A stretch of DNA of 64,000 nucleotides from Klenkia taihuensis (GTDB lineage Bacteria; Actinomycetota; Actinomycetes; Mycobacteriales; Geodermatophilaceae). Positions 1 to 64,000 of the stretch are shown piece after piece (position 1 is the stretch's first letter; each line of letters opens with the position of its first letter). The notes beneath the pieces were generated by a model. The model had not been told where the DNA came from. It ran no database searches and worked only from the letters and a program-made list of their open reading frames with translations. The stretch lies in the NCBI RefSeq assembly GCF_900112525.1, contig NZ_FOMD01000001.1, positions 682,001-746,000 of the forward strand. Direction: 5' to 3'. A program made the translations under genes and the position numbers.

Positions 1-652
1 GCTCGCGGCCGAGCTTGCTGCTGTCGGCGAGCACGACCACCCGCTGGGCGGCCTTGACCATGGCGCGCTTGGAGGCGGCCTCGGTCTCGTCGGGGGTGGT
101 GAAGCCGTGCGCGCCGGTGACCCCGTTGGCGCCGAGGAACACCACGTCGGCCTTGAGGTCGGCCAGCGCCGCGACGGTGGACTCGCCCACCGCGGTCTGG
201 GTGATGCCGCGGACCCGCCCGCCCAGGACGTGCAGGCTGATGCCGGGCGCGGCCGAGAGCCGGTGGGAGATGGGCACCGAGTTCGTGACCGCGAGCAGCC
301 GGCGCCCGGCGGGCAGCACCTCGGCCAGCGCCGCGGTGGTGCTGCCGCCGTCGAGGATCAGGCTGCCGTCGGCCTCGGGCACGAAGGCCAGCGCCGCCGA
401 CGCGATGCGCCGCTTCTGCTCGGTGCGGGTGCTGCGCCGCTCGCCGAGGCCGGGCTCGAGGACGGTGAGGCTGCCGGCCGGGACCGCGCCGCCGTGCACC
501 CGGCGCAGCATCCCCGAGCGCTCGAGGACGGCGAGGTCGCGGCGCACCGTCTCGGTGGTGACGCCGAACCGCTCGGCGACGGCGGTCACCGCGACGCGGC
601 CGCGCTGGGCGACGAGACCCGCGATGGCCTGCTGGCGCTCCTCGGCGTACAT
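1..652 (-). CDS. DeoR-family transcriptional regulator (3' end cut by window edge)
   Basis: The protein starts MYAEERQQAIAGLV at an ATG preceded by GGTGGAG. It has an N-terminal DeoR winged helix-turn-helix (the segment containing FGVTTETVRRDLAVLERSG, residues about 25-45, then RRVHGGA). A DeoR sensor domain follows, with GGSTTAALAEVLP and the family signature ANGVTGAHGFTTPDETEA near the cut end. This sensor domain usually binds a sugar phosphate. The gene diverges from ptsI, and DeoR regulators next to general PTS genes usually control fructose PTS/1-phosphofructokinase operons, so a FruR-like role is inferred. The missing C-terminal part lies to the left of the window. Confidence 0.9.
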   Translation of the reverse strand, partial: MYAEERQQAIAGLVAQRGRVAVTAVAERFGVTTETVRRDLAVLERSGMLRRVHGGAVPAGSLTVLEPGLGERRSTRTEQKRRIASAALAFVPEADGSLILDGGSTTAALAEVLPAGRRLLAVTNSVPISHRLSAAPGISLHVLGGRVRGITQTAVGESTVAALADLKADVVFLGANGVTGAHGFTTPDETEAASKRAMVKAAQRVVVLADSSKLGRE

Positions 653-764
653 CTCCACCCCCGTCCCATTGTTGCGCACATCACCGACGCATGCCCGGTT
701 CTGTTGTTTCTGGTCTGTGTTGGTGTTGTTCTACGTTGGTTACGTTGACAAGTCAAGACACCTC

Positions 765-780
765 GGTGACTGTGGTCACC
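765..780. promoter_or_regulatory. Palindrome in the deoR/ptsI divergent promoter
   Basis: A perfect inverted repeat GGTGAC-TGTG-GTCACC lies in the 248-base gap between the two divergent genes. It is preceded at 700-750 by an unusually T/G-rich stretch with repeated TGTT and GTTG words. It could be an operator for the DeoR protein or for a cAMP-type regulator; the factor is not known. Confidence 0.4.
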
Positions 781-900
781 ACGCCCCTGCGACGCCGGTC
801 ACCCCGCTGTCGACGGCCGCGGCCCGGGTGGTCACCATTCACCCCACACCCGTCCGCGCCACCGTCGTCGCGTCGCCTCCAGACCCAGGAAGAGGTCCCG

Positions 901-2610
901 ATGTCGACCACCCACCCCGACGTCACCAGCACCGGCGCCGACGGCCCCGTGGTGCTCACCGGCACCCCCGTCGTGCCCGGGGTGGCGCTCGGCCCGGTGA
1001 TCCGCCCGCACGGCGCGGTCCAGCTGCCCACCGACGACGCCGAGCCGGTCGCCGAGGCCGACCGCGCGGCCGAGAAGGCGCGGTTCACCGCCGCGGCCGA
1101 GGTGGTCGCCGGCCGGCTGACCGAGCGGGCCGCCGCCGCCAGCGGGGTCAGCGCCGCGGTGCTGCAGACGACGGCGGGCCTGGCCCGCGACCGGGGCCTG
1201 CTCTCGACCGTCGAGCAGCGCATCGACGCCGGCGCCTCCGCGCCGGTGGCCACGGTGGGTGCCGCGCAGCAGTTCGCCGAGCTGTTCGCCAGCCTGGGCG
1301 GCCTGATGGCCGAGCGGGTCACCGACGTCAACGACGTCCGCGACCGCATCGTCGCCGAGCTGACCGGGCAGAACGAGCCCGGCGTCACCAACCCCGACAC
1401 CCCGTCGGTGCTGCTGGCCGACGACCTGGCCCCGGCCGACACCGCCGGCCTCGACCCCGCCCGGGTCATCGCGCTGGCCACCCGGCTGGGCGGGTCCACC
1501 AGCCACACCGCGATCATCGCCCGCCAGCTCGGCCTGCCCTGCGTGGTCGCCGTCGGCGGGCTGGCCGACGTCCCCGAGGGCGCGCTCGTGCTGGTCGACG
1601 GCGAGGAGGGCACGGTCACCGTCGACCCCGACCCGACCGACGCGCAGGCCCGGGTCGAGGCCGCGCAGGCCGCCGCGGCGGCGCTGGCCGGCTACGAGGG
1701 CCCGGCGCGCACCGCCGACGGGCACGCCGTGCAGGTGCTGGCCAACGTGCAGGACGGCGCCGGGGCGCAGGCCGCCGCGGCCGCGCACGCCGAGGGTGTC
1801 GGCCTGCTGCGCACCGAGCTGGCCTTCCTCGGGCACAGCGAGGAGCCCTCCGTCGAGGAGCAGGCCCAGGGCTACGCCGGGGTGTTCGAGGCCTTCCCCG
1901 GCGGCAAGGTCGTCGTCCGCACCCTGGACGCCGGGTCGGACAAGCCGCTGGCCTTCGCCACCCCGGCCGACGAGGCCAACCCCGCGCTGGGTGTCCGCGG
2001 GCTGCGCACCACCCGGCTCAACCCGGGCATCCTGACCCGCCAGCTCGACGCGGTGAAGCAGGCCGCCGAGGCCACCGGCGCCACGCCGTGGGTGATGGCG
2101 CCGATGGTGTCCACCGTCGCCGAGGCCGCCGAGTTCGCCGCCGCCGTCCGCGAGCGGGGGATGGTCCCCGGCGTCATGGTCGAGGTGCCCTCGGTGGCCC
2201 TGCTGGCCGACCGGTTCCTGCAGCACCTGGACTTCCTGTCCATCGGCACCAACGACCTGTCCCAGTACACGCTGGCCGCCGACCGGCTCTCCGGTGACCT
2301 GGCCGACCTGACCGACCCCTGGCAGCCCGCGCTGCTGCGCATGGTGCAGCTGACCGCCGAGGCCGGCCGGCGGACGGGCAAGCCGGTCGGGGTCTGCGGC
2401 GAGGCCGCCGCCGACCCGCTGCTGGCCTGCGTGCTCGTCGGCCTGGGCATCACCTCGCTGTCGTGTGCGGCGTCCTCGGTCGCCGGGGTCGGCGCCAAGC
2501 TCGGCACCGTCACCCTGGACACCTGCCGGCAGGCCGCGGAGGCCGCGCTGGCCGCCGACGACCCCCAGTCGGCCCGCGCCGCCGTCCGCGAGGTGCTGGA
2601 CGCCGCCTGA
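901..2610 (+). CDS. ptsI: PTS phosphoenolpyruvate-protein phosphotransferase (Enzyme I)
   Basis: A 569-residue cytoplasmic Enzyme I, the usual length. It takes phosphate from PEP and passes it to HPr, starting the sugar phosphotransferase cascade. The phosphohistidine motif GGSTSHTAIIAR places the active-site histidine at residue 202. The PEP-binding barrel carries RTLDAGSDKP, the signature SIGTNDLSQYTLAADR, and the catalytic cysteine C499 in GVCGEAAADP. The ATG at 901 follows GAAGAGGTCCC; longer in-frame extensions have no similarity. A strong terminator follows directly, so it appears monocistronic on this side. It diverges from a DeoR regulator, probably its local controller. Confidence 0.96.
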   Translation: MSTTHPDVTSTGADGPVVLTGTPVVPGVALGPVIRPHGAVQLPTDDAEPVAEADRAAEKARFTAAAEVVAGRLTERAAAASGVSAAVLQTTAGLARDRGLLSTVEQRIDAGASAPVATVGAAQQFAELFASLGGLMAERVTDVNDVRDRIVAELTGQNEPGVTNPDTPSVLLADDLAPADTAGLDPARVIALATRLGGSTSHTAIIARQLGLPCVVAVGGLADVPEGALVLVDGEEGTVTVDPDPTDAQARVEAAQAAAAALAGYEGPARTADGHAVQVLANVQDGAGAQAAAAAHAEGVGLLRTELAFLGHSEEPSVEEQAQGYAGVFEAFPGGKVVVRTLDAGSDKPLAFATPADEANPALGVRGLRTTRLNPGILTRQLDAVKQAAEATGATPWVMAPMVSTVAEAAEFAAAVRERGMVPGVMVEVPSVALLADRFLQHLDFLSIGTNDLSQYTLAADRLSGDLADLTDPWQPALLRMVQLTAEAGRRTGKPVGVCGEAAADPLLACVLVGLGITSLSCAASSVAGVGAKLGTVTLDTCRQAAEAALAADDPQSARAAVREVLDAA

Positions 2611-2623
2611 CGCGCTGCTCGTA

Positions 2624-2665
2624 CCACGGGCCCCCGGTGACCACCTGGTCGTCGGGGGCCCGTGG
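2624..2665 (+). terminator. Intrinsic-type terminator of ptsI
   Basis: A perfect 13-bp stem, CCACGGGCCCCCG against its complement, encloses a 16-base loop 13 bases after the ptsI stop codon. There is no clear U-tract, as is common in high-GC actinobacteria. Confidence 0.7.
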
Positions 2666-2825
2666 CGTTGTGGCGTGCACCACGTTCGTAGATCAAATGC
2701 TGTTTTCGGGTGAACATCCGTAGTCGAGTGGACGAGATCACCTACGAATCGCGGGAACAATCGGCGACGCGCCTGCTTTACTACAGGTGCACACCACGAA
2801 CGAGCAACGGAAGAAGGACAGCACC

Positions 2826-2978
2826 ATGAGCAGCGTGACCAGCACCTGGCGTCAGCGTCGGGAGGCGTCGCGGACCCGTCGGGCTCTGGACAAGGCGCTC
2901 GCCCGCACCAGCAGCCCCGCGATGCGCGACGACCTGCTGACCCTGGCCAACAGCCAGTTCTCCAGCGTCCTGCGCTGA
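2826..2978 (+). CDS. Small basic hypothetical protein (50 aa)
   Basis: A 50-residue basic protein beginning MSSVTSTWRQRREASRTRRA. The ATG at 2826 was chosen because GAAGAAGGAC lies just upstream as a ribosome-binding site; a GTG at 2787 would give 13 more residues. It has no signal peptide, membrane segment or recognisable domain. It sits alone behind a relatively A/T-rich promoter region (2670-2790) and ahead of a strong terminator, which supports an independently expressed small gene. Its function is unknown. Confidence 0.65.
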   Translation: MSSVTSTWRQRREASRTRRALDKALARTSSPAMRDDLLTLANSQFSSVLR

Positions 2979-2998
2979 CGGCGGCGCACCGCCGCACC

Positions 2999-3029
2999 CG
3001 AGCCCGTCTCCTCCGCGGAGACGGGCTCG
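2999..3029. terminator. Bidirectional terminator
   Basis: A perfect 12-bp stem, CGAGCCCGTCTC and its complement, with a 7-base loop. It lies between the convergent small gene (ending 2978) and the phosphatase gene (ending 3037), so it can serve both. Confidence 0.75.
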
Positions 3030-3036
3030 ACCCGTC

Positions 3037-3858
3037 TCAGGGGCGGGTGAGCTTCTCCCGCAGCGCCGCCTGCTCGTCGACGCCGAACCCGTGGTCGGTC
3101 AGCCAGCCCAGCGGGCCGCCGTGCCGCTCGTCGAGCAGGTCCAGCACCCGCTCCATCGTCTCGGCCCGCGGTGTGTGGCTGGCGACGTCGCGCCGGGTCA
3201 TGTCCTCGGCGTAGGTGGGCCGGGCGGCGAGCTTGGCCACCACGTCCTCGATCCGCTCGGCGGTCAGCGCGTAGTCGGCCACCACCGCCTCCCGCCGGAC
3301 GCCGGCCACCGACAGCGCCAGCGCGCAGACCACGCCGGTGCGGTCCTTGCCGGCCGCGCAGTGCACGACCGCGGCACCCGGGGCGGCGGTGATCGCCCGC
3401 AGCGCGCCGACCACGTTGTCCGCGCCGTCGGACAGGTAGCCCAGGTAGGCCTTGACCGACGGCGCCTCGTCCTCGTCGCCGGGCGCCGCGGTGCGCGGCA
3501 GCAGGGTCTCCACCCAGTCGGCCGGCGGCTCGACGTCCGCGGCGTCGGCGTCGTCGGCGAAGACGTCGGTGTACTCGCCCACCTCGGGGATGAGCGTGAA
3601 GTGCCGGTGGGCGACCTCGGGGACGTCGCGCAGCGGGCCGCGGCCCTCCATCCGGACCTCGGCGCTGGTGCGCAGGTCCACCACGTCGGTCAGGCCCAGC
3701 TCGCCGAGGCGGGCGACGTCGGCGGCGTCGAGCTCCTGCAGGTCGTCGCTGCGCAGCACCCGCCCGGGCACCGTCGTCCCCCCGCCGGACAGCGGCAGGC
3801 CGCCCAGGTCGCGGGTGTTGGTGGTGCCGGTCAGGTCCAGCCAGCGGGTGTCGGGCAC
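3037..3858 (-). CDS. Tyrosine-protein phosphatase (Y_phosphatase3 family)
   Basis: A 273-residue soluble protein. The phosphatase P-loop HCAAGKDRTG at residues 166-175 provides the nucleophile C167 and the phosphate-binding R173. The N-terminal NTRDLGGLP motif and VLRSDDLQ at about 34-41 are typical of the actinobacterial PtpB/Y_phosphatase3 group, which removes phosphate from phosphotyrosine/serine or phosphoinositide substrates. No export signal is seen. It starts back to back with the MFS transporter gene, with only 37 bases between them. The natural substrate cannot be told from sequence. Confidence 0.9.
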   Translation of the reverse strand: MPDTRWLDLTGTTNTRDLGGLPLSGGGTTVPGRVLRSDDLQELDAADVARLGELGLTDVVDLRTSAEVRMEGRGPLRDVPEVAHRHFTLIPEVGEYTDVFADDADAADVEPPADWVETLLPRTAAPGDEDEAPSVKAYLGYLSDGADNVVGALRAITAAPGAAVVHCAAGKDRTGVVCALALSVAGVRREAVVADYALTAERIEDVVAKLAARPTYAEDMTRRDVASHTPRAETMERVLDLLDERHGGPLGWLTDHGFGVDEQAALREKLTRP

Positions 3859-3883
3859 CCGGCGAACCTAACCGGTGCCGCCC

Positions 3884-3898
3884 TAGGGTGGCCCGGTG
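3884..3898 (+). promoter_or_regulatory. Candidate leaderless promoter
   Basis: A TAGGGT hexamer (3884-3889) fits a TAnnnT -10 element and stands six bases before the GTG at 3896. There is no Shine-Dalgarno sequence. This spacing fits transcription starting at or next to the start codon, a common arrangement in actinobacteria. Confidence 0.35.
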
Positions 3899-5230
3899 GT
3901 GACCGAGAGCACGGACCAGATGCAGGCCCGCGTCGTCCGCAAGGTCGCGGTGCGGCTGATCCCGTTCCTGGGGCTGGCCTACTTCCTCAACTACGTCGAC
4001 CGCACGAACATCGGCTTCGCCAAGCTCACGATGAGCGCGGACCTCGGCCTGACCGAGACGATGTTCGGCCTGGCCAGCGGCCTGTTCTTCATCGGCTACC
4101 TGCTCTTCGAGGTGCCCAGCAACATCGCGCTGCACCGGTTCGGCGCCCGCCGGTGGATCGCCCGCATCCTGGTCACCTGGGGCCTGATCGCCGCGGCCAT
4201 GGCCTTCGTGCCGAACGCGACGACGCTCTACGTGCTGCGCATCCTGCTGGGCATCGCCGAGGCCGGGTTCTTCCCCGGGATCATGCTGTACCTGACCTTC
4301 TGGTTCCCGCGCTCGGTCCGGGTCCGGCTGACCGGCATGTTCATGATCGCGCTGCCGGCCTCCAGCGCCCTGGGCGCGCCGATCGCCGGGGCCATCCTGC
4401 AGTACTGGGACGGCCTGTTCGGCCTGGCCGGCTGGCGGGTCATGTTCCTGGTGCTCGGCCTGCCCGCCGTGGTGCTGGGCGTCGCCGCCTGGTTCTACCT
4501 GACCGACCGGCCGGGGGACGCCGACTGGCTGGCGCCCGACGAACGGCGCTGGCTGGACGACACCATGGCCGCCGAGCAGCAGGCCACCGAGGCGACGGGG
4601 AGGCACCGGGTCCGCGACTCGCTGCGCGACCCCCGGGTGTGGGCGCTGGGCCTGGTCTACTTCGGCGTCACCTACGGCCTGTACGCGCTGAGCTTCTTCC
4701 TGCCGACCATCGTCGCCGGGTTCGCGGAGAGCTTCGACACCAGCTTCTCCATCCTGGAGAACGGGCTCGTCGTCGCGGTGCCCTTCGCCGTGGGCGCGGT
4801 GGCGATGGTGTTCTGGTCCCGGCACTCCGACCGCACCGGCGAGCGGGTCTGGCACGTCGCGCTGCCGGCGCTGCTGGGCGCGGTGAGCATCCCGGTCGCG
4901 CTGTACATGGAGTCCCCGCTGGCCACGATGGCGGTCATCACCGTGACGGCCGTCGGCGTCTTCTGCGCGCTGCCGGTGTTCTGGTACCTGCCCTCGACCT
5001 TCCTGGCCGGCGCCGGTGCGGCCGCGGGCATCGCGCTGGTCAACACCCTCGGCAACGCCTCCGGGTTCGGGGCGCCCTACGTGACCGGGTTCCTGCTGGA
5101 CGCCACCGGCAGCTCGCGCGCCGGACTGTGGGTGGTCGGTGCGGTCATGCTCGTCGCCGCGCTCACCGTGCTGGCCCTGCGCGGCCGGCTGCGCGCCGCG
5201 GACGCCGACCGGGCCACGGCGCACCCCTGA
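3896..5230 (+). CDS. MFS transporter, anion:cation symporter-type
   Basis: A 444-residue inner-membrane transporter with about 12 hydrophobic segments. The early motif YFLNYVDRTNIGFAKLTM and the loop-2 region FEVPSNIALHRFGARRW are characteristic of the ACS family (glucarate, galactonate, phthalate or tartrate permeases), so an organic-acid substrate is likely. GTG codons at 3896 and 3899 are both possible starts. No catabolic genes are adjacent on the same strand to reveal the substrate. A palindrome at 5238-5252 follows the stop codon and may end the transcript. Confidence 0.9.
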   Translation: MVTESTDQMQARVVRKVAVRLIPFLGLAYFLNYVDRTNIGFAKLTMSADLGLTETMFGLASGLFFIGYLLFEVPSNIALHRFGARRWIARILVTWGLIAAAMAFVPNATTLYVLRILLGIAEAGFFPGIMLYLTFWFPRSVRVRLTGMFMIALPASSALGAPIAGAILQYWDGLFGLAGWRVMFLVLGLPAVVLGVAAWFYLTDRPGDADWLAPDERRWLDDTMAAEQQATEATGRHRVRDSLRDPRVWALGLVYFGVTYGLYALSFFLPTIVAGFAESFDTSFSILENGLVVAVPFAVGAVAMVFWSRHSDRTGERVWHVALPALLGAVSIPVALYMESPLATMAVITVTAVGVFCALPVFWYLPSTFLAGAGAAAGIALVNTLGNASGFGAPYVTGFLLDATGSSRAGLWVVGAVMLVAALTVLALRGRLRAADADRATAHP

Positions 5231-5349
5231 CGAACCTCACGGGTGACCCGTGCGGGGGGCCGGTGAGGTCGTGAGGGATGGCACCTGCCCGGGGGCGGGG
5301 CGGCGGGCAACGTCAGGGGTGACCGAGAACGAGCCCCTGGAGGACGACG

Positions 5350-6309
5350 ATGCAACCCGCCACCGCGGCCCCATCCACCGACACCGCGACCACCCCCGCC
5401 GTCGAGGTCCACGACCTGCGCCGCAGCTACGGCGACTTCGAGGCCGTGCGCGGCATCTCCTTCGAGGTCCGCCGCGGCGAGGTCCTCGCCCTGCTCGGCG
5501 TGAACGGCGCCGGCAAGACCTCCGCCCTCGAGGTGCTCGAGGGCCTGGCCCCGGCCGGCGGCGGCACCGTGCGGGTGCTGGGCCTGGACCCGGTCCGCGA
5601 CCGCGCCCGGGTGCGCCGCGAGCTCGGCGTGCTGCTGCAGACCAGCGGCCTGCCCGGCGACCTCACCGTCGCCGAGACCCTGCGGGCCTGGGCCGGCACG
5701 CTGTCGGACCCCCGGCCGGTCGAGGAGGCGCTGGCGCAGGTGTCGCTCACCGGCCGGGCCGACGTCCGGGTGCGGGCGCTGTCCGGTGGCGAGCGGCGCC
5801 GGCTGGACCTGGCCATGGCCCTGCTCGGCCGGCCGAGCGTGGTCGTGCTGGACGAGCCCACCACCGGCCTGGACCCCGAGTCCCGCCGCCAGGTGTGGGA
5901 GCTGGTCCAGGGCCTGGTCGCCGACGGCGCCGCCGTCCTGCTGACCACCCACCACCTGGAGGAGGCCGAGGAGCTGGCCGACCGGGTCGCCGTCATGCGG
6001 GCCGGCCAGGTCGTGCTCTCGGGCACCCAGGCCGAGATCGCCGAGACCCAGCCGGCCACCGTCCGCTTCGCCCTCGACGCCGGCGACCCCCGCCCGCCGG
6101 TGCCCGCCGAGGTCCAGGTCGTCGAGGACGGCCACCGCGTCGAGTGGCGCACCCGCGCACTGCAGCCGGTGCTCGCCCAGCTGCTGGCCTGGGCCGCCGA
6201 GCACGGCGTCGTGCTGCGCACCCTCGCCGCCCGGGCCGGCTCCCTGGAGCAGGCCTTCCTCGCCGTCGCCGACGGCACCCACCCGAGCCTGATGGAGGAG
6301 AACCGATGA
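5350..6309 (+). CDS. ABC transporter ATP-binding protein (DrrA/CcmA-like)
   Basis: A 319-residue single ATPase domain with Walker A GVNGAGKT (50-57), signature LSGGE (144-148), Walker B ending in DEP (168-170), and a TTHH switch histidine. The C-terminal extension of about 100 residues is typical of drug or peptide exporters of the DrrA type. ATG 5350 follows GGAGGACGACG. It overlaps the permease gene by ATGA and heads a four-gene unit (ATPase, permease, NarL-type kinase, regulator). That layout resembles antibiotic-responsive modules such as Bacillus LnrJKLMN/YvfRSTU. A role in exporting or sensing a toxic compound is inferred. Confidence 0.92.
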   Translation: MQPATAAPSTDTATTPAVEVHDLRRSYGDFEAVRGISFEVRRGEVLALLGVNGAGKTSALEVLEGLAPAGGGTVRVLGLDPVRDRARVRRELGVLLQTSGLPGDLTVAETLRAWAGTLSDPRPVEEALAQVSLTGRADVRVRALSGGERRRLDLAMALLGRPSVVVLDEPTTGLDPESRRQVWELVQGLVADGAAVLLTTHHLEEAEELADRVAVMRAGQVVLSGTQAEIAETQPATVRFALDAGDPRPPVPAEVQVVEDGHRVEWRTRALQPVLAQLLAWAAEHGVVLRTLAARAGSLEQAFLAVADGTHPSLMEENR

Positions 6310-7115
6310 CCACCGCGACCCTGTCCCGCCCCGCCGGCCCCTCGCGCCTGTCCCGGGTGTGGTCCCTGGCCTCGGCCGAGACCCGGCTGTTCGTCCGCAA
6401 CCGGACGGCGCTGGTCAACTCCGTCGTCGTCCCGGTGCTGTTCGTGCTGGCGGTGCCCGCCCTGGGCCTGGACGGGGGCGACCTGCCCTTCGGCGGCCGG
6501 CTGCTGGTCATCGCCGTCGGCATCAGCCTGGTGATGCTCACCTACTACAACCTGGTCACCACCTACGTCGCCCGCCGCGAGGAGCTGGTGCTGCAGCGGA
6601 TGCGCACCGGCGAGCTGACCGGCGTCGAGGTGCAGGTCGCCACCGCGGCCCCGACCGTGCTGGTCACCGTCGGGCAGGTCGCGCTGATCGCCGTCGGCGT
6701 CGTGGCGATCGGGGAGTGGACCGCGCCGGTGGACGTCGTGCTGCCGCTGGTCGCCCTCGTCGGCGGCATCGTGCTGATGGTGCTGCTCGCCGCGGCCACC
6801 ACCGGGTTCACCCGCACCGCGGAGTCCGCGCAGATCACCGGCCTGCCGTTCATCATCGTCTCCACCGGCCTGTCCGGGCTGTTCTACCCGCTGTCGGTGC
6901 TGCCCGAGACCCTCGGCGAGGTCGCCCGCTTCCTGCCGCTGACCCCGGTCGTCGAGCTGCTGCAGCTGGGCCTGGCCGGCCAGACCTGGCAGGGCGACGC
7001 CGTGGACGGCTCGGTCTGGGCCGCCGCCGGGGTGCCGCTGGCGATCCTGGCCGGCTGGCTGGTGCTGGGCACCCTGGCCGCCCGCCGCGGGTTCGCCTGG
7101 GCGCCCCGCCGGTGA
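6306..7115 (+). CDS. ABC-2 type transporter permease
   Basis: A 269-residue membrane protein with six predicted hydrophobic segments, beginning after a cytoplasmic N-terminus with AETRLFVRNRTALVNS. The segment containing GLPFIIVSTGLSGLFYPLSVLP is the ABC-2 pore signature found in DrrB-like and LnrMN-like permeases. The start ATG is embedded in the stop of the ATPase gene (ATGA), so the two are translationally coupled and should form one exporter. The gene ends with GTGA, which offers an alternative coupled start for the histidine kinase. Confidence 0.92.
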   Translation: MTTATLSRPAGPSRLSRVWSLASAETRLFVRNRTALVNSVVVPVLFVLAVPALGLDGGDLPFGGRLLVIAVGISLVMLTYYNLVTTYVARREELVLQRMRTGELTGVEVQVATAAPTVLVTVGQVALIAVGVVAIGEWTAPVDVVLPLVALVGGIVLMVLLAAATTGFTRTAESAQITGLPFIIVSTGLSGLFYPLSVLPETLGEVARFLPLTPVVELLQLGLAGQTWQGDAVDGSVWAAAGVPLAILAGWLVLGTLAARRGFAWAPRR

Positions 7116-7129
7116 CGGTTCGCCCGATC

Positions 7130-7168
7130 CGGGCCCGGCACGGCAGCATGGCTGCCGTGCCGGGCCTG
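7130..7168 (+). promoter_or_regulatory. 18-bp hairpin with the kinase ATG as its loop
   Basis: Bases 7130-7147 pair with 7151-7168: 16 contiguous Watson-Crick pairs next to the loop, then one G-U and one C-G pair. The three unpaired loop bases are ATG, the candidate start codon of the histidine kinase. It could terminate or attenuate the exporter transcript, or hide the kinase start from ribosomes. Confidence 0.6.
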
Positions 7169-8338
7169 TCGCGGTGGTGGAGCAGCCGCTCCGACACCGA
7201 CCGCATCGAGATCTACACCCGCTGGTCCTTCCACCTCACCCTCGCCGGGCTGCCCTTCCTGGTCCTGCTGGTCACCGTGTCGGCCTACCGCTCGCGCGGG
7301 ACGGCCTGGGACCTCCTGCTCGCCGCCGCGGCGCTGACCACCACCGCGGCGTGCGTGGTGGTGGCCGAGACCGGCTTCCGGCGCGGGACCGTGCCCCCCG
7401 GCCCGGTGGCCGCGGCGGTGGCCGCCGGCGTGCTGACCGTGGCCGCGGGGGTGGCGGTGACCGAGGCCCGCGGCGAGGACGGCGTGCCGAACCCGGCCGG
7501 TCCGTGGCTGGTGGGCGTCGTCGCGGCGGCCGTGCTGGTCGCGCTCTCGGTGGTCGTGCCCTACCGGCCGCTGGCCGCGCTGTCCGCGGTCGCGGCGGTG
7601 CTGGCCGCCGTCGTGTCCGCGCTGCGCGGCGTGCCGGTGCTCGCGGCGGGCATCGTCGGGCTGTCCATCCTGGTGGCGCTGGTCTTCTTCGTCGGGGCGT
7701 TCCGGTTCAGCGTGTGGCTGCTCGACGTCGTCCGGGAGCAGGAGCGGGCCCGCGGCGTGCAGGCCCAGCTCGCCGTCGCCGAGGAGCGGCTGCGCTTCGC
7801 CCGCGACCTGCACGACGTCATGGGCCGCAACCTCTCGGCGATCGCGGTGAAGTCCCAGCTCGCCGAGCAGCTGGTCCGTCGCGGCCGGCCCGAGGCGGCC
7901 GACGAGGTCGCCGCCATCGGCGCGCTGGCCGGGTCGTCGCTGGCCGAGGTGCGCGAGGTGGTGCGCGGCTACCGGGCCGTCGACCTGCGCTCGGAGCTGG
8001 CCGGCGCCCGGTCGGTGCTGCGCGCGGCCGGCATCGACTGCACGGTGACCGGCGAGGACGCGCAGCTCTCGGAGGAGGCGCAGGTGGTGCTCGGCTGGGT
8101 GGTCCGCGAGGCGGTCACCAACGTGCTGCGGCACGGCTCGGGCGGCACGTGCACGATCGCGGTGGACGCAGGGGACCGGGAGGTGTCGTTGACGGTGACC
8201 AACACCGTGGCCGGGGACGTCGGCGCGTGGGGCTCCGGGCTCACCGGGCTGTCCGAGCGGCTGGCGGCCGCCGGGGGTCGGCTGTCGGCCGGACGGCGGG
8301 ACGGCGACTTCGTGCTGGTGGGGGAGGTGCCGGCGTGA
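7148..8338 (+). CDS. Sensor histidine kinase, NarL/DesK class
   Basis: A 396-residue kinase. The N-terminal half has five or six membrane-spanning segments and no large extracellular domain, as in intramembrane-sensing or DesK-type kinases. The HisKA_3 dimerisation helix contains RFARDLHDVMGRNLSA with phospho-accepting H222. The HATPase_c region includes VVREAVTNVLRHG (N box) and the GSGLTGLSERL glycine motif. It overlaps the response regulator by GTGA. Start choice: ATG 7148 lies in the loop of a large hairpin; GTG 7112, overlapping the permease stop, would add 12 residues and is equally in frame. It probably senses the compound handled by the upstream exporter. Confidence 0.9.
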   Translation: MAAVPGLSRWWSSRSDTDRIEIYTRWSFHLTLAGLPFLVLLVTVSAYRSRGTAWDLLLAAAALTTTAACVVVAETGFRRGTVPPGPVAAAVAAGVLTVAAGVAVTEARGEDGVPNPAGPWLVGVVAAAVLVALSVVVPYRPLAALSAVAAVLAAVVSALRGVPVLAAGIVGLSILVALVFFVGAFRFSVWLLDVVREQERARGVQAQLAVAEERLRFARDLHDVMGRNLSAIAVKSQLAEQLVRRGRPEAADEVAAIGALAGSSLAEVREVVRGYRAVDLRSELAGARSVLRAAGIDCTVTGEDAQLSEEAQVVLGWVVREAVTNVLRHGSGGTCTIAVDAGDREVSLTVTNTVAGDVGAWGSGLTGLSERLAAAGGRLSAGRRDGDFVLVGEVPA

Positions 8339-8940
8339 TCCGGCTGCTGCTCGCCGACGACGAGAACCTCATCCGGACGGCGCTGGCCACCCTGCTGGGC
8401 CTGGAGGACGACCTCGAGGTGGTCGCCCAGGCCGCGTCGGGCTCGGAGGCGCTGGCGATGGCCCGGGCGCACCGGCCCGACGTCGCCGTGCTGGACCTGC
8501 AGATGCCCGACCGCGACGGCATCTCCGTCGCCGGGGACCTGGCCGAGGCGCTGCCCGGCTGCGGGGTCGTGATCGTGACCGGCCACGGCCGCGCCGGGCA
8601 CCTCAAGCGCGCCCTGTCGGCGGGCGTGCGCGGGTTCCTGCCCAAGACGGTGCACGCCACGGTGCTGGCCGACGTCGTCCGCACCGTGCACGGCGGCGGG
8701 CGCTACGTGGACCCCGAGCTGGCCGCCGAGGCGATCAGCGCCGGCGACTCACCGCTGACCCCGCGCGAGGCCGACGTCCTGGAGCTGGCCGCCGGGGGCG
8801 CGCCGGTCGAGGAGATCGCGGCCCGGGCGCACCTGTCGGTGGGCACCGTGCGCAACCACCTGTCCTCGGCGGCGGGCAAGCTCGGCGCCCCGAACCGGCA
8901 CGCCGCCGTCGACGCCGCCCGCCGCCACGGCTGGATCTAG
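8335..8940 (+). CDS. Response regulator, NarL/LuxR family
   Basis: A 201-residue protein. The receiver domain (about 1-120) has acidic pocket DDE (8-10), phospho-acceptor D54 in VLDLQMPDRDG, and K in FLPKTV. A LuxR-type helix-turn-helix occupies about 138-200 (LTPREADVLELAAGG, then LSVGTVRNHLSSAAGKLGA). GTG 8335 overlaps the kinase stop and has GGGGAGG upstream. It likely activates the ABC operon when phosphorylated by the preceding kinase. The stop codon shares a CTAG with the convergent small gene. Confidence 0.93.
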   Translation: MIRLLLADDENLIRTALATLLGLEDDLEVVAQAASGSEALAMARAHRPDVAVLDLQMPDRDGISVAGDLAEALPGCGVVIVTGHGRAGHLKRALSAGVRGFLPKTVHATVLADVVRTVHGGGRYVDPELAAEAISAGDSPLTPREADVLELAAGGAPVEEIAARAHLSVGTVRNHLSSAAGKLGAPNRHAAVDAARRHGWI

Positions 8941-9101
8941 GAGTTCTCGGGGTCGGCCACGTCGTCGGTGCGCTGGGCGTCGCCATCGGTGGTCAGGGTG
9001 GTGTCCTCCGCGCCGGCGTCCGGGCGGTCGTCACCCGGTCGGCCGTCGACCAGGTTGTCGTCGGAGGGGGAGTCGGCCGGGTCGGTGATCGGGTCGGTCA
9101 T
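8937..9101 (-). CDS. Small acidic protein, paralog of the 25.6-kb protein
   Basis: A 54-residue protein starting MTDPITDPADSPSDD and ending ADPENS. It is rich in Asp, Thr and Pro and has no hydrophobic segment, so it is probably disordered. GGAAGGGTGGGG precedes the ATG. It lies 37 bases downstream of the acyl-CoA dehydrogenase on the same strand, and its TAG shares the tetranucleotide CTAG with the response-regulator stop. A similar protein (53 aa, ending in a DPEN-containing tail) sits at 25534-25695 in the same arrangement after another acyl-CoA dehydrogenase gene. Function unknown. Confidence 0.55.
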   Translation of the reverse strand: MTDPITDPADSPSDDNLVDGRPGDDRPDAGAEDTTLTTDGDAQRTDDVADPENS

Positions 9102-9138
9102 GCACCCCACCCTTCCCCGGCCCGGCCGGCCTCACCCG

Positions 9139-10983
9139 TCAGAAGGCGGCTTCGTCGACGTCCATCAGGGAGTTGTCGGTCGCGTCCACGATCGCCCGCT
9201 CGGCGGTGAGCTTCGGCAGCACCTGGGTGCAGAAGAAGCGGGTGGCGGCGAGCTTGCCCTCGTAGAAGTGCCGGTCGCGCTCGCTGACCTCGCCGGCCAG
9301 CGCCGCCAGCGCCACCTCCGACTGCCGGACCAGCAGCCACGCGGTGACCAGGTCGCCGGCGGCCAGCAGGAGCCGGGAGGTGTTCTGGCCGACCAGGTAG
9401 GCGTTGCGCATGTCCTGCGCGGCCGCACCCAGGTGGCCGAACATCGTGGTGAGCATGCCCTGGACGTCGTCCAGCGCGGTGGCCAGCAGGGCCCGCTCCT
9501 CCTTGAGCCGCCCGTTGCCGGCCTGCGCGTCCAAGGTCTGCTGGATCTGCGAGGCCAGCCACCCGATCGCGACCCCGCCGTCCTTGACGATCTTGCGGAA
9601 GAAGAAGTCCTGGCCCTGGATCGCGGTGGTGCCCTCGTAGAGGGTGTCGATCTTGGCGTCGCGGACGTACTGCTCGATCGGGTAGTCCTGCAGGAAGCCC
9701 GACCCGCCCAGGGTCTGCAGCGACTCCGCGGCCAGCAGCTGGGAGGCCCGCTCCGAGCCGTAGCCCTTCACGATCGGCAGCAGCAGGTCGTTGACCTTGG
9801 CGGCCAGCTTCGCCTGCTCGGAGTCCGCGGTGCCGGCGGCCTCGGCCTCCATGACCTCGTCGCGGAAGGTGGCGGTGTAGAGGTACAGCGCGCGCATGCC
9901 CTCCACGTGCGCCTTCTGCAGCATGAGCGAGCGGCGGACGTCGGGGTGGTGGGTGATGGTCACCCGCGGGGCGTCCTTCGACGTGGCGGTCATGTCCGCG
10001 CCCTGCACCCGCGACTTCGCGTAGTCCAACGCCACCCGGTAGCCGGCCGAGAGCGTGCCGATGGCCTTGGTGCCGACGAACATCCGGGCGTGCTCGATGA
10101 TCCTGAACATCTGGGCGATGCCCTCGTGCACCTCGCCGACCAGCGTGCCGACCGCGGGCACCGGGCCGTCGCCGAACGTCAGCTCGCAGGTGGTGGAGAC
10201 CTTCAGGCCCATCTTCTTCTCGACGCCGGTGACGTAGGCGCCGTTGCGCTCGCCCAGCTCACCGGTCTCGAGGTCGACGTGGAACTTGGGGACGACGAAC
10301 AGCGACAGGCCCTTGGTGCCGGGCCCGTGGCCCTCGGGCCGGGCCAGCACCAGGTGCACGATGTTGTCGGCCATGTCGTGCTCGGCGGAGGTGATGAACC
10401 GCTTCACGCCGTGGATGTGCCAGGTGCCGTCGGCCTGCTGCACCGCGCGGGTGCGGCCGGCGCCGACGTCGGAGCCGGCGTCGGGCTCGGTGAGCACCAT
10501 GGTGGCGCCCCAGCCCTTGTCGATCATCAGCTCGGCGAGCTTCTTCTGGTCGGGGGTGCCGACCTCGTGCAGCACGGTGGCGAACGACGGACCCGAGCCG
10601 TACATGAACACGGCCGGGTTGGCGCCGAGGATCATCTCGTAGGCGGCCCAGCGCATGCTCGGGGGAGCGCCGAACCCGCCGAGCTCCTCGGGCAGGTCGA
10701 GCCGGAACCACTCGCCGTCGTCGATCGCCTTGATCGACTTCTTGAACGACTCCGGCATGGTGACCGTGTGGGTGGCCGGGTCGAAGACCGGCGGGTTGCG
10801 GTCGGCGTCGACGAAGCTGTCGGCCAGCGGCCCCTCGGCCAGCCGGCGGACCTCGTCGAGCACGCCGCGGGCGGTCTCGGCGTCCATCTGGGCGAACGGG
10901 CCGGTGCCGAAGCGGTCCTTGGTCGACTGGAACTCGAAGAGGTTGAACTCCAGGTCCCGCAGGTCGGCGGTGTAGTGGCCCAT
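9139..10983 (-). CDS. Acyl-CoA dehydrogenase, long FadE5/DmdC-like type
   Basis: A 614-residue flavoenzyme, longer than the usual 380-400 because it has an N-terminal extension ([18 protein letters not shown]) and an extra C-terminal helical domain, as in FadE5 and DmdC-like enzymes. It introduces an alpha-beta double bond into acyl-CoA in fatty-acid beta-oxidation and passes electrons to ETF. FAD/substrate motifs include [15 protein letters not shown] and [12 protein letters not shown]. The catalytic base is predicted as E450 in [14 protein letters not shown]. Two TTAC-N6-GTAA operators lie just upstream, and a TetR gene lies beyond the next two genes. The preferred chain length is not determined by sequence alone. 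Confidence 0.93.
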
Positions 10984-11018
10984 GCGTGCTCCCGCTGTCG
11001 ATCCGGGCGGGTCGCTTG

Positions 11019-11057
11019 TTACCCGCCGGTAACGGCGACCCTATTACTGGCGGGTAA
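11019..11057. promoter_or_regulatory. Twin TTAC-N6-GTAA operators upstream of the acyl-CoA dehydrogenase
   Basis: Two 14-bp sites, TTACCCGCCGGTAA (11019-11032) and TTACTGGCGGGTAA (11044-11057), lie 25 bases apart in the dehydrogenase promoter. Together they also form a 13-bp inverted repeat (11015-11027 with 11049-11061). The symmetry fits a TetR-type repressor dimer bound twice on one face. The regulator is unknown; the nearby TetR protein (11891-12583) is a candidate. Confidence 0.6.
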
Positions 11058-11087
11058 CAAGCGGCAAGGACGACTCGCCCGGGCGGG

Positions 11088-11375
11088 TCAGCGCTCCCGG
11101 CGGCGGGCCCGGATCGACAGCAGCGCCACGATCAGCGCACCCAGCACGGCCGCGGCGAGCAGGGCCACGACCAGCGGCAGGTCGACGACGCCGAAGACCA
11201 GCGAGACGCGCACGGTCTGCGTGTTGAACAGCACGAACAGCACGAGGACGACCGTGACGACGACGAGCAGGACGCTGGACAGCGTCCTGCCCAGGCTGCC
11301 GCTGCGGCGCCTGCCGGCCGACGGGGGTGTCGTGGGCGGGGGAGTCGGGTCACCGGCCGGGTACGAGGTGGTCAT
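11088..11375 (-). CDS. LapA-domain (DUF1049) membrane protein
   Basis: A 95-residue protein with a Pro/Thr-rich N-terminus, a first membrane helix at about 30-50 (LSSVLLVVVTVVLVLFVLF), the LapA signature NTQTVRVSLVFG, a second helix at about 65-85, and a basic tail IRARRRER. Such proteins are small inner-membrane proteins of the lipopolysaccharide-assembly LapA fold. In actinobacteria, which lack LPS, the role is unknown. It lies between the acyl-CoA dehydrogenase and a conserved hypothetical gene, all on the same strand. Confidence 0.8.
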   Translation of the reverse strand: MTTSYPAGDPTPPPTTPPSAGRRRSGSLGRTLSSVLLVVVTVVLVLFVLFNTQTVRVSLVFGVVDLPLVVALLAAAVLGALIVALLSIRARRRER

Positions 11376-11411
11376 CCCGGAACGGTAGGGCGCAACCGGT
11401 CTCCCCGCGCG

Positions 11412-11846
11412 TCAGGACGGCGGCTGCTCGTCCAGCGCCGGCCCGGCCTCCTGGCGGGGCGCGCCGGGGGTGCGCTCGCGCTGCTTCATCCGGGCCTCCA
11501 GCACGTGCCGGTCGCCGCCGGCGAGCTCCTCGCGCGCGCGGGCGTCGAAGGCGCGGAAGGTCGACCAGTAACCGGCGTCGTAGTCCTCCACGACCTGGAA
11601 GGTCCACCGGTCGGCGACCACGTTGCGCCCGACCAGCTCGCGCTCCAGGTCGTCGGCCAGCTCGGTGGCCCCGGCCTCGCGCAGCCCGTCGACGGCCTCC
11701 CCGAGCAGGATGTCCGCCTTGCCGGAGAGCTGGTGGAACGCGTAGAGGAAGCCGCGGGCCTGCTCCACGGTCTCCAGGGCCTCGGACAGCTTGCCCAGGG
11801 CCTCCACGGTCGTGTCGTCGAGGTCGGGGCGGGATCGGTCGGTCAC
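11412..11846 (-). CDS. Conserved hypothetical soluble protein (144 aa)
   Basis: A 144-residue, mostly helical, soluble protein starting MTDRSRPDLDDTTVEALGK. Repeating helices such as LSEALETVEQARGFLYAFHQ and ADDLERELVGRNVVADRWTFQ suggest a small helical bundle. The C-terminal 30 residues are Pro/Gln-rich and probably disordered. No catalytic motif is visible. It lies between the TetR gene upstream and the LapA-like gene downstream on the same strand and may be cotranscribed with either. I do not recognise a named family. Confidence 0.7.
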   Translation of the reverse strand: MTDRSRPDLDDTTVEALGKLSEALETVEQARGFLYAFHQLSGKADILLGEAVDGLREAGATELADDLERELVGRNVVADRWTFQVVEDYDAGYWSTFRAFDARAREELAGGDRHVLEARMKQRERTPGAPRQEAGPALDEQPPS

Positions 11847-11890
11847 GCCGCGGGGCCTGCCCCGCGGCGACGGATCCGAACCGTCCGGAT

Positions 11891-12583
11891 TCAGCGGGCG
11901 GCGACCGCGGCGTCGACCAGCCGCTCGGCGAGCTTGCGGCCGTGGCTGGCCGGGCCGTCGGGGCCCAGCAGGCCACCGGAGAGCTGCATGCCGTCGATGA
12001 TCAGGTGCAGCTGGGCGGCGAGGTCGTCGCCGGCGCCGGGCACGAGCTCCTCGGCCAGGTGCACCAGCCGCATGTGCAGCTCGTACTTGTAGTCGGCCGC
12101 GGCGGAGCGGGCGGGGTGCTGAGGGTCGTCGTACTCGCTGCTCACGTTGGTGAACGGGCAGCCGCGGAACCCGGTGCGGGTGACGTCCTTCTCGACGACG
12201 TCGACGATGGCCAGCAGCGCGCCGCGCGGGTCGTCGGCGAAGCGGCCGAGCTCGGCGTCGATGAAGCCCAGCAGGGTGGCGGCCTTGCGGGAGAGGTAGG
12301 CGCCGACCAGGTCGTCCTTGCTCTTGAAGAGCCGGTAGACGGTCATCTTGCCCAGGCCGGTCTCGCGCACCAGCTCGTCCATGCCGACGCTGCGCGAGCT
12401 GCGGCCGGAGAACAGGCGCTCGGCGGTGTCCAGCACGATGGCCTGCCGCTCGGCGCGGCTGCGACGGACGGGGATCGGGGCGCCCAGCGGGTCGACGGCC
12501 GCGAGGGCGTCGGCGTCGGTGGGGTAGGAGATGGCGGCGGTCACGTCAGCGATGGTGCACGCCGTCGTGACGGAGCGGTTCAC
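11891..12583 (-). CDS. TetR-family transcriptional regulator
   Basis: A protein of up to 230 residues. The helix-turn-helix at about 45-90 reads RQAIVLDTAERLFSGRSSRS, then MDELVRETGLGKMTVYRLFKSKDDLVGAYL, a typical TetR operator-binding region. The C-terminal ligand domain shows VEKDVTRTGFRGCPFTNVSSEY, as in YcdC/RutR-like members. GTG 12583 gives the longest frame; a GTG near 12544 would remove about 13 residues and is also possible. Its own promoter shows no TTAC-N6-GTAA site, so its link to the operators at 11019-11057 is only a proximity argument. Confidence 0.88.
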   Translation of the reverse strand: MNRSVTTACTIADVTAAISYPTDADALAAVDPLGAPIPVRRSRAERQAIVLDTAERLFSGRSSRSVGMDELVRETGLGKMTVYRLFKSKDDLVGAYLSRKAATLLGFIDAELGRFADDPRGALLAIVDVVEKDVTRTGFRGCPFTNVSSEYDDPQHPARSAAADYKYELHMRLVHLAEELVPGAGDDLAAQLHLIIDGMQLSGGLLGPDGPASHGRKLAERLVDAAVAAR

Positions 12584-12705
12584 GGCACGCCGGTGTGTCG
12601 GGCTCGCAACTCAGCGTGAAACGTACTGGTGAGCCGCCCGTGAGCGAGGTGGCGACTGGGACCGATGTGACTGCGCGGTCACGGTCGCGGCAGATCTGCC
12701 GAGGG

Positions 12706-12831
12706 TCAGGTGCGGCGTACCCGGCGCGGGTTGGCCAGCAGCCGGACCACCGGCGCGGCCGGGGTCTGCTCGGGGTCGGGGTGCTGGTCGGGTGCGGTGC
12801 TGCCGCTGCGCTGCGGCTCGTGGTCCGTCAT
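12706..12831 (-). CDS. Possible small protein (41 aa) in a 314-base gap
   Basis: The frame reads MTDHEPQRSGSTAPDQHPDP and ends RLLANPRRVRRT: an acidic, Pro-rich start with a basic Arg-rich end. The ribosome-binding site is weak (GTACGGGG). The surrounding gap 12584-12897 holds nothing else I can recognise apart from likely promoters for the TetR gene. It may be a real small protein or chance. Confidence 0.3.
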   Translation of the reverse strand: MTDHEPQRSGSTAPDQHPDPEQTPAAPVVRLLANPRRVRRT

Positions 12832-12897
12832 CCCCGTACTGTGCACCCGGTCACTGCCCGCTGACCAGTCGTCGCGCTGCGAGCTCCCTGGGAGGGG

Positions 12898-13785
12898 TCA
12901 GTGCGCGCGCTCGGGCACCGCGTGCACGGCGTCGTGCCCGCCCACCGCGGGCGCCGCGGGCCGCGCCGAGCGGCGCTCGCGGGTCGCCACGAGCACCACG
13001 CCCCAGACCAGGACGGCGACGGCGACGACGAAGAAGCTCGGCGGCAGGTCGATCATCGCCGAGAGCACCAGGCCCACCCAGACCGAGGCCAGCGCGAAGG
13101 CCACCGACAGCGCCGCGACCATCCCGGGCCGGGCGGTCAGCCGCAGCGCCGCGGCGGCCGGGGTGACGACCAGGGCGAACAGCAGCAGCGTGCCCACCAC
13201 CTGCACCGCCATCGTGATCGTCAGCGCCAGCAGGACGACGAAGGCCACGCCCAGCGCGCGCACCGGCACGCCCCGGGCCTCGGCGACGGCGGGGTCCACC
13301 GAGGCGAACACCAGCGGCCGGGCGATCACGGCCAGGGCGGCCACCACGAGCAGGGTGAACCCGCCGAAGATGAACAGCTGGTCGCGGCTGATCGCCAGCA
13401 GGTTGCCGAAGAGCACGTTGGTCGTGGTCGAGGCGTTGGCGGTGGCCAGCGAGGCGAACAGCACGCCCAGGCCGGTGGCGAAGGCCAGGATCGTGCCGGT
13501 GGCGATCTCGCGCTCGGCCACCCGCTTGCCGAACAGGCCGATGAGCAGCCCGCCGCCGACGCAGAACACCGCCAGGCCCAGGGTGACCGGGGCGCCGACG
13601 AGGATCGCGCCGGTGGCGCCGGGGAACCCGATGTGGGCCAGCGCGTGCGCGGCGAAGGCGTTCTGCCGGGTGATGACGAAGTAGCCCATCAGGCCGGCGG
13701 TCAGCGCGACGAGGCTGCCCCCGACCAGGGCGTGCTGCATGAACGTGGTCTGCAGGATCTGGAACCAGTTGTCCTGGAAGCGCAT
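12898..13785 (-). CDS. Metal ABC transporter permease (ZnuB/MntB family)
   Basis: A 295-residue membrane protein with eight or nine hydrophobic segments. The family signature HALAHIGFPGATGAILVG at about 47-64 and the segment GVRALGVAF-VVLLALTITMAV are typical of the ABC-3 family, which moves Zn2+ or Mn2+ across the inner membrane. It is the last gene of a three-gene unit (binding protein, ATPase, permease), with 9 bases between the ATPase stop and its ATG. The choice between zinc and manganese is inferred from the Zur-like site and His-rich binding protein upstream. Confidence 0.9.
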   Translation of the reverse strand: MRFQDNWFQILQTTFMQHALVGGSLVALTAGLMGYFVITRQNAFAAHALAHIGFPGATGAILVGAPVTLGLAVFCVGGGLLIGLFGKRVAEREIATGTILAFATGLGVLFASLATANASTTTNVLFGNLLAISRDQLFIFGGFTLLVVAALAVIARPLVFASVDPAVAEARGVPVRALGVAFVVLLALTITMAVQVVGTLLLFALVVTPAAAALRLTARPGMVAALSVAFALASVWVGLVLSAMIDLPPSFFVVAVAVLVWGVVLVATRERRSARPAAPAVGGHDAVHAVPERAH

Positions 13786-13794
13786 GGGGGCCTC

Positions 13795-14580
13795 TCAGCC
13801 GCTGCGGGTGAACAGGTCGCCCTGTGCGGTGCGGACGACGCGCACGCGGGTGCCGTAGAGGTGGGTGAGCAGGTCCTCGGTCACGACCTCGCCGATGACG
13901 TCGTGGTGCGGGTGCCCGTCGAGCAGGTAGACGGCGTCGGTGAGCACCGGCAGCAGCGGGTTGAGGTCGTGCGCGACGACCATGATCGTCACCGCCCGCT
14001 CGCGGCGCAGCTCGCCGAGCAGGGTGACGATCTCCTGGGAGTTGCGCAGGTCGAGGTTGGCCAGCGGCTCGTCGAGCAGCAGCAGGTCGGCGTCGTCGAC
14101 GATGGCCTGGGCGATGGCGACCCGCTGCTGCTGGCCGCCGGAGAGCTCGCTCATCCGCCGGTCGGCGTAGCCGGCTGCGCCGACCCGGCGCAGCGCGTCG
14201 TCCACCCGGGCCCGCTCGTCGGGCGTGCTGCGGTGCAGGCCGAACCGGGTGCCGGTGAGCCCGAGGCCGACCAGGTCGCGGGCCCGCACGGCCTGGCCGA
14301 GGGCGGCGGTGTAGTTCTGCGGCACGTAGCCGATGCGCCGGTTGCCGCGCCGCGGCGGGGCGCCGAGCACCTCGACCCGGCCGGTCGCGGCCGGCAGCAG
14401 GCCCAGGGCCAGCTGGAAGAGGGTGGTCTTGCCCGCGCCGTTGGGGCCGATGACGCCGACCACGGCGCCGGCGGGGACGGCGAGGTCGCCCTCGTCCCAG
14501 ACCACCCGGCCCCCGCGGACGACGGAGACCCCGTCCAGCACGAGGGCCGGCGGGGTCTCCGAGTCAGAGCCTGGTGTCAC
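13795..14580 (-). CDS. Metal ABC transporter ATP-binding protein (ZnuC-like)
   Basis: A 261-residue ATPase with Walker A GPNGAGKTT, Q-loop YVPQNY, signature LSGGQQQR, Walker B LLLLDEPLANLD, and the switch histidine in VVAHDLN. The GTG start at 14580 overlaps the binding-protein stop (GTGA), so it is translationally coupled; longer frames upstream lie inside the binding-protein gene. It energises uptake through the following permease. Confidence 0.92.
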   Translation of the reverse strand: MTPGSDSETPPALVLDGVSVVRGGRVVWDEGDLAVPAGAVVGVIGPNGAGKTTLFQLALGLLPAATGRVEVLGAPPRRGNRRIGYVPQNYTAALGQAVRARDLVGLGLTGTRFGLHRSTPDERARVDDALRRVGAAGYADRRMSELSGGQQQRVAIAQAIVDDADLLLLDEPLANLDLRNSQEIVTLLGELRRERAVTIMVVAHDLNPLLPVLTDAVYLLDGHPHHDVIGEVVTEDLLTHLYGTRVRVVRTAQGDLFTRSG

Positions 14581-15587
14581 TGCCCCCCACCGAGTGCGTC
14601 CGCGAGCTGCTGCAGCTGGCCCAGCTGCCACGCCACGAAGGAATCATCCCCGTCCGGCACCGATTCCGTGACGTCGACCACCGGCACCCCGGCGGACTCG
14701 GCCGCGGCGCGCAGCTGCTCGGGCACGCTGCCCTCGGTCTGGGTGTTGTAGACCAGCACGTCGATGCTGCCGTCGGCCAGCGCGGCCTCGAACGCGGCGA
14801 CGTCGGACGGCGACGGGTCGCTCTCGTTGCTGGCGGCGTCCCGGTAGCCCTCGGGGGTGGCGTCGGTGAGGCCGACCGCGGTGGCGGTGTAGTCGAAGAC
14901 GGTCTCGGTGGCCGCGTAGGTCTTGCCCGTGGCCAGGCCCTGCAGCGTGGTCAGCTCCTCGTCGTAGGGCTGCAGCGCCTCGGTGAACGCCTGGGCCTGC
15001 TCGGTGAAGTAGTCGGCGGCGTCCGGCGCGAGCTGCGAGAGCTCGGCGGTGATCGCCCGCGCGGTCTCCTGCACGTACTCCGGGGAGTACCAGAGGTGCG
15101 GGTTCACCGAGCCGTGGACCTCCTCGGAGTGGCCCTCCTCCTCGGAGTGCGCCTCCTCGTCGGAGTGGCCCTCCTCCTCGGAGTGGCCGCCCTCGACGCC
15201 GACGACCTCCGCGGCGTCGACCACGGCCGGGGCCGGGTCGAGGTTGGCCACCGCGTCGGAGGCCCAGTGGTCGTAGTCGGCGCCGTTGACCACGACGAGG
15301 TCGGCGTCCTCGAAGGCGGCGATGTCGCCGGTGGTGGGCTCGTAGTCGTGCGGGTCGAGCGCGGTGGAGTTGATGACCGTGGTGACGTTCGCGCAGTCGC
15401 CGGCCAGCTGCTGCACGATGTCGCCCCACTGGTTGACCGAGACCACGACGTCGAGCACGTCGGCCGGGCAGTTGGCGGCGTCGGCCTGGTTGGTCAGGGT
15501 CTGGTTCTGGTCCCCGCCGCCCCCGCAGGCGGCCAGGCCGAGGGCGGAGACGGCCAGCGCGGCCAGGACGATCGGACGGCGGGGCAC
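14577..15587 (-). CDS. Zinc/manganese-binding lipoprotein (ZnuA-like)
   Basis: A 336-residue exported lipoprotein. A short signal peptide ends in the lipobox LAAC with modified cysteine 21. The cluster A-1/A-I fold has metal-ligand motifs ALDPHDYEPT and GSVNPHLWYSP. Between them lies a His/Glu-rich loop of four HS(E/D)EE-type repeats (encoded at 15121-15188), typical of zinc-binding ZnuA/AztC proteins. GTG 15587 was chosen because GGAG precedes it and the lipoprotein signal starts immediately; upstream codons add an unlikely extension. First gene of the metal uptake operon, with a Zur-like box just upstream. Confidence 0.9.
   Translation of the reverse strand: MPRRPIVLAALAVSALGLAACGGGGDQNQTLTNQADAANCPADVLDVVVSVNQWGDIVQQLAGDCANVTTVINSTALDPHDYEPTTGDIAAFEDADLVVVNGADYDHWASDAVANLDPAPAVVDAAEVVGVEGGHSEEEGHSDEEAHSEEEGHSEEVHGSVNPHLWYSPEYVQETARAITAELSQLAPDAADYFTEQAQAFTEALQPYDEELTTLQGLATGKTYAATETVFDYTATAVGLTDATPEGYRDAASNESDPSPSDVAAFEAALADGSIDVLVYNTQTEGSVPEQLRAAAESAGVPVVDVTESVPDGDDSFVAWQLGQLQQLADALGGGQ
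15121..15188 (-). repeat. Tandem repeat encoding the His/Glu-rich metal loop
   Basis: Imperfect tandem units of about 15 bases (CTCCTC(C/G)TCGGAGTG) encode GHSEEE/AHSEEE/GHSDEE steps in the binding protein. The repeat is in frame and probably tunes metal capture or chaperoning rather than being a mobile repeat. Confidence 0.75.
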
Positions 15588-15604
15588 AGCACGCTCCAGC
15601 TTGT

Positions 15605-15631
15605 TGACAATGATTCCCGGAACCAATGTCA
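15605..15631. promoter_or_regulatory. Zur-like box upstream of the metal ABC operon
   Basis: TGACAATGATTCCC (15605-15618) is followed by CAATGTCA (15624-15631), giving imperfect inverted arms TGACA/TGTCA around an AATGATT core. This resembles the Fur/Zur-family consensus TGAnAATGATTnTCA seen in actinobacteria. Position just before the operon fits zinc-dependent repression. The match is partial. Confidence 0.5.
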
Positions 15632-15663
15632 CCACACCGCGGTGGCCGCCGTCCACCCGGGGG

Positions 15664-16674
15664 TCAGGCCAGCGCGCGCACCACCGGGTCCAGCACGTCC
15701 AGGCCGACCCCGGTGCCGGGGTAGACGCTGAACCGGTCGACCAGCCCGCCGTACCGCTCGAGCAGGGCCGGGCCCACCGCGTCGGGCTCGGCGACGACGG
15801 CGAAGGTGCCCAGCACCTCGTCGTCCACCAGGCGGGCCATGGCCCGCCAGCGGTCGGGGTCGCGGCCGGTGGACAGCGCGTGCAGCTCCTCGCCCAGCCC
15901 GCCCCAGCCGTGCAGCTCCAGCACCGGGCGGTAGGCCGGCGTCGACCCGTAGAAGGCGATCTGCGCCCGCACGGCGTCCGCGGCCCGGGCCCGCTCGGCG
16001 TCGTCCCGGCCGGTGACCACGAAACCCGGCAGGCTGACCTGGACCGCGGAGCGGTCGCGGCCGGCGGCGTCCAGGCCCTCCTGCAGCGCGGGCAGGGTGC
16101 GCTCGCGCAGGTAGCGGGCGGTGGTGAAGGAGTGCGCGAGCAGGCCGTCGGCGGCCTCGCCGGCCAGCCGGGTCATCAGCGGGCCGACCGCGGCCAGGTG
16201 CACCGGGGGCGGGCCCCACTCGTGGACCGCGGGGGTGAACATCGGCGTCATCAGGGTGTGCCGGTAGTGCTCGCCGCGGAAGCGCAGCGGGGCGCCGTCG
16301 GTCCAGCTGGCCCAGATCGCGCGCAGCGCGCCCAGGTACTCGCGCATCCGGGCGGCCGGGGCGGACCACGGCATGGAGAACCGGCGCTCGACGTGCGCCT
16401 GGATCTGGGTGCCCAGGCCGAGGACGAACCGGCCCCGGCTGTAGCGCTGCAGGTCGTAGGCGGTGTAGGCCACCGTCATGGGGGAGCGGGCGAAGGCGAC
16501 CGCGATGGCCGACCCGACCGACACCCGCGACGTCCCCAGCGCTGCTGCGTGCAGCACGAGGAACGGGTCCTGGGCGACCTCGGAGGCCCAGACCCCGGCG
16601 TAGCCGCGGTCCTCCAGCTCGCGCGCGGTGGCGGAGGGGTCGTCGGCGCTGGTCAGCGAGGCGTCGAGCAGCAT
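15664..16674 (-). CDS. LLM-class (luciferase-like) F420-dependent oxidoreductase
   Basis: A 336-residue TIM-barrel flavin/F420 enzyme starting MLLDASLTSADDP. It has the conserved LGLGTQIQAHVERRFSMPW segment, the GVWASEV strand near the start, and a C-terminal YPGTGVGL phosphate-binding-like stretch. The family reduces or oxidises substrates with F420 (TIGR03617-like members are associated with acyl-CoA genes). The ATG overlaps the stop of the acyl-CoA synthetase gene (TGATG), so the two are cotranscribed and may act on the same acid. The substrate is unknown. Confidence 0.88.
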   Translation of the reverse strand: MLLDASLTSADDPSATARELEDRGYAGVWASEVAQDPFLVLHAAALGTSRVSVGSAIAVAFARSPMTVAYTAYDLQRYSRGRFVLGLGTQIQAHVERRFSMPWSAPAARMREYLGALRAIWASWTDGAPLRFRGEHYRHTLMTPMFTPAVHEWGPPPVHLAAVGPLMTRLAGEAADGLLAHSFTTARYLRERTLPALQEGLDAAGRDRSAVQVSLPGFVVTGRDDAERARAADAVRAQIAFYGSTPAYRPVLELHGWGGLGEELHALSTGRDPDRWRAMARLVDDEVLGTFAVVAEPDAVGPALLERYGGLVDRFSVYPGTGVGLDVLDPVVRALA

Positions 16675-18203
16675 CAGCGGTACATCTCGGTGAGTCGCCG
16701 CTTGACCAGCTTGCCCGCGGCGCTGCGCGGCAGCTCGGCCTGGAACTCGATCCGCCGGGGCACCTTGTAGCCGGCCAGCCGTTCGCGGGCGAAGCCGATG
16801 AGGTCGGCGGCGAGGTCGGCGGAGGGCTCCACGCCCTCGACCGGCTGCACCACGCCGAGCACGGCCTCGCCGAGGTCCTCGTCGGGCACCCCGATGACGG
16901 CGACGTCGGCGACGGCCGGGTGCATGACCAGCACGTCCTCGGCCTCCTGCGGGTACACGTTCACCCCGCCGGAGATGATCATGAACGCCTTGCGGTCGGT
17001 GAGGTAGAGGTAGCCCTCGTCGTCGACCCGGCCGACGTCGCCGATCGCCGACCAGGTCGGGTGCTCGGGGTGCTGCGCGGCGGCGGTCTTCTCCGGGTCG
17101 CCGTGGTAGCTGAAGGGCATCGCGTCGCGCTCGACCCAGACCGTGCCGACCTCGCCGGCGGGCAGCTCCCGGCCCTCCTCGTCGCAGATGTGCAGCACGC
17201 CGAGGGCGGCCTTGCCGACGGTGCCGGGGTGGGCCAGCCAGTCCTGCGGGCCGACGATCGTGACGCCGTTGCCCTCGGTGGAGGAGTAGTACTCGTGCAG
17301 GATCGGCCCCCACCACTCCATCATCTGCTGCTTGACCTCGACCGGGCACGGCGCGGCGGCGTGGATGACCACCCGCTGGCTGGACACGTCGTAACGCTCG
17401 CGGACCTCGGCGGGCAGCTTGAGCATCCGGACGAACATCGTCGGCACCCACTGGCTGTGCGTGATGCCGTACCGCTCGATGTGCGCCAGGGCGGTCTCGG
17501 CGTCGAACCTCGCCGCCATGACGACGGTGCCGCCGGAGCGGTGCTGCATGCCGCCGAAGCGCAGCGGCGCGGCGTGGTAGAGCGGGGCGGCGGAGTAGTA
17601 GACGGTCTCGGTGTCGAAGCCGTACAGCGGGCCGAAGACCGCGGTGAACACGTCGCCGGGCTGGTCGATGAGGTGCGTGGGCAGCTTCGGCAGCACGCCC
17701 TTGGGCCGGCCGGTGGTGCCCGAGCTGTAGAGCATGTCGGTGCCGGCCGGCTGCACGGCCGGGCGCTCGGGGCTGGCGGCGGCCAGGGCGGCCTCGTAGT
17801 CCTCGTAGCCCTCCACCGGGCCGCCCCAGGCCAGCCGCAGCGCCAGGTCGGGGCAGCGCTGCGCGGTCTCCCGGGCGAGCGCGGCGGCCCCGGCGGAGGC
17901 GACCAGCACCCGGGCGCCGCAGTCGCGCACGATGTAGGCCGCCTCGTCGGCGGTGAGGTGGTTGTTCACCCCGGTGACGTAGAGGCCCGAGCGCAGCGCG
18001 GCCCAGTAGACCTCGAACACCTCCGGGGTGTTGTCCGCGACGAACGCGACGTGGTCGCCGGGGCCCAGGCCCTGCCGGCGGAGCACGTCGGCCAGCCGGG
18101 TGGAGCGCTCGTCGAGCTGGGCGTAGGTCAGCACCCGGCCGGTCTCGGCGACGACGACGGCCGGCTTGTCGGGGGTGCGGTCGGCGTAGGTGCCGGGGTA
18201 CAC
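16674..18203 (-). CDS. Acyl-CoA synthetase (AMP-forming, FadD-like)
   Basis: A 509-residue ANL-superfamily ligase. It activates a carboxylic acid to acyl-AMP and then acyl-CoA. The P-loop SSGTTGRPKG lies at residues 160-169; the adenine motif YYSSTEGNG, the hinge LTDRKAFMIISGGVNVYP, and the catalytic-lysine region RSAAGKLVKRRL follow. GTG 18203 is the first start in a sensible place. It diverges from the TIGR03084-AtuA-carboxylase operon with palindromic sites between, so it probably feeds that pathway, in the position of AtuH in Pseudomonas terpenoid catabolism (inference). Confidence 0.92.
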   Translation of the reverse strand: MYPGTYADRTPDKPAVVVAETGRVLTYAQLDERSTRLADVLRRQGLGPGDHVAFVADNTPEVFEVYWAALRSGLYVTGVNNHLTADEAAYIVRDCGARVLVASAGAAALARETAQRCPDLALRLAWGGPVEGYEDYEAALAAASPERPAVQPAGTDMLYSSGTTGRPKGVLPKLPTHLIDQPGDVFTAVFGPLYGFDTETVYYSAAPLYHAAPLRFGGMQHRSGGTVVMAARFDAETALAHIERYGITHSQWVPTMFVRMLKLPAEVRERYDVSSQRVVIHAAAPCPVEVKQQMMEWWGPILHEYYSSTEGNGVTIVGPQDWLAHPGTVGKAALGVLHICDEEGRELPAGEVGTVWVERDAMPFSYHGDPEKTAAAQHPEHPTWSAIGDVGRVDDEGYLYLTDRKAFMIISGGVNVYPQEAEDVLVMHPAVADVAVIGVPDEDLGEAVLGVVQPVEGVEPSADLAADLIGFARERLAGYKVPRRIEFQAELPRSAAGKLVKRRLTEMYR

Positions 18204-18318
18204 GGCTGCTCCCAGGGGTCGGCGGGGCGTCCCCGGGATCCTGTGGCGTGACCTGGCGCACGGTCAACCCTGACTGTCACGGCGCGGACCCTTGACGCCG
18301 GGACCCCCGCCCCGCAGG

Positions 18319-18343
18319 CTGACCGGGAGCGGTCAGGGCTGAC
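18319..18343. promoter_or_regulatory. Palindromic operator between divergent acyl-CoA operons
   Basis: CTGACCG-GGAG-CGGTCAG (18319-18336) is a perfect 7-bp inverted repeat overlapping a second one, GTCAG-GG-CTGAC (18332-18343). It lies about 25-45 bases before the GTG at 18366. Its position between the divergent operons suggests a shared repressor, which is not encoded next to it. Confidence 0.5.
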
Positions 18344-18365
18344 TGCTCGCCGACGAGGAGGTCGC

Positions 18366-19118
18366 GTGGCACTGCTGGACGGCCTGCTGGCCGACCTCGA
18401 GGCCGAGGGAGCCGCGCTGGACGCCGTGGTCGCCGGTCTCGACGACGCCGGATGGGCCACCCCCACCCCCGCGGCCGGCTGGACCGTCGCCCACCAGGTC
18501 GCCCACCTGGCCTGGACCGACGAGGCGTCCGTGCTCGCCGCGACCGTGCCCGCCCCGGTGCTGCCCGACGAGTCCGTGGACGCGGCCGCCGCGGCCGGCG
18601 CCGCCGGCCCCCCGGCGGAGCTGCTCGCCCGGTGGCGGGCCTCCCGCGCGGCGCTCGCGCAGGCGCTGGCCGCCGTCCGGGCCGGGGCCAAGCTGCCCTG
18701 GTACGGCCCGCCGATGGGCGCGGCCTCGATGGCCACCGCCCGGTTGATGGAGACCTGGGCGCACGGCGTCGACGTCACCGACGCGCTGGGCCTGCCGGTC
18801 TCGGCGACGGACCGGTTGCGGGCCGTCGCCCACCTCGGTGTGGTGACCCGCGGGTTCGCCTTCGGCCAGCACGGCCTGCCCGCCCCCGTCGAGGACGTCC
18901 GGGTCGAGCTGGTCGCGCCGTCGGGCGCGGTGTGGACGTGGGGCGAGGCCTCCGCGGCCGACCGGGTCACCGGCCCGGCGCTGGACTTCTGCCTGCGGGC
19001 CACCCAGCGCCGCCCCCGCTCCGCGCTCGCGCTCACCGCGACCGGGCCGGTCGCCGACCGCTGGCTGGACGTCGCCCAGGCCTTCGCCGGGGCGCCCGGC
19101 GCCGGGAGCCACGGGTGA
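18366..19118 (+). CDS. TIGR03084-family (DinB/mycothiol-type fold) protein
   Basis: A 250-residue soluble protein. WTVAHQVAHLAWTDEAS at about 40-56 carries the HxxxH-like metal-binding residues of the DinB/maleylpyruvate-isomerase fold, and METWAHGVDVTDALG supplies the later histidine. These are hallmarks of the actinobacterial TIGR03084 family, whose members recur beside acyl-CoA carboxylase genes but have no assigned reaction. GTG 18366 has a strong AGGAGG. Its stop overlaps the next gene (GTGA), so it is the first gene of a five-gene coupled operon. Confidence 0.85.
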   Translation: MALLDGLLADLEAEGAALDAVVAGLDDAGWATPTPAAGWTVAHQVAHLAWTDEASVLAATVPAPVLPDESVDAAAAAGAAGPPAELLARWRASRAALAQALAAVRAGAKLPWYGPPMGAASMATARLMETWAHGVDVTDALGLPVSATDRLRAVAHLGVVTRGFAFGQHGLPAPVEDVRVELVAPSGAVWTWGEASAADRVTGPALDFCLRATQRRPRSALALTATGPVADRWLDVAQAFAGAPGAGSHG

Positions 19119-20812
19119 CGTTCCCGCTGCGGATCGGCAACGCGTCGGGCTTCTACGGCGACCGGCGGGCCGCCGTCCGGGAGATGCTCGAGGGCGGGCC
19201 GCTCGACGTCCTGACCGGGGACTACCTGGCCGAGCTGACCATGCTCATCCTCGGCCGGGACCGGGCGAAGGACCCCGCCCGCGGGTACGCCCGCACCTTC
19301 CTGGCCCAGCTCGAGGAGTGCCTGGGCCTGGCCCGCGACCGCGGGGTGCGGTTCGTGGTCAACGCCGGCGGCACCAACCCGGCCGGGCTGGCCGACGCGG
19401 TGCGCGCGCTGGCCGACCGGCTGGGCGTGCCCACCGCGGTCGCCCACGTCGAGGGCGACGACCTGCTGCCCCGCGCCGCCGAGCTGGGGTTCGGCGAGCC
19501 GATCACCGCCAACGCCTACCTGGGCGCCTTCGGCATCGCCGAGTGCGTGCGGGCCGGCGCCGACGTCGTGGTCACCGGCCGGGTCACCGACGCCTCGCTG
19601 GTCGTCGGGCCGGGCATCGCGCACTTCGGCTGGGGCCGCGACGACCTCGACGCGATCGCCGGGGCGATGGCCGTGGGCCACGTGCTGGAGTGCGGCACCC
19701 AGGCCACCGGCGGCAACCTGTCCAGCTTCGACGAGCACCCGCTCGAGCAGCTGCTGCACCCCGGCTTCCCGCTGGCCGAGCTGCGCGCCGACGGGTCGGC
19801 GGTCATCACCAAGCACCCGGGCACCGGCGGCGTGGTCGACGTCGACACCGTCACCGCCCAGCTGCTCTACGAGATCACCGGCGCCCGCTACGCCGGGCCC
19901 GACGCGGTCGCCCGGTTCGACACCGTGCAGCTCACGCCCGACGGCCCCGACCGGGTGCTGCTCTCGGGGACGCGCGGCGAGGCGCCGCCGCCGGAGGTGA
20001 AGGTCTGCCTGAACGCCCTGGGCGGGCACCGCAACGAGGTCACCTTCGTGCTCACCGGCGACCGGGTCCAGGCCAAGGCCGCGCTGGCCCGGGCCCAGTT
20101 CGAGGCCGCGCTGGACCCCCGCCCGGCCGAGCTCGTCTGGTCGACCGTCGGGGCGGAGAACCCGGACGCCGACACCGAGGCCGGCGCCAGCGTGCTGCTG
20201 CGCGCCCAGGCCACCGACCCCCGCGCCGAGGTGGTGGGCCGGGCCTTCTCCGGCGCCGCGGTCGAGCTGGCGCTGGCCTCCTACCCCGGCTTCCACCTCA
20301 CCGCCCCGCCCGGTACCGGCTCGGCGTACGGGGTCTGCACGCCGGCCTTCGTCCCGCAGGGCGCCGTCCCGCACGTCGCCGTCCTGCCCGACGGGCGGCG
20401 CGTCGACGTCCCCCCGCCGTCGGTCACCGCCCCGCTCGCCGACCTGCCCGCGCCCCCGGCACCGCCGGTGGTGCCCGGCCCGACCCGGCGGGCACCGCTG
20501 GGCGCGGTCGCCCGGGCCCGCAGCGGCGACAAGGGCGGGACGGCGAACATCGGCCTGTGGGCCACCACCGACGAGGGCGCCGGGTGGCTGGCCGCCGCGA
20601 TCACCCCCGACGTCGTGCGCGAGCTGCTGCCCGAGGCCGCCGGCCTGCCGGTGACCGTGCACCCGCTGCCCGCCCTGCGCGCCGTCGACGTCGTGGTCGA
20701 GGGCCTGCTCGGCCAGGGCGTGGCCGCCAGCACCCGCTTCGACCCGCAGGGCAAGGCCGTCGGCGAGTGGCTGCGCGGCCGCACCCTGCAGATCCCGGAG
20801 TCCCTCCTGTGA
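19115..20812 (+). CDS. AtuA-like protein (DUF1446, acyclic terpene utilisation)
   Basis: A 565-residue protein: an N-terminal DUF1446 domain of about 450 residues (RIGNASGFYGDR at the start, then VNAGGTNPAG, TANAYLGAFGIAECV, GRVTDASLV) and a C-terminal AtuA-like small domain (ARARSGDKGGTANIGLWAT). AtuA is required for citronellol/geraniol catabolism in Pseudomonas, but its biochemical role is unknown. GTG 19115 overlaps the preceding stop and the 3' end overlaps the carboxylase gene. This context, carboxylase plus acyl-CoA dehydrogenase, matches Atu-type pathways. Confidence 0.9.
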   Translation: MTFPLRIGNASGFYGDRRAAVREMLEGGPLDVLTGDYLAELTMLILGRDRAKDPARGYARTFLAQLEECLGLARDRGVRFVVNAGGTNPAGLADAVRALADRLGVPTAVAHVEGDDLLPRAAELGFGEPITANAYLGAFGIAECVRAGADVVVTGRVTDASLVVGPGIAHFGWGRDDLDAIAGAMAVGHVLECGTQATGGNLSSFDEHPLEQLLHPGFPLAELRADGSAVITKHPGTGGVVDVDTVTAQLLYEITGARYAGPDAVARFDTVQLTPDGPDRVLLSGTRGEAPPPEVKVCLNALGGHRNEVTFVLTGDRVQAKAALARAQFEAALDPRPAELVWSTVGAENPDADTEAGASVLLRAQATDPRAEVVGRAFSGAAVELALASYPGFHLTAPPGTGSAYGVCTPAFVPQGAVPHVAVLPDGRRVDVPPPSVTAPLADLPAPPAPPVVPGPTRRAPLGAVARARSGDKGGTANIGLWATTDEGAGWLAAAITPDVVRELLPEAAGLPVTVHPLPALRAVDVVVEGLLGQGVAASTRFDPQGKAVGEWLRGRTLQIPESLL

Positions 20813-22422
20813 CCGTCCTCCGCTCGACGCTGGACACCGCCGGCGCCGCGTTCGCCGCCAACCGCGACGCGGTGCTCGCCGCGCTGCGCGACCTGGACGA
20901 CGACCACGCCCGTGCCGTCGCCGGCGGCGGGGAGAAGGCCGTCGCCCGGCACCGGGCCCGCGGCAAGCTGACCGCCCGGGAGCGCGTCGAGCTGCTGGTC
21001 GACCCGGACAGCCCGTTCCTGGAGCTCTCGCCGCTGGCGGCCTGGGGCACGGAGTTCGCCGTCGGCGCCAGCGTGGTCACCGGCGTCGGCGTCGTCGAGG
21101 ACGTCGAGTGCGTCGTCGTCGCCCACGACCCGACCGTGCGCGGCGGGGCGAGCAACCCGTGGACGCTGAAGAAGACGCTGCGCGCCATGCAGGTCGCCCG
21201 GGAGAACCGGCTGCCGCTGATCACCCTGGTCGAGTCCGGCGGCGCCGACCTGCCCACCCAGAAGGACATCTTCATCCCCGGCGGACAGCTGTTCCGCGAC
21301 CTCACCCGCCTGTCGGCCGCGGGCATCCCGACCATCGCGATCGTGTTCGGCAACTCCACCGCCGGCGGGGCCTACGTGCCCGGCACGAGCGACCACGTGG
21401 TGATGGTCGACGGCGGTGCGAAGGTGTTCCTGGGCGGCCCGCCGCTGGTGCGGATGGCCACCGGCGAGGTCTCCGACGAGGAGTCCCTGGGCGGCGCCGC
21501 CATGCACGGGCGGGTCTCCGGGCTGGCCGACCACGTCGCCGTCGACGAGGTCGACGCGCTGCGCATCGGCCGGCGGGTGGTGGCCCGGCTCAACTGGCGC
21601 AAGCGCGGACCGGCGCCGGCGGCCGTCGTCCCCCCGCGGTACGCCGAGGACGACCTGCTCGGCGTCGTCGGCCCCGACCTCTCCCAGCCCTTCGACCCCC
21701 GCGAGGTGCTCGCCCGGGTCGTCGACGACAGCGACGTCGACGAGGTCAAGCCGCGCTACGGCCCGTCGCTGGTCACCGCCTGGGCGCGCATCCACGGCCA
21801 CCCGGTCGGCGTGCTGGCCAACGCGCAGGGGGTCCTGTTCAGCGCCGAGGCGCAGAAGGCCACCCAGTTCATCCAGCTGGCCAACGCCGCCGACACCCCG
21901 CTGCTGTTCCTGCACAACACCACCGGCTACATGGTGGGCAAGGAGTACGAGCAGGGCGGGATCATCAAGCACGGCGCGATGATGATCAACGCCGTCTCCA
22001 ACAGCCGGGTGCCGCACCTGTCGGTGCTGCTGGGCGCCTCCTACGGCGCCGGGCACTACGGCATGTGCGGGCGGGCCTACGACCCGCGGTTCCTGTTCGC
22101 CTGGCCGACGGCGAAGTCCGCCGTCATGGGCCCGGCCCAGCTCGCCGGGGTGCTCTCGATCGTCGCCCGTGCGTCGGCCGAGTCCCGCGGCACCCCGTTC
22201 GACGAGGACGGCGACGCCGCGATGCGCGCCGCCGTCGAGGCCCAGATCGAGGCGGAGTCGATGCCCCGGTTCCTGTCGGGCCGGGTGTACGACGACGGCA
22301 TCATCGACCCGCGCGACACCCGCACCGTGCTCGGCCTGTGCCTGAGCGCGATCGCCAGCGGCGAGGTGGCCGGCACCGGCGCCGGCCACGGCACCCCGGC
22401 CTACGGGGTGTTCCGCCCGTGA
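20809..22422 (+). CDS. Acyl-CoA carboxylase beta (carboxyltransferase) subunit
   Basis: A 537-residue carboxyltransferase of the methylcrotonyl/geranyl-CoA carboxylase type. It transfers CO2 from carboxybiotin to an acyl-CoA. It has the acyl-CoA oxyanion motifs GNSTAGGAYVPGTSD and LGASYGAGHYGMCGRAYDP, and the paired crotonase-fold halves. GTG 20809 overlaps the AtuA stop (GTGA). Methylcrotonyl-CoA (leucine) and geranyl-CoA (terpenoid) carboxylases share this fold; the AtuA neighbour favours the terpenoid type, but the substrate pocket needs alignment to decide. Confidence 0.92.
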   Translation: MTVLRSTLDTAGAAFAANRDAVLAALRDLDDDHARAVAGGGEKAVARHRARGKLTARERVELLVDPDSPFLELSPLAAWGTEFAVGASVVTGVGVVEDVECVVVAHDPTVRGGASNPWTLKKTLRAMQVARENRLPLITLVESGGADLPTQKDIFIPGGQLFRDLTRLSAAGIPTIAIVFGNSTAGGAYVPGTSDHVVMVDGGAKVFLGGPPLVRMATGEVSDEESLGGAAMHGRVSGLADHVAVDEVDALRIGRRVVARLNWRKRGPAPAAVVPPRYAEDDLLGVVGPDLSQPFDPREVLARVVDDSDVDEVKPRYGPSLVTAWARIHGHPVGVLANAQGVLFSAEAQKATQFIQLANAADTPLLFLHNTTGYMVGKEYEQGGIIKHGAMMINAVSNSRVPHLSVLLGASYGAGHYGMCGRAYDPRFLFAWPTAKSAVMGPAQLAGVLSIVARASAESRGTPFDEDGDAAMRAAVEAQIEAESMPRFLSGRVYDDGIIDPRDTRTVLGLCLSAIASGEVAGTGAGHGTPAYGVFRP

Positions 22423-24359
22423 GCCTCACCCGCGTGCTCGTGGCCAACCGCGGCGAGATCGCCCGCCGGGTGTTCCGCACCTGCCGCGACCTGGGCGTCG
22501 GCACCGTGGCGGTGTACAGCGACCCGGACGCCGGCAGCCCGCACCGCGCCGAGGCCGACCGCGCCGTCCGGCTGCCCGGGGCGACCCCGGCGCAGACCTA
22601 CCTGCGGGCCGACCTGCTGGTCGCCGCGGCGCTGGCCGCCGGGGCCGACGCGGTGCACCCGGGCTACGGCTTCCTGTCCGAGAACGCCGACTTCGCCCGG
22701 GCGGTCGTCGCCGCGGGTCTGACCTGGATCGGCCCGCCGCCGTCCTCGATCGACGCGATGGGCTCCAAGGTCGATGCCAAGGCGCTGATGGCCGCCGCCG
22801 GGGTGCCGGTGCTGCAGCTCGACGAGGTCACCGCGGCCGACCTCCCGGTGCTGGTCAAGGCCTCGGCCGGCGGTGGTGGCCGAGGCATGCGCGTCGTCCG
22901 CCGGCTCGAGGACCTGGACGGCGAGCTGGCGGCCGCCCGCGCCGAGGCGGCGTCGGCGTTCGGCGACCCGACGGTCTTCGTCGAGCCCTACGTCGAGGCC
23001 GGCCGGCACGTCGAGGTGCAGGTGCTCGCCGACGCCCACGGCACGGTGTGGTCCCTCGGCGAGCGGGAGTGCTCGCTGCAGCGCCGGCACCAGAAGGTGG
23101 TCGAGGAGACGCCGTCCCCGTTCGTGGACGGCGAGCTGCGGGAGCGGCTGTCGGCGGCCGCGGTGACCGCGGCCCGGGCCATCGACTACGTGGGTGCGGG
23201 GACCGTGGAGTTCCTGGTGCGCCCCGACGGCGCGTTCTCCTTCCTGGAGACCAACACCCGGCTGCAGGTGGAGCACCCGGTCACCGAGTGCGTCACCGGC
23301 CTGGACCTGGTCGCCTGGCAGCTGCGCATCGCCGCCGGCGAGCGGCTGCCCGCGGAGCCCCCGGCGCCCACCGGCCACGCGATCGAGGTGCGGCTCTACG
23401 CCGAGGACCCCGCGCACGACTGGCGACCGGTCAGCGGCCCGGTGCACCGGTTCGACGTCCCGGGGACGGCGTTCGCCGTGCCGCCGGCCCCCGGCACCCG
23501 GGTGGACGCCGGCGTGGTCGACGGCAGCGTGGTCTCCACGCACTACGACCCGATGCTGGCCAAGGTGGTGGCCTGGGCGCCGACCCGCGACGAGGCCGCC
23601 GCCCGGCTCGCCGCCGCCCTCGCCGGCGCCCGGCTGCACGGGCCCACCACCAACCGCGACCTGCTGGTCCGCACCCTGCGCCACCCCGCCTTCCTGGCCG
23701 GGGACACCGACACCGCCTTCTTCGACCGGCACGGCCTGGACACCCTGGCCGCACCGCTGGCCGGCCCGGACGACGTCCGGCTCGCCGCCGTCGCCGCCGC
23801 GCTCGCGCTGGCCGCCGGGCGGCGGCGGTCCGCGGTGCTCGGCGACCTGCCGAGCGGGTGGCGCAACGTGCCCTCGCAGCTGCAGCGCGCCGCCTTCGCG
23901 CACGGCGAGGAGACCGTCGAGGTCGGCTACCGGCTCACCCGCGACGGCCTGGCCGGCGTCCCCGGCACCGCGCTGGTCTCCGCGACCCCGAAGGCGGTGG
24001 TGCTGGCCGTCGACGGCGTCGAGCGCCGGCTGCGGGTCGCCGCCTACGACGACGACGTGCGGGTGGACGGCGACGGCTGGTCGGTGGCGCTGCGGCTGCT
24101 GCCCCGGTTCCCCGACCCGTCGGCCGCCGTCGCCGCGGGCTCGCTGGTCGCCCCGATGCCGGGGTCCGTCGTCGCGGTCCACGTGGCCCCCGGGGAGCGG
24201 GTCGGCGCCGGCCAGCGGCTGCTGGTGCTCGAGGCGATGAAGATGCAGCACCCGGTCACGGCACCCGCCGACGGCGTCGTGACCAGCGTGGACGTGGCCG
24301 TCGGCGACCAGGTGGAGGCCGGCGCGGTCCTCACCGTCCTGGAGGGGGACCCCGCATGA
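22419..24359 (+). CDS. Acyl-CoA carboxylase alpha subunit (biotin carboxylase + BCCP)
   Basis: A 646-residue protein. The biotin carboxylase N-domain (VLVANRGEIARRVFRTC) is followed by an ATP-grasp domain (KASAGGGGRGMRVV, later FLETNTRLQVEHPVTE) and a C-terminal biotinyl domain with VLEAMKMQHP, where K608 is the biotin lysine. It carboxylates its own biotin using ATP and bicarbonate and partners with the preceding beta subunit. GTG 22419 overlaps the beta stop and its own stop overlaps the next ATG, so the subunits should be made in balance. Confidence 0.94.
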   Translation: MSLTRVLVANRGEIARRVFRTCRDLGVGTVAVYSDPDAGSPHRAEADRAVRLPGATPAQTYLRADLLVAAALAAGADAVHPGYGFLSENADFARAVVAAGLTWIGPPPSSIDAMGSKVDAKALMAAAGVPVLQLDEVTAADLPVLVKASAGGGGRGMRVVRRLEDLDGELAAARAEAASAFGDPTVFVEPYVEAGRHVEVQVLADAHGTVWSLGERECSLQRRHQKVVEETPSPFVDGELRERLSAAAVTAARAIDYVGAGTVEFLVRPDGAFSFLETNTRLQVEHPVTECVTGLDLVAWQLRIAAGERLPAEPPAPTGHAIEVRLYAEDPAHDWRPVSGPVHRFDVPGTAFAVPPAPGTRVDAGVVDGSVVSTHYDPMLAKVVAWAPTRDEAAARLAAALAGARLHGPTTNRDLLVRTLRHPAFLAGDTDTAFFDRHGLDTLAAPLAGPDDVRLAAVAAALALAAGRRRSAVLGDLPSGWRNVPSQLQRAAFAHGEETVEVGYRLTRDGLAGVPGTALVSATPKAVVLAVDGVERRLRVAAYDDDVRVDGDGWSVALRLLPRFPDPSAAVAAGSLVAPMPGSVVAVHVAPGERVGAGQRLLVLEAMKMQHPVTAPADGVVTSVDVAVGDQVEAGAVLTVLEGDPA

Positions 24360-25537
24360 CGCTGGACTTCGACGAGGGCGACGAGCTGCGCGACCTGCGC
24401 GCCGCGGTCGCCGACCTGGCCGGCCGCTACGGCCACCGCTGGTTCCTGGAGCAGGCCCGCACCGGCGGCACCGTGCAGGAGCTGTGGGCCGAGGCCGGCA
24501 AGGCCGGGTTCCTCGGCGTCAACCTGCCCGAGGAGCACGGCGGCGGGGGCGGCGGCATGGTCGAGCTCGCGGTGGTGCTCGAGGAGCTCGGCGCGGCCGG
24601 CTGCCCGCTGCTGATGATGGTGGTCAGCCCGGCCATCTGCGGCACGGTCATCGCCCGCTACGGCACCCCGGAGCAGCGCGACCGGTGGATCCCCGGCATC
24701 GCCGACGGCACGCTGACCATGGCCTTCGCCATCACCGAGCCCGACGCCGGGTCCAACAGCCACGAGATCACCACCACCGCCCGCCGCGACGGCGACGAGT
24801 GGGTGCTGTCGGGGCAGAAGATCTGGATCAGCGGGGTGGACGTCGCCGACGCCGTCCTGGTGGTCGCCAAGCTCGCCGACGCGGGCGACAGCACTCTGCC
24901 CGGGTCCGGCAGGCGGACGCTGCGGCCGGCGCTGTTCGTCGTCCCCACCGGCGCCCCGGGCCTGTCGCGGACGCAGATCCCCATGGAGCTGGTCAGCCCG
25001 GACAACCAGTTCCAGCTGTTCCTCGACGACGTCCGGCTGCCCGCCGACGCGCTGGTGGGCTCGCCCGACGCCGGCATCGCGCAGCTGTTCGCCGGGCTCA
25101 ACCCGGAGCGGGTCATGGGCGCGGCGTACTCGCTGGGCACCGCCCGGCTGGCGCTGGACCGCGCCGCGGCCTACGCCCGCGACCGCCGGGTCTGGGGCAC
25201 CCCGATCGGCGCGCACCAAGGCGTCTCGCACCCGCTGGCCGCCGCCCAGGTCGAGGTGGAACTGGCCCGGCTGATGATGCTCAAGGCGGCCTGGCTGATC
25301 GACCACGGCCTGGACGCCGGTACCGCCGCCAACAGCGCGAAGTACGCCGCCGCGGAGGCCGTGGTGCACGCCGTGGACGCCGCGGTGCAGACCCACGGCG
25401 GGTCGGGCCTGTCCCAGGAGAACGGCATCGGGGCGCTGGTGACGGCGTCCCGGTTCTCCCGGATCGCGCCGGTCAGCCGCGAGATGGTGCTGAACTTCGT
25501 CGCCCAGCACGACCTGCAGCTGCCGCGCTCCTACTAG
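24356..25537 (+). CDS. Acyl-CoA dehydrogenase (AtuD/branched-chain type)
   Basis: A 393-residue flavoprotein of standard length with the three ACAD domains: N-terminal helices, the MAFAITEPDAGSNSHEI FAD/substrate motif, WVLSGQKIWISG, and a C-terminal domain with QTHGGSGLSQENG. ATG 24356 overlaps the carboxylase alpha stop. It probably makes the alpha-beta unsaturated acyl-CoA that the coupled carboxylase acts on, as AtuD does for citronellyl-CoA (inference). Its stop shares CTAG with the convergent small acidic gene. Confidence 0.92.
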   Translation: MTLDFDEGDELRDLRAAVADLAGRYGHRWFLEQARTGGTVQELWAEAGKAGFLGVNLPEEHGGGGGGMVELAVVLEELGAAGCPLLMMVVSPAICGTVIARYGTPEQRDRWIPGIADGTLTMAFAITEPDAGSNSHEITTTARRDGDEWVLSGQKIWISGVDVADAVLVVAKLADAGDSTLPGSGRRTLRPALFVVPTGAPGLSRTQIPMELVSPDNQFQLFLDDVRLPADALVGSPDAGIAQLFAGLNPERVMGAAYSLGTARLALDRAAAYARDRRVWGTPIGAHQGVSHPLAAAQVEVELARLMMLKAAWLIDHGLDAGTAANSAKYAAAEAVVHAVDAAVQTHGGSGLSQENGIGALVTASRFSRIAPVSREMVLNFVAQHDLQLPRSY

Positions 25538-25695
25538 GCCCCGGTGATCCGGTTCTCCGGGTCGAGGCCGGTCTCGGCGTCGGCGGTGTCCGCGCCCTCG
25601 GCGGGCTGGTCGGGGTGCGGGGTGCGGCCGGCGTCGTCGGTGGTGGCGGTGTCGGCGCCCTCGGCGGGGTCCTCGGAGTGGGTCGGTGTCGTCAT
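25534..25695 (-). CDS. Small acidic protein, paralog of the 9.0-kb protein
   Basis: A 53-residue acidic, Thr/Pro-rich protein starting MTTPTHSEDPAEGADTAT. It contains the word PAEGADTA twice and ends DPENRITGA, echoing the ADPENS end of the protein at 8937-9101. A weak GGGGGC precedes the ATG. Its TAG shares CTAG with the acyl-CoA dehydrogenase stop. No domain is recognised; it is likely disordered. The 200-base stretch up to 25895 holds only its probable promoter. Confidence 0.5.
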   Translation of the reverse strand: MTTPTHSEDPAEGADTATTDDAGRTPHPDQPAEGADTADAETGLDPENRITGA

Positions 25696-25895
25696 GCCCC
25701 CTGGCCTGCCCGCTCGGTGCGCGCACCAACCGTCGTGGGGTGAGCTCGTGTGCCCGCAGGGCATCCCGGATGCCGGGCGCCCGGGCGCCCGGGTGGTGGT
25801 CGACGCCCCGCCGGAACCACACGGCCGCGTCGTCGTCTTCCTGCACGGAAGTCCGTCCTCCTGCACCAGATCTGGCGAGGGGGGACGGACATCGA

Positions 25896-26822
25896 TCAAC
25901 CCCCCTGATCGACGCTGCGGGCCCGGGGGAGGTCGGCGAGGGCGGCGCGGACGGCGGCGTCGTCGGGCAGGCCGCCGCGGGCGCCCGGGCCGGTGGTGGA
26001 CAGCGCGGCGGCCACCGCGGCGTAGCGGACGGCCTCCGCCAGCGCGGAACCCCGGTCCAGCGCCGTGCACAGCGCCCCGCAGAAGCAGTCGCCGGCCCCG
26101 GTGGTGTCCACCGGCGACACCGGCAGCGGCGGCTGGTGCAGCGCCGGGCCCTCGGCCGGGACGACCAGCACCCCGTTGCCGCCCAGGGTGACCACCACCG
26201 ACCGCGCGGCCAGCCCGCGGGCCAGCCCGGCGAGCCCGGCGAGGTCGTCGGCACCGGCACCGGCCAGGTCGGCCAGCTCGTGCTCGTTGGGCACCAGGAC
26301 GTCGACCTCGGCCAGCAGCTCGGCGGGCAGCGGCTGCGCGGGGGCGGGGTTGAGGACGACGGTGCCGGTGCACGCGCGGGCGGCGGCGACCACCGTGGGC
26401 ACCGGGGTCTCCAGCTGCAGCAGCAGGACGCCGGCCCCGCGCACGGCGGGCACGTCGACGTCGGCCGGGGTGACCTCGCCGTTCGCCCCGGGCACCACGA
26501 CGATGAGGTTCTCCCCGCCCTCGGCCTCGACCGGGATGGTGGCGCTGCCGGTGGGCACGCCCGGGGTGGCCTGCACCAGCGCGGTGTCCACGCCCGCCTC
26601 GCGCAGGGCGGCCAGCTGGCGGGCGCCGGCGTCGTCGTCCCCGACCCGGCCCACCATCGCGACGCCGTCGCCGAGCCGGCCCGCGGCGGCGGCCTGGTTG
26701 GCGCCCTTCCCGCCGGGCAGCAGCTCCACCGCCGACCCGATCACCGTCTCGCCACGGCCGGGCAGCCGCCCGACCGTGACCACGAGGTCCTCGTTGAGGC
26801 TGCCGGCCACCACCACGCTCAC
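25896..26822 (-). CDS. Ribokinase (PfkB family)
   Basis: A 308-residue sugar kinase that phosphorylates ribose at O5 with ATP. It has the PfkB signature 1 region LLPGGKGANQAAAAGRLG (about 34-51) and signature 2 DTTGAGDCFCGAL with catalytic base D245. The N-terminal GSLNEDLVV and GLPFGKGANQ-like spacing fit ribokinase rather than fructokinase. GTG 26822 overlaps the stop of the upstream DUF6328-like gene (GTGA). No ribose transporter is adjacent, although a ribose-type ABC system lies at 55.6-59.3 kb. Confidence 0.9.
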   Translation of the reverse strand: MSVVVAGSLNEDLVVTVGRLPGRGETVIGSAVELLPGGKGANQAAAAGRLGDGVAMVGRVGDDDAGARQLAALREAGVDTALVQATPGVPTGSATIPVEAEGGENLIVVVPGANGEVTPADVDVPAVRGAGVLLLQLETPVPTVVAAARACTGTVVLNPAPAQPLPAELLAEVDVLVPNEHELADLAGAGADDLAGLAGLARGLAARSVVVTLGGNGVLVVPAEGPALHQPPLPVSPVDTTGAGDCFCGALCTALDRGSALAEAVRYAAVAAALSTTGPGARGGLPDDAAVRAALADLPRARSVDQGG

Positions 26823-27310
26823 CCGCGGGAGCCTAGGGCGCGCCGGGGCAGCAGGTACCAGGTCGTCAGGCCCACCACGCCGACGACCGCGCCGCCCGCG
26901 ACCGCCGCGCCGGTGCCGAGCACCACGTGCAGCACCAGCAGGACGGCGCTGACCACGGCGAGCAGCAGCAGCGCCAGGCCCACCACCAGCAGCCGGTTGC
27001 CGTCGCGCACCAGCGCCTCCCGGGCCCGGTGGCGGAACACCACGCGGTGGTAGGAGACCGGCGCGATGAGCAGCACCGCCGACAACGCGGTGGCCATCAG
27101 GGTGATGACGTAGAGCGTGGTCGCGAAGGCGTCGAGGTCGCCGAAGCGGGAGCTGAACGGCAGCGTCAGCAGGAACCCGAAGAGCACCTGGACGCCGGTG
27201 ATGGTGACCCGAAGCTCCTGCAGCAGCTCCCCGGTGTTGCGGTCGAGCACCTCGTCGGGTGTCTCGTCCCGCGCGCGTGCTGCCCGCTCCGGTCCCGGTT
27301 TCCCGCCCAC
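26819..27310 (-). CDS. DUF6328-like integral membrane protein
   Basis: A 163-residue membrane protein with four hydrophobic segments. The N-terminal cytoplasmic part contains ETPDEVLDRNTGELLQELRV, and the first helices carry VQVLFGFLLTLPFSSRF followed by YHRVVFRHRAREALV, typical of the DUF6328 actinobacterial family of unknown function. GTG 27310 is the most reasonable start, divergent from the DUF3140 gene. It is coupled to ribokinase by a GTGA overlap, but a shared function is not evident. Confidence 0.8.
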   Translation of the reverse strand: MGGKPGPERAARARDETPDEVLDRNTGELLQELRVTITGVQVLFGFLLTLPFSSRFGDLDAFATTLYVITLMATALSAVLLIAPVSYHRVVFRHRAREALVRDGNRLLVVGLALLLLAVVSAVLLVLHVVLGTGAAVAGGAVVGVVGLTTWYLLPRRALGSRG

Positions 27311-27359
27311 GGCGCAGCGGTACCCCGACGCGGACACCCGACGAACCTGGAGGACCGAC

Positions 27360-27701
27360 GTGGCCGACGACGACAAGCAGATCCGGGACGACTTCCACGA
27401 CGCGGTGAACATGACCGCGAAGGAGCTGGAGAAGTTCCTGGAGACCGACGAGTCGAAGGAGGTGGGGCAGAAGTCCGGCGGGTCGGGGGAGTCCACCGGC
27501 CACGAGTCCGGCCGCCGGATCGTCGAGCTGCTGGGCACCAAGGTCGCCGACCTCACCGACGACGACCACCAGCACATGAAGAAGGTGACCGGCTACGTGA
27601 AGCGGCACCTGGCGCAGGGCCCGTCCAAGAACGACGTCGAGGACTCCAAGTGGCGGTACTCCCTGATGAACTGGGGCCACGACCCGCTCAAGGACAAGTA
27701 G
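27360..27701 (+). CDS. DUF3140 family protein
   Basis: A 113-residue charged soluble protein. The start VADDDKQIRDDFHDAVNMT and the conserved stretches KELEKFLETDESKEVGQKSG and VTGYVKRHLAQGP, then SKWRYSLMNWGHDPLK, match the DUF3140 family found across actinobacteria. Members are helical and DNA-binding-like, but no function is established. GTG 27360 follows TGGAGGACC. The methyltransferase gene starts 10 bases later. Confidence 0.85.
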   Translation: MADDDKQIRDDFHDAVNMTAKELEKFLETDESKEVGQKSGGSGESTGHESGRRIVELLGTKVADLTDDDHQHMKKVTGYVKRHLAQGPSKNDVEDSKWRYSLMNWGHDPLKDK

Positions 27702-27711
27702 CGTCGCGGGC

Positions 27712-28410
27712 GTGCCGCTGGCCCGCAACGACCCCGCCCAGTACGACGAGCTCGCCGACCAGTGGTGGCAGCCCTCGGGCGGGTTCGCGATGCTGCACTG
27801 GCTGGCGGCCTCCCGCGCCGAGCACATCCCGCCCGCCGCCTCGCCGGACGCCGTCCTGGTCGACCTGGCCTGCGGCGGCGGGCTCATGGCGCCGCACGTG
27901 CAGCGGCTGGGCTACCGCCACGTCGGGGTCGACCTCGGCGCGGCGGGGCTGGCGGTGGCCCGCGAGCACGGGGTGGGCGCGGTCCGCGGGTCGGTGCTCG
28001 CCGTCCCGCTGGCCGACGGGTGCGCCGACGTCGTGGTCTGCGGCGAGGTGCTCGAGCACGTCGAGGACGACGTCGCCGTGCTCGCCGAGTGCGCGCGGCT
28101 GCTGAGGCCCGGCGGGGCGCTGGTCGTCGACGCGATCGCGGACTCCCGGCTGGCCGGCCCGGTCGCGGTCACCCTGGCCGAGCGGATCCCGGGCGGGCCC
28201 CCGCCGGGCATCCACGACCCCGCGCTGTTCGTCGACCGCCGCCGGCTGCTGGCCGCCGCCGACCGGCTGGGCCTGGAGCTGCGGCTGGTCGGCCTGCGGC
28301 CCTCGGTCCGCGACGTGGTCGCGTGGAGGCGGGGACGGCGGGACGGCGTCCGCATGCGGCCGATGCGGTGGAGCGGCATCCTCTTCGCCGGCTACGGCCG
28401 CAAGCGCTGA
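27712..28410 (+). CDS. SAM-dependent methyltransferase, UbiG-like
   Basis: A 232-residue class I methyltransferase. The N-terminal NDPAQYDELADQWW motif is typical of UbiG-like O-methyltransferases. Motif I is VDLACGGGLMAPHV, the acidic loop VGVDLG, and post-motifs VVVCGEVLEHVEDD and LRPGGALVVDAI complete the SAM fold. It lies directly before a type III polyketide synthase gene on the same strand, as in actinobacterial alkylresorcinol/quinone clusters, so it probably methylates the polyketide hydroxyl group (inference). Confidence 0.85.
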   Translation: MPLARNDPAQYDELADQWWQPSGGFAMLHWLAASRAEHIPPAASPDAVLVDLACGGGLMAPHVQRLGYRHVGVDLGAAGLAVAREHGVGAVRGSVLAVPLADGCADVVVCGEVLEHVEDDVAVLAECARLLRPGGALVVDAIADSRLAGPVAVTLAERIPGGPPPGIHDPALFVDRRRLLAAADRLGLELRLVGLRPSVRDVVAWRRGRRDGVRMRPMRWSGILFAGYGRKR

Positions 28411-28431
28411 GCCCCGACCGCCCGTACCGTC

Positions 28432-28450
28432 GGAGAAGTGACGCTTCTCC
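28432..28450. promoter_or_regulatory. Hairpin between methyltransferase and type III PKS genes
   Basis: A perfect 7-bp inverted repeat GGAGAAG-TGACG-CTTCTCC in the 53-base gap. It may act as an operator for the PKS gene or as an attenuator. Confidence 0.35.
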
Positions 28451-28463
28451 CGGGCCGGTCCCG

Positions 28464-29492
28464 ATGACCGCCGCCGTGATCACCGGCTCCGGCCGGGCGC
28501 TGCCGGCCACCTACACGCAGGACGACGTGTGGGAGGGCTTCTTCGCCGAGCACTACGCCGGGCTGCGCTCGGCGCGGCGGGTGTTCTCCGCGTCGGGGGT
28601 CAGCACCCGGCACGCGGTGGTCAACCCGGTGCACGAGGACATCTCGCAGTGGGGCACCGGCGCCCGGATGGCCCGCTACGTCGACGAGGCCATGCCGCTG
28701 GGCAAGCAGGCGGTCGCCGCCGCGCTGGACTCCGCGGGCCTCGCGCCCGGCGACGTCGGGCTGTTCTCCGTGGTCACCTGCACCGGCTACGCCACCCCGG
28801 GCCTGGACATCCGGCTGGCCAGCGACCTGGGCATGCCCGCCGGGGTGCAGCGGCTGCTGGTCGGCCACATGGGCTGCTACGCGGCGCTGCCGGGCCTGGG
28901 CGCGGTCGGTGACTACGTGGTGGCCCGGTCCCGCCCCGCGGTGATGCTGTGCGTCGAGCTGACCAGCCTGCACGTGCAGCCGGCCCGGCACGACCTGTCG
29001 CAGGTGGTGGCGCACGCGCTGTTCAGCGACGCCGCGTCCGCCGTCGTCCTCGAGCCCGGCGCCCGTCGCGGTCTGCGGGTGGCCGCGACGGTGGCCCGCA
29101 CCGACTCCTCGACCGCCGACCACATGACCTGGGACGTCACCGACCTGGGCTTCAAGATGGGCCTGTCGCCGCGGGTGCCCGACGTGCTGGCCCGGCACGT
29201 CGGCGACGTGGTGCAGGAGCTGCTGGACACCGCCGGCCTGCAGGTCGGCGACGTGGCCGGCTGGGCGGTGCACCCCGGTGGCCCCCGGATCCTGGACGTC
29301 GCCCGCGACCAGCTCGGCCTCACCGAGGAGCAGATGGCGCCCTCGCGGCGGGTGCTGGCCGAGCACGGCAACTGCTCGTCGGCCACGGTGCTGCTGGTGC
29401 TGGACGAGCTCGGGGACGTCGACGGCCCGGTCGTCGCGATGGCCTTCGGGCCCGGGCTGACGCTCTACGCCACGCTGCTGCTGCCGGCCTGA
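28464..29492 (+). CDS. Type III polyketide synthase (chalcone synthase-like)
   Basis: A 342-residue thiolase-fold enzyme that condenses malonyl-CoA units on an acyl-CoA starter. The catalytic triad is visible: C138 in GHMGCYAALPG, H270 in WAVHPGGPRILD, and N303 in EHGNCSSATV. The C-terminal GPGL(T)LY loop is also present. ATG 28464 is the first start beyond the hairpin. With the preceding methyltransferase it forms a minimal T3PKS gene pair; the oxygenase and the second methyltransferase often seen in such clusters are absent here. Alkylpyrone or alkylresorcinol products are the likeliest, but the starter is unknown. Confidence 0.93.
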   Translation: MTAAVITGSGRALPATYTQDDVWEGFFAEHYAGLRSARRVFSASGVSTRHAVVNPVHEDISQWGTGARMARYVDEAMPLGKQAVAAALDSAGLAPGDVGLFSVVTCTGYATPGLDIRLASDLGMPAGVQRLLVGHMGCYAALPGLGAVGDYVVARSRPAVMLCVELTSLHVQPARHDLSQVVAHALFSDAASAVVLEPGARRGLRVAATVARTDSSTADHMTWDVTDLGFKMGLSPRVPDVLARHVGDVVQELLDTAGLQVGDVAGWAVHPGGPRILDVARDQLGLTEEQMAPSRRVLAEHGNCSSATVLLVLDELGDVDGPVVAMAFGPGLTLYATLLLPA

Positions 29493-29525
29493 GCAGAGGG
29501 GGACCGGGCGGGGGCAGGGCCCGGT

Positions 29526-29552
29526 AGCTGAACGGAGCTGTTCCGGTCAGCT
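29526..29552. terminator. Hairpin between convergent genes
   Basis: AGCTGA pairs with TCAGCT and, inside one mismatch, CGGA pairs with TCCG around a 5-base loop. It lies in the 176-base gap between the type III PKS and the convergent acetyltransferase. Confidence 0.4.
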
Positions 29553-29668
29553 GCTCCGATCCTGGGGGGTCCCGGGAGGCCCGGCCAACCGCCGCGCAGC
29601 TGGTGGGACCCGTGGTACGCGATCCGGTCGGGCGGGGCGGCGGGTCGGCACGCTGAGCGACCGCGGAC

Positions 29669-30199
29669 TCACCAGAGACTGCCGCGCCGCCAGTCGCACA
29701 CGAGCACCTCGGTGGGGTCGACCGGCTCCACCGGCAGCACGTAGACCCAGGAGTCGTCGCCGTCCACCACGCCGTCGGGGGTGAGGCAGCGCAGCGGACC
29801 GGTCCAGCGGGTCCAGCCGCGGGCGTCGTAGAGCGCCGCGCCGTCCTCGCTGGCGGCCAGCGCGCCGAGCTCGAACCCGCCCCGCACCAGCCGCTCGACC
29901 TCGGCCATGAGCGCCCCGGCGATGCCCTGGCGGCGGGCGTGCGCGGCGACCGCGACCGCCTCGACGTAGCCGGTGCGCAGCGTGCGCTCCCCGGCGATCA
30001 GCTGCCGGCCGACGACGGCGGCGTGCCCGACCAGCTCGCCGTCGCGGCGGGCGAGCACGTGCAGCCCGCCCAGGGCGTGGCCCCAGTCCTCGTCGGAGAA
30101 GTGCTCGTCGTCGTCGGCGAAGGCGCCGTCGAGCAGGGCGCGCAGTTCTTGCCGCTCGGCGGGGGTCAGGTCCGCGGTCGGCAGGGTGCGCAGCTCCAC
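29669..30199 (-). CDS. GNAT acetyltransferase, AAC(2')-I (aminoglycoside 2'-N-acetyltransferase) family
   Basis: A 176-residue single-domain GNAT protein. Its layout closely follows mycobacterial AAC(2')-I: ALLDGAFADDDEHFSDEDWGH, then LGGLHVLARRDGELVGHAAVV, GYVEAVAVAAHARRQGIAGA (acetyl-CoA P-loop), YDARGWTRWTGP, and the diagnostic C-terminus CDWRRGSLW. The family acetylates the 2' amino group of aminoglycosides and, in mycobacteria, may have a housekeeping role. GTG 30199 was chosen as the family-like start. It lies 5 bases after the FMN-reductase gene on the same strand. Actual resistance is untested. Confidence 0.88.
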   Translation of the reverse strand: MELRTLPTADLTPAERQELRALLDGAFADDDEHFSDEDWGHALGGLHVLARRDGELVGHAAVVGRQLIAGERTLRTGYVEAVAVAAHARRQGIAGALMAEVERLVRGGFELGALAASEDGAALYDARGWTRWTGPLRCLTPDGVVDGDDSWVYVLPVEPVDPTEVLVCDWRRGSLW

Positions 30200-30204
30200 G
30201 CCGC

Positions 30205-30774
30205 TCAGTCTCGCGGTCCCCGCAGCTTCGTGGTCAGCCGGGCGATCTCGTCGAGCATCGCGGTGGCGCCGGCCTGCAGCTCGGCGTTGCCGGTGAAGAC
30301 GCCGTCGTCGTCGATGAACTGGGTGAAGAACGGGATGGTGGCGGCCTCGACGACCGGCACGACGCGCAGCGCGCCGAGCACCGGCTTGAGCGCGGCGGCC
30401 GAGCGGGTGCCGGCGGAGACGCCGCCGTAGGAGACCAGGCCGGCGGCCTTGTCGGCCCACTCGTGGAAGAGGAAGTCGATGGCGTTCTTCAGCCCGCCGG
30501 GGATCGAGTGGTTGTACTCGGGGAAGACGAAGACGAAGGCGTCGGCCCGGGAGATCGTGGCCGACCAGGCCTTGGTGTGGTCCTTCGTGTACTGGCCCAG
30601 CCGCGGGTGGTTGGGCTCGTCGAACACCGGCAGCCCGGCGTCGGCCAGGTCGACCAGCTCGACGTCGAACCCGCCGTGCGCCTGTGCCTGCTCGGCGACC
30701 CAGCGGGCCACGGCGATGCCCTTGCGGCCGGGGCGGGTGCTGCCGGCGATGACCTGCAGGACGGGACGGGGCAC
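30205..30774 (-). CDS. NADPH-dependent FMN reductase/azoreductase-like flavoprotein
   Basis: A 189-residue flavodoxin-fold protein. The N-terminal phosphate loop GSTRPGRKG (11-19) and PEYNHSIPGGLKNAID (the FMN/dimer motif) are typical of the NADPH-dependent FMN reductase family, which uses NAD(P)H to reduce flavin, quinones or chromate. It starts divergently from an AraC-type regulator, with a short palindrome between them, and the AAC(2')-like gene follows immediately, so the two form a small operon. Confidence 0.9.
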   Translation of the reverse strand: MPRPVLQVIAGSTRPGRKGIAVARWVAEQAQAHGGFDVELVDLADAGLPVFDEPNHPRLGQYTKDHTKAWSATISRADAFVFVFPEYNHSIPGGLKNAIDFLFHEWADKAAGLVSYGGVSAGTRSAAALKPVLGALRVVPVVEAATIPFFTQFIDDDGVFTGNAELQAGATAMLDEIARLTTKLRGPRD

Positions 30775-30798
30775 GGCGGGGCTCCTCGGGTCGAAGTG

Positions 30799-30813
30799 GT
30801 TGAGCCTTCAAAC
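30799..30813. promoter_or_regulatory. Imperfect palindrome in the FMN reductase/AraC divergent promoter
   Basis: GTTGAGCCTTCAAAC has near-symmetric arms (GTTGA/TCAAAC) in an otherwise GC-rich gap of 158 bases. It may be an operator or promoter element for the reductase operon, which starts 25 bases away. Confidence 0.3.
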
Positions 30814-30932
30814 TACGCCGGTCGACGGGCGACGACGAGCGGGGGCGAGGTCCGGGACCGTTCCGTCCCGCCCGGTGGGGTGGGACGCTGGCGCGGAACG
30901 GGCCCGGCCGGGGGTCCGGGTCGGGTGGGGAG

Positions 30933-31868
30933 GTGGCGGTGGCGCACCTGTCGATGGAGGTCGACGGGGTGGACGAGGTCGCTGCGGCCCTGGCCGAGCG
31001 GTACCGGGTGGCGGTCGGTGCGGCCGGTCCCCGCCCGGGCCTGCGGCTGGTGCAGGACACCGTCGCCGGCGTCGAGGTCTCGCGGATCCGGTACGGCGTG
31101 GACGCCGTGATCACCGCCCAGGAACCGCGGGCGGGCACCTGCGTGGCCCGGCTGCGCGGCGGGTCGGTCGGCTACCGGTCGGCCGGGCAGCAGCACCGGT
31201 GGGCCGCCGGCGACGTGTACCTCGCCGCGCCCGCCGGCGCGGTGTTCGAGGCCGAGGTGCACGACTGCGAGGCCGACTACGTGGTCATCGACCCGTCGAC
31301 CTTCGCGGCGGTGGCGCAGACCGCCGACGGCGGGGCGCCCGCGCTCACCGGCTGGACGCCGGTGTCGGGCGCGGCCGCCCGGCAGTGGCTGGACACCCTG
31401 GAGTTCGTGCAGCGGACCGCGGCCGGGCCCGCCGTCCCGCCGCTGGTGGCCGGGGCGACGGCGCGGTTGATGGCGGCGGCGACCCTGGCCGCCTTCCCGA
31501 CCGATGCCGCGGTGGAGCCCGCCGCCCGGGACCGCCGGGACGCCCGGCCCCGCATCGTGGCGCAGGCCGTGGCCTTCATCGAGAGCCACCCCGACCGGGA
31601 CCTGACGGTCGCCGACGTCGCGGAGGCCGCGCACGTCACGCCCCGCGCCCTGCAGCTGGCCTTCCGCAAGCACCTGGGCACCACGCCGATGGCGCACCTG
31701 CGCCGGGTCCGCCTGGAGCGGGCGCACGCCGACCTGCTCGCCGCCGACCCCGGCCGCGCCACCGTGGGCGCGATCGCCGCCCGGTGGGGGTTCGCCGACG
31801 CGGGCCGCTTCGCGCGGCGGTACCGGGACGTCTACGGCCGCTCCCCGAGCACCACGCTGCTGTCCTGA
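30933..31868 (+). CDS. AraC-family transcriptional regulator
   Basis: A 311-residue regulator. The N-terminal cupin-like sensor region (about 1-190) ends before a two-helix-turn-helix AraC domain at about 205-305: DLTVADVAEAAHVTPRALQLAFRK, then GTTPMAHLRRVRLERA and GAIAARWGFADAGRFARRYR. GTG 30933 follows GGGGAGG; a second GTG two codons later is also possible. It diverges from the FMN reductase-acetyltransferase pair and may control it. The ligand is unknown. Confidence 0.88.
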   Translation: MAVAHLSMEVDGVDEVAAALAERYRVAVGAAGPRPGLRLVQDTVAGVEVSRIRYGVDAVITAQEPRAGTCVARLRGGSVGYRSAGQQHRWAAGDVYLAAPAGAVFEAEVHDCEADYVVIDPSTFAAVAQTADGGAPALTGWTPVSGAAARQWLDTLEFVQRTAAGPAVPPLVAGATARLMAAATLAAFPTDAAVEPAARDRRDARPRIVAQAVAFIESHPDRDLTVADVAEAAHVTPRALQLAFRKHLGTTPMAHLRRVRLERAHADLLAADPGRATVGAIAARWGFADAGRFARRYRDVYGRSPSTTLLS

Positions 31869-31881
31869 CCGCTCCTCGCCG

Positions 31882-32544
31882 TCAGCGCACGTCGAGGAGC
31901 GGGACGAACACCTGCCCGACCAGCGCCTCGACCTCGCGCCCGGACAGGGGGTCGGGCTGGTCGACGTAGCGGGACCACCACAGCGCCCGCAGCACCCGGT
32001 CCGCGGTCCCCTCGCGCCGGGTGGGCACGGCCCGGCCCCGAGCGCGTTCGGCCCCGACGACGCGGGCCAGGACGCCGCTCAGCGGCCAGCGGACGACCTC
32101 GTCCAGGGCGCCCTGCACCACGAGGCTGGTCCGGGCCTCGCCGAGCAGGGCGGCTGCGGCCCGTTCACCGCGGTCGAGGTCCCGCGTCCAGGGGTGCAGC
32201 ACCGTGGCCAGGTCGCCGGCCAGGGATGCGGTGCTCGGCGCGCGCGGGACCAGGCTGCAGGTGCGGACCGCGTCGGCGGCGAGGTGTGGCATGTCGGGCC
32301 AGCGCCGGTAGACCCCGGCCCGGCCGGCGCCGGCCCGGGAGGCGACACGCTCGATGGTGAGCAGCGAGAGGCCACCCTCGGCGAGGACGTCGACCGCCAC
32401 GGCCAGCAGGCGGGTCGTCAGCTCCTCGTCCCGCGGCCGGCCGCCGCGCACCGGGCCGGGGTCGGACGGTGGACGGCGCTCGGGCCGCGCCCGTGGGGAC
32501 GGTGCCCTGCCCTTCGGTGACGGGTCCGCGGTGGGGGAGACCAT
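31882..32544 (-). CDS. TetR-family transcriptional regulator
   Basis: A 220-residue protein. A disordered, Arg/Pro-rich N-terminus of about 35 residues precedes the TetR helix-turn-helix: DEELTTRLLAVAVDVLAEGG, LTIERVASRAGAGRAGVYRRW. The C-terminal region resembles TetR_C_11/TetR_C_16 domains. ATG 32544 has CAGGAG upstream. It converges on the AraC gene with 13 bases between stops. No divergent target gene is adjacent, so its regulon is unclear. Confidence 0.85.
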   Translation of the reverse strand: MVSPTADPSPKGRAPSPRARPERRPPSDPGPVRGGRPRDEELTTRLLAVAVDVLAEGGLSLLTIERVASRAGAGRAGVYRRWPDMPHLAADAVRTCSLVPRAPSTASLAGDLATVLHPWTRDLDRGERAAAALLGEARTSLVVQGALDEVVRWPLSGVLARVVGAERARGRAVPTRREGTADRVLRALWWSRYVDQPDPLSGREVEALVGQVFVPLLDVR

Positions 32545-32972
32545 GCTGCGCTCCTGTGCGCCGACGCCCGACGTCGTCGTCGGGCCGGCTCCACGCGGCC
32601 CGGCGCTCGCTCGTCGACGCCCGGCCGCACCGGTGATGAGGATCGTAGATCGACGGTCAGGATCCCTGCACGACCAGATCGACCGGGTCGCCGGGCAGTC
32701 GGCCGGCTGAGCGGACCTCGCCGGCGCCGCCCACCGCGGCGGCGAGCTGTCGGGCTGAGATGGTGCTATTCGCCAGTGTCCGTTGATCCCCGCAGCAATT
32801 CTTGCGCGCATTCCGTGACTGCGCGTCCGAAACGGCAATGAATCGGTGGCACCATTCTGACTTTTTTCACCTCGGCATTTGCGCTGCTCCGTCCGCGCAT
32901 TCGATCAGCAACGGAACAGCGAGACTCGGAAGGCCCGATTGGGCTGGCACCATCCAGGGGCAGCGACTGGTC
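32545..32972. other. Intergenic region of 428 bases
   Basis: No coding frame looks real here. The part from 32760 to 32950 is clearly richer in A/T than its surroundings, including a T6 run near 32872, and probably holds the promoter of the membrane-protein gene at 32973. GATC-GTA-GATC (32641-32651) lies upstream of the TetR gene and may be part of its promoter/operator. Confidence 0.5.
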
Positions 32973-33497
32973 ATGACTCAGCAACCACACCCCCCGATCA
33001 ACGACCCCCGTGACAGCACCCGCGTCGACCGGGACCGCCGCGCCAACCCCGTGGGCGCCTATGCGGCGATCACCGGCATCGTCATCTTCACCATCGCCAC
33101 CTTCCTGTCCTGGGTGTCCACCACCGACCCGGAGGACCCCACGTCGGGGTCCGGGTACGAGACGGACACCGTCATCCCGCTGCTCGCCTACCTGGGGATC
33201 GGGCTGGCCGTGGCGCTGCTCTACGCCATCTCCCGCGCCCGGGGGCGCCAGCACCGCGGCCTGTCCCTGGTCACCATGGCGGTCGGCATCGCGGCCGTCG
33301 GGATCGCGCTGAGCTACGTCTTCGACGCCCCGGGCGCCTTCGAGCGGGGTGCGGACCTCGAGGCCGAGGCCGGGCCGTGGATCGGCCTGGTCGGCGGGAT
33401 CGTGTGGTCGATCGGAGCCGGCCTGTTGGCCAAGGAGCCCGAGGGCGACGACGACTGGCACGAGGCACGGCGAGTGACCGGCAACTCCGCACTCTGA
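32973..33497 (+). CDS. Hypothetical membrane protein (174 aa)
   Basis: A 174-residue protein starting MTQQPHPPINDPRD with a polar N-terminus, then four hydrophobic segments at about 28-48, 72-90, 98-116 and 135-152. Between the first two lies an Asp/Ser-rich loop (STTDPEDPTSGSGYETD), and the end is acidic (EPEGDDDWHEARR). No family is recognised. It is the last chromosomal gene before the left boundary of the tRNA-Gly island. Confidence 0.75.
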   Translation: MTQQPHPPINDPRDSTRVDRDRRANPVGAYAAITGIVIFTIATFLSWVSTTDPEDPTSGSGYETDTVIPLLAYLGIGLAVALLYAISRARGRQHRGLSLVTMAVGIAAVGIALSYVFDAPGAFERGADLEAEAGPWIGLVGGIVWSIGAGLLAKEPEGDDDWHEARRVTGNSAL

Positions 33498-33549
33498 CTG
33501 CTGCAGCGGGCCTCACGCCCCCGCATGGGGCTCGCGGCGCAGCTGCGTG

Positions 33550-33592
33550 AGCGGGTGGCGCAAACCGAACTCGCAGTGTCAGCTTGGGAAGG
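33550..33592. repeat. Left attachment site: partial tRNA-Gly duplicate
   Basis: These 43 bases match the 3' part of the tRNA-Gly gene (42490-42532) at 38 positions, including 15 contiguous bases covering the anticodon loop. The 5' half of a tRNA is absent and the CCA is not kept, so this is a displaced tRNA 3' end rather than a tRNA gene. Confidence 0.85.
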
Positions 33593-33651
33593 ACCAGTGC
33601 GGCACGCAAAAGCCCTGCTCAGAGGCCCTGTTTCGCGTTGTCACCCCGCTC

Positions 33652-33671
33652 ATGACCTAGGAATGACCTAC
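33652..33671. promoter_or_regulatory. Two TGACCTA heptamers: candidate left arm-type integrase sites
   Basis: ATGACCTAG (33652-33660) and ATGACCTAC (33663-33671) are direct repeats 11 bases apart, one DNA turn. They overlap the integrase stop codon. The same heptamer recurs four times near the other end, so they may be integrase or excisionase arm-binding sites. Confidence 0.5.
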
Positions 33672-34828
33672 CGCCTGGGCCCAGGACGGTGCGTGGGGCG
33701 GGGTCGACGCGACGTCGGCGGCGGTGGCTGCGGTGGCCGGATCCGCGCCTCGAGGGCCCGGGCGATCTCGGCGTCGCGGTCGTCGTTGGCGTGCTGGTAG
33801 ATCAGTGCGGCGTCCGGGCTGGCATGGCCGAGCCGGCGCATCAGCTCCTTCGTGCTCGCCCCGGCCGCGGCGGCGAGGGTGGCACCGGTGTGCCGCAGCT
33901 CGTGCAGTCGGACTGGACCGAGCCCGACGGCGTCGGCCGCCCGGCGGAAGGTCTTGCCGAAGTTGGCGACGCTGAGGAAGCCACCGCTGCGGGTGCCGAA
34001 CACGAGAGCGTCCGGGGTGTCCGGCACGTGCCGGTCCATGTGCTTGAGCAACGCGATGCGGACGCTGGTGGGTAGCGCGACCGTGCGGTGGCCGGCCTCC
34101 GTCTTGGGCTCACCGACTACCCAGCGGCCGTCGTAGTAGCGCACGGCCCGCTCGATCCGCAGCCGTTCCCCTTCGTCCAGGACGTCGGACCGGCGGAGTG
34201 CGGCTGCTTCGCCGAACCGGAGCCCGGCGAAGGTGAGGACCATGACCAGCGCGCTGTACCGCTCGGTGCGGGTCGACTGTCCGAGGTGATTGGCGACGGC
34301 GGTGGCCTCGGTGGCGGTCAGCGCCCGGGACGGCCGGGCCGCCTTGGGGGTGGACGCCCCGCGCAGCTTGCACGGGTTGGCCGGGATGGCGTCGTCGGCG
34401 ACAGCAACACCCAGGACGGCGCGCAGCAGGCGGTAGCTCTGCGCGAGCACCGCCGGCCCCGTCGTCGCGGCCGCGGTGGCGTGCCAGCTTCGCACCATCG
34501 CCGGGGTGACGTCGCCGACCTCGACACCGGTCCATCGGTCAGCGAGGTGCAGCCGCCAGAGGTTGGCGTAGAGGACCCGGGTCGAGTCGCGGAGGTCCTG
34601 ACGCTTCAGGTAGTCGGCTGCGAACTCGTCGACCGTGCGGCGGGCGCCCTCGGGTGCCCGCCACATGCGGCGGACGGCGTCGGTCTGCTGGGTGGCCAGC
34701 CAGACCCGCGCATCGGCCTTGGTGGGGAAGGTGGCCGACCGGCGCTTGCCGTCCGGTCCGGTGCAGCGAGCTCGCCACTTGCCCGAGGCCATTTTGTCGA
34801 TGGCCCCGAACGAGGCCCGGGACGCCAT
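33668..34828 (-). CDS. Tyrosine-type site-specific integrase
   Basis: A 386-residue phage-type integrase. The arm-binding/SAM-like N-terminal half includes KMASGKWRARCTGPDGKRRS, an AP2-like minor-groove element, and SAM-like helices at 65-150. The catalytic domain shows R204 in FAGLRFGEAAALR, H309-x-x-R312 in LHELRHTG, H335 in RRLGHASPD and nucleophile Y344 in ALIYQHA. It catalyses integration at the tRNA-Gly 3' part and, with the neighbouring Xis-like protein, excision. It sits at the end of the island next to the left attachment site, as usual for tRNA-integrating elements. Confidence 0.95.
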   Translation of the reverse strand: MASRASFGAIDKMASGKWRARCTGPDGKRRSATFPTKADARVWLATQQTDAVRRMWRAPEGARRTVDEFAADYLKRQDLRDSTRVLYANLWRLHLADRWTGVEVGDVTPAMVRSWHATAAATTGPAVLAQSYRLLRAVLGVAVADDAIPANPCKLRGASTPKAARPSRALTATEATAVANHLGQSTRTERYSALVMVLTFAGLRFGEAAALRRSDVLDEGERLRIERAVRYYDGRWVVGEPKTEAGHRTVALPTSVRIALLKHMDRHVPDTPDALVFGTRSGGFLSVANFGKTFRRAADAVGLGPVRLHELRHTGATLAAAAGASTKELMRRLGHASPDAALIYQHANDDRDAEIARALEARIRPPQPPPPTSRRPRPTHRPGPRR

Positions 34829-34840
34829 GGCGGCCGGCCG

Positions 34841-35062
34841 TCAGACCGCGGTGGGGGAGGGGCCCGTCGAGCGCACGGTCCCGGCGTCGAGGTAGGCGTC
34901 GAGGTCCGACTGCCAGAACCGCAGCGAGCGGCCGGCCTTGGTGTGGGTGAGCCGGCGCTCAGCGACGAGCCGGTAGACCAGGCGGCGCCCGCACCGGAGG
35001 TAGGCGGCCGCGCTGTCGATGTCGTGCAGGCGGTCGGCGGCGCGGTTGCTGGCGGTCGTCAC
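34841..35062 (-). CDS. Excisionase-like helix-turn-helix protein
   Basis: A 73-residue HTH_17/AlpA-like protein: DRLHDIDSAAAYLRCGRRLV forms the winged helix start, then YRLVAERRLTHTKAGRSLRF and QSDLDAYLDAG. Such proteins bend DNA at attachment sites (Xis) or repress integrase. GTG 35062 has a strong CAGGAGG upstream; longer frames lack such a site. It is 12 bases upstream of the integrase on the same strand and is probably cotranscribed with it. Confidence 0.85.
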   Translation of the reverse strand: MTTASNRAADRLHDIDSAAAYLRCGRRLVYRLVAERRLTHTKAGRSLRFWQSDLDAYLDAGTVRSTGPSPTAV

Positions 35063-35144
35063 GGGCTGCCTCCTGGCGCTGGTGCTCACCCGTGCGGGAT
35101 CGCGGGTGCGGTGGCCTGTCGCGCTCAGCAGGTGGCGTGACCGT

Positions 35145-35735
35145 TCACCAGGTGTCATCCCGGCCGGGGTGACGTAGGTGGTCGGGGTCGTATGGGTCGG
35201 CGCGGGTGAACCTGGGCCGCTGTTGGTCGCGCCAGCGGATGGTGCTCCACGCATCCCTGTCCTCGAGTGCCTCGATGAGGGACCGGAGCTCGTAGGCGAT
35301 GCCGATCAGGTACGGGGTGTCGACGTGGTGTCCCGAGACCTGACGGGTCAGCTCGCGGATCAGCCCTTTCCACTCGCGGTTCCTCGGCTCCCGGCGTGGC
35401 TGCGGCCGGGGTGGGGTGGCGGGGACGCGGACGATGCGTTCGACGACCTCGACCGCGCTCAGACCGGACGAGGCGGCGCGTCGTTGCTCCCAAGCCCGTT
35501 GCCGGCAGGAGGCTGAACACCACTTCGGCACCGGCCCCCGAGGCTTCGGGGTGATGGGGCCACGGCACCATCCGCAGCTCACGGCGGCCCGACGGCGGTC
35601 CTCTGCGGGGGCGGGTCCAGCTGGCGTCACAGAGGCATCAGCTGCGCTCGCCTGATGCTGATCGACGGCGGCTCGACGTCGGCGCTCGCGCTCACGTCGG
35701 CGTTCCTGGTCGCGGCGGGCTTGTTGGCTTGGCAT
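35145..35735 (-). CDS. Hypothetical island protein with a Cys zinc-finger-like motif
   Basis: A 196-residue basic protein. An Arg-rich N-terminal coil (RRDQERRRERERRRRAAV) is followed by a C-x2-C...C-x3-C knuckle (CGWCRGPI at about 52-59, then KWCSASCRQRAWEQRR), and a C-terminal helical part (EWKGLIRELTRQVSGHH, then YELRSLIEALED). The knuckle resembles zinc ribbons of proteins common in actinobacterial integrative elements; function unknown. ATG 35735 was chosen; TTG 35744 would add three residues. It lies upstream of the excisionase gene on the same strand. Confidence 0.65.
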   Translation of the reverse strand: MPSQQARRDQERRRERERRRRAAVDQHQASAADASVTPAGPAPAEDRRRAAVSCGWCRGPITPKPRGPVPKWCSASCRQRAWEQRRAASSGLSAVEVVERIVRVPATPPRPQPRREPRNREWKGLIRELTRQVSGHHVDTPYLIGIAYELRSLIEALEDRDAWSTIRWRDQQRPRFTRADPYDPDHLRHPGRDDTW

Positions 35736-36010
35736 GTGATGCAAAGGCGTCGCGCATCAGAAGCAGGTGTCACGACAAGTCGCCGACACCCAAGATGCAA
35801 GAGGTGTGTCGGCTTTGTCTGTTCGGGATCGGTGGTCGGGTGACGGCGAGGTTTGCATGAGCTGGAGTGGCGTTGGCGGAGGTGCTCGTCCACAGGCGGG
35901 GGTGTGGTCCTAAGCGTCCAAAAGTAGCGGCCGGGAGTGCCAGCGGAGGGCCCACCACAAGAGAATTGATCTTGATTGAGCCCGTCCTGGCCTCCCCACA
36001 GGAGCCCGTC

Positions 36011-36230
36011 ATGACCACCACCGAACGCCCCCACGTCACCCCGACCATCGGCAGCCAGGAGCTCTGTGTGAGGTCAACCCGCGCACGCTGCTGGTCGACC
36101 TGAACGTCCGGCATACCGCCGCCGTCGACGCCGACCTGGTCGCCAGCGTGGCCGAGCACGGCGTGCTCGTCCCGATCGTCGGCGTCCGCACCGAGGACGG
36201 GCAGGTGCGGGTGCGAGTCCAACACATTTC
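36011..36230 (+). pseudogene. ParB-like nuclease-domain gene remnant
   Basis: ATG 36011, preceded by AGGAG, opens MTTTERPHVTPTIGSQEL. A frameshift near 36066 moves the continuing homology to another frame: EVNPRTLLVDLNVRHTAAV, then VASVAEHGVLVPIVGVRTED. This is the start of a ParB/sulfiredoxin domain as found in actinobacterial plasmid and ICE proteins. The frame is lost after about 36225, so only the first 70 residues of a much longer gene survive. Confidence 0.7.
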
Positions 36231-36251
36231 ATCGAACACGTGTGCGAGTCT

Positions 36252-36262
36252 GGGGGGGGGGG
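36252..36262. repeat. Homopolymer of 11 G between two gene remnants
   Basis: A run of 11 G bases separates the ParB-like remnant from the next decayed gene. It may be a deletion scar, a slippage site or a sequencing/assembly error. Confidence 0.8.
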
Positions 36263-36269
36263 AGTTACT

Positions 36270-36620
36270 AATCGCCGCTGCCCAGAGGCCGGCGCGCGGC
36301 GTGCCCACGAGCGCCGGGTGGCCCAGGCCCGCGGCCGTGGTCCGCTGCGGACCCTGGCCGATGAGCAGCTGCAGCTGGGCACCCGCCCGGTGACGATCAC
36401 GCCCGAGCGTCGGTCGATGTGGGCGCTGGCCTGGCTGCAGTTCGGGCACACCGACATCCGCGCCACCGTGGTGGTCAAGCGCTGGACCGCCGACGCGGTC
36501 GGCGTCGAGCTCGAGGTGGGGGAGGAGCGGCTGCGCTGCTGGGTATTCAGGGCGCCGTCGAGCACGTCGAAGGCCCGATCCCCCCAGCCCTGCGCTTAAG
36601 ACCGCGCAGCGCAGCCCCGC
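36270..36620 (+). pseudogene. Decayed hypothetical island gene
   Basis: The + frame reads RRAHERRVAQARGRGPLRTL, then GTRPVTITPERRSMWALAWL, QFGHTDIRATVVVKRWTADA and VGVELEVGEERLRCWV, which has the composition of a real protein with no internal stops. A frameshift near 36545 moves the continuation (GIQGAVEHVEGP) to another frame. The 5' end is lost at the poly-G scar. I do not recognise the family; similar proteins are expected in actinobacterial integrative elements. Confidence 0.5.
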
Positions 36621-36701
36621 CGATGGCCACACTGGACAGCCGGACGAGGTCGAGTAGGGGAGTGCGGTCAGGTATGCAGGTGGCGACGCTGACCACCCGA
36701 G

Positions 36702-37006
36702 ATGCGCGAGGTCATCGCCCTCACCGAAGAGCGGCTGACGTGCATCCGCAACGAGACCGACCGCATGGACACCCACCAGCAGCTGGCTGACCTCTAAGCC
36801 GGCTGCTCCGTGCCCAAACCCGCGAGCTCGCCGCCGATGCCGGCCTCGCCCGGCTCCCGCACGGCCGCTGCTGCCTGCTCACCCCGAACCTGCGTGACCC
36901 GGCGCTGAGAGACCTGGCGCGGCTGGCCGCCCTCGACGACGTCAACGAGGACCTGCGCGCCCGGTGCGACACCGCGCTCGAGCACCTGCATCGCGAATCC
37001 CGGTAG
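36702..37006 (+). pseudogene. Frameshifted small island gene
   Basis: ATG 36702 opens MREVIALTEERLTCIRNETD and stops at 36797. The sequence continues in a second frame as SRLLRAQTRELAADAGLARL, then CCLLTPNLRDPALRDLARLA and ends EHLHRESR at 37006. Joined, they would make a helical protein of about 100 residues. A one- or two-base indel near 36793 explains the break; it may be decay or a sequence error. Function unknown. Confidence 0.45.
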
Positions 37007-37048
37007 CGTCGCCGAGGCCACCCCCGCATCCCCTCCAGGAGTACCCCG

Positions 37049-37261
37049 ATGGCAGGTCCAGACGCTGCGACGATCCGCGCGTGGGCACGGGCGGTGGGTA
37101 AGCCCGTCGGCTCCCGCGGCGCCATCGCCGCCGAGCTCTACAACGCCTACCGCCGGGCGCAGATGATCAGCCGCCTGCGCCGCGTCGGCGGCGTGGCGGT
37201 CGCGGTGGCACCCGACGTCCTGCGCGCGATATCCAAGCGCGCCCCCCGTCCCCACCCGTGA
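37049..37261 (+). CDS. Lsr2 C-terminal-like DNA-binding mini-protein
   Basis: A 70-residue basic protein. ATIRAWARAVGKPVGSRGAI-AAELYNAYRRA (about 7-37) matches the DNA-binding domain of Lsr2, the actinobacterial AT-rich DNA silencer. The N-terminal dimerisation domain of Lsr2 (about 60 residues) is missing, and the RGR minor-groove motif reads RGA here. The C-terminus is Arg/Lys-rich (SRLRRV, then ISKRAPRPHP). CAGGAG precedes the ATG. It may act as a stand-alone binder or a competitor of host Lsr2; this is inference. Confidence 0.65.
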   Translation: MAGPDAATIRAWARAVGKPVGSRGAIAAELYNAYRRAQMISRLRRVGGVAVAVAPDVLRAISKRAPRPHP

Positions 37262-37284
37262 CCTCGTAGGCCGGTGCGGGTTGG

Positions 37285-37431
37285 CTACTGCACGAGGCGG
37301 GCCGCCGACACCGAGGCGGTCTGACGCTCGGCGGTCAGCTCGCCAGCTAGGCCAGCGTTCCGCTGTAGTTGAGTGAACGCTGCAGCGCCCGAGTGGTGGC
37401 GGGCCTTCGCGGCCCGGGACAACGCCCGCAT
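37285..37431 (-). CDS. Possible small protein or remnant (48 aa)
   Basis: The frame MRALSRAAKARHHSGAAAFT continues through QLQRNAGLAGELTAERQTAS to its stop. It could form one helix, but there is no good ribosome-binding site and no recognised family. It occupies the 265-base gap before the Vsr gene and may be a relic of a longer gene extending upstream. Confidence 0.25.
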   Translation of the reverse strand: MRALSRAAKARHHSGAAAFTQLQRNAGLAGELTAERQTASVSAARLVQ

Positions 37432-37526
37432 GGTCTGGTGGAGGGCCGAGCGGACCGCGGCCGCCGCCCGCCTGGCGGGAAAGGGGCTGTCCAAGCGGTT
37501 ACCGGGTCTGCAAAGCTGACGACGAG

Positions 37527-38057
37527 ATGGGTAGCGTCGGGCAGAAGGCGACGGGACGCCCGCGCAGCGTGCGGAGGACCCCGAGGACGACCACTGCTGA
37601 CACCTCGACGGCGAGTACGCCGGCGGTCCGTTCCCGCATGCAAGCCCAGCGGGCCCGAGACACCGGTCCCGAGCTCGCCGTCCGTCGTCTGCTGCACGCA
37701 GTCGGGCTGCGCTACCGCGTCGACCGGGCCCCGCTGAAGGGGATGCGTCGCCGGGCTGACCTGGTCTTCGGGCCAGCTCGGGTGGCGGTTTACATCGACG
37801 GCTGCTTCTGGCACAGCTGTCCACAGCACGGCACCCGGCCGGCCAGCAACGCCGATTGGTGGGACAGCAAGCTAGAAGCCAACCGGCGACGGGACGCAGA
37901 CACTAATCAACGCCTCACACAGGCCGGCTGGGTGGTGTTGCGGGCCTGGGAGCACGAAGACCCCCAGGATGTAGCTGACCGCGTGAGGAAAGTAGTCATA
38001 GCAAGGCGCGGCGACAGAATATCGAGTGACCGGGCATCGAACGAGGGGGCGGCGTGA
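37527..38057 (+). CDS. vsr: Very-short-patch-repair-type (Vsr) endonuclease
   Basis: A 176-residue PD-(D/E)xK-fold endonuclease. Conserved features are RRRADLVF with metal-binding D78, YIDGCFWHSCPQHGTRP (residues 89-105), WWDSKLEANRRRDAD, and GWVVLRAWEHE with W141/E142, matching Vsr of E. coli in order and spacing. Vsr nicks T:G mismatches left by deamination of 5-methylcytosine. The N-terminal 38 residues are Ser/Thr/Arg-rich and not part of the fold, so an internal ATG at M38 is a possible alternative start. It overlaps the cytosine methyltransferase by GTGA, as expected for a repair partner or, in defence clusters, a possible nicking effector. Confidence 0.92.
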   Translation: MGSVGQKATGRPRSVRRTPRTTTADTSTASTPAVRSRMQAQRARDTGPELAVRRLLHAVGLRYRVDRAPLKGMRRRADLVFGPARVAVYIDGCFWHSCPQHGTRPASNADWWDSKLEANRRRDADTNQRLTQAGWVVLRAWEHEDPQDVADRVRKVVIARRGDRISSDRASNEGAA

Positions 38058-39127
38058 GCGCCGGGCAATCCATCACAGCAATCGACCTGTTCTGCGGGGC
38101 AGGAGGACTGTCCGAGGGCCTGCGGCAGGCCGGAATCCCGGTCGCCGGGGGCATTGACGTCGACCCGGCATGCAGCTACCCCTTCGAAGTCAACATCGAG
38201 GCCCCGTTCCTCGAACAGGATGTCCGCGACGTCACCGCAGCCCAACTCAACCGCATCTGGCAGCCAGGCGCGGTGCGGGTGCTCGCCGGCTGTGCGCCTT
38301 GCCAGCCCTTCTCGCCCTACCGCCGCGGCGTCGACACCACCTCCGAGGAGCAGTGGCCGCTGCTGGCTGAGTTCGGGCGCCTGGTGGCCGACACTCGCCC
38401 CGAGGTCGTGACGATGGAAAACGTACCGCGGATCGGCAACGCCGGGGTGTTCACCGAGTTCGTCGAGGGGCTGCGGGCCGCCGGGTACTCCGTGGACTGG
38501 CGCAGCTGCAACGGGCTGCACTACGGGCTGCCCCAGGGCCGGCGGCGACTGGTCCTGCTCGCCTCCCTGCTCGGCCCGCTCAAGGTCCCCGACGGGCCGC
38601 TGCGCCATCGTGCACCCCGCACGGTGCGCGACACCATCGGCGAGCTTCCGGCAGTCGTCGCCGGCGGCGTCGACGCTGCTGACCCGCTGCACAAGGCCCG
38701 GGCGCTCACCGAGGTGAACATCCGCCGGCTGCAGGCGTCCAAGCCCGGCGGCTCGTGGCAAGACTGGCCCGAGGAGCTGCGTGCGCCCTGTCACCGCAAG
38801 GCCAGCGGGTCCACCTTCCGCAACGTGTACGCGCGCATGGAGTGGGACAAGCCCTCCCCGACCATCACCACGATGGCCTACAACTACGGGACAGGACGAT
38901 TCGGTCACCCCGACCAGGACCGGGCCCTCACACTCCGGGAGGCCGCGATGTTGCAGGGGTTCCCGCAGGACTACCAGTTCGTCCGCGAGGGCGGCGATGC
39001 CCGGTTCAATCACCTGGGCCGGCTCATCGGCAACGCCGTCCCCCCGCCGATCGCGGCCGCCGTCGGCGCCGCGATCGTCGAGCACGTCGCGCTGCACACC
39101 GCGGGCCGCCAGGCAGACGCCCCGTGA
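38054..39127 (+). CDS. DNA (cytosine-5-)-methyltransferase
   Basis: A 357-residue C5 methyltransferase with all main motifs: I, AIDLFCGAGGLSEG (residues 9-22); IV, CAPCQPFS with nucleophile C83; VI, MENVP (E122); VIII, LPQGRRRLVLLA; IX, LTLREAAMLQGFP; X, IGNAVPPPI. The target-recognition region (about 190-270) is short, so the recognition site cannot be read from sequence. It transfers methyl from SAM to cytosine C5 in DNA. GTG 38054 overlaps the Vsr stop and its own stop overlaps the ATPase gene, so all three proteins should be co-expressed. Confidence 0.95.
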   Translation: MSAGQSITAIDLFCGAGGLSEGLRQAGIPVAGGIDVDPACSYPFEVNIEAPFLEQDVRDVTAAQLNRIWQPGAVRVLAGCAPCQPFSPYRRGVDTTSEEQWPLLAEFGRLVADTRPEVVTMENVPRIGNAGVFTEFVEGLRAAGYSVDWRSCNGLHYGLPQGRRRLVLLASLLGPLKVPDGPLRHRAPRTVRDTIGELPAVVAGGVDAADPLHKARALTEVNIRRLQASKPGGSWQDWPEELRAPCHRKASGSTFRNVYARMEWDKPSPTITTMAYNYGTGRFGHPDQDRALTLREAAMLQGFPQDYQFVREGGDARFNHLGRLIGNAVPPPIAAAVGAAIVEHVALHTAGRQADAP

Positions 39128-41256
39128 CCCCCCGCCGTGGACGAGGCCGGAACGTCGCCGCCCGCCAGAAGCCCGCCGCATCCGCAGCCCCCGAGCCCCC
39201 CGCCGCAGCGGCCCCGTCGGCGGAGCTGCTCCCGGACGACGACGGTCACCTGTACTCGATGACCGTGGACCTCTCCGTCCTGGAGGCGCTGGGCATCAAC
39301 CTGTACAGCAACGCCGCCGCAGTGCTCTCCGAGCTGGTGGCCAACGCCTACGACGCCGACTCCACGCTGGTGGCCATCGATTGGAAGAACCACGGCAGCA
39401 AGGTCGTCGTGGCCGACGACGGCGCCGGCATGACCAGGCAGGAACTCAACGACAGGTTCCTCAAGGTCGGATACAAGAAGCGCCTTACCGAGGGCCTGGT
39501 CTCCCCGCGGTGGGAGCGCCCCTACATGGGCCGCAAGGGCATCGGCAAGCTATCGGTCTTCTCCATCGCCGAGACCGTCACGGTCTATTCGACCAAGGAC
39601 CAGACGAGCAACGGCCTCCAGATCAAGGTCCCGGCCCTGGAGGAGGCCATCCGTGCGGGCGAGCCCTACCACCCACTGCCCGTCAACGTCCCCAAGGAGT
39701 ACGCACGCCGGGGGACGGTCATCGTGCTCGAGGACCTCAAGCACAAGCGCGCCGACCTGACCGCAACGGCCCTACGCAAGCGGCTGGCACGCAGGTTCGA
39801 CGTGCTGCACCAGACCCCGCCCGAGGAGGGGGGGTTCTACATCGCCATCGACGCCAAGAACATCACCTACGCCGACCGGCAGGAGCTCAAGAAGCTGGAG
39901 TTCGTCTGGGAGTTCGGTGAGGACCGGATGCCTGGTGAGGTGCTGCCGACCGGCATCACCAGGTTCGATCTGCCCGACACCGTCTCCTCCTCGGAAGGCT
40001 GGAAGGTACGCGGCTGGATCGGCACCGCACGCAGGCCCACCGACCTCACCGACGACGAGGAAGCCGGCTCGCTGAAGAACATCATCGTCCTGGCCCGGGG
40101 GCGCCCCATCCAGGAAGGCATCATCGAGAAGCTGGACTTCAGTCGGATCTTCGGCAACTACGTCACCGGTCAGGTCGAGGCGGACTTCCTTGACCTCGAC
40201 GGCGACTACGGCGACATCGCCACCAGTGACCGGCAGCGTCTCATCGAGGACGACGAACGGGTTATCGCCCTCCAGAAGTTCCTCCGCGAAGCCTTCGTGA
40301 AGGCCTCGGACCAGTGGAGCGAGCACCGGCCCAAGAAAGAGGCCCAGGACGTCCTCGGGCGCTTCCCTGCCCTCAAGGACTGGGTCGAGGCGCGCCCCAC
40401 CGGCCAGCAGGAAGCGGCCAAGACCATGATTGGGACCATCGCTGCCCTGGCACTAGAGAAGAAGACCGAAGCCGCTGACCGGGCCACACTTTTCCGGTCA
40501 GGTGTACTGGCGTTCGAGCGGATCGGGCTGCGGGACACCGCCGCCCAGCTGGGTCGCCTGGAAGAGCTCGGCGGGCTGCAGGCCGCTGATTTGTTGCCGT
40601 TATTGGGCAGCCAGGAGGCATACGAAGCCGGCCTGTGGGTTGACATCCTGCGCTCCCGGGTCGAGGCCATCTCCACCTTCCGCTCCATCACACGCAGCGA
40701 CGAGAAGGAGAAGGTCGTCCACAAGCACCTGTTCGACAACCTGTGGCTGCTTGACGCCTCCTGGGAACGGGCATCGGTGGGCGGCAAGATGGAGGAGAAC
40801 CTCCGAGACATCCATCCCGGCTTGTTCGCCCGCGGCGAGCAGGGGGACGAGATCACCGGCCGCATCGACATCAGGTACGCCACCAGCAGCGGCCGACACG
40901 TCATCGTGGAACTCAAGCGCAGTAGCGCCCGCCCCACCGTGACCGACCTGCAGACCCAGGGCCTGAAGTACTTCAACGCCCTCGACAGCATCCTCGAGCA
41001 GAGGCAGCGTCCCGACCGGGACATCGAGGTGATCTTCGTCCTGGGGACCCCACCCAGGACGCCGACCAAGACCTCCCGGCAGACGGCTGATGAGCACATC
41101 CACGACATGCTCAAGGGCATGAACGGGCGGTACGTCCTGTACGAGGCACTCATCAACAACGCCGAGCACCAGTACCAGGAATACCTCGAAGCCAGCGACA
41201 AAGCGCGGGACCTCGACAAGCTAATGGCCAGCCTCGATCAGGCCGAAAGCGAGTAG
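39124..41256 (+). CDS. GHKL (paraMORC/Hsp90-like) ATPase with C-terminal PD-(D/E)xK nuclease motif
   Basis: A 710-residue protein. After a disordered Ala/Pro-rich start (1-40), the ATPase shows motif I ELVANAYDAD (E70, N74), motif II VADDGAGM (D98, G100, G102) and motif III MGRKGIGKLSVFSIAE (136-150), typical of MutL/MORC-type GHKL ATPases; an S5-like transducer (about 250-400) should follow. The C-terminus contains GRIDIRY and VIVELKR, giving D582 and E596-x-K598, the PD-(D/E)xK nuclease signature. Fused ATPase and nuclease coupled to a C5 methyltransferase and Vsr strongly suggest the restriction/effector subunit of a paraMORC-type defence system. GTG 39124 overlaps the methyltransferase stop. 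Confidence 0.85.
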   Translation: MTPRRGRGRNVAARQKPAASAAPEPPAAAAPSAELLPDDDGHLYSMTVDLSVLEALGINLYSNAAAVLSELVANAYDADSTLVAIDWKNHGSKVVVADDGAGMTRQELNDRFLKVGYKKRLTEGLVSPRWERPYMGRKGIGKLSVFSIAETVTVYSTKDQTSNGLQIKVPALEEAIRAGEPYHPLPVNVPKEYARRGTVIVLEDLKHKRADLTATALRKRLARRFDVLHQTPPEEGGFYIAIDAKNITYADRQELKKLEFVWEFGEDRMPGEVLPTGITRFDLPDTVSSSEGWKVRGWIGTARRPTDLTDDEEAGSLKNIIVLARGRPIQEGIIEKLDFSRIFGNYVTGQVEADFLDLDGDYGDIATSDRQRLIEDDERVIALQKFLREAFVKASDQWSEHRPKKEAQDVLGRFPALKDWVEARPTGQQEAAKTMIGTIAALALEKKTEAADRATLFRSGVLAFERIGLRDTAAQLGRLEELGGLQAADLLPLLGSQEAYEAGLWVDILRSRVEAISTFRSITRSDEKEKVVHKHLFDNLWLLDASWERASVGGKMEENLRDIHPGLFARGEQGDEITGRIDIRYATSSGRHVIVELKRSSARPTVTDLQTQGLKYFNALDSILEQRQRPDRDIEVIFVLGTPPRTPTKTSRQTADEHIHDMLKGMNGRYVLYEALINNAEHQYQEYLEASDKARDLDKLMASLDQAESE

Positions 41257-41523
41257 ACCGCCTTCCCGTCGGGCCGCACGCCTCAGGCAACCCCCGCCCG
41301 CTCGACAACGTTGACGATCAATCCACAAGGGGTTCAGCCGACGTCGGACAGCACGCCCTAGACGGCCGACCCGCGACCAGGGGAGTCGGGAGCGCAAGCA
41401 CGCCTCCTGCTATAGATGGCCCGGCCGGGGCGGCCATGCAGATCTCTGGCTTCCTCCGGTCTAGCGGGGTGAGCGTCGTTGGCGGGCGGCGTTGCGTGCA
41501 GATCGGGTCGTGTACGGGCCGGG

Positions 41524-41649
41524 GTCGAGCTGGTGTCGGTCACCCCGACCGGCGTGGGGCAGCGGGTGCTGGCCCGGACGACCGTGGAGATCGAGGACGG
41601 CAGCAAGCCTGCATGCGTCCTGGACGGACTGAGCGTGGTCGTGCCCTGA
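41524..41649 (+). pseudogene. C-terminal fragment of a MaoC-like (hot-dog) protein
   Basis: The frame VELVSVTPTGVGQRVLARTT followed by VEIEDGSKPACVLDGLSVVV-P-stop resembles the last strands of MaoC-like hydratase/thioesterase domains (the EI-DGSKPACV pattern). Nothing recognisable precedes it, so it is a fragment carried into or left inside the island. Confidence 0.4.
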
Positions 41650-41679
41650 GCTTCACGCCTTCGCGGGGCCGCCCGGCTG

Positions 41680-41823
41680 CCGCAGGCGGGCGGTGCCAGG
41701 TGGCTGCCAGGCGACCGAGTCGGGCAGCCACCTCGGCGTCGCGGCGCTCGGCGGCGTGCTGGTAGGTGAACGACGATGCCGCCCTGGCCAGCGCACGGCT
41801 CGACACCGTCGTGCTCACCGCCC
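41680..41823 (-). pseudogene. C-terminal relic of a second tyrosine integrase
   Basis: The - strand frame reads LARAASSFTYQHAAERRDAE, then VAARLGRLAATW. It lines up with the end of the intact integrase (ALIYQHANDDRDAEIARALE), including the catalytic tyrosine. All upstream catalytic parts are missing. It suggests that another related element once integrated at or near this tRNA end. Confidence 0.6.
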
Positions 41824-42364
41824 AATAAACTCGGACTAGCTGGGGACCAGGCCCGGCGGGATCGGCAGAGGCGTCCGTCCGCAATTGGCTGTCTTGAGGG
41901 CTGCTTGTCGGGGTGACGTCCTGGCATGTGGTGACGTCGGACCGGCGTCGACGGGCCGGACGACGGACACTGTTATCTCTGTCCGGTCCCCAATGCGGGG
42001 CCTCGCATGGATCTGTCACCCCTCCGCCTCCGGCATCTGCGCAGCTCACAGGGCGCTTTACGAGCCAGATTCCGTGTCCGTAGTCGGTGCGTTGGTCACA
42101 TAGTTCGCCGAGGCATGCGTTGAGGCCGCTGCCACCACCCTGACGTACGGCCACGTCGGAATCGACACCTGATCGCTCCTCCATGGGGTGACAGGCCGCC
42201 CGGGTGTTGGAGGCGTCGCCGCCGCCCGCCCGTGTCGGGCCGAAGCTTCGACGAGACGCGCCGGAGCGGGTGCTGCTCGGGTGCCGCAGGTGAGCAGACG
42301 GGCGCAGGACCCACCGGCCGCACCGGACAGGGGTGACGTCGGCGGTGCCATCGACGGGCCCGGC

Positions 42365-42424
42365 GTGACCTAGTCATGACCTAAGTGGGAGCGAAGTTAG
42401 GTCACAGAGGGGGTCGTAGGTCAT
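42365..42424. promoter_or_regulatory. Four TGACCTA heptamers: candidate right arm-type sites
   Basis: GTGACCTAG (42365-42373) and ATGACCTAA (42376-42384) are direct repeats 11 bases apart. TTAGGTCAC (42397-42405) and GTAGGTCAT (42416-42424) are the same word inverted, 19 bases apart. With the pair at 33652-33671 they bracket the island. Confidence 0.55.
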
Positions 42425-42487
42425 GAATGACCATGCTCAGCAGCCCGGAATGATCTTCGGAATAAGGCTCTGACCTGCGGTTTTGTA

Positions 42488-42561
42488 TGGAGCGGGTGAC
42501 GAGAATCGAACTCGCACTGTCAGCTTGGGAAGCTGATGTTCTACCATTGAACTACACCCGC
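42488..42561 (-). tRNA. tRNA-Gly, anticodon CCC
   Basis: Read on the minus strand, the acceptor arms GCGGGTG and CACCCGC pair, with discriminator T and an encoded CCA (bases 42488-42490). The D-arm region is GTAGTTCAATGGTAGAAC, the anticodon arm is AGCTT-CCC-AAGCT, and the T arm is GCGAG-TTCGATT-CTCGT. The mature part is 71 bases plus CCA. It appears functional and is the integration target of the adjacent island, which lies on its 3' side. Confidence 0.95.
42490..42532. repeat. Right attachment site within tRNA-Gly
   Basis: The 3' part of the tRNA-Gly gene, 38 of 43 positions identical to 33550-33592. The uninterrupted 15-base core 42518-42532 covers the anticodon loop and is the likely crossover region. 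Confidence 0.85.
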
Positions 42562-42634
42562 GAGGTGCGCCCGAACACTACCGCAGCGCCCGCCACGCCT
42601 GGCGGGGCCCCCTGCACCACCGCAGGATCAGCGG

Positions 42635-43258
42635 GTGACGAGCGACCTCTACGACGGCTTCCCGCCCGGCTTCTTCGCCCGGGACGACGACCGCCCGGAC
42701 GACGTCTTCTACGCCCCTGAACGGCTGGTCACCCACATCGACGACCGGGCGATCGCCGCCGTCGGTGCGCTGTACACCGAGCTGGGCATCACCGGCCGCG
42801 CGCTGGACCTGATGTCGTCGTGGGTCTCCCACTTCGAGACCCCGCCCGCCGAGCTCGTCGTCCTCGGCATGAACGCCGCCGAGCTCGACGCGAACCCGGC
42901 CGCCACGCAGCGCATCGTGCACGACCTGAACGCCGACCCGCGGATCCCGCTGCCGGACGCCGACGTCGACGCGGTCGTCTGCTGCGTCTCGGTGGACTAC
43001 CTGACCCGGCCGATCGAGGTGCTGGCCGAGGCCGCGCGGGTGCTGCACCCCGGCGGCGTCGTCGCGATCACCTTCTCCAACCGCTGCTTCCCGACCAAGG
43101 CCGTGCACGGGTGGCTGGCCACCTCCGACGAGCAGCACGGGCCGCTGGTGGCCGAGCTGCTGCGCCGGGCCGGCGGGTTCGACGAGCCCCGGGTGGAGCT
43201 GCGCACCCCGCCCGGGCCCGGTGACCCCCTGTGGGCGGTCACCGCCCGCCGCCGCTAG
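42635..43258 (+). CDS. SAM-dependent methyltransferase (class I)
   Basis: A 207-residue protein. The start VTSDLYDGFPPGFFARDDD is followed by LDLMSSWVSHF at the SAM-loop position (a divergent motif I lacking the GxGxG glycines), then VVCCVSVDYLTRP and VLHPGGVVAITFSNRCFPTK, the post-motifs of UbiE-like methyltransferases. The weak motif I leaves room for another role. GTG 42635 lies 73 bases upstream-side of the tRNA-Gly gene, which points the other way. The stop codon shares CTAG with the convergent subtilase gene. Confidence 0.8.
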   Translation: MTSDLYDGFPPGFFARDDDRPDDVFYAPERLVTHIDDRAIAAVGALYTELGITGRALDLMSSWVSHFETPPAELVVLGMNAAELDANPAATQRIVHDLNADPRIPLPDADVDAVVCCVSVDYLTRPIEVLAEAARVLHPGGVVAITFSNRCFPTKAVHGWLATSDEQHGPLVAELLRRAGGFDEPRVELRTPPGPGDPLWAVTARRR

Positions 43259-45915
43259 ACGAGCGTCCCCGCGCAGGACGACGAGCAGTCCACCGACCAC
43301 AGTGACGCCGGCAGCCCGCTGAAGAACGCCGTCACCACCAGCTTCTGGCCGCCGGGTCCGGTGATGACTACCGGGCCGGACGGCGCCGGAGGGCCGCTGG
43401 GCACCGGTGCGGTCGACGGCGCCGCCGTGGTGCTGGGCGCCGACGTCGGGCCGGCCGAGCCGCTCGAGGACACGTACGTCAGCGCCCTGGACAGCTCCGA
43501 GCGCAGACCACCACCGGGGGTGGAGAGCACCAGGTCGTAGACCCCGGGCACCCGAGCCGGGGCGCTGAACACCACCTGGGTCGACGACCAGGACAGGACG
43601 GTTCCCACGCCCGAGTCACCGACCAGCACCCGCGGCTCCGCGGTGAACGTCCCGCGCACGGTCACCGCGGCACCGCCGGCGGCGTCGACCCGGTTGGGGC
43701 TGACCGAGGTCACCCGGAAGTCGCCGACCCCGGGGTAGACCGTGGACCCGCCCGGCGGCACCGTCGGCACCGGTGACGCACCGGTCGGGGAGGCGGTGGC
43801 CCGGGGCGTCGTGGTCGTCGGCGCCGCACCCGTGGGCACGGGGCGGGCGGTGGTCGGGGCGGCCGTCGTGGGCGCGGAGCCCGTGGTCGGGGCAGCGCCG
43901 GTCGGGCCGGACCCGGTGGGTCCGGCGGTCGGGGCGGTGCTGGGCCCGGCCGTGGTGGGGGTGGCCGAGGTGGGTGCCGCGCCGGTCGGTCCGGACCCGG
44001 TCGGGCCCGCGCCGGTCGGCCCGGCGGTCGGGACGGAGGACGTCGGCGCCGCACCGGTCGGCCCGGCACCCGTGGGCCCGGCGCCCGTCGGCCCCGCCGT
44101 GGTGGGGGCCGCCGTCCCGGTGCCGGTCGGGGCCGCACCCGAGGTCGGTGCCGCACCGGTGGTCGGGGCGGACGTCGGGCCCGCACCCGTGGTGGGCGCG
44201 GGGGTCGGTGCCGGCGCCGTAGCGACGGTCAGCGGCGCGGCCGAGGCCCGGCCGAGCGGGGTGCCGTCCTGCAGGAGCTGGACGGTGAGCACGTACCGGC
44301 CCTCGGTCAACGTGGTCGAGGGAGCCAGGACCAGCGTCCCCGAGCCCGGCCCGCGGGTGCCCAGCGGGACGGCGACGGTGCCGGTGTCGTCCGTGGTCAG
44401 CGTGCTGCCGCCCACGACGAGCTGCTGGCCGGACACCGCGTACACCTGGCCCAGCCGCATGCCCAACCCGAGGACGGCCGTGTAGTCACCGGCCGGCAGG
44501 TCGGTGCTGCTGGCCAGCGACGGGCTCAGCGGGCCGGGCGCGCCGGTCATGCCGGTGAAGGTCCAACCCACCTGCTGGCTGCCCAGCGCGGCGAGGCCGT
44601 CCAGGCTCAGCCGGCCGCCGGTCACCGACCGGCCGGTCAGCGCCGGCACCGGGTCGACGTCGTCCAGCAGCGCCTGCTTGATTTCCGCGGCAGTGGCCGT
44701 GGGCATGAGGCTGCGGTACATCGCCACGGCCGCGGCCACCTCGGGGGCGGCGATCGAGGTGCCGCCCACGAGCCGGTACCCGCCGTCGTTCCACGTGGTG
44801 AAGACCAGGTTGCCCGGTGCCACGAGGTCGACGGAGGTCGCCCCGTAGGCCGACGAGGACGACAGCGTGTCCGACGCCGTCGAGCTCCCGACGGTGACGA
44901 GCGCCGGGTCGGCGAGCGACGCGGGGTAGAGGGCGTTGCTGTCCCGGTCGCCCGAGTCGTTGCCGGCCGCGGCCACCACGAGGACGCCGTTGTCCCCGGC
45001 GTAGTCGATGGCCGACTGCAGGGCGGCCAGCGCCGAACCGGAGAAGGCGCCGCCCCAGGACGCGTTGATGACGTCCGCCCCGTGGTCCACCGCGTACCGG
45101 ATCGCCTGGACGCCCAGGTTGACGTCGACGTTCTGCCCGCTGCCGATGACCAGGGGCATGATCTGGGCGTCCGGTGCCACCCCGGCCGAGCCCTCGGCGT
45201 TCCCGGCCCGCGCGGCGGCCACCCCGGCCACGTTGGTGCCGTGGGTGCCGTTCGCGCCGTTGTCGACGTCGGCGGTCCCCGTCGTGAAGTTCCAGCCGTG
45301 GCAGTCGCCGGCCTTGCCGTTCCCGTCGGTGTCGACCGACCCGCAGGGCTCGTTGGGGTTGGACCACAGCGACCCGACCAGGTCGGGGTGGTCGGAGTCG
45401 AACCCGGTGTCGACGACGGCGATGACGGTGCCGCTCCCGGTCGTGGCGGCCCACCCCGCCGTGGCGTCGACGTCGGCGTCCCGGACACCGCTCTGGTTGT
45501 AGAAGTTGCTGCCCGTGTTCTCCAGGTTCCAGCCGTAGCTCGACCAGTACGGGTCGGTGGGGTCGGCCATCACCGGCACGGACACCGACGGCTCCACCGA
45601 GGTCACCCCGGGGATGGCGGCGAGCACCGACGGCCCGGCCGTGTCGGTGGCGACGAGCACTCCGCCGTCGAACAGCGGTTGGGCGTTGACCACGCCGGGC
45701 GTCGCCGTCGCGGCGGTGACCAGCGCGGCGGGGTCGGCGGTGCCCAGCACCCAGCGGCTCAGCCCGTCCCCGGGGCCGTAGTCGTCGGCGACGGCGACGG
45801 GGACGTCGGGCAGGCGGAGGGTGTCGGCCACCGCCGCGGCGGCGAACCCGACCACCACGGTCGCGGCCATGCCCACCGCGACGAGCCGGCGGTCGGCGGT
45901 CCAGCTGGTGCCCAC
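43255..45915 (-). CDS. Secreted S8 (subtilisin-like) serine protease with PT-rich stalk and IPT/TIG domain
   Basis: An 886-residue exported protease. The signal peptide (about 1-31, VAVGMAATVVVGFAAAAVA) is followed by an inhibitor-like region, then the S8 catalytic domain with D169 (AVVDTGFDSDHPDLVG), H225 (NGTHGTNVAG), oxyanion N319 (AAAGND) and S387 (GGTSIAAPE). A beta domain, a Pro/Thr/Gly repeat stalk (about 565-723), an IPT/TIG Ig-like domain (about 725-815), a second PT linker and a terminal Cys pair (DCSSSC) follow. GTG 45915 has GGGAGGAC. It diverges from the acidic membrane protein/kinase operon, whose GGATGAG-type operator lies in the shared promoter. Confidence 0.93.
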   Translation of the reverse strand: MGTSWTADRRLVAVGMAATVVVGFAAAAVADTLRLPDVPVAVADDYGPGDGLSRWVLGTADPAALVTAATATPGVVNAQPLFDGGVLVATDTAGPSVLAAIPGVTSVEPSVSVPVMADPTDPYWSSYGWNLENTGSNFYNQSGVRDADVDATAGWAATTGSGTVIAVVDTGFDSDHPDLVGSLWSNPNEPCGSVDTDGNGKAGDCHGWNFTTGTADVDNGANGTHGTNVAGVAAARAGNAEGSAGVAPDAQIMPLVIGSGQNVDVNLGVQAIRYAVDHGADVINASWGGAFSGSALAALQSAIDYAGDNGVLVVAAAGNDSGDRDSNALYPASLADPALVTVGSSTASDTLSSSSAYGATSVDLVAPGNLVFTTWNDGGYRLVGGTSIAAPEVAAAVAMYRSLMPTATAAEIKQALLDDVDPVPALTGRSVTGGRLSLDGLAALGSQQVGWTFTGMTGAPGPLSPSLASSTDLPAGDYTAVLGLGMRLGQVYAVSGQQLVVGGSTLTTDDTGTVAVPLGTRGPGSGTLVLAPSTTLTEGRYVLTVQLLQDGTPLGRASAAPLTVATAPAPTPAPTTGAGPTSAPTTGAAPTSGAAPTGTGTAAPTTAGPTGAGPTGAGPTGAAPTSSVPTAGPTGAGPTGSGPTGAAPTSATPTTAGPSTAPTAGPTGSGPTGAAPTTGSAPTTAAPTTARPVPTGAAPTTTTPRATASPTGASPVPTVPPGGSTVYPGVGDFRVTSVSPNRVDAAGGAAVTVRGTFTAEPRVLVGDSGVGTVLSWSSTQVVFSAPARVPGVYDLVLSTPGGGLRSELSRALTYVSSSGSAGPTSAPSTTAAPSTAPVPSGPPAPSGPVVITGPGGQKLVVTAFFSGLPASLWSVDCSSSCAGTLV
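43745..44225 (-). repeat. Degenerate repeat encoding the PT/PTGAGPTGS stalk
   Basis: Short 9-30-base units rich in CCGGTCGG and GTGGGC encode repeated PTGAGPTG(S/A) and TTAxPTT words of the subtilase stalk. Such tracts vary in length between strains and are prone to assembly errors. Confidence 0.75.
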
Positions 45916-45999
45916 GGGTGTCCTCCCACGGTGTGCCGGTGCACACCTCGGGCAGGTCATCGACCGCGGGGGGCCCGGACCGGAGCGGTCCCACCCGTC

Positions 46000-46032
46000 C
46001 GGATGAGAGAGCTCTCATCCGCGTCTCACCGG
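46000..46032 (+). promoter_or_regulatory. Operator A: GGATGAG-N6-CTCATCC-N4-CTCACCGG
   Basis: CGGATGAG and CTCATCCG form an 8-bp inverted repeat with spacer AGAGCT. A third element, CTCACCGG (46025-46032), repeats the right arm 11 bases on. The third element ends exactly 30 bases before GTG 46063. The same order recurs at site C, and a variant at site B, around this two-component system. Confidence 0.7.
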
Positions 46033-46062
46033 CCGGCCACCGCGCGCCGCGACGCTGGTGCC

Positions 46063-46371
46063 GTGCGCCCCCGGTCCGCCCTGCTCGCGGTGCTCGCCAC
46101 CGTCGTGGCGGTCACCGTCGTTGTGCTGGGCTGGACGGCGCTGCGCCCGGCCGCCACCGGCGTGGGGGAGGTGCCGGCGCCGATCAGCGTCCCGGTGCCC
46201 ACCGCGGTGCCGCCGCCGTCGTCCGCCGTCCCGTCGCCGCCGGCGCCGCAGCCCGGCCCCACCGACGTCGTCCCCCCGGCCCCGCCCGAGGACGACGACG
46301 ATGACGACGACTCCGACGACGACGGGGACACCGACGACCCGGACGACGTTGACGACGACGGTGAGGACTGA
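46063..46371 (+). CDS. Membrane-anchored Pro-rich protein with a poly-aspartate tail
   Basis: A 102-residue protein. A signal anchor at about 5-26 (ALLAVLATVVAVTVVVLGW) is followed by a Pro/Ser/Val-rich linker (30-73) and an extreme acidic tail of about 25 residues starting EDDDDDDDSDDDGDTDD. The tail should lie outside the membrane and bind divalent cations or cationic peptides. GTG 46063 fits the operator spacing. It overlaps the histidine kinase gene by 11 bases, so it may be an accessory sensor or buffer for that kinase (inference). No known family. Confidence 0.65.
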   Translation: MRPRSALLAVLATVVAVTVVVLGWTALRPAATGVGEVPAPISVPVPTAVPPPSSAVPSPPAPQPGPTDVVPPAPPEDDDDDDDSDDDGDTDDPDDVDDDGED

Positions 46372-47884
46372 GCGCAGCAGCCGGGGCCGGCGACGGTGGG
46401 CGCCCCGTGCTGCCCGCACCCGGATCATCGGCTGGGTCCTGCTGCTGGTCCTGCTCTCCCTCGCCGCGGTCGTGGTGGTGACCTGGCGGTTGCTGGTCGC
46501 CGAGACCGACGAGCGGATGGCGGCCTCCCTGCAGGCCGAGGTCGTCGAGTTCCGGCAGCTGGTCGACACCGGCATCGACCCGCGCACCGGCGCCGCGTTC
46601 GCCTCAGTCGACGACGTCCTCTCCGCCGTGCTGACCTACAACCAGGCGCGGCCCAACGAGAAGTTCCTGGCCTACGTCGACGGCGCCTACCGCTACCAGA
46701 GCCGGGTCGAGGCGCCGGTGCGGCTGTCCGACGACGCCCGGTTCACCGCGCTGGTCGGGTCGGTGACGGAGTCCCGCTCGGGCAGCTACGCCTCGGGGGC
46801 CGGCGAGGTGCTCTACGTCGCCGTCCCGGTCTCCCTGGCCGGCGCCCCGGGCAGCGGCGTCGTCGTCGCGGCGTTCTTCGCCGACCTCGAGCGCGAGGCC
46901 GCCGACTCCACCGCCCGGCTGATGCTGCTGGTCGGCGGCCTGACGTCGCTGGCCGCGGCCGGTGGCGCCTGGGTGGTGGCGGGCCGGATCCTGCGGCCGG
47001 TCCGCGACGTCGCGGCGACCGCGCACAGCATCACCGAGACCGACCTGTCCGGCCGGATCGAGGTCGCCGACGGCCCCGGCGACGAGCTCGCCGACCTCGG
47101 CCGGTCGGTGAACGCGATGCTCGACCGGGTGGAGTCCGGGGTGGCCGCCCAGCGCCGGTTCCTGGACGACGCCGGCCACGAGCTGCGGACGCCGATCACC
47201 ATCGTCCGCGGCCACCTCGAGGTGCTCGACCCGGCCGACCCCGACGACGTCCGCGGCACCGTGGCCCTCGTCGACGACGAGCTCGACCGGATGAACCGCA
47301 TCGTCAGCGACCTGCTCCTGCTCGCCCGCGCCGAGCAGCCCGCGTTCGTGCGCCCGCACCCGGTCGACGTCGCCGCCCTCACCGCCGAGGTCGCCCGCAA
47401 GGTGCAGCGCCTCGGCGACCGCGAGTGGGTGCTGGAGTCCGCCGCCGACGTCGACGCCGTCCTCGACCCGCAGCGGGTCACCCAGGCCGTCGTCGCGCTG
47501 GCCGACAACGCCGTCCACGTGACCGGCCCCGGCGACCGCATCGGCCTGGGCAGCCGCCTCGTCGACGGCGAGCTGCGCCTCTGGGTCGCCGACAGCGGAC
47601 CCGGCGTGGCCCCCGAGGACCGGGAACGGGTCTTCGAGCGCTTCGGCCGCGGGCAGGCCGGGCAGCGGCGCAGCGACGGCGCCGGGCTGGGCCTGGCCAT
47701 CGTCAGCGCCATCGCCGCCGCGCACGGGGGCCGGGTCGCGCTGGACTCCGTGCCCGGCCGCGGCGCCACCTTCTCCCTCGTGCTCCCCGCCCACCTCGCG
47801 CCGCCCGCCGACACCGCAGACGGCACCGTCGACGACGCCTCGGCCACCGCCGAGGACCCGCACCCCGCTGGAGGCACCCCCTGA
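46361..47884 (+). CDS. Sensor histidine kinase (HAMP, EnvZ/BaeS-type)
   Basis: A 507-residue kinase. Two membrane helices (about 24-46 and 187-209) flank an extracytoplasmic sensor of about 140 residues. HAMP follows (AGRILRPVRDVAATAHSITE), then the HisKA H box DDAGHELRTPI with H273, and HATPase_c with N box (ALADNAVHVT), G1 DSGPG and G2 GAGLGLAIV. The C-terminal 30 residues are acidic and Thr/Ala-rich. GTG 46361 lies inside the end of the preceding gene, and the stop overlaps the regulator's CTG start. It probably senses envelope conditions or cations, given the acidic neighbours (inference). Confidence 0.92.
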   Translation: MRTERSSRGRRRWAPRAARTRIIGWVLLLVLLSLAAVVVVTWRLLVAETDERMAASLQAEVVEFRQLVDTGIDPRTGAAFASVDDVLSAVLTYNQARPNEKFLAYVDGAYRYQSRVEAPVRLSDDARFTALVGSVTESRSGSYASGAGEVLYVAVPVSLAGAPGSGVVVAAFFADLEREAADSTARLMLLVGGLTSLAAAGGAWVVAGRILRPVRDVAATAHSITETDLSGRIEVADGPGDELADLGRSVNAMLDRVESGVAAQRRFLDDAGHELRTPITIVRGHLEVLDPADPDDVRGTVALVDDELDRMNRIVSDLLLLARAEQPAFVRPHPVDVAALTAEVARKVQRLGDREWVLESAADVDAVLDPQRVTQAVVALADNAVHVTGPGDRIGLGSRLVDGELRLWVADSGPGVAPEDRERVFERFGRGQAGQRRSDGAGLGLAIVSAIAAAHGGRVALDSVPGRGATFSLVLPAHLAPPADTADGTVDDASATAEDPHPAGGTP

Positions 47885-48540
47885 GCCGGATCCTGGTCGC
47901 CGAGGACGAGCCGCGCATCGCCTCGTTCGTGGAGAAGGGCCTCAGGGCCAACGGGTTCACCGTGACCGTCGTCGGCGACGGCCTGGCCGCCCGCGACGCC
48001 GCCCGCAGCGGCGAGCACGACCTGATGGTGCTCGACATCGGCCTGCCGGTGCTGGACGGGTTCGCGGTGCTCAGGGCCCTGCGCGCCGAGCGGTGCACCA
48101 TCCCGGTCGTCGTCCTCACCGCGCGCGACTCCGTCACCGACACCGTCGCCGGGCTCGAGGGCGGCGCCGACGACTACATGGCCAAGCCCTTCCGGTTCGA
48201 GGAGCTGCTGGCCCGCGTGCGGCTGCGGCTGGCCCCCGACCGGTCCGGCGGCGAGCTGACCGTGCTCACCGCCGGCGACCTGTCGCTGGACCTGCGCACC
48301 CGCCGCGCCCACGTCGACGGCCGCACCGTGGACCTCTCGGCCCGGGAGTTCGCCCTGGCCGAGACCTTCCTGCGGCACCCCGGCCAGGTGCTGGCCCGCG
48401 AGCAGCTGCTCTCGCACGTGTGGGGCTACGACTTCGACCCCGGCTCCAACGTGGTGGACGTCTACGTGCGGTACCTGCGCAAGAAGCTGGGTGCGGCGCG
48501 GATCGAGACGGTGCGGGGGATGGGCTACCGGCTGGTCTGA
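47881..48540 (+). CDS. Response regulator, OmpR/PhoB family
   Basis: A 219-residue regulator. The receiver has EDE (8-10), phospho-site D52 (VLDIGLPVLDG), and KPF lysine. The winged-helix effector domain includes VDLSAREFALAETFLRHPGQ and the recognition region SNVVDVYVRYLRKKLG. No ATG, GTG or TTG starts nearby; a CTG at 47881 overlaps the kinase stop (CTGA) and has GGAGG six bases upstream, so CTG is the probable start. It is the likely binder of the GGATGAG/CTCATCC/CTCACCGG sites around the cluster (inference). Confidence 0.92.
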   Translation: MSRILVAEDEPRIASFVEKGLRANGFTVTVVGDGLAARDAARSGEHDLMVLDIGLPVLDGFAVLRALRAERCTIPVVVLTARDSVTDTVAGLEGGADDYMAKPFRFEELLARVRLRLAPDRSGGELTVLTAGDLSLDLRTRRAHVDGRTVDLSAREFALAETFLRHPGQVLAREQLLSHVWGYDFDPGSNVVDVYVRYLRKKLGAARIETVRGMGYRLV

Positions 48541-48573
48541 GCCCGCCTCCCCGTTGTCGATCATCGGAACGCG

Positions 48574-48610
48574 CAGCTGGGACACGCCGGCGATCGGCGC
48601 GTCCCAGCTG
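48574..48610 (+). terminator. Terminator of the two-component operon
   Basis: CAGCTGGGAC (48574-48583) pairs perfectly with GTCCCAGCTG (48601-48610), with further inner pairs CGCC/GGCG. Outer imperfect arms (GTTGTCGATCATC and GATGATCAAC) extend it to about 80 bases. Confidence 0.65.
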
Positions 48611-48648
48611 CGGATGACGATGATCAACTCCCGCTCGGGGAGCAGGGA

Positions 48649-48850
48649 TCAGTCGTCGGGCGTGGTGTCGTCCGGGGTCGCGATGTCCGGAGTGGCGTCG
48701 TCCGGGGTGGTGTCGGGCGTCGCCGTGTCGGGCGTCGCGTCGTCCGGGGTCGCGTCGTCCGGGGTGGCGTCGTCGGGCGTGTTGTCCGGGGTCGCGTCGT
48801 CGGGGGTCTGGGTGTCGGGGGTTGCGTCGTCGGGCGTGCCGTCGGGGGTG
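48649..48850 (-). repeat. 15-base tandem repeat encoding PDDAT units
   Basis: Imperfect units with the core CGTCGTCCGGGGT or CGTCGTCGGGCGT recur in frame about a dozen times and encode the acidic tail of the secreted protein. Confidence 0.85.
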
Positions 48851-48993
48851 TCGTCGCCGGCGACGTCGGTGACGGCGGTCTGCTGGCCGGCGGGGACGTC
48901 GTCGTCCGCGGCGGCGACACCGGCGCCGGCGATGCCCAGGCCGGTCAGGGCGATGCCGAAGGTGACGGTCTTCCAGGTGGCGGGGCGGTTCAT
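48649..48993 (-). CDS. Secreted Asp/Thr/Pro-repeat protein (114 aa)
   Basis: A signal peptide (MNRPATWKTVTFGIALTGLG, cleavage probably after GVAAA) is followed by a wholly repetitive acidic tail of PDDAT and PDTxT units (about residues 50-114). AGGAGGACCC precedes ATG 48993. No enzyme domain is present. The poly-acidic secreted chain resembles a divalent-cation or cationic-peptide buffer, like the acidic tail encoded at 46063-46371. An operator-like site (B) lies 54-97 bases upstream. It converges on the two-component operon. Confidence 0.75.
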   Translation of the reverse strand: MNRPATWKTVTFGIALTGLGIAGAGVAAADDDVPAGQQTAVTDVAGDDTPDGTPDDATPDTQTPDDATPDNTPDDATPDDATPDDATPDTATPDTTPDDATPDIATPDDTTPDD

Positions 48994-49047
48994 CTCGGGT
49001 CCTCCTCGGTCGGGCTCATCTGCTGACAGGGACCACCATCGCCACGC

Positions 49048-49090
49048 CCGGTGAGGTGCCGAGGAGAGCTCGGTGAGCGCTCTCTCATCC
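49048..49090 (-). promoter_or_regulatory. Operator B: variant GGATGAG/CTCACCG site
   Basis: On the minus strand: GGATGAG-N6-CTCACCG (49071-49090), then CTCACCGG (49048-49055) 15 bases on. It precedes the Asp-repeat protein gene and overlaps the stop codon of the APH-like gene. It is a less perfect member of the set formed by sites A and C. Confidence 0.5.
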
Positions 49091-50269
49091 GCCCGCGAGC
49101 AGCTCCTCGGCCAGCGCGAGCCGGGCCTCGGTCGCCTGCGGCCACCCCCGGCCCTGCACCCGGAACGGGCCGGTGGCCAGGCCCAGCACCACGGCGGCCA
49201 CCCGCGGGGCGAGCTGCTCCGGGGGCCAGGGCAGCGCAGCGGCGAGCTCCCGCCGGTAGCCGTGCGCGCCCAGCACGGCCAGGTGGCCCAGCAGGTTCGC
49301 CAGGTCGTCGACCCGGTGCCCGGCACCGGCGCCGTCGACGTCGAGCAGGCCGCTGACCTGGCCGTCGGCCAGCAGCAGCTGGGCCTCGTACAGGTCGCCG
49401 TGCACCGGCACGAGCGGGTGCTCGCCCGGGTCGGCCGCAGCCAGGGCGTTGGCCAGCGCGGTCAGCCGGGGGCGCAGGTGCGGCACCACCAGGCCCAGCA
49501 CGGCCGCGTGCCCGGCGGCCCGCTCCAGCGGGCCGCGCACCGGCGCCCGGTCGGCCAGCGCGGCCGGCAGCCGGTCCAGCAGGTCGGTGAGGACGGCGGC
49601 CGACGGGCGGGCCTGCGGGTCGTCGAGGACGGCGCGCACCGGCGTCCCGGGCCGCTCGGCCAGCACCACCACGCCGTCGTCGGCCGCGGCGAGCACCTCG
49701 GGCACCGGCAGCCCGGCCAGCAGCCGGTGCCGCCCCACGAGCCCGTCGACCTCGGCCGGGCGGACCACCTTGACGAACCACCGCCCGCCCGGGGCCTGCA
49801 CCTCCACCACCGCGCGCCGGCTGGGCCGGTAGGCGCGCAGCCGCAGCCGGGCGCCCTGCGCGGGCACGCCGAGCGAGGGCAGCCACGAGCGGACGGCGGC
49901 CGCCGACGTCGCCCGGGCCAGCGCCGGCAGGGCGGGGTCGTGCGGCCAGCGCCACAGCCCGACGTCGGTGCCGGCGCCGTCGGACAGCACCGCCGCACCG
50001 GCCGGGATCCGGCTGCCGGTGGTGGCGGCCAGGGTGTCCCCGAGCGGCCGGCCCGCGGCGTCGACCAGCTGCGCGGCGTACTGCACGGTGGCCGCGCCGT
50101 CGGCCCGCAGCGACACCGACGTCGCCCGCAGCGCGCGCAACGAGGCACCCGAGGGCGCCAGCGCCGCCGTCCAGAGGTCGACCGCGGGCTCGCCGAGCAG
50201 CAGCTGCAGGGACGGCGGCCAGCGCTCGGCGAGGGCGGGACCGGCGGCGGGGGCGAGCAGGGAGGTCAC
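49085..50269 (-). CDS. Aminoglycoside phosphotransferase (APH)-fold protein
   Basis: A 394-residue protein with an APH/choline-kinase-like C-terminal half: the ATP lysine region GRWFVKVV, the Brenner-type motif LVPVHGDLYEAQLLL (catalytic D) and LLDVDGAGAGHRVDDLAN (metal-binding D). The N-terminal 170 residues are not assigned and resemble maltokinase-like cap regions only weakly. GTG 50269 was chosen because operator C lies exactly 30 bases upstream; longer frames would read through the palindrome. It may phosphorylate a sugar or another small metabolite; drug resistance is not implied. Confidence 0.75.
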   Translation of the reverse strand: MTSLLAPAAGPALAERWPPSLQLLLGEPAVDLWTAALAPSGASLRALRATSVSLRADGAATVQYAAQLVDAAGRPLGDTLAATTGSRIPAGAAVLSDGAGTDVGLWRWPHDPALPALARATSAAAVRSWLPSLGVPAQGARLRLRAYRPSRRAVVEVQAPGGRWFVKVVRPAEVDGLVGRHRLLAGLPVPEVLAAADDGVVVLAERPGTPVRAVLDDPQARPSAAVLTDLLDRLPAALADRAPVRGPLERAAGHAAVLGLVVPHLRPRLTALANALAAADPGEHPLVPVHGDLYEAQLLLADGQVSGLLDVDGAGAGHRVDDLANLLGHLAVLGAHGYRRELAAALPWPPEQLAPRVAAVVLGLATGPFRVQGRGWPQATEARLALAEELLAGG

Positions 50270-50299
50270 CGCGCGACCCTGCGCCGGCGCGATGACGAC

Positions 50300-50331
50300 C
50301 CGGTGAGCGCTGGATGAGGGATCCCTCATCC
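50300..50331 (-). promoter_or_regulatory. Operator C: GGATGAG-N6-CTCATCC-N4-CTCACCGG
   Basis: On the minus strand the three elements have the same order and spacing as site A, with the central arms extended into a perfect 22-base palindrome (50311-50332). The end of CTCACCGG lies 30 bases before GTG 50269. Confidence 0.7.
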
Positions 50332-50332
50332 A

Positions 50333-50392
50333 GGTATCGGAAGCTTCACCCGACCCATCGGGCCGGATCGGCGGGGTGGAGCTTCCGATACC
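50333..50392 (-). terminator. Strong terminator after the MCP gene
   Basis: A 19-bp stem with one G-U pair: GGTATCGGAAGCTTCACCC against GGGTGGAGCTTCCGATACC, with a 22-base loop. It starts 12 bases past the MCP stop codon and directly borders operator C. Confidence 0.8.
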
Positions 50393-50404
50393 CGGGGTCA
50401 CCGG

Positions 50405-51358
50405 TCACTGGCGCATGGCCGCCAGGAAGCCGGTCATCTCGGAGCTGAGCTGCTCGGCCAGCCGCGACAGGCCGGTCTGGTCGGCCCCGGCGAGGGAGGC
50501 GGAGCCGTCGACGGCGGCCGCGATGCCCTCGACCAGCCCGGTCATGGCCAGCACGGTGTCGCCGACCGAGCTCATCACCGCGGCCACGTCGTCGCAGGAG
50601 GCCTGGATGGCCGCGACCTGCTCGGTGACCTTCTCGGTGGCCCGGCCGGTCTGGTCGGCCAGGTCCTTGACCTCGCTGGCCACCACGGCGAAGCCGCGGC
50701 CGGCCTCTCCGGCGCGGGCGGCCTCGATGGTGGCGTTGAGGGCGAGCAGCCGGGTCTGCCCGGCGACGCTCTCGATGAGCGCGATGACCTGGGCGATCTC
50801 CTGGGAGGAGCGGGTGAGGGAGTCGATGGTGCCGCGGGCGGCGTCGACCTCGGTGCTGGCGGCCCCGGCCGCGCCGGTGAGGCCTGCGGCGGTGGCCGAC
50901 AGCTCGGTGGCGGCGGTGGCCACGCCCTCGGACGTGGAGAGCACGACCGACTCGAACTCGTCGGCCAGCTCCAGGCGGGAGGCCGCGGCGGCGTCGACCC
51001 GGCCGGCGGAGGCCTTCATCGCGTCGCGGGCGTCGTTGATGGTGGCCGCGCTGCGGCGGAAGGAGCCGGGCAGGCCGGTGAGGAGCACCTTGCGGTGGTA
51101 GCGGCCCTCCGAGGCCGAGGTCAGCGAGGCGCTGGCCTCGCGGACGAAGGCGTCGGAGACGTCGAGGACCCGGTTGACCTCGTCGCGCAGCGCGACCAGT
51201 TCGGGGACGTCGGCCGAGCCGGGCACGGGGACGGCGCGGGCCTCGAGGTCGCCGCGGGCGGCTGCGGCCAGGTCCTGGGTCAGCTGGCGCACGAAGGCGC
51301 GGTAGACGGCGAGCTCGGCGGCGTCGGCGGAGGACCCGCCGCGGGACAGCAGGGACAC
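50405..51358 (-). CDS. Soluble methyl-accepting chemotaxis protein
   Basis: A 317-residue cytoplasmic MCP with no membrane segment. After a short helical N-terminus (about 15-110, HAMP-like), the signalling coiled coil reaches the MCP tip [42 protein letters not shown] (written here in full family order at about 210-250). It should bind CheA/CheW, which are not in this window. GTG 51358 is one base from the stop of the PAS-protein gene, so the two are cotranscribed and probably form one sensor. Confidence 0.93.
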
Positions 51359-51359
51359 G

Positions 51360-51926
51360 TCAGTTCTCCTCGGCGCCGATGATCGACCAGATCAGGTCCT
51401 CGTAGCTGGCGGCCCGCTCGGCCACCAGCCGGGTGAGCAGCTCCGACGAGGCGGCCACGGCCGCGCGGGCGGTGGGGTGGCGGCGCTCCTCGTCCAGCAG
51501 TGCGGTGTAGAGCGGGCGCACCTGGGCCAGCGCGCCGGGGGAGGGGCGGCGGCGGTTGGAGTGGTAGCCCACGATCTGGCCGCGCTCGTCGAAGGAGGGC
51601 GTGACGTGGGCGAGCACCCAGTAGTTCGCGCCGTCCTTGGCCAGGTTGTTGATGTAGGCGAACAGCTCCTGGCCGGCGGAGATGGTGTCCCACAGCAGCG
51701 CGAACACCGCGCGCGGCATGTCGGGGTGCCGGATGAGGTTGTGCGGCTGGCCGATGACCTCGTCGAGGGCGTAGGCGCCCACGCGGCAGAACACGTCGTT
51801 GGCGTAGGTGATGACGCCGCGGCGGTCGGTCTTGGAGACGATCAGCTCGTCGGCGCCGAAGCTGCGCTCGACGCCGGTGGGTCGTACGGGGGTCCGGCCG
51901 CGGGCCGGTGCCTCCAGCGTGGTCAT
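51360..51926 (-). CDS. PAS-domain protein, Aer-like redox/oxygen sensor half
   Basis: A 188-residue soluble protein with one PAS domain (about 20-135): [20 protein letters not shown], then [20 protein letters not shown] and [20 protein letters not shown]. These closely follow the FAD-binding PAS of the aerotaxis receptor Aer (the PHN-RHPDMP-W signature). A helical tail of 50 residues follows, with no membrane anchor. ATG 51926 follows GAGGCGGAC; an upstream start at 51965 would add 13 residues. Adjacent to a soluble MCP, it looks like Aer split into two proteins. Confidence 0.88.
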
Positions 51927-52001
51927 GCGTCCGCCTCGTCTCGGGTGGGGAGTCGCCTCCGTCATCGGACGGAGGGGTTCCGAGTTGAGCCGGACCGGAG
52001 G

Positions 52002-53288
52002 TCAGCCCCGGTCGACGACCACCGGGGGCTCGGCGCCGGCGGCCTCCACCGTGGGACCGTCGTCGGCCGAGCCGGTCAGCCCGGGCACCTCGTCGTCCAC
52101 CTGGCGGGGCGCGCAGACCAGCCAGCCGGTGACGAACAGCCCGGCGACCCCGGCGTAGACCAGCACGAACATGCCCGTGTAGCCGCCGGTCCAGCCACGC
52201 AGCAGGCCCACCAGCACCGGGCCGGCCGCCGAGATCGCGTAGCCCCAGCCCTGCACCACCGTCGACAGCGCGTTCACCGTCTCCGGCGTGCGGGCCCGCA
52301 TGCCCAGCAGCGCCAGCACCATCGCGAAGGTGCCCATGCCGCAGCCCAGCAGCGACATCCACAGCCAGGTCAGGGTCAGCGGGGCCAGCAGCAGGCCGGT
52401 CCAGCCGGCCAGGTAGCAGGCCATGAAGGCCACCAGCATCGGCCGCTGCCAGGCCTGCCGGACCGTGCCCATCGGCACCAGCGCGTTGAGCGGGATCACG
52501 ATGAGCGCGTTGACGCCGACCAGCGCGCCGGCCGCGGCGGCGGACATGCCCTCGTCGCGCAGGTACTGCGCCGTCCAGCCGACGATCACGTAGGCCTGCA
52601 TCGCCTGCAGGCCGAAGAACACCGCGAGCTGCCAGGCCAGCGAGCTGCGCACCAGCGCCCGCAGCCGCACCGCCCGGGCCGGCCCGCCGGACCCGCCCGA
52701 CCGCTTCGGGACGGCGAGCCAGGGCAGCACCGCGAGGACGGCGAACACCGCCCACACGCCCAGCGCCCACCGCCACCCGTCGGCGCCCACGGCCGCGGCG
52801 ACCGGGGCGGTGGAGACGCTGGCCACCGCGCCGCCGACGGCCATCGCGGTGCTGTACGCGCCGACCAGCAGACCGGTGCGGCCGGGGAACCAGTGCTTGA
52901 CGATGCCCGGCAGCAGCACGTTGCCCAGCGCGCCGCCGACCATCGTGGCCACGGTGCCGAGCAGGAAGACCCAGAACGACGGCGCGACCGCCCGGCCGAC
53001 CACGCCGAGCGCCATCACGACCAGCGCCGCGGCCAGCACGTGGCCGTCGCGGAACCGGGCGGCCAGCGGCGGGCCGGCGAACCCGATCGCGGCGAAGCAC
53101 AGCAGCGGCATGGTGGTGATCAGCCCGGCCGCACCGGAGGAGATGCCCAGGCCCTGCTCGATCTCCTGCAGCACCGGCCCGATGCTGTTGACCGCCGTCC
53201 GCAGGTTGAACCCGGTGAGCACGACGGCGGTCGCGACGAGCGCCAGCCCCCGTCGGGAGGATCCGGCGGGGGCTGGCGGGGCGGTCAC
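52002..53288 (-). CDS. MFS transporter, CynX/NimT family
   Basis: A 428-residue membrane protein with about 12 hydrophobic segments, beginning VTAPPAPAGSSRRGLALVAT, then VVLTGFNLRTAVNSIGPVL-QEI, the hallmark N-terminal motif of the CynX/NimT (cyanate/nitroimidazole) group. The C-terminal 35 residues are acidic and cytoplasmic. GTG 53288 was chosen; it lies 44 bases after the isomerase gene, so it may be the last gene of the sugar operon or separate. The substrate is unknown. Confidence 0.88.
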   Translation of the reverse strand: MTAPPAPAGSSRRGLALVATAVVLTGFNLRTAVNSIGPVLQEIEQGLGISSGAAGLITTMPLLCFAAIGFAGPPLAARFRDGHVLAAALVVMALGVVGRAVAPSFWVFLLGTVATMVGGALGNVLLPGIVKHWFPGRTGLLVGAYSTAMAVGGAVASVSTAPVAAAVGADGWRWALGVWAVFAVLAVLPWLAVPKRSGGSGGPARAVRLRALVRSSLAWQLAVFFGLQAMQAYVIVGWTAQYLRDEGMSAAAAGALVGVNALIVIPLNALVPMGTVRQAWQRPMLVAFMACYLAGWTGLLLAPLTLTWLWMSLLGCGMGTFAMVLALLGMRARTPETVNALSTVVQGWGYAISAAGPVLVGLLRGWTGGYTGMFVLVYAGVAGLFVTGWLVCAPRQVDDEVPGLTGSADDGPTVEAAGAEPPVVVDRG

Positions 53289-53332
53289 GAGAACCCATGG
53301 TCCACCCGGGCGCGCGGCCCGGGGAGGGCGGG

Positions 53333-54337
53333 TCAGCTGCGGGAGAAGGCCGCGTCGAAGGCCGCGGACGGCGGGTCGAAGGCCAGCTTCCGCACGAAGT
53401 CCAGCGCCTCGGGGGCACCGACCAGGCGGTCCATGCCGGCGTCCTCCCACTCCACCGAGATGGGGCCGTCGTAGCCGATCGTGTTCAGCATCCGGAAGCA
53501 GGCCTCCCACGGGACGTCGCCGTGCCCGGTGGAGACGAAGTCCCAGCCGCGGCGCGGGTCGGCCCAGGGCAGGTGCGAGCCCATCCGGCCGTTGCGGCCG
53601 TTGCCGACCTGCTTCTTCGCGTCCTTGCAGTCCACGTGGTAGATCCGGTCCTTGAAGTCCCAGAGGAACCCGACCGGGTCGAGGTCCTGCCACACGAAGT
53701 GCGACGGGTCCCAGTTCAGCCCGAAGGCCTCGCGGTGGCCGATCGCCTCCAGGGTGGCGACCGTCGTCCAGTAGTCGTAGGCGATCTCCGAGGGGTGCAC
53801 CTCGTGGGCGAACCGGGCGCCGGCGGCGTCGAACTCGTCGAGGATCGGGTTCCACCGGTCGGCGAAGTCCTGGTAGCCGGCGGCCACCATCGACTCGGGG
53901 ACCGGCGGGAACATCGCCACGGTCTTCCAGATCGAGGACCCGGTGAACCCGACGACGGTGGAGACGCCGAGGGCCTTCGCGGCGTGCGCGGTGGCCTTCA
54001 TCTCCTCCGCGGCGCGGCGGCGCACGCCCTCGGGGTCGCCGTCGCCCCACACCCGCGGGTCGACCATGTTCTGGTGCCGGGCGTCGATCGGGTCGTCGCA
54101 GACGGCCTGGCCGTTGAGGTGGTTGGAGATGGCCCAGACCTGCAGGCCGTGCTGCTCCAGCAGGTCCTTCTTGGCGCGGACGTAGCCGTCGTCCTCGGTG
54201 GCGCGGACGACGTCGAGGTGGTCGCCCCAGCAGGCGATCTCCAGGCCGTCGTAGCCCCACCCGGAGGCCAGCCGGCACACCTCCTCGAACGGCAGGTCGG
54301 CCCACTGGCCGGTGAACAGGGTGACGGGGCGGGGCAT
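53333..54337 (-). CDS. Sugar phosphate isomerase/epimerase (AP-endonuclease-2 TIM barrel)
   Basis: A 334-residue TIM-barrel protein. Metal-binding strands are visible in [25 protein letters not shown] (Glu/His), [17 protein letters not shown] and [10 protein letters not shown]. Members of this group (IolE/IolI/IolH-like and related) isomerise or dehydrate cyclitols and sugars. It follows a Gfo/Idh/MocA dehydrogenase by 13 bases and probably acts next in the same pathway. The precise reaction is not fixed by sequence. Confidence 0.9.
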
Positions 54338-54350
54338 CGGGTCTCGCTCT

Positions 54351-55520
54351 CTACAGGGTGACGGGGGTCCAGGCGGAGCCGGCGGCGGAGCTGCGCTGCA
54401 CGGTGTCCAGCACGCGCTGCACGGCCAGGCCGTCGGCGAAGGACGGCGTGGGCTGCTCGCCCGCGGCCAGCGCGCCGACGAGGTCGACGACCTGGTGGGT
54501 GAAGCCGTGCTCGTAGCCCAGCCCGTGCCCGGCCGGCCACCAGTGCCCGACGTAGGGGTGCCCGGGCTCGGTGACCACGATCCGCCGGAAGCCGGCGGTC
54601 TCGTCGGGGTCGGCGCCGTCGAAGAAGTGCAGGGTGTTCATGTCCTCGAAGTCGAACGCGAGGCTGCCGGCCGAGCCGTTGACCTCGATCCGGATGGCGT
54701 TCTTGCGGCCGAGGGCGAACCGGGTGGCCTCGAAGGTGGCCAGCGCGCCGCCGGAGAAGCGGGCCAGGAACAGCGCGGCGTCGTCCACGGTGACCGTGCC
54801 GGTGCCCTCGCCGGCGGTGCCGGACAGCGACCCGGCGGCCGAGGGCAGCGGGCGCTCCTTGACGAAGGTCTCCAGGGTCGCGGCGACCCCGGTGATCTGC
54901 TCGCCGAGGATGTGCTGGGTCAGGTCGACCACGTGCGCGCCGATGTCGCCCAGCGCGCCCGAGCCGGCCTTGTCGGCCTCCAGCCGCCAGGACATGGGGG
55001 CCTGCGGGTCGGCGATCCAGTCCTGCAGGTAGGCCGCGCGGACGTGCCGCACCTGCCCGATGCGGCCGTCGGCGACCAGCTGGCGGGCCAGCGCGATCGC
55101 CGGCACCCGGCGGTAGGTGAACCCGACCATGGCGAACACGCCGCGCTCCGCGGCGCGGGCGGCGGCGTCGGCCATGGCCTCGGCCTCGGCGACGGAGTTG
55201 GCCAGCGGCTTCTCGCACAGCACGTGCTTGCCGGCCTCGAGCGCGGCGATCGCGATCTCGGCGTGGGTGTCGCCCGGGGTGCAGACGTCGACCAGGTCGA
55301 CGTCGTCCCGGGTGATCACCTCGCGCCAGTCGGTGGCGCTGGCGGCCCAGCCGAGCCGGTCGGCGGCGGCCGCGGCGCGGTCGGCGTCCCGGCCGACGAC
55401 GACGGCCAGCTCGGGGGCCAGGGGCAGGTCGAAGAATCGGGGTGCGGTACGCCAGGCGTGCGAGTGGGCGGCGCCCATGAACGCGTGCCCGACCATCGCG
55501 ACCCGGAGCGGGGTGGTCAT
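54351..55520 (-). CDS. Gfo/Idh/MocA-family oxidoreductase
   Basis: A 389-residue NAD(P)-dependent dehydrogenase. The N-terminal Rossmann motif is [17 protein letters not shown], with [14 protein letters not shown] at about 99-112 containing the conserved EKP lysine. The C-terminal alpha/beta domain includes [13 protein letters not shown], with its conserved Asp and His. Members oxidise inositol, glucose or similar sugars. It sits between the binding protein and the isomerase of an ABC operon, so it likely oxidises the imported sugar or cyclitol. Confidence 0.92.
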
Positions 55521-55575
55521 GCGGGTCCTCCAGGGGTGGGCCGGGGCCGCGCCCGTGCGCGGCCCCGGCGGTCGA

Positions 55576-56625
55576 TCAGGACTCGAACGCGCTGTCGATG
55601 TACTGGTCGACGTTGTCCGCGGTCACGACGGGGGCCGACAGGGTGATCTGGCGGGGCACCTCGACGTCGGTCAGGTCGGACAGGCCCTTGTCCTGGGCGA
55701 GCAGGCGGGCGAGCCGGACGCCGTCGGCGGCCTGGCTGGCCGGGTAGATGACCGTGGCCTGCAGGACCGAGTCGCCGGCCTGGATGCTGCGCATGGCGTT
55801 GGCCGAACCGGCGCCGCCGACCATGAAGAACTCGTCGCGGCCGGCGTTGGTGATGGCGGCCAGGACGCCGATGCCCTGGTCGTCGTCGTGGTTCCAGATG
55901 GCGTCGATCTGCGGGGCGGCCTGCAGCAGGTTCGCCGTGACCTCCTCGCCGGACTCCACGGTGAACTCCGCGGCGACCCGGTTGTCGACGTCCAGGCCGC
56001 ACTCGGCCAGGGCGTCGGCGAAGCCCTGGCTGCGCTCCTGGGTCAGCGGGAGGGAGTCGATGCCGGCCACCTCGGCGACCACGGCGTCGGGCTGGTCGCC
56101 CAGCTCGGAGCAGATGTACTGGCCGGCCGAGATGCCCATGCCGTAGTTGTCGCCCAGCACGGTGACGCGGGCGGCGTTGGGGTCGCTGAACTCGCGGTCG
56201 ACGTTGATGACCGGGATGCCGGCCTGCATGGCCTCGAGCGCGATCGGGGTCATCGCGTCGCCGTCGAAGGGCAGCAGCACGATGGCGTCCACGCCGTCGT
56301 TGATGAAGGTCTCGACCTGGGCAATCTGCGCGCTCACGTCGTTGGTGCCCTCGGCGACGCGCAGGTCGATGTCCTCGTAGCGGTCGGCCTCGGCCTGGGC
56401 GGCCGCGGTGATCTGGGCCATCCAGCCGTGGTCGGCGGCCGGGGCGGAGAAACCGATGACGACGGTGTCGCCCGGGTCGTCGTTGGAGCTGGCGGCGTTG
56501 TTGCCGCCGCTCCCGCTGCCGGACTCGCTGGCCTCGGGGGTGTTGCCGGTGCAGCCGGTGACCAGGGCAGCGGCGCCGACGACGGCGACGGTGGTGGTCA
56601 ACAGGCGACGGTGCCGTGCGGACAT
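55576..56625 (-). CDS. Sugar ABC transporter substrate-binding lipoprotein (RbsB-like)
   Basis: A 349-residue lipoprotein. The signal peptide ends in VTGC with lipidated C25, then a Ser/Gly/Asn linker, and a type I periplasmic-binding fold starting VVIGFSAPAADHGWMAQI. The middle strand ...DAIVLLPFDGDAMTPIA and GIPVINVDREF are typical of the ribose/galactose/inositol (Peripla_BP_4) family. CAAGGAGAACC precedes ATG 56625. It delivers a sugar or cyclitol to the adjacent permease/ATPase. The pairing with a dehydrogenase and isomerase favours inositol-like substrates (inference). Confidence 0.93.
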   Translation of the reverse strand: MSARHRRLLTTTVAVVGAAALVTGCTGNTPEASESGSGSGGNNAASSNDDPGDTVVIGFSAPAADHGWMAQITAAAQAEADRYEDIDLRVAEGTNDVSAQIAQVETFINDGVDAIVLLPFDGDAMTPIALEAMQAGIPVINVDREFSDPNAARVTVLGDNYGMGISAGQYICSELGDQPDAVVAEVAGIDSLPLTQERSQGFADALAECGLDVDNRVAAEFTVESGEEVTANLLQAAPQIDAIWNHDDDQGIGVLAAITNAGRDEFFMVGGAGSANAMRSIQAGDSVLQATVIYPASQAADGVRLARLLAQDKGLSDLTDVEVPRQITLSAPVVTADNVDQYIDSAFES

Positions 56626-56660
56626 GCTGGTTCTCCTTGAGGTGGGGTGGTGCGGGGGAG

Positions 56661-57761
56661 TCAGGGAGCGGGGACGCCGGGGCTGGCGCCGGCGGGGGCG
56701 CCGTCGGCGGCGGTGGGGGGCGTGCTCGCGGGGGAGCGGCGCTGCTTGCGACCGGCGGCGACCCGCTGCTGGAGCAGCACGGCGAGGACGATGATCACGC
56801 CCTTGGCGACGGCCTGGGCGGAGCTGGAGATGTTGTTGAGCGTGAACACGTTGCTCAGCGACGTGAAGATCAGGACGCCGAGGACGGTGCCGACGATCGT
56901 GCCGCGGCCCCCGATGAGCAGGGTGCCGCCGATGACCACCGCGGCGATGGCGTCGAGCTCGAGCAGCGTGCCGTGGGTGGAGCTGCCGGTCGTGGTGCGG
57001 GCCATGAGCATCACGGCGGCGATGCCGCAGGTGATCCCCGACAGCACGTAGAGGGCGACCGTGTGCCGCTGCACCCGGATGCCGGCCAGCCGGGCGGCCT
57101 CGGCGTTGCCGCCGACGGCGAAGGTGCGCCGGCCGAACGTCGTCCGGTTGAGCAGCACCCAGCCCACGACGGCGACCAGCGCGAAGATCCACACCAGGGC
57201 CGGCAGGCCCAGCGGCGAGGCGGTGAAGAAGTCCAGGAAGCCGTCGTTCTTCACCGTCTGGGTGCGCCGGTTGGCCAGGATCTCGGCCAGGCCGCGCGCG
57301 GCCACCAGCATGGCCAGGGTGGCGATGAAGGCCACGAGCTTGCCGTAGGCGATCACCACCCCGTTGACCAGGCCGGCCAGCCCGCCGACCAGCAGCGCGG
57401 TGCCGACCATGACGATCCAGTGGATGTCGTCGGCCAGCGCCTGGGTGGCCAGCGTGGTGGCCCAGACGGAGGACAGCGCGACCAGCGCGCCGACCGACAG
57501 GTCGATGCCACCGCCGATGATCACGAAGGTCATGCCGATGCTGACCACGCCGGTCACCGCGGCCAGCCGCAGGATGGTGATCAGGTTGTCGGTGCTGGCG
57601 AACCGGTCGCCGGCGGTGACGACGCCGACGACGCACAGGATGACCAGGGCGATCACCAGTCCGGCGTTGCGGCCGACCGAGCCGGAGAGGAACGAGCCGC
57701 CGGTGCCGCGCCGGGGCGCCGTGCCGGTGGCCGGGGGGGCCTGGGTGGTCGGGGTGCTCAT
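56661..57761 (-). CDS. Sugar ABC transporter permease (RbsC-like)
   Basis: A 366-residue membrane protein with eight to ten hydrophobic segments. The ABC-5 signature FVIIGGGIDLSVGALVALSS and the coupling helix NAEAARLAGIRV match RbsC/XylH/IatP permeases. It is made with the double ATPase: ATG 57761 overlaps its stop. Disordered Pro/Ala-rich ends lie on both sides. Confidence 0.93.
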   Translation of the reverse strand: MSTPTTQAPPATGTAPRRGTGGSFLSGSVGRNAGLVIALVILCVVGVVTAGDRFASTDNLITILRLAAVTGVVSIGMTFVIIGGGIDLSVGALVALSSVWATTLATQALADDIHWIVMVGTALLVGGLAGLVNGVVIAYGKLVAFIATLAMLVAARGLAEILANRRTQTVKNDGFLDFFTASPLGLPALVWIFALVAVVGWVLLNRTTFGRRTFAVGGNAEAARLAGIRVQRHTVALYVLSGITCGIAAVMLMARTTTGSSTHGTLLELDAIAAVVIGGTLLIGGRGTIVGTVLGVLIFTSLSNVFTLNNISSSAQAVAKGVIIVLAVLLQQRVAAGRKQRRSPASTPPTAADGAPAGASPGVPAP

Positions 57762-59299
57762 GCCACGTGTCCCTTGCTGGTGTGGGTGGGGGTGCCCTGC
57801 ATGACCAGGTCGAGGACCTGGTGCTCGTCGAGTGCGGTGGCCGGCCGGTCGGCCAGCACGCGGCCCTCGGCCAGCACCAGGACGCGGTCGGCCAGGCCGA
57901 GGACCTCGGGGATCTCGCTGCTGACCACCACGACGGCGACGCCGCGGTCGGCCAGGGCGCGGACCAGGGCGTAGATCTCCGACCGGGCGCCGACGTCGAC
58001 GCCGCGGGTGGGCTCGTCCAGCAGCAGCACCCGGCACTCGCGCAGCAGCCAGCGGGCCAGCACGACCTTCTGCTGGTTGCCGCCGGAGAGCGTGCGGACC
58101 TCGCGGTCGACGTCGACCGGGCGCAGGTCGAGGGCCTCGGTCTGCTCGCGGGCCGCGGCCTTCTCCCCGCGCACGGAGAGGAACCCGCCGCGGGCGAAGC
58201 GGGCCATGCTGGAGAGGGTGATGTTGCGGTAGATCGGGTCGCCGAGCAGCAGCGCCTGGCTCTTGCGCTCCTCGGGGGCCAGGCCGACGCCGGCGGCGAC
58301 CGCGGCCGCGACGTCGCCCGGGCGCAGCTTCTGCCCGTCCACCCGGACCTCGCCGCTGGTCGGCCGGCGGGCGCCGTAGACGGCCTCGAGCACCTCGGAG
58401 CGGCCGGAACCGACCAGCCCGGCCAGGCCCAGGATCTCGCCGGGGGCGACGGTGAAGGAGACGTCGTCGACGTGGCCGGGGACGGTGACGTGGTCGACCT
58501 CGAGCAGCGGCGCGGCGGTCACGGCGGCCCGCTCGGTGCGCTGCGGGAAGACGTACTCGATGGTGCGGCCGGTCATCAGCGAGATGACCTCGCGGGTCGG
58601 GGTCTCCCGGGCGGGCAGCCCGGTGGCCACCGTGCGGCCGTCCTTGATGACGGTGATGCGGTCGCCGACCTGGCGGATCTCCTCGAGCCGGTGGGAGATG
58701 TAGACGACGGCGACGCCGTCGGCGGTGAGGTCGCGGACGACGGCGAACAGCCGCTCGACTTCCTCGTTGTCCAGCACCGCGGAGGGCTCGTCCATGACGA
58801 TCAGCCGGGCGTCCTGGGACAGCGCGCGGGCCATGCTGACCATCTGCTGGCTGGCCGCCGACAGCGCGCCGACCTCGGTGCCGGGGCGGATCTCGGGGTG
58901 GCCGAGCCGCTCGAGCAGCGCCGAGGTGGCCCGGTGTGCGGCGGCGGGGCGGGACAGGCCGAAGCGGGAGCGCTCGCGGCCGAGGAAGACGTTGTCGGCC
59001 ACCGACAGGCCCGAGACCAGGTCGAGCTCCTGGTAGATGGTGGCGATGCCGAGCTTCATGGCGGCCTGCGGGTCGGTGAGCCGCACGGCCTCGCCGTCCC
59101 AGCGGATCTCGCCCTCGTCGGGCTGGTGCGCCCCGGCCAGGACCTTGATGAGGGTGGACTTGCCGGCGCCGTTCTGGCCGAGCAGGCAGTGCACCTCGCC
59201 GGCCCGGACGTCGAGGTCGACGCCGCCGAGGGCCCGCACCCCGGGGAAGGTCTTGACGATCCCCTGCATCTGCAGGAGAGCTCCGTCGCCGCTGCTCAC
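57758..59299 (-). CDS. Sugar ABC transporter ATP-binding protein (RbsA-like, two ATPase domains)
   Basis: A 513-residue protein with two ABC domains. Domain 1: Walker A GQNGAGKST; the signature region reads LSAASQQMV and Walker B LIVMDEPSAVLD. Domain 2: degenerate Walker A (GLVGSGRSE), signature LSGGNQQKV, Walker B VLLLDEPTRGVDVG. This is the standard RbsA/MglA layout. GTG 59299 starts the operon 30 bases after two ROK-type operators. First gene of the uptake operon. Confidence 0.94.
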   Translation of the reverse strand: MSSGDGALLQMQGIVKTFPGVRALGGVDLDVRAGEVHCLLGQNGAGKSTLIKVLAGAHQPDEGEIRWDGEAVRLTDPQAAMKLGIATIYQELDLVSGLSVADNVFLGRERSRFGLSRPAAAHRATSALLERLGHPEIRPGTEVGALSAASQQMVSMARALSQDARLIVMDEPSAVLDNEEVERLFAVVRDLTADGVAVVYISHRLEEIRQVGDRITVIKDGRTVATGLPARETPTREVISLMTGRTIEYVFPQRTERAAVTAAPLLEVDHVTVPGHVDDVSFTVAPGEILGLAGLVGSGRSEVLEAVYGARRPTSGEVRVDGQKLRPGDVAAAVAAGVGLAPEERKSQALLLGDPIYRNITLSSMARFARGGFLSVRGEKAAAREQTEALDLRPVDVDREVRTLSGGNQQKVVLARWLLRECRVLLLDEPTRGVDVGARSEIYALVRALADRGVAVVVVSSEIPEVLGLADRVLVLAEGRVLADRPATALDEHQVLDLVMQGTPTHTSKGHVA

Positions 59300-59328
59300 A
59301 CCGCCGCCCTCCGTTGGGTGGTCTATTA

Positions 59329-59360
59329 GTTCAACCGATGAACGAGTTCAGCGGCTGAAC
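59329..59360. promoter_or_regulatory. Two GTTCA-N5-TGAAC operators before the sugar ABC operon
   Basis: GTTCAACCGATGAAC (59329-59343) and GTTCAGCGGCTGAAC (59346-59360) are 15-base palindromes 17 bases apart in the operon promoter. They are the likely binding sites of the ROK regulator encoded just upstream. Confidence 0.7.
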
Positions 59361-59458
59361 TATGACACGGATCACTTCGGCTGCACAGGGCCTGCACAGA
59401 CGTGATCGAACCGTGATCTGGTCGCGGCGCGCGGTGATCGGGAATCCGACTTATGCGC

Positions 59459-59471
59459 AACGCTGAGCGTT
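59459..59471. terminator. Small palindrome after the ROK gene
   Basis: AACGCT-G-AGCGTT lies between the ROK stop (59554) and the operators. It may be a weak terminator or another operator; the 254-base gap also holds the operon promoter and is otherwise without genes. Confidence 0.35.
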
Positions 59472-59553
59472 AGTCCGCTCAGCAGGAACCTAGGAGACGC
59501 GCAGCGGCGTGGTCAAGGTCTCCCGGCGTTGTTACCGGAACGAGACCAGCCGG

Positions 59554-60738
59554 TCAGGCGTGCAGGGCCCCGCGGACGCCGTCCTCGTCGAGGCAGGCCT
59601 CCACGGCCATGAGCGCGGCACCGACCCGGCCCGACAGCTCGGGCGCGGCGCTGAGCTCGACGGCGAGGGTGCGGGCGGCCAGCGGCATCGCCCGGGCGTA
59701 CACCGACTCGCGGATGCCCGACAGCAGCGGCAGCCCGGCGTGGGCGACCCCGCCGGTGACGACGATCCGGTGCGGGTTGAAGAAGTTGACCAGCGCGGCC
59801 AGCACCGTGCCGATCGTGCGGCCGGCCTGCCGGACCAGCTCCAGCGCGGGCCCGTCGCCGCGGGCGGCCAGGCCGACGACGTCGCGGGTCGAGGTGACCG
59901 GCAGGCCCGCGGCGAGCGCGTCGCGCAGCAGCGAGGAGCCGCTGGCCAGCGCCTCCAGGCAGTTGGTGTTGCCGCAGCGGCACAGCACGCTGCGGTCGTC
60001 GGGGGCGGCGACGTGGATGTGCCCGATGTCGCCGGCGCTGCCCTGGGCGCCGCGGTAGACCCGGCCCTCGACCACCACGCCGCAGCCGACGCCGGTGCCG
60101 ACCTTGACCACCAGGACGTCGAGGTCCGAGCCGGTCACGCCCATCTCGCCCAGCGCCATGACGTTCACGTCGTTGTCGACCACCACCGGGACCGGCCAGC
60201 GGGCGAAGGCCTCCGGGATCGGGTGGTCGTGCCAGCCCGGCATGATCGGCGGGTGGGAGGGCCGGCCGGTCGAGAACTCCACCGGCCCGGGGACGCCCAC
60301 CCCGACCGCCCGGACGTCGGCGTCGGACAGCCCCGCCGCGGCCAGCACCTCGGCCCCCAGCCGGACCGCCTCGGCCAGCACCGCGTGCGGCCCCTCGGCG
60401 ATGTCCATCGGGTGGCCGGCGGTGGCCAGCACCCGGGCCGACAGGTCGGTGACGGCGACGTCGACGCTGGTCACCCCGAGGTCGACGGCCAGCACGCACC
60501 CCGCGCGGCTGTTGAACTGCAGCAGGGTCGGCGGCCGGCCGCCGGTGCTGTCCCCGCGCCCGCCCTCGACCAGCAGGTCCGCGCCGATGAGCTGGTCCAC
60601 CCGGCTGCTGATGGTGTTGCGCGAGGCGCCGGTCAGCGCGGCGAGCTCGGCCCGGCTGCTGGCCCGCCCGGCGCGCACGTGCTGCAGCAGCGCAGCCGGC
60701 GAGGCGGAGACCGACGGCTGCTGGACCACGCGCGACAT
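59554..60738 (-). CDS. ROK-family transcriptional repressor
   Basis: A 394-residue regulator. The N-terminal winged helix (about 15-70: AGRASSRAELAALTGASRNT, ISSRVDQLIGADLLVEGG) precedes the ROK sugar-kinase-like domain with DLGVTSVDVAVTDL, GDIGHIHV and the zinc motif CRCGNTNCLE. DNA-binding ROK proteins usually lose repression when the sugar binds. It lies immediately upstream of the sugar ABC operon on the same strand, with GTTCA-N5-TGAAC sites between, so it is its likely regulator. Confidence 0.93.
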   Translation of the reverse strand: MSRVVQQPSVSASPAALLQHVRAGRASSRAELAALTGASRNTISSRVDQLIGADLLVEGGRGDSTGGRPPTLLQFNSRAGCVLAVDLGVTSVDVAVTDLSARVLATAGHPMDIAEGPHAVLAEAVRLGAEVLAAAGLSDADVRAVGVGVPGPVEFSTGRPSHPPIMPGWHDHPIPEAFARWPVPVVVDNDVNVMALGEMGVTGSDLDVLVVKVGTGVGCGVVVEGRVYRGAQGSAGDIGHIHVAAPDDRSVLCRCGNTNCLEALASGSSLLRDALAAGLPVTSTRDVVGLAARGDGPALELVRQAGRTIGTVLAALVNFFNPHRIVVTGGVAHAGLPLLSGIRESVYARAMPLAARTLAVELSAAPELSGRVGAALMAVEACLDEDGVRGALHA

Positions 60739-60770
60739 GGTGGCACGGCCCCGCGGCGGGCCCGTCGCGG

Positions 60771-61727
60771 TCAGCCCGCCTCGCCCAGCCGGCGGGGCAC
60801 CGAACGGGGCACCCGGCGCCACAGGCCCTTGAGCGCGAGCAGCGTGAGCACCGCGGCCAGCATGATCCCGACGACGTTGATGCCCAGCTGGAGCAGCGAC
60901 CGGGCGGAGTCGGTCCAGTCGCCGAACGCGATGCCCAGCGCGAGGGCCGCGACCGCCGGCACCGTGGTCACCGAGATGAAGACGCCGACCAGGCTGGCGG
61001 ACTTCGAGCTGGTCAGCGCCAGCATCCCGGCGACACCGGCGATGAAGGCCACCGGGAACGACCAGCGGTCGGGGCGGGTGATGAACCCGGTCGCCGGTCG
61101 CTCGGCGAGCAGGTCGGACACGTCGGCCCAGCCCCACCAGCGCAGCAGCAGCGCGAAGCCGACGGTCAGCACCGTGGCGACGGCGAACCCGACGCCGAGG
61201 GAGGTCAGCGAGTGCCGGATGACCAGCCGGTTCCGGTGCACCAGGCCCAGCGCGATCCCGGCCAGCGGGCTGAACTCCGGGCCCATGACCATGCCGCCGA
61301 TGAGCAGCACCGCGGAGTCGGTGATGATCGCCAGCGCGGCCAGCAGGCAGGCGATGGTCAGGAACGCGCAGAACGTCCAGGTCAGCCGCGACTCCTCGTC
61401 GGCGGTGGCGACCACCTGGTCCCAGACCACCGCGTCCGCGCCGTCCCCGGGGGCGTCCTGCTCGGCGCGCTCGGAGGCCGCCGACAGCGAGGTGTCCACC
61501 GACTCGATCGCGATCCCGCCGTCCTCGTCGACGCCATGCCGCTGCAGCTCGTCGACGAGGTGGTCGACCGACTCCCGCGCCACGTCGCACATGACCAGGT
61601 CGCCGTCGGGCCGGCGCACCGCCCCGCGCAGGTGGACCAGGTGGGTCACCCCGACGTGGTCGTCGAGCAGCGCGTGGACCTCGTCGGCCCGGTCGGCCGG
61701 GACGGTGATCCGCAGATGCAGCAGCAC
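60771..61727 (-). CDS. DUF389 membrane protein
   Basis: A 318-residue protein. The N-terminal 110 residues form a soluble ferredoxin-like region (LLHLRITVPADRADEVHALL), followed by about six hydrophobic segments with the DUF389 signature IGGMVMGPEFSPLAGIALGL and VGVFISVTTVPAVAALALGI. The family is widespread but unassigned; transport has been suggested. GTG 61727 fits the family N-terminus. The next gene downstream on the same strand is the ROK regulator, but the link is probably only positional. Confidence 0.88.
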   Translation of the reverse strand: MLLHLRITVPADRADEVHALLDDHVGVTHLVHLRGAVRRPDGDLVMCDVARESVDHLVDELQRHGVDEDGGIAIESVDTSLSAASERAEQDAPGDGADAVVWDQVVATADEESRLTWTFCAFLTIACLLAALAIITDSAVLLIGGMVMGPEFSPLAGIALGLVHRNRLVIRHSLTSLGVGFAVATVLTVGFALLLRWWGWADVSDLLAERPATGFITRPDRWSFPVAFIAGVAGMLALTSSKSASLVGVFISVTTVPAVAALALGIAFGDWTDSARSLLQLGINVVGIMLAAVLTLLALKGLWRRVPRSVPRRLGEAG

Positions 61728-61737
61728 GCGCAGATTG

Positions 61738-62298
61738 TCACCTGGTCCCAGTGACCTGGAGGGTGGTGGTGGCGACCTGGCGGGTCGTGCCGTCCGCGGC
61801 GACGGCCAGGACGGCGACCTCGTGCGGGCCGTCGCCGGCGGGCGCGGCAATCGCCAGGCTGGGGGACAGGCACTGGGTGAGCTCCAGCGCCGGGCCGGCA
61901 CCGGTCTGGGTGTAGCTGACCGTCGAGCCGGCGTCGCCGCGGACCGGTGCGCCGTCGACGGTGAGCACGTAGGGCACGCCGTCGGGGCCGGTGAGCCGCA
62001 CGTACATGGTCTGCCCGGCGGTGACCTGGCTGGAGGAGACCCCGATCGCCGGGGTGGTGCAGTCCGCGGTCAGCGGCACCTCGTCGGCCCCGCGCGAGGA
62101 GGTGAACCCCAGCACCGCGAGCACGACGACGGCGACGGCCAGCCACGTCCAGTGGTTGCCGCGGCGGATGGGCGTGCGGTCACCGGCCAGCGCCCGCTCG
62201 TCGCCGACGTCGCGGGCGAAGTGCTGGGCGGTGCGCCGGTTGCCGGCCGCCAGCTCGGGGTCCTCCCGCCCGCGGACGCCACCGAAGATGAAGCTCAC
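61738..62298 (-). CDS. Hypothetical single-pass membrane protein
   Basis: A 186-residue protein. A cytoplasmic basic N-terminus (about 1-48, GGVRGREDPELAAGNRRTAQ) is followed by one membrane helix (WTWLAVAVVVLAVLGF, about 50-66) and an external beta-rich domain with two cysteines (ADCTTPAIG, LTQCLSPSL) that could form a disulfide. No family is recognised; the external part resembles an Ig-like fold only loosely. It lies between DUF389 and the Fe-S oxidoreductase genes, all on the same strand. Confidence 0.75.
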   Translation of the reverse strand: MSFIFGGVRGREDPELAAGNRRTAQHFARDVGDERALAGDRTPIRRGNHWTWLAVAVVVLAVLGFTSSRGADEVPLTADCTTPAIGVSSSQVTAGQTMYVRLTGPDGVPYVLTVDGAPVRGDAGSTVSYTQTGAGPALELTQCLSPSLAIAAPAGDGPHEVAVLAVAADGTTRQVATTTLQVTGTR

Positions 62299-62320
62299 CG
62301 CGCCAGTGTCCCCCGTTCTC

Positions 62321-64000
62321 CTACTCCGCCGGGGCCGCGCCCGGGCCGGACTGGCCCTGCTGGGTCTCCCCGTGCTGGGTGCCCTGCGGGGCGGTGCCGC
62401 GGTCGGTGGTGCCCTCGGCGCCCGGCTGCGGACCGGACTCCGCACCGGCCGCCGCCGCGCCCACCGGCGCCATCGAGCGCAGCAGGATCTGGCTGACGTC
62501 GAGCACCTCGACGTGCTCGGCGGCCTCGCCCTTCTCCTTCTTGGAGTTCACCGCGTCGCTGAGCATCGTGATGCAGAACGGGCAGGCGGTGGAGATGACG
62601 TCGGGGTCGAGCTCGAGGGCCTCCTCGGTGCGGTTCATGTTGATCCGCGACCCGATCTTCTCCTCCATCCACATGCGCGCACCGCCGGCGCCGCAGCAGA
62701 AGCCGCGGTCCTTGCAACGGTGCATCTCCTGGGTGCGCAGGCCCTGCACGCTGTCCAGGATCTCCCGCGGCGGGGTGTAGACCTTGTTGTGCCGGCCCAG
62801 GAAGCACGGGTCGTGGTAGGTCACCTTGCGGTCGATCGGGGTGACCGGGGTGAGCCGGCCCTCCTCGACCAGCTGGCCCAGCAGCTGGGTGTGGTGCACG
62901 ACGTCGTAGTCGCCGCCCAGCTGCGGGTACTCGCGGTTGATCGAGTTGAAGCAGTGCGGGCAGGTGGCCACGATCTTGCGCCGGCCGGCCTCGCGGCCCT
63001 CGAAGACGGTGTTGAGCGTCTCGACGTTCTCGGCGGCCAGCTGCTGGAAGACGAACTCGTTGCCCATGCGGCGGGCCGGGTCGCCGGTGCACGTCTCGCC
63101 CGAGCCCAGCACGGCGAACTCCACGCCCGCGGTGTGCAGCAGCTCGGCGACGGCCTTGGTGACCTTCTTGGCGCGGTCGTCGATCGCGCCGGCGCAGCCG
63201 ACCCAGAACAGGTACTCGACGTCGTCGTCGATGGCGCCCTCGACCTGGCGGACCGGGAAGGGCATGTCCTTCATCCACTCGTCACGGGTGGACGGGCTCA
63301 CGCCCCACGGGTTGCCGCGGTTCTCCAGGTTGCGCAGCATCACGCCGGCCTCGGACGGGAAGCTGGACTCGATCAGCGTCTGGTAGCGGCGCATGTCGTT
63401 GATGTGGTCGACGTGCTCGATGTCGACCGGGCACTGCTCGACGCAGGCGCCGCAGTTGGTGCAGCTCCACAGCACGTCGGGGTCGATGACCCCGCCCTCC
63501 TCGAGGGTGCCGACCAGCGGCCGCTCGGCCTGGGCGTCGTTGGTGCCCTGGATCCGGGCGAAGCCGGAGTACCAGGTCTGCTCCATCGACGGGGCCTCCG
63601 GCGTCATCACGGACTCCCCGCCCGCGCTGTCGCCCTTGCCGTCGCCGACCTCGCGGGCCCCCACCAGGTACGGCGCCTTGGCGTACAGGTGGTCCCGCAG
63701 GTCCATGATCACCATCTTCGGCGACAGGGGCTTGCCGGTGTTCCAGGCCGGGCACTGGCTCTGGCACCGCCCGCACTCGGTGCAGGTGGTGAAGTCCAGC
63801 ATCCCCTTCCAGGTGAAGTCCTCGATCTTGCCGCGGCCGAAGACGGCGTCCTCGTCGGGGTCCTCGAAGTCGATCGGGACACCGCCGGAGGTCATCGGCT
63901 GCATCGGGCCCAGCGCGACGGCGCCGTCGTCCTCGCGCTTGAAGTAGATGTTGAAGAAGGCGCTGAACCGGTGCCAGGCCACGCCCATGGTCAGGTTGCG
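62321..64000 (-). CDS. EtfD-like (Fe-S)-binding oxidoreductase (5' end outside window)
   Basis: At least 560 residues; the frame continues beyond the window edge, where the family has an N-terminal membrane domain. Two 4Fe-4S motifs, CTECGRCQSQCP and CTNCGACVEQCP, are followed by two CCG domains (ATCPHCFNSINREYP and RGFCCGAGGARMW, then TACPFCITML). The family includes mycobacterial Rv0338c/EtfD, which passes electrons from ETF to menaquinone during fatty-acid oxidation, which would suit the acyl-CoA dehydrogenases in this window (inference). The C-terminal 40 residues are Gly/Gln/Pro-rich. Confidence 0.9.
   Translation of the reverse strand, partial: RNLTMGVAWHRFSAFFNIYFKREDDGAVALGPMQPMTSGGVPIDFEDPDEDAVFGRGKIEDFTWKGMLDFTTCTECGRCQSQCPAWNTGKPLSPKMVIMDLRDHLYAKAPYLVGAREVGDGKGDSAGGESVMTPEAPSMEQTWYSGFARIQGTNDAQAERPLVGTLEEGGVIDPDVLWSCTNCGACVEQCPVDIEHVDHINDMRRYQTLIESSFPSEAGVMLRNLENRGNPWGVSPSTRDEWMKDMPFPVRQVEGAIDDDVEYLFWVGCAGAIDDRAKKVTKAVAELLHTAGVEFAVLGSGETCTGDPARRMGNEFVFQQLAAENVETLNTVFEGREAGRRKIVATCPHCFNSINREYPQLGGDYDVVHHTQLLGQLVEEGRLTPVTPIDRKVTYHDPCFLGRHNKVYTPPREILDSVQGLRTQEMHRCKDRGFCCGAGGARMWMEEKIGSRINMNRTEEALELDPDVISTACPFCITMLSDAVNSKKEKGEAAEHVEVLDVSQILLRSMAPVGAAAAGAESGPQPGAEGTTDRGTAPQGTQHGETQQGQSGPGAAPAE

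What the first reader, a model, noticed from the sequence alone, without database searches (positions are those of the whole stretch)
37527..41256. Compact Vsr + C5-methyltransferase + GHKL ATPase-nuclease defence module
Seen: three genes joined by 4-base GTGA overlaps. They encode a Vsr-fold endonuclease (D78, W141/E142), a complete C5 cytosine methyltransferase (C83, E122), and a 710-aa protein that pairs a MutL/MORC-type GHKL ATPase (E70/N74, D98-G102, GRKGIGKLS) with a C-terminal D582...E596-x-K598 nuclease signature. Known: paraMORC GHKL ATPases have been placed in restriction-modification neighbourhoods (Iyer, Abhiman and Aravind). Inference: the ATPase-nuclease is the restriction subunit, the methyltransferase protects host DNA, and Vsr either repairs deaminated sites or cuts too. 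No separate restriction enzyme or SF2 helicase is present, which makes this minimal form unusual.
Basis: partly seen in the sequence, partly recalled or inferred. Interest (0 to 1): 0.8.

Follow-up and report, generated by a model that had tools for sequence, protein, structure and literature searches.

The report
HgiDII-type restriction-modification operon with Vsr
This is a three-gene bacterial DNA-cutting defence system of an already named restriction-enzyme family, with an ATPase built into the cutting enzyme; the operon itself is ordinary, but relatives of its cutting enzyme also sit inside some larger anti-phage operons.

Summary
In detail: three intact ORFs (Vsr 37527-38057, C5 methyltransferase 38054-39127, GHKL ATPase-nuclease 39124-41256) joined by two GTGA overlaps, with the quoted residues conserved. 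The novelty claim does not hold. NCBIfam names the ATPase-nuclease a BbrUII/HgiDII family restriction enzyme (752 bits, cut-off 550), so the "missing" restriction enzyme is a described type II family. M.HgiDII and M.BbrUII are reported to recognise GTCGAC. The architecture matches paraMORC3 (2008); a GHKL-nuclease of that type, VcSduA, needs both active sites for defence. The layout is not unusual: of 100 non-redundant relatives labelled, 71 have the same kind of methyltransferase within 3 kb, 26 of these also a Vsr. The operon is probably cargo of a ~9-kb element at tRNA-Gly(CCC). Most likely it is a type II R-M system with a nucleotide-controlled nuclease and a deamination-repair Vsr. Not found in print (searches; open-licence library): the same family lies inside DISARM-type operons (14 of 127 labelled rows), near drmB/drmC (6) and near a DruE2-type gene (2). 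A reverse sample shows that this is an optional accessory.

The parts
37527..38057 (+). Vsr endonuclease (V), 176 aa
   Evidence: TIGR00632 125.6 bits over cut-off 97.85; Pfam Vsr 65.5; D78, H96, W141 32/32, E142 26/32
38054..39127 (+). C5 cytosine methyltransferase (M), 357 aa
   Evidence: Pfam DNA_methylase 159 bits, TIGR00675 over cut-off; C83, E122 invariant 9/9
39124..41256 (+). BbrUII/HgiDII family restriction enzyme (R), 710 aa: GHKL ATPase about 45-205, S5-like domain about 230-360, long helices about 378-540, C-terminal nuclease about 526-710
   Evidence: NF050001 752.2 bits over cut-off 550; PADLOC REase_II 3e-138; model pLDDT 85.8, pTM 0.77; conservation; domain limits are my reading of the secondary structure
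33547..33592 (+). putative att repeat: 38/46 copy of the tRNA-Gly 3' half
   Evidence: next best match anywhere in the window 25/46
42488..42533 (+). putative att repeat within tRNA-Gly(CCC) gene 42488-42561 (-)
33668..34828 (-). tyrosine integrase of the probable host element
   Evidence: Pfam Phage_integrase 65.2 bits
34841..35254 (-). HTH_17 (excisionase-like) protein
   Evidence: PF12728 36.3 bits over cut-off 27; excisionase role is inference

Best explanation
A type II restriction-modification operon of the BbrUII/HgiDII family. M methylates a cytosine in the recognition site, most likely GTCGAC (inferred from the family), and protects the host. R recognises the same unmethylated site in invading DNA and cuts with its C-terminal PD-(D/E)XK-type domain. 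Its N-terminal GHKL + S5 module is inferred to dimerise on ATP, as MutL/MORC/Hsp90 do, and to hold or license the nuclease on DNA. Vsr repairs T:G mismatches left when the methylated C deaminates. The operon probably arrived on a ~9-kb integrative element in tRNA-Gly(CCC). Shown here: gene content, family membership of all three genes, conservation of both active sites, recurrent gene neighbourhood, an att-like repeat. Inferred: recognition site, ATP control, Vsr role, mobility, phage defence.
For: NF050001 752 bits vs cut-off 550 and PADLOC REase_II. Family MTases reported to recognise GTCGAC: M.HgiDII (PMC5867850 passage), M.BbrUII (PMC5005818 passage). The MTase region between motifs VIII and IX (limits 174-289 are my reading) is as conserved as the core over 69 full-length rows (mean 0.65 vs 0.59), fitting one shared specificity. 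71 of 100 non-redundant relatives have such an MTase within 3 kb, 26 of these also Vsr; counting the window, the MTase is within 155 bases of R's homology region in 64 of 72. In 57 relatives with at least 5.5 kb of both flanks, 18 Vsr hits lie under 1.5 kb from R, none at 1.5-3 kb, 2 at 3-5.5 kb. The V-M-R order on one strand recurs in L045, L136, L163, L165. ATPase and nuclease residues invariant 101/101. VcSduA, of the same architecture: ATPase and nuclease mutants abolish phage defence (PMC12137116 passages).
Against: No GTCGAC avoidance in the window: 121 seen, 124.5 expected, which neither supports nor refutes a recently gained, methylated site. M.HgiDII and M.BbrUII sequences were not held by name, so the site was not compared directly. 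C-terminal fold search: no PDB match at E <= 0.001; the best E-values are MenB (crotonase-fold) chains. Not every relative has a linked family MTase: 29 of 100 do not (9 DISARM class 1-type, 5 near drmB/drmC, 2 near DruE2, 6 with another C5 MTase, 7 with none of these). In Chania a predicted GTCGAC MTase has a short predicted REase (gene coordinates 318782-319516), so such MTases do not always pair with a 700-aa R.
Confidence: 0.8

Rival explanations
1. The GHKL-nuclease is a Shedu/VcSduA-like sensor-nuclease that responds to phage DNA structure rather than to one recognition site; the methyltransferase only tunes self-recognition.
For: VcSduA has this architecture and restricts phage; a word search of that paper's main text found no 'methyltransferase'. 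SduA_C appears below cut-off in 7 of 10 C-terminal pieces and at the cut-off in the distant relative L007/G056 (27 bits with neighbours; 23.5 as one protein). Relatives without an adjacent MTase exist.
Against: The window protein itself has no SduA_C hit; profile comparison with three Shedu-family proteins was weak (probability 40). 71 of 100 relatives keep the same MTase type. The family is named after restriction enzymes whose MTases are reported site-specific.
Confidence: 0.15
2. Vsr is a second restriction nuclease rather than a repair enzyme.
For: Vsr lies near R in four loci beside drmB/drmC where my C5 MTase profile found nothing (L067, L079, L086, L087; L087 is a near-duplicate of L086).
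Against: D78 and H96 of the GCFWH motif are kept, with a TIGR00632 match over cut-off. Vsr is optional: 26 of 71 MTase-bearing relatives. In those four loci flanks are limited and MTases of other kinds were not searched for.
Confidence: 0.08
3. The operon is a decayed or silent remnant of the element.
For: Over cut-off in 1 of 21 relatives searched, the window's own genome, and no match in the 8 other genomes of the genus, as for any recent island.
Against: All three frames intact, both junctions overlapping, active-site residues kept.
Confidence: 0.03

Closest known systems
BbrUII/HgiDII family restriction enzyme (NCBIfam NF050001)
   Same: Match of residues 44-704 to the whole profile 1-659, 752 bits over the 550 cut-off; adjacent C5 MTase
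   Different: Recognition site untested here; 43-residue N-terminal extension
paraMORC3 (Iyer, Abhiman and Aravind 2008, PMC2292703; parts 1 and 2 of 3 of section 3 read)
   Same: GHKL + S5-like + C-terminal RE-fold with E-D-ExK; described neighbourhoods include cytosine methylases and Vsr
   Different: The parts read do not name HgiDII or BbrUII; no helicase partner here, which that paper reports for a minority of MORC neighbourhoods
VcSduA, a Shedu type I-D protein (PMC12137116, passages)
   Same: N-terminal GHKL ATPase and C-terminal PD-(D/E)xK nuclease, both needed for defence
   Different: No SduA_C hit for the window protein; MTase and Vsr partners here; direct sequence comparison with VcSduA not made
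Escherichia phage PhiR44_1 'ParaMORC3' + Dcm (PV340563)
   Same: 34% identity over 93% of R, convergent Dcm gene, NF050001 751 bits
   Different: Carried by a phage between portal and replication genes; no Vsr found by my profile in the stretch fetched
DISARM class 1-type operons with an embedded NF050001 protein (L061, L075 and others)
   Same: R of the same family: six such loci checked score 854-875 bits, above the window's own 752
   Different: R sits between DrmMI and DrmA without the family C5 MTase; the window operon has no such neighbours

Membership tests
BbrUII/HgiDII family restriction enzyme (NF050001) | curated score over 550 bits | tested here: met
   752.2 bits
BbrUII/HgiDII family restriction enzyme (NF050001) | cognate C5 methyltransferase gene adjacent | tested here: met
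   38054-39127, Pfam 159 bits; 71/100 relatives share it within 3 kb
BbrUII/HgiDII family restriction enzyme (NF050001) | recognition and cleavage of GTCGAC | not testable with these tools
   specificity of family MTases from PMC5867850 and PMC5005818 passages; no biochemical data here
paraMORC3 | GHKL ATPase with motifs intact and S5-like domain | tested here: met
   motifs 101/101; Hsp90 and MORC2 matches, best E 1.4e-12
paraMORC3 | C-terminal RE-fold nuclease with E-D-ExK | tested here: met
   E529/E557, D582, E596-x-K598 invariant 101/101; alpha/beta topology. The fold itself was only weakly matched, so the motif is met and the fold is inferred
Shedu (SduA_C, PF14082) | SduA_C domain over cut-off | tested here: not met
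   no hit in the window protein; relatives below or at cut-off
Vsr | TIGR00632 over cut-off and catalytic Asp | tested here: met
   125.6 bits; D78 32/32. Equivalence of D78 to E. coli Asp51 and of I90 to Thr63 is recalled, not computed
DISARM | DrmMI, DrmA and DrmB partners | tested here: not met
   No DrmMI match in G000 at E <= 1e-50; window ORFs scanned give no Drm family except the MTase's similarity to DrmMII models. DrmA and DrmB were not searched genome-wide

The most novel reading that the evidence does not exclude
The BbrUII/HgiDII protein is a portable ATP-gated DNA-clamp nuclease: a type II restriction enzyme whose cutting is licensed by a MutL/MORC-like ATPase, and the same module has been taken up as the nuclease of some DISARM-type (and perhaps Druantia II) operons, whose DNA-degrading component is described as unresolved in the DISARM paper I read passages of.
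Probability: 0.3. Interest if true: 0.65.

Novelty: new member of a known kind. Interest (0 to 1): 0.35.

Why it matters
The operon itself adds one more member to a named R-M family. The wider point is testable: a family named for site-specific restriction enzymes has the GHKL-nuclease architecture of paraMORC3 and VcSduA, and the same family is embedded in some DISARM-type operons. I did not find these three joined (searches; listings of an open-licence library, Druantia not searched). It offers a candidate nuclease for a subset of DISARM systems, where passages of PMC9142583 call the way DNA degradation is achieved a mystery.

Tried and rejected
Considered and dropped: (1) 'minimal unusual defence module' - rejected, because the restriction subunit is a named family and the layout is common in the labelled set. 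(2) Filing R as Shedu - not done, SduA_C not met in the window protein. (3) GTCGAC avoidance as evidence of the site - no signal. (4) An empty integration site in relatives - not shown. The tRNA side matches in all 8 other same-genus genomes, but none of nine retrieved loci (L244-L252) has a match to the left flank 31000-33546 in the DNA held, and that flank matches only 1 of 8 other same-genus genomes, in part. Against a simple boundary: sequence just left of the tRNA (within 42132-42480) is shared by 4 of those 9 loci, up to 361 bases at 86%, so either related elements sit there or the boundary is elsewhere. For an element: G705 and G706 also have a second copy of the tRNA 3' half about 10 and 15 kb to the same side of this tRNA. 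(5) DISARM embedding as a general rule - rejected. R is absent within the 1.5 kb held beside DrmMI in 11 uncut loci of the window's phylum (L206-L216) and in L236, L237, L239, L240 of Burkholderiales; it is present only in L238, the genome on which that search was centred. Because five of the 14 positive loci have R about 2.2 kb from DrmMI, I checked whole genomes: over cut-off in 0 of the 6 other Burkholderiales genomes with DrmMI, and of the 11 phylum genomes only in G263, on another contig. L236 appears to carry a different GHKL-like protein after DrmMI (read by eye). (6) First genome-contig scan with the window protein alone found nothing; the alignment query worked. (7) Profile comparison with three Shedu-family proteins: probability 40, inconclusive.

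Rows dropped before counts: of 158 loci fetched, those whose family match did not span profile positions 1-6 to 640 or beyond were left out (126 kept, plus the window = 127 rows; 101 after dropping rows 85% or more identical, window included). The structure alignment A3 has 90 rows and A4 66. MTase statistics used 69 full-length of 72 MTase rows, window included. The tree was a quick one (LG+G4, SH-aLRT only). Context labels come from profiles that I built from PADLOC-named proteins and their clustered relatives, not from PADLOC on each locus.
Full report
OBSERVATION. Both junctions read GTGA. The start of the third gene is not certain, because family homology begins at residue 44. The quoted residues are real and conserved: MTase C83 and E122 in 9 of 9 rows; E70, N74, D98, G102, D582, E596 and K598 in 101 of 101 non-redundant rows, window included, with two haloarchaeal rows outside that set carrying D for E596; Vsr D78 and W141 in 32 of 32 and E142 in 26 of 32.

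IDENTITY. NCBIfam assigns the large protein to NF050001, BbrUII/HgiDII family restriction enzyme, at 752 bits against a cut-off of 550; PADLOC calls it REase_II at 3e-138. This removes the main claim of the finding, that no separate restriction enzyme is present. PMC5867850 (passages) states that M.HgiDII recognises GTCGAC, and PMC5005818 (passages) says the same of M.BbrUII. I could not compare sequences with those enzymes directly. Indirect support for one shared specificity is that the region between motifs VIII and IX of 69 MTases (limits are my reading) is as conserved as the catalytic core (mean 0.65 against 0.59). GTCGAC is not avoided in the window (121 seen, 124.5 expected).

STRUCTURE. 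AlphaFold2 on a 90-row alignment gave pLDDT 85.8 and pTM 0.77. Foldseek matches the N-terminal part to Hsp90/TRAP1 and to MORC2 with DNA, best E 1.4e-12. The C-terminal domain modelled alone (pLDDT 84.4) has the helix-strand-strand-helix-strand order expected of a PD-(D/E)XK core, but no PDB match reaches E 0.001. The best E-values belong to MenB (crotonase-fold) chains; among nucleases in the list, N.BspD6I (6qnz) has probability 0.96 at E 0.13. Pfam SduA_C (Shedu) appears below cut-off in 7 of 10 C-terminal pieces but not in the window's own; it reaches 27 bits with its neighbours in G056, or 23.5 as one protein (L007). A profile comparison with three Shedu-family proteins was inconclusive. 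The nuclease assignment therefore rests chiefly on invariant residues and topology.

NEIGHBOURHOODS. The alignment query returned 79 genome loci and 79 viral-contig loci; these are the best-scoring hits, not a random sample. Of 127 rows with a near full-length R (window included), 63 have the family C5 MTase within 3 kb, 27 have it with Vsr, 14 lie in loci with both DrmMI and DrmA, 6 near DrmB or DrmC, 2 near a DruE2-type gene, 7 have another C5 MTase and 8 none of these. Among the 100 non-redundant relatives (window left out) the figures are 45, 26, 9, 5, 2, 6 and 7. Vsr hits in 57 full-flank relatives fall under 1.5 kb from R 18 times, at 1.5-3 kb never, and at 3-5.5 kb twice. The window's V-M-R order on one strand recurs in L045, L136, L163 and L165; L076 has M-V-R; the commonest order with Vsr is M-R-V with all three on one strand (9 of 27 rows).

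DISARM. In the 14 rows with DrmMI and DrmA, R lies between the two, within 175 bases of DrmMI in nine and about 2.2 kb away in five; a PifA-like gene fills that gap in L063, the one member of its cluster that I tested. On L061 PADLOC named a DrmA/DrmD-type helicase (best model DrmA 885 bits, next DrmD 783), DrmMI (1834 bits; a type IIG model also scores 1587), DrmA and DrmB. Six of these loci searched with NF050001 score 854-875 bits, above the window's 752. In the tree the 9 non-redundant DISARM rows fall in an 11-row group (SH-aLRT 97) with one drmB/drmC row and one R-M row, nested among R-M rows; the label needs 3 changes against a shuffled mean of 8.8. The reverse test limits the claim: beside DrmMI, R is absent in the 1.5 kb held in 11 uncut loci of the window's phylum and in 4 of 5 uncut Burkholderiales loci, the fifth being the genome on which the search was centred. 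Whole-genome searches agree: NF050001 is over cut-off in 0 of the 6 other Burkholderiales genomes with DrmMI and, among the 11 phylum genomes, only in G263 on another contig. It is an optional accessory. PMC9142583 (passages) says that DrmC is dispensable and that how degradation is achieved has remained a mystery, which is why this is worth a test.

MOBILITY. The operon has GC 0.68 against 0.74 for the window and lies between a tyrosine integrase (33668-34828) and a tRNA-Gly(CCC) gene (42488-42561). The 3' half of the tRNA is repeated beside the integrase, 38 of 46 bases at 33547; the next best match in the window is 25 of 46. Two same-genus genomes, G705 and G706, also show a second copy of the tRNA 3' half about 10 and 15 kb to the same side of this tRNA, as expected of an integration hotspot. 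NF050001 is over cut-off in 1 of 21 relatives, the window's own genome, and has no match in the 8 other genomes of the genus. Against a clean picture: no empty site was shown, and up to 361 bases just left of the tRNA are shared with 4 of 9 relatives' loci, so the right boundary is unsure. Integration at this tRNA is probable, not proved. Relatives lie on plasmids, viral contigs and in phage PhiR44_1, where the gene is labelled ParaMORC3 beside Dcm.

MECHANISM. Best reading: M protects the site, R cuts unmethylated copies with its C-terminal nuclease under control of an ATP-driven GHKL clamp, and Vsr repairs deaminated sites. For the clamp-nuclease coupling the nearest experiment is VcSduA, where ATPase and nuclease mutants each abolish defence (PMC12137116, passages). 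Whether GTCGAC cleavage by this family needs ATP is open as far as I could see; early assays of HgiDII as an ordinary type II enzyme are recalled, not read.

KNOWN OR NEW. The system is a new member of a known kind. Iyer et al. 2008 (PMC2292703, parts 1 and 2 of 3 of section 3 read) describe paraMORC3 with this architecture and name Vsr and DNA methylases among the neighbours of the MORC and paraMORC genes. What I did not find stated is the joining of the HgiDII/BbrUII name, paraMORC3/VcSduA and DISARM embedding; that rests on searches of an open-licence library, seen as listings plus the passages cited. Papers seen only in listings are not cited for content.

Noticed in passing
window 33547-42533: Probable ~9-kb integrative element at tRNA-Gly(CCC) with integrase, HTH_17 gene and att-like 38/46 repeat carrying the R-M operon; G705 and G706 of the same genus show similar second tRNA-half copies 10-15 kb from this tRNA.
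   Followed up: partly
L258 (G000:C5:32000-51000): The same genome holds a second defence-like locus: two C5 methyltransferases on either side of MzaC- and MzaD-like genes, with a GHKL-containing ORF (1020 aa) next to one MTase, resembling an MZA-type system.
   Followed up: partly
L061-L066, L068-L070, L072, L075, L078, L085, L125: NF050001-type proteins embedded between DrmMI and DrmA of DISARM-type operons, without the family C5 MTase.
   Followed up: yes
L236 2-1261 (-): In another DISARM-type locus the gene after DrmMI starts like a different GHKL ATPase (read by eye); L237 and L239 carry another protein there, so the slot looks variable.
   Followed up: no
L034 (phage PhiR44_1 PV340563): Phage-borne R of this family labelled ParaMORC3, convergent with a Dcm gene, between portal and replication genes.
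   Followed up: partly
L082, L092, L098, L099, L104 (one uncultured Cenarchaeum assembly): Five separate R-like genes on one archaeal chromosome record; none has the family C5 MTase within 3 kb. L082 (NF050001 767 bits) has one about 5 kb away and L092 has another C5 MTase.
   Followed up: no
L038 and L039: Haloarchaeal plasmid relatives have D instead of E at the nuclease position equivalent to E596.
   Followed up: no
L206 and L008 (G060:C38): A DISARM-type DrmMI and a below-cut-off GHKL relative (212 bits, profile 1-399 only) with a Vsr-like and a PLD-like neighbour (the latter read by eye) lie about 8 kb apart on one contig.
   Followed up: no
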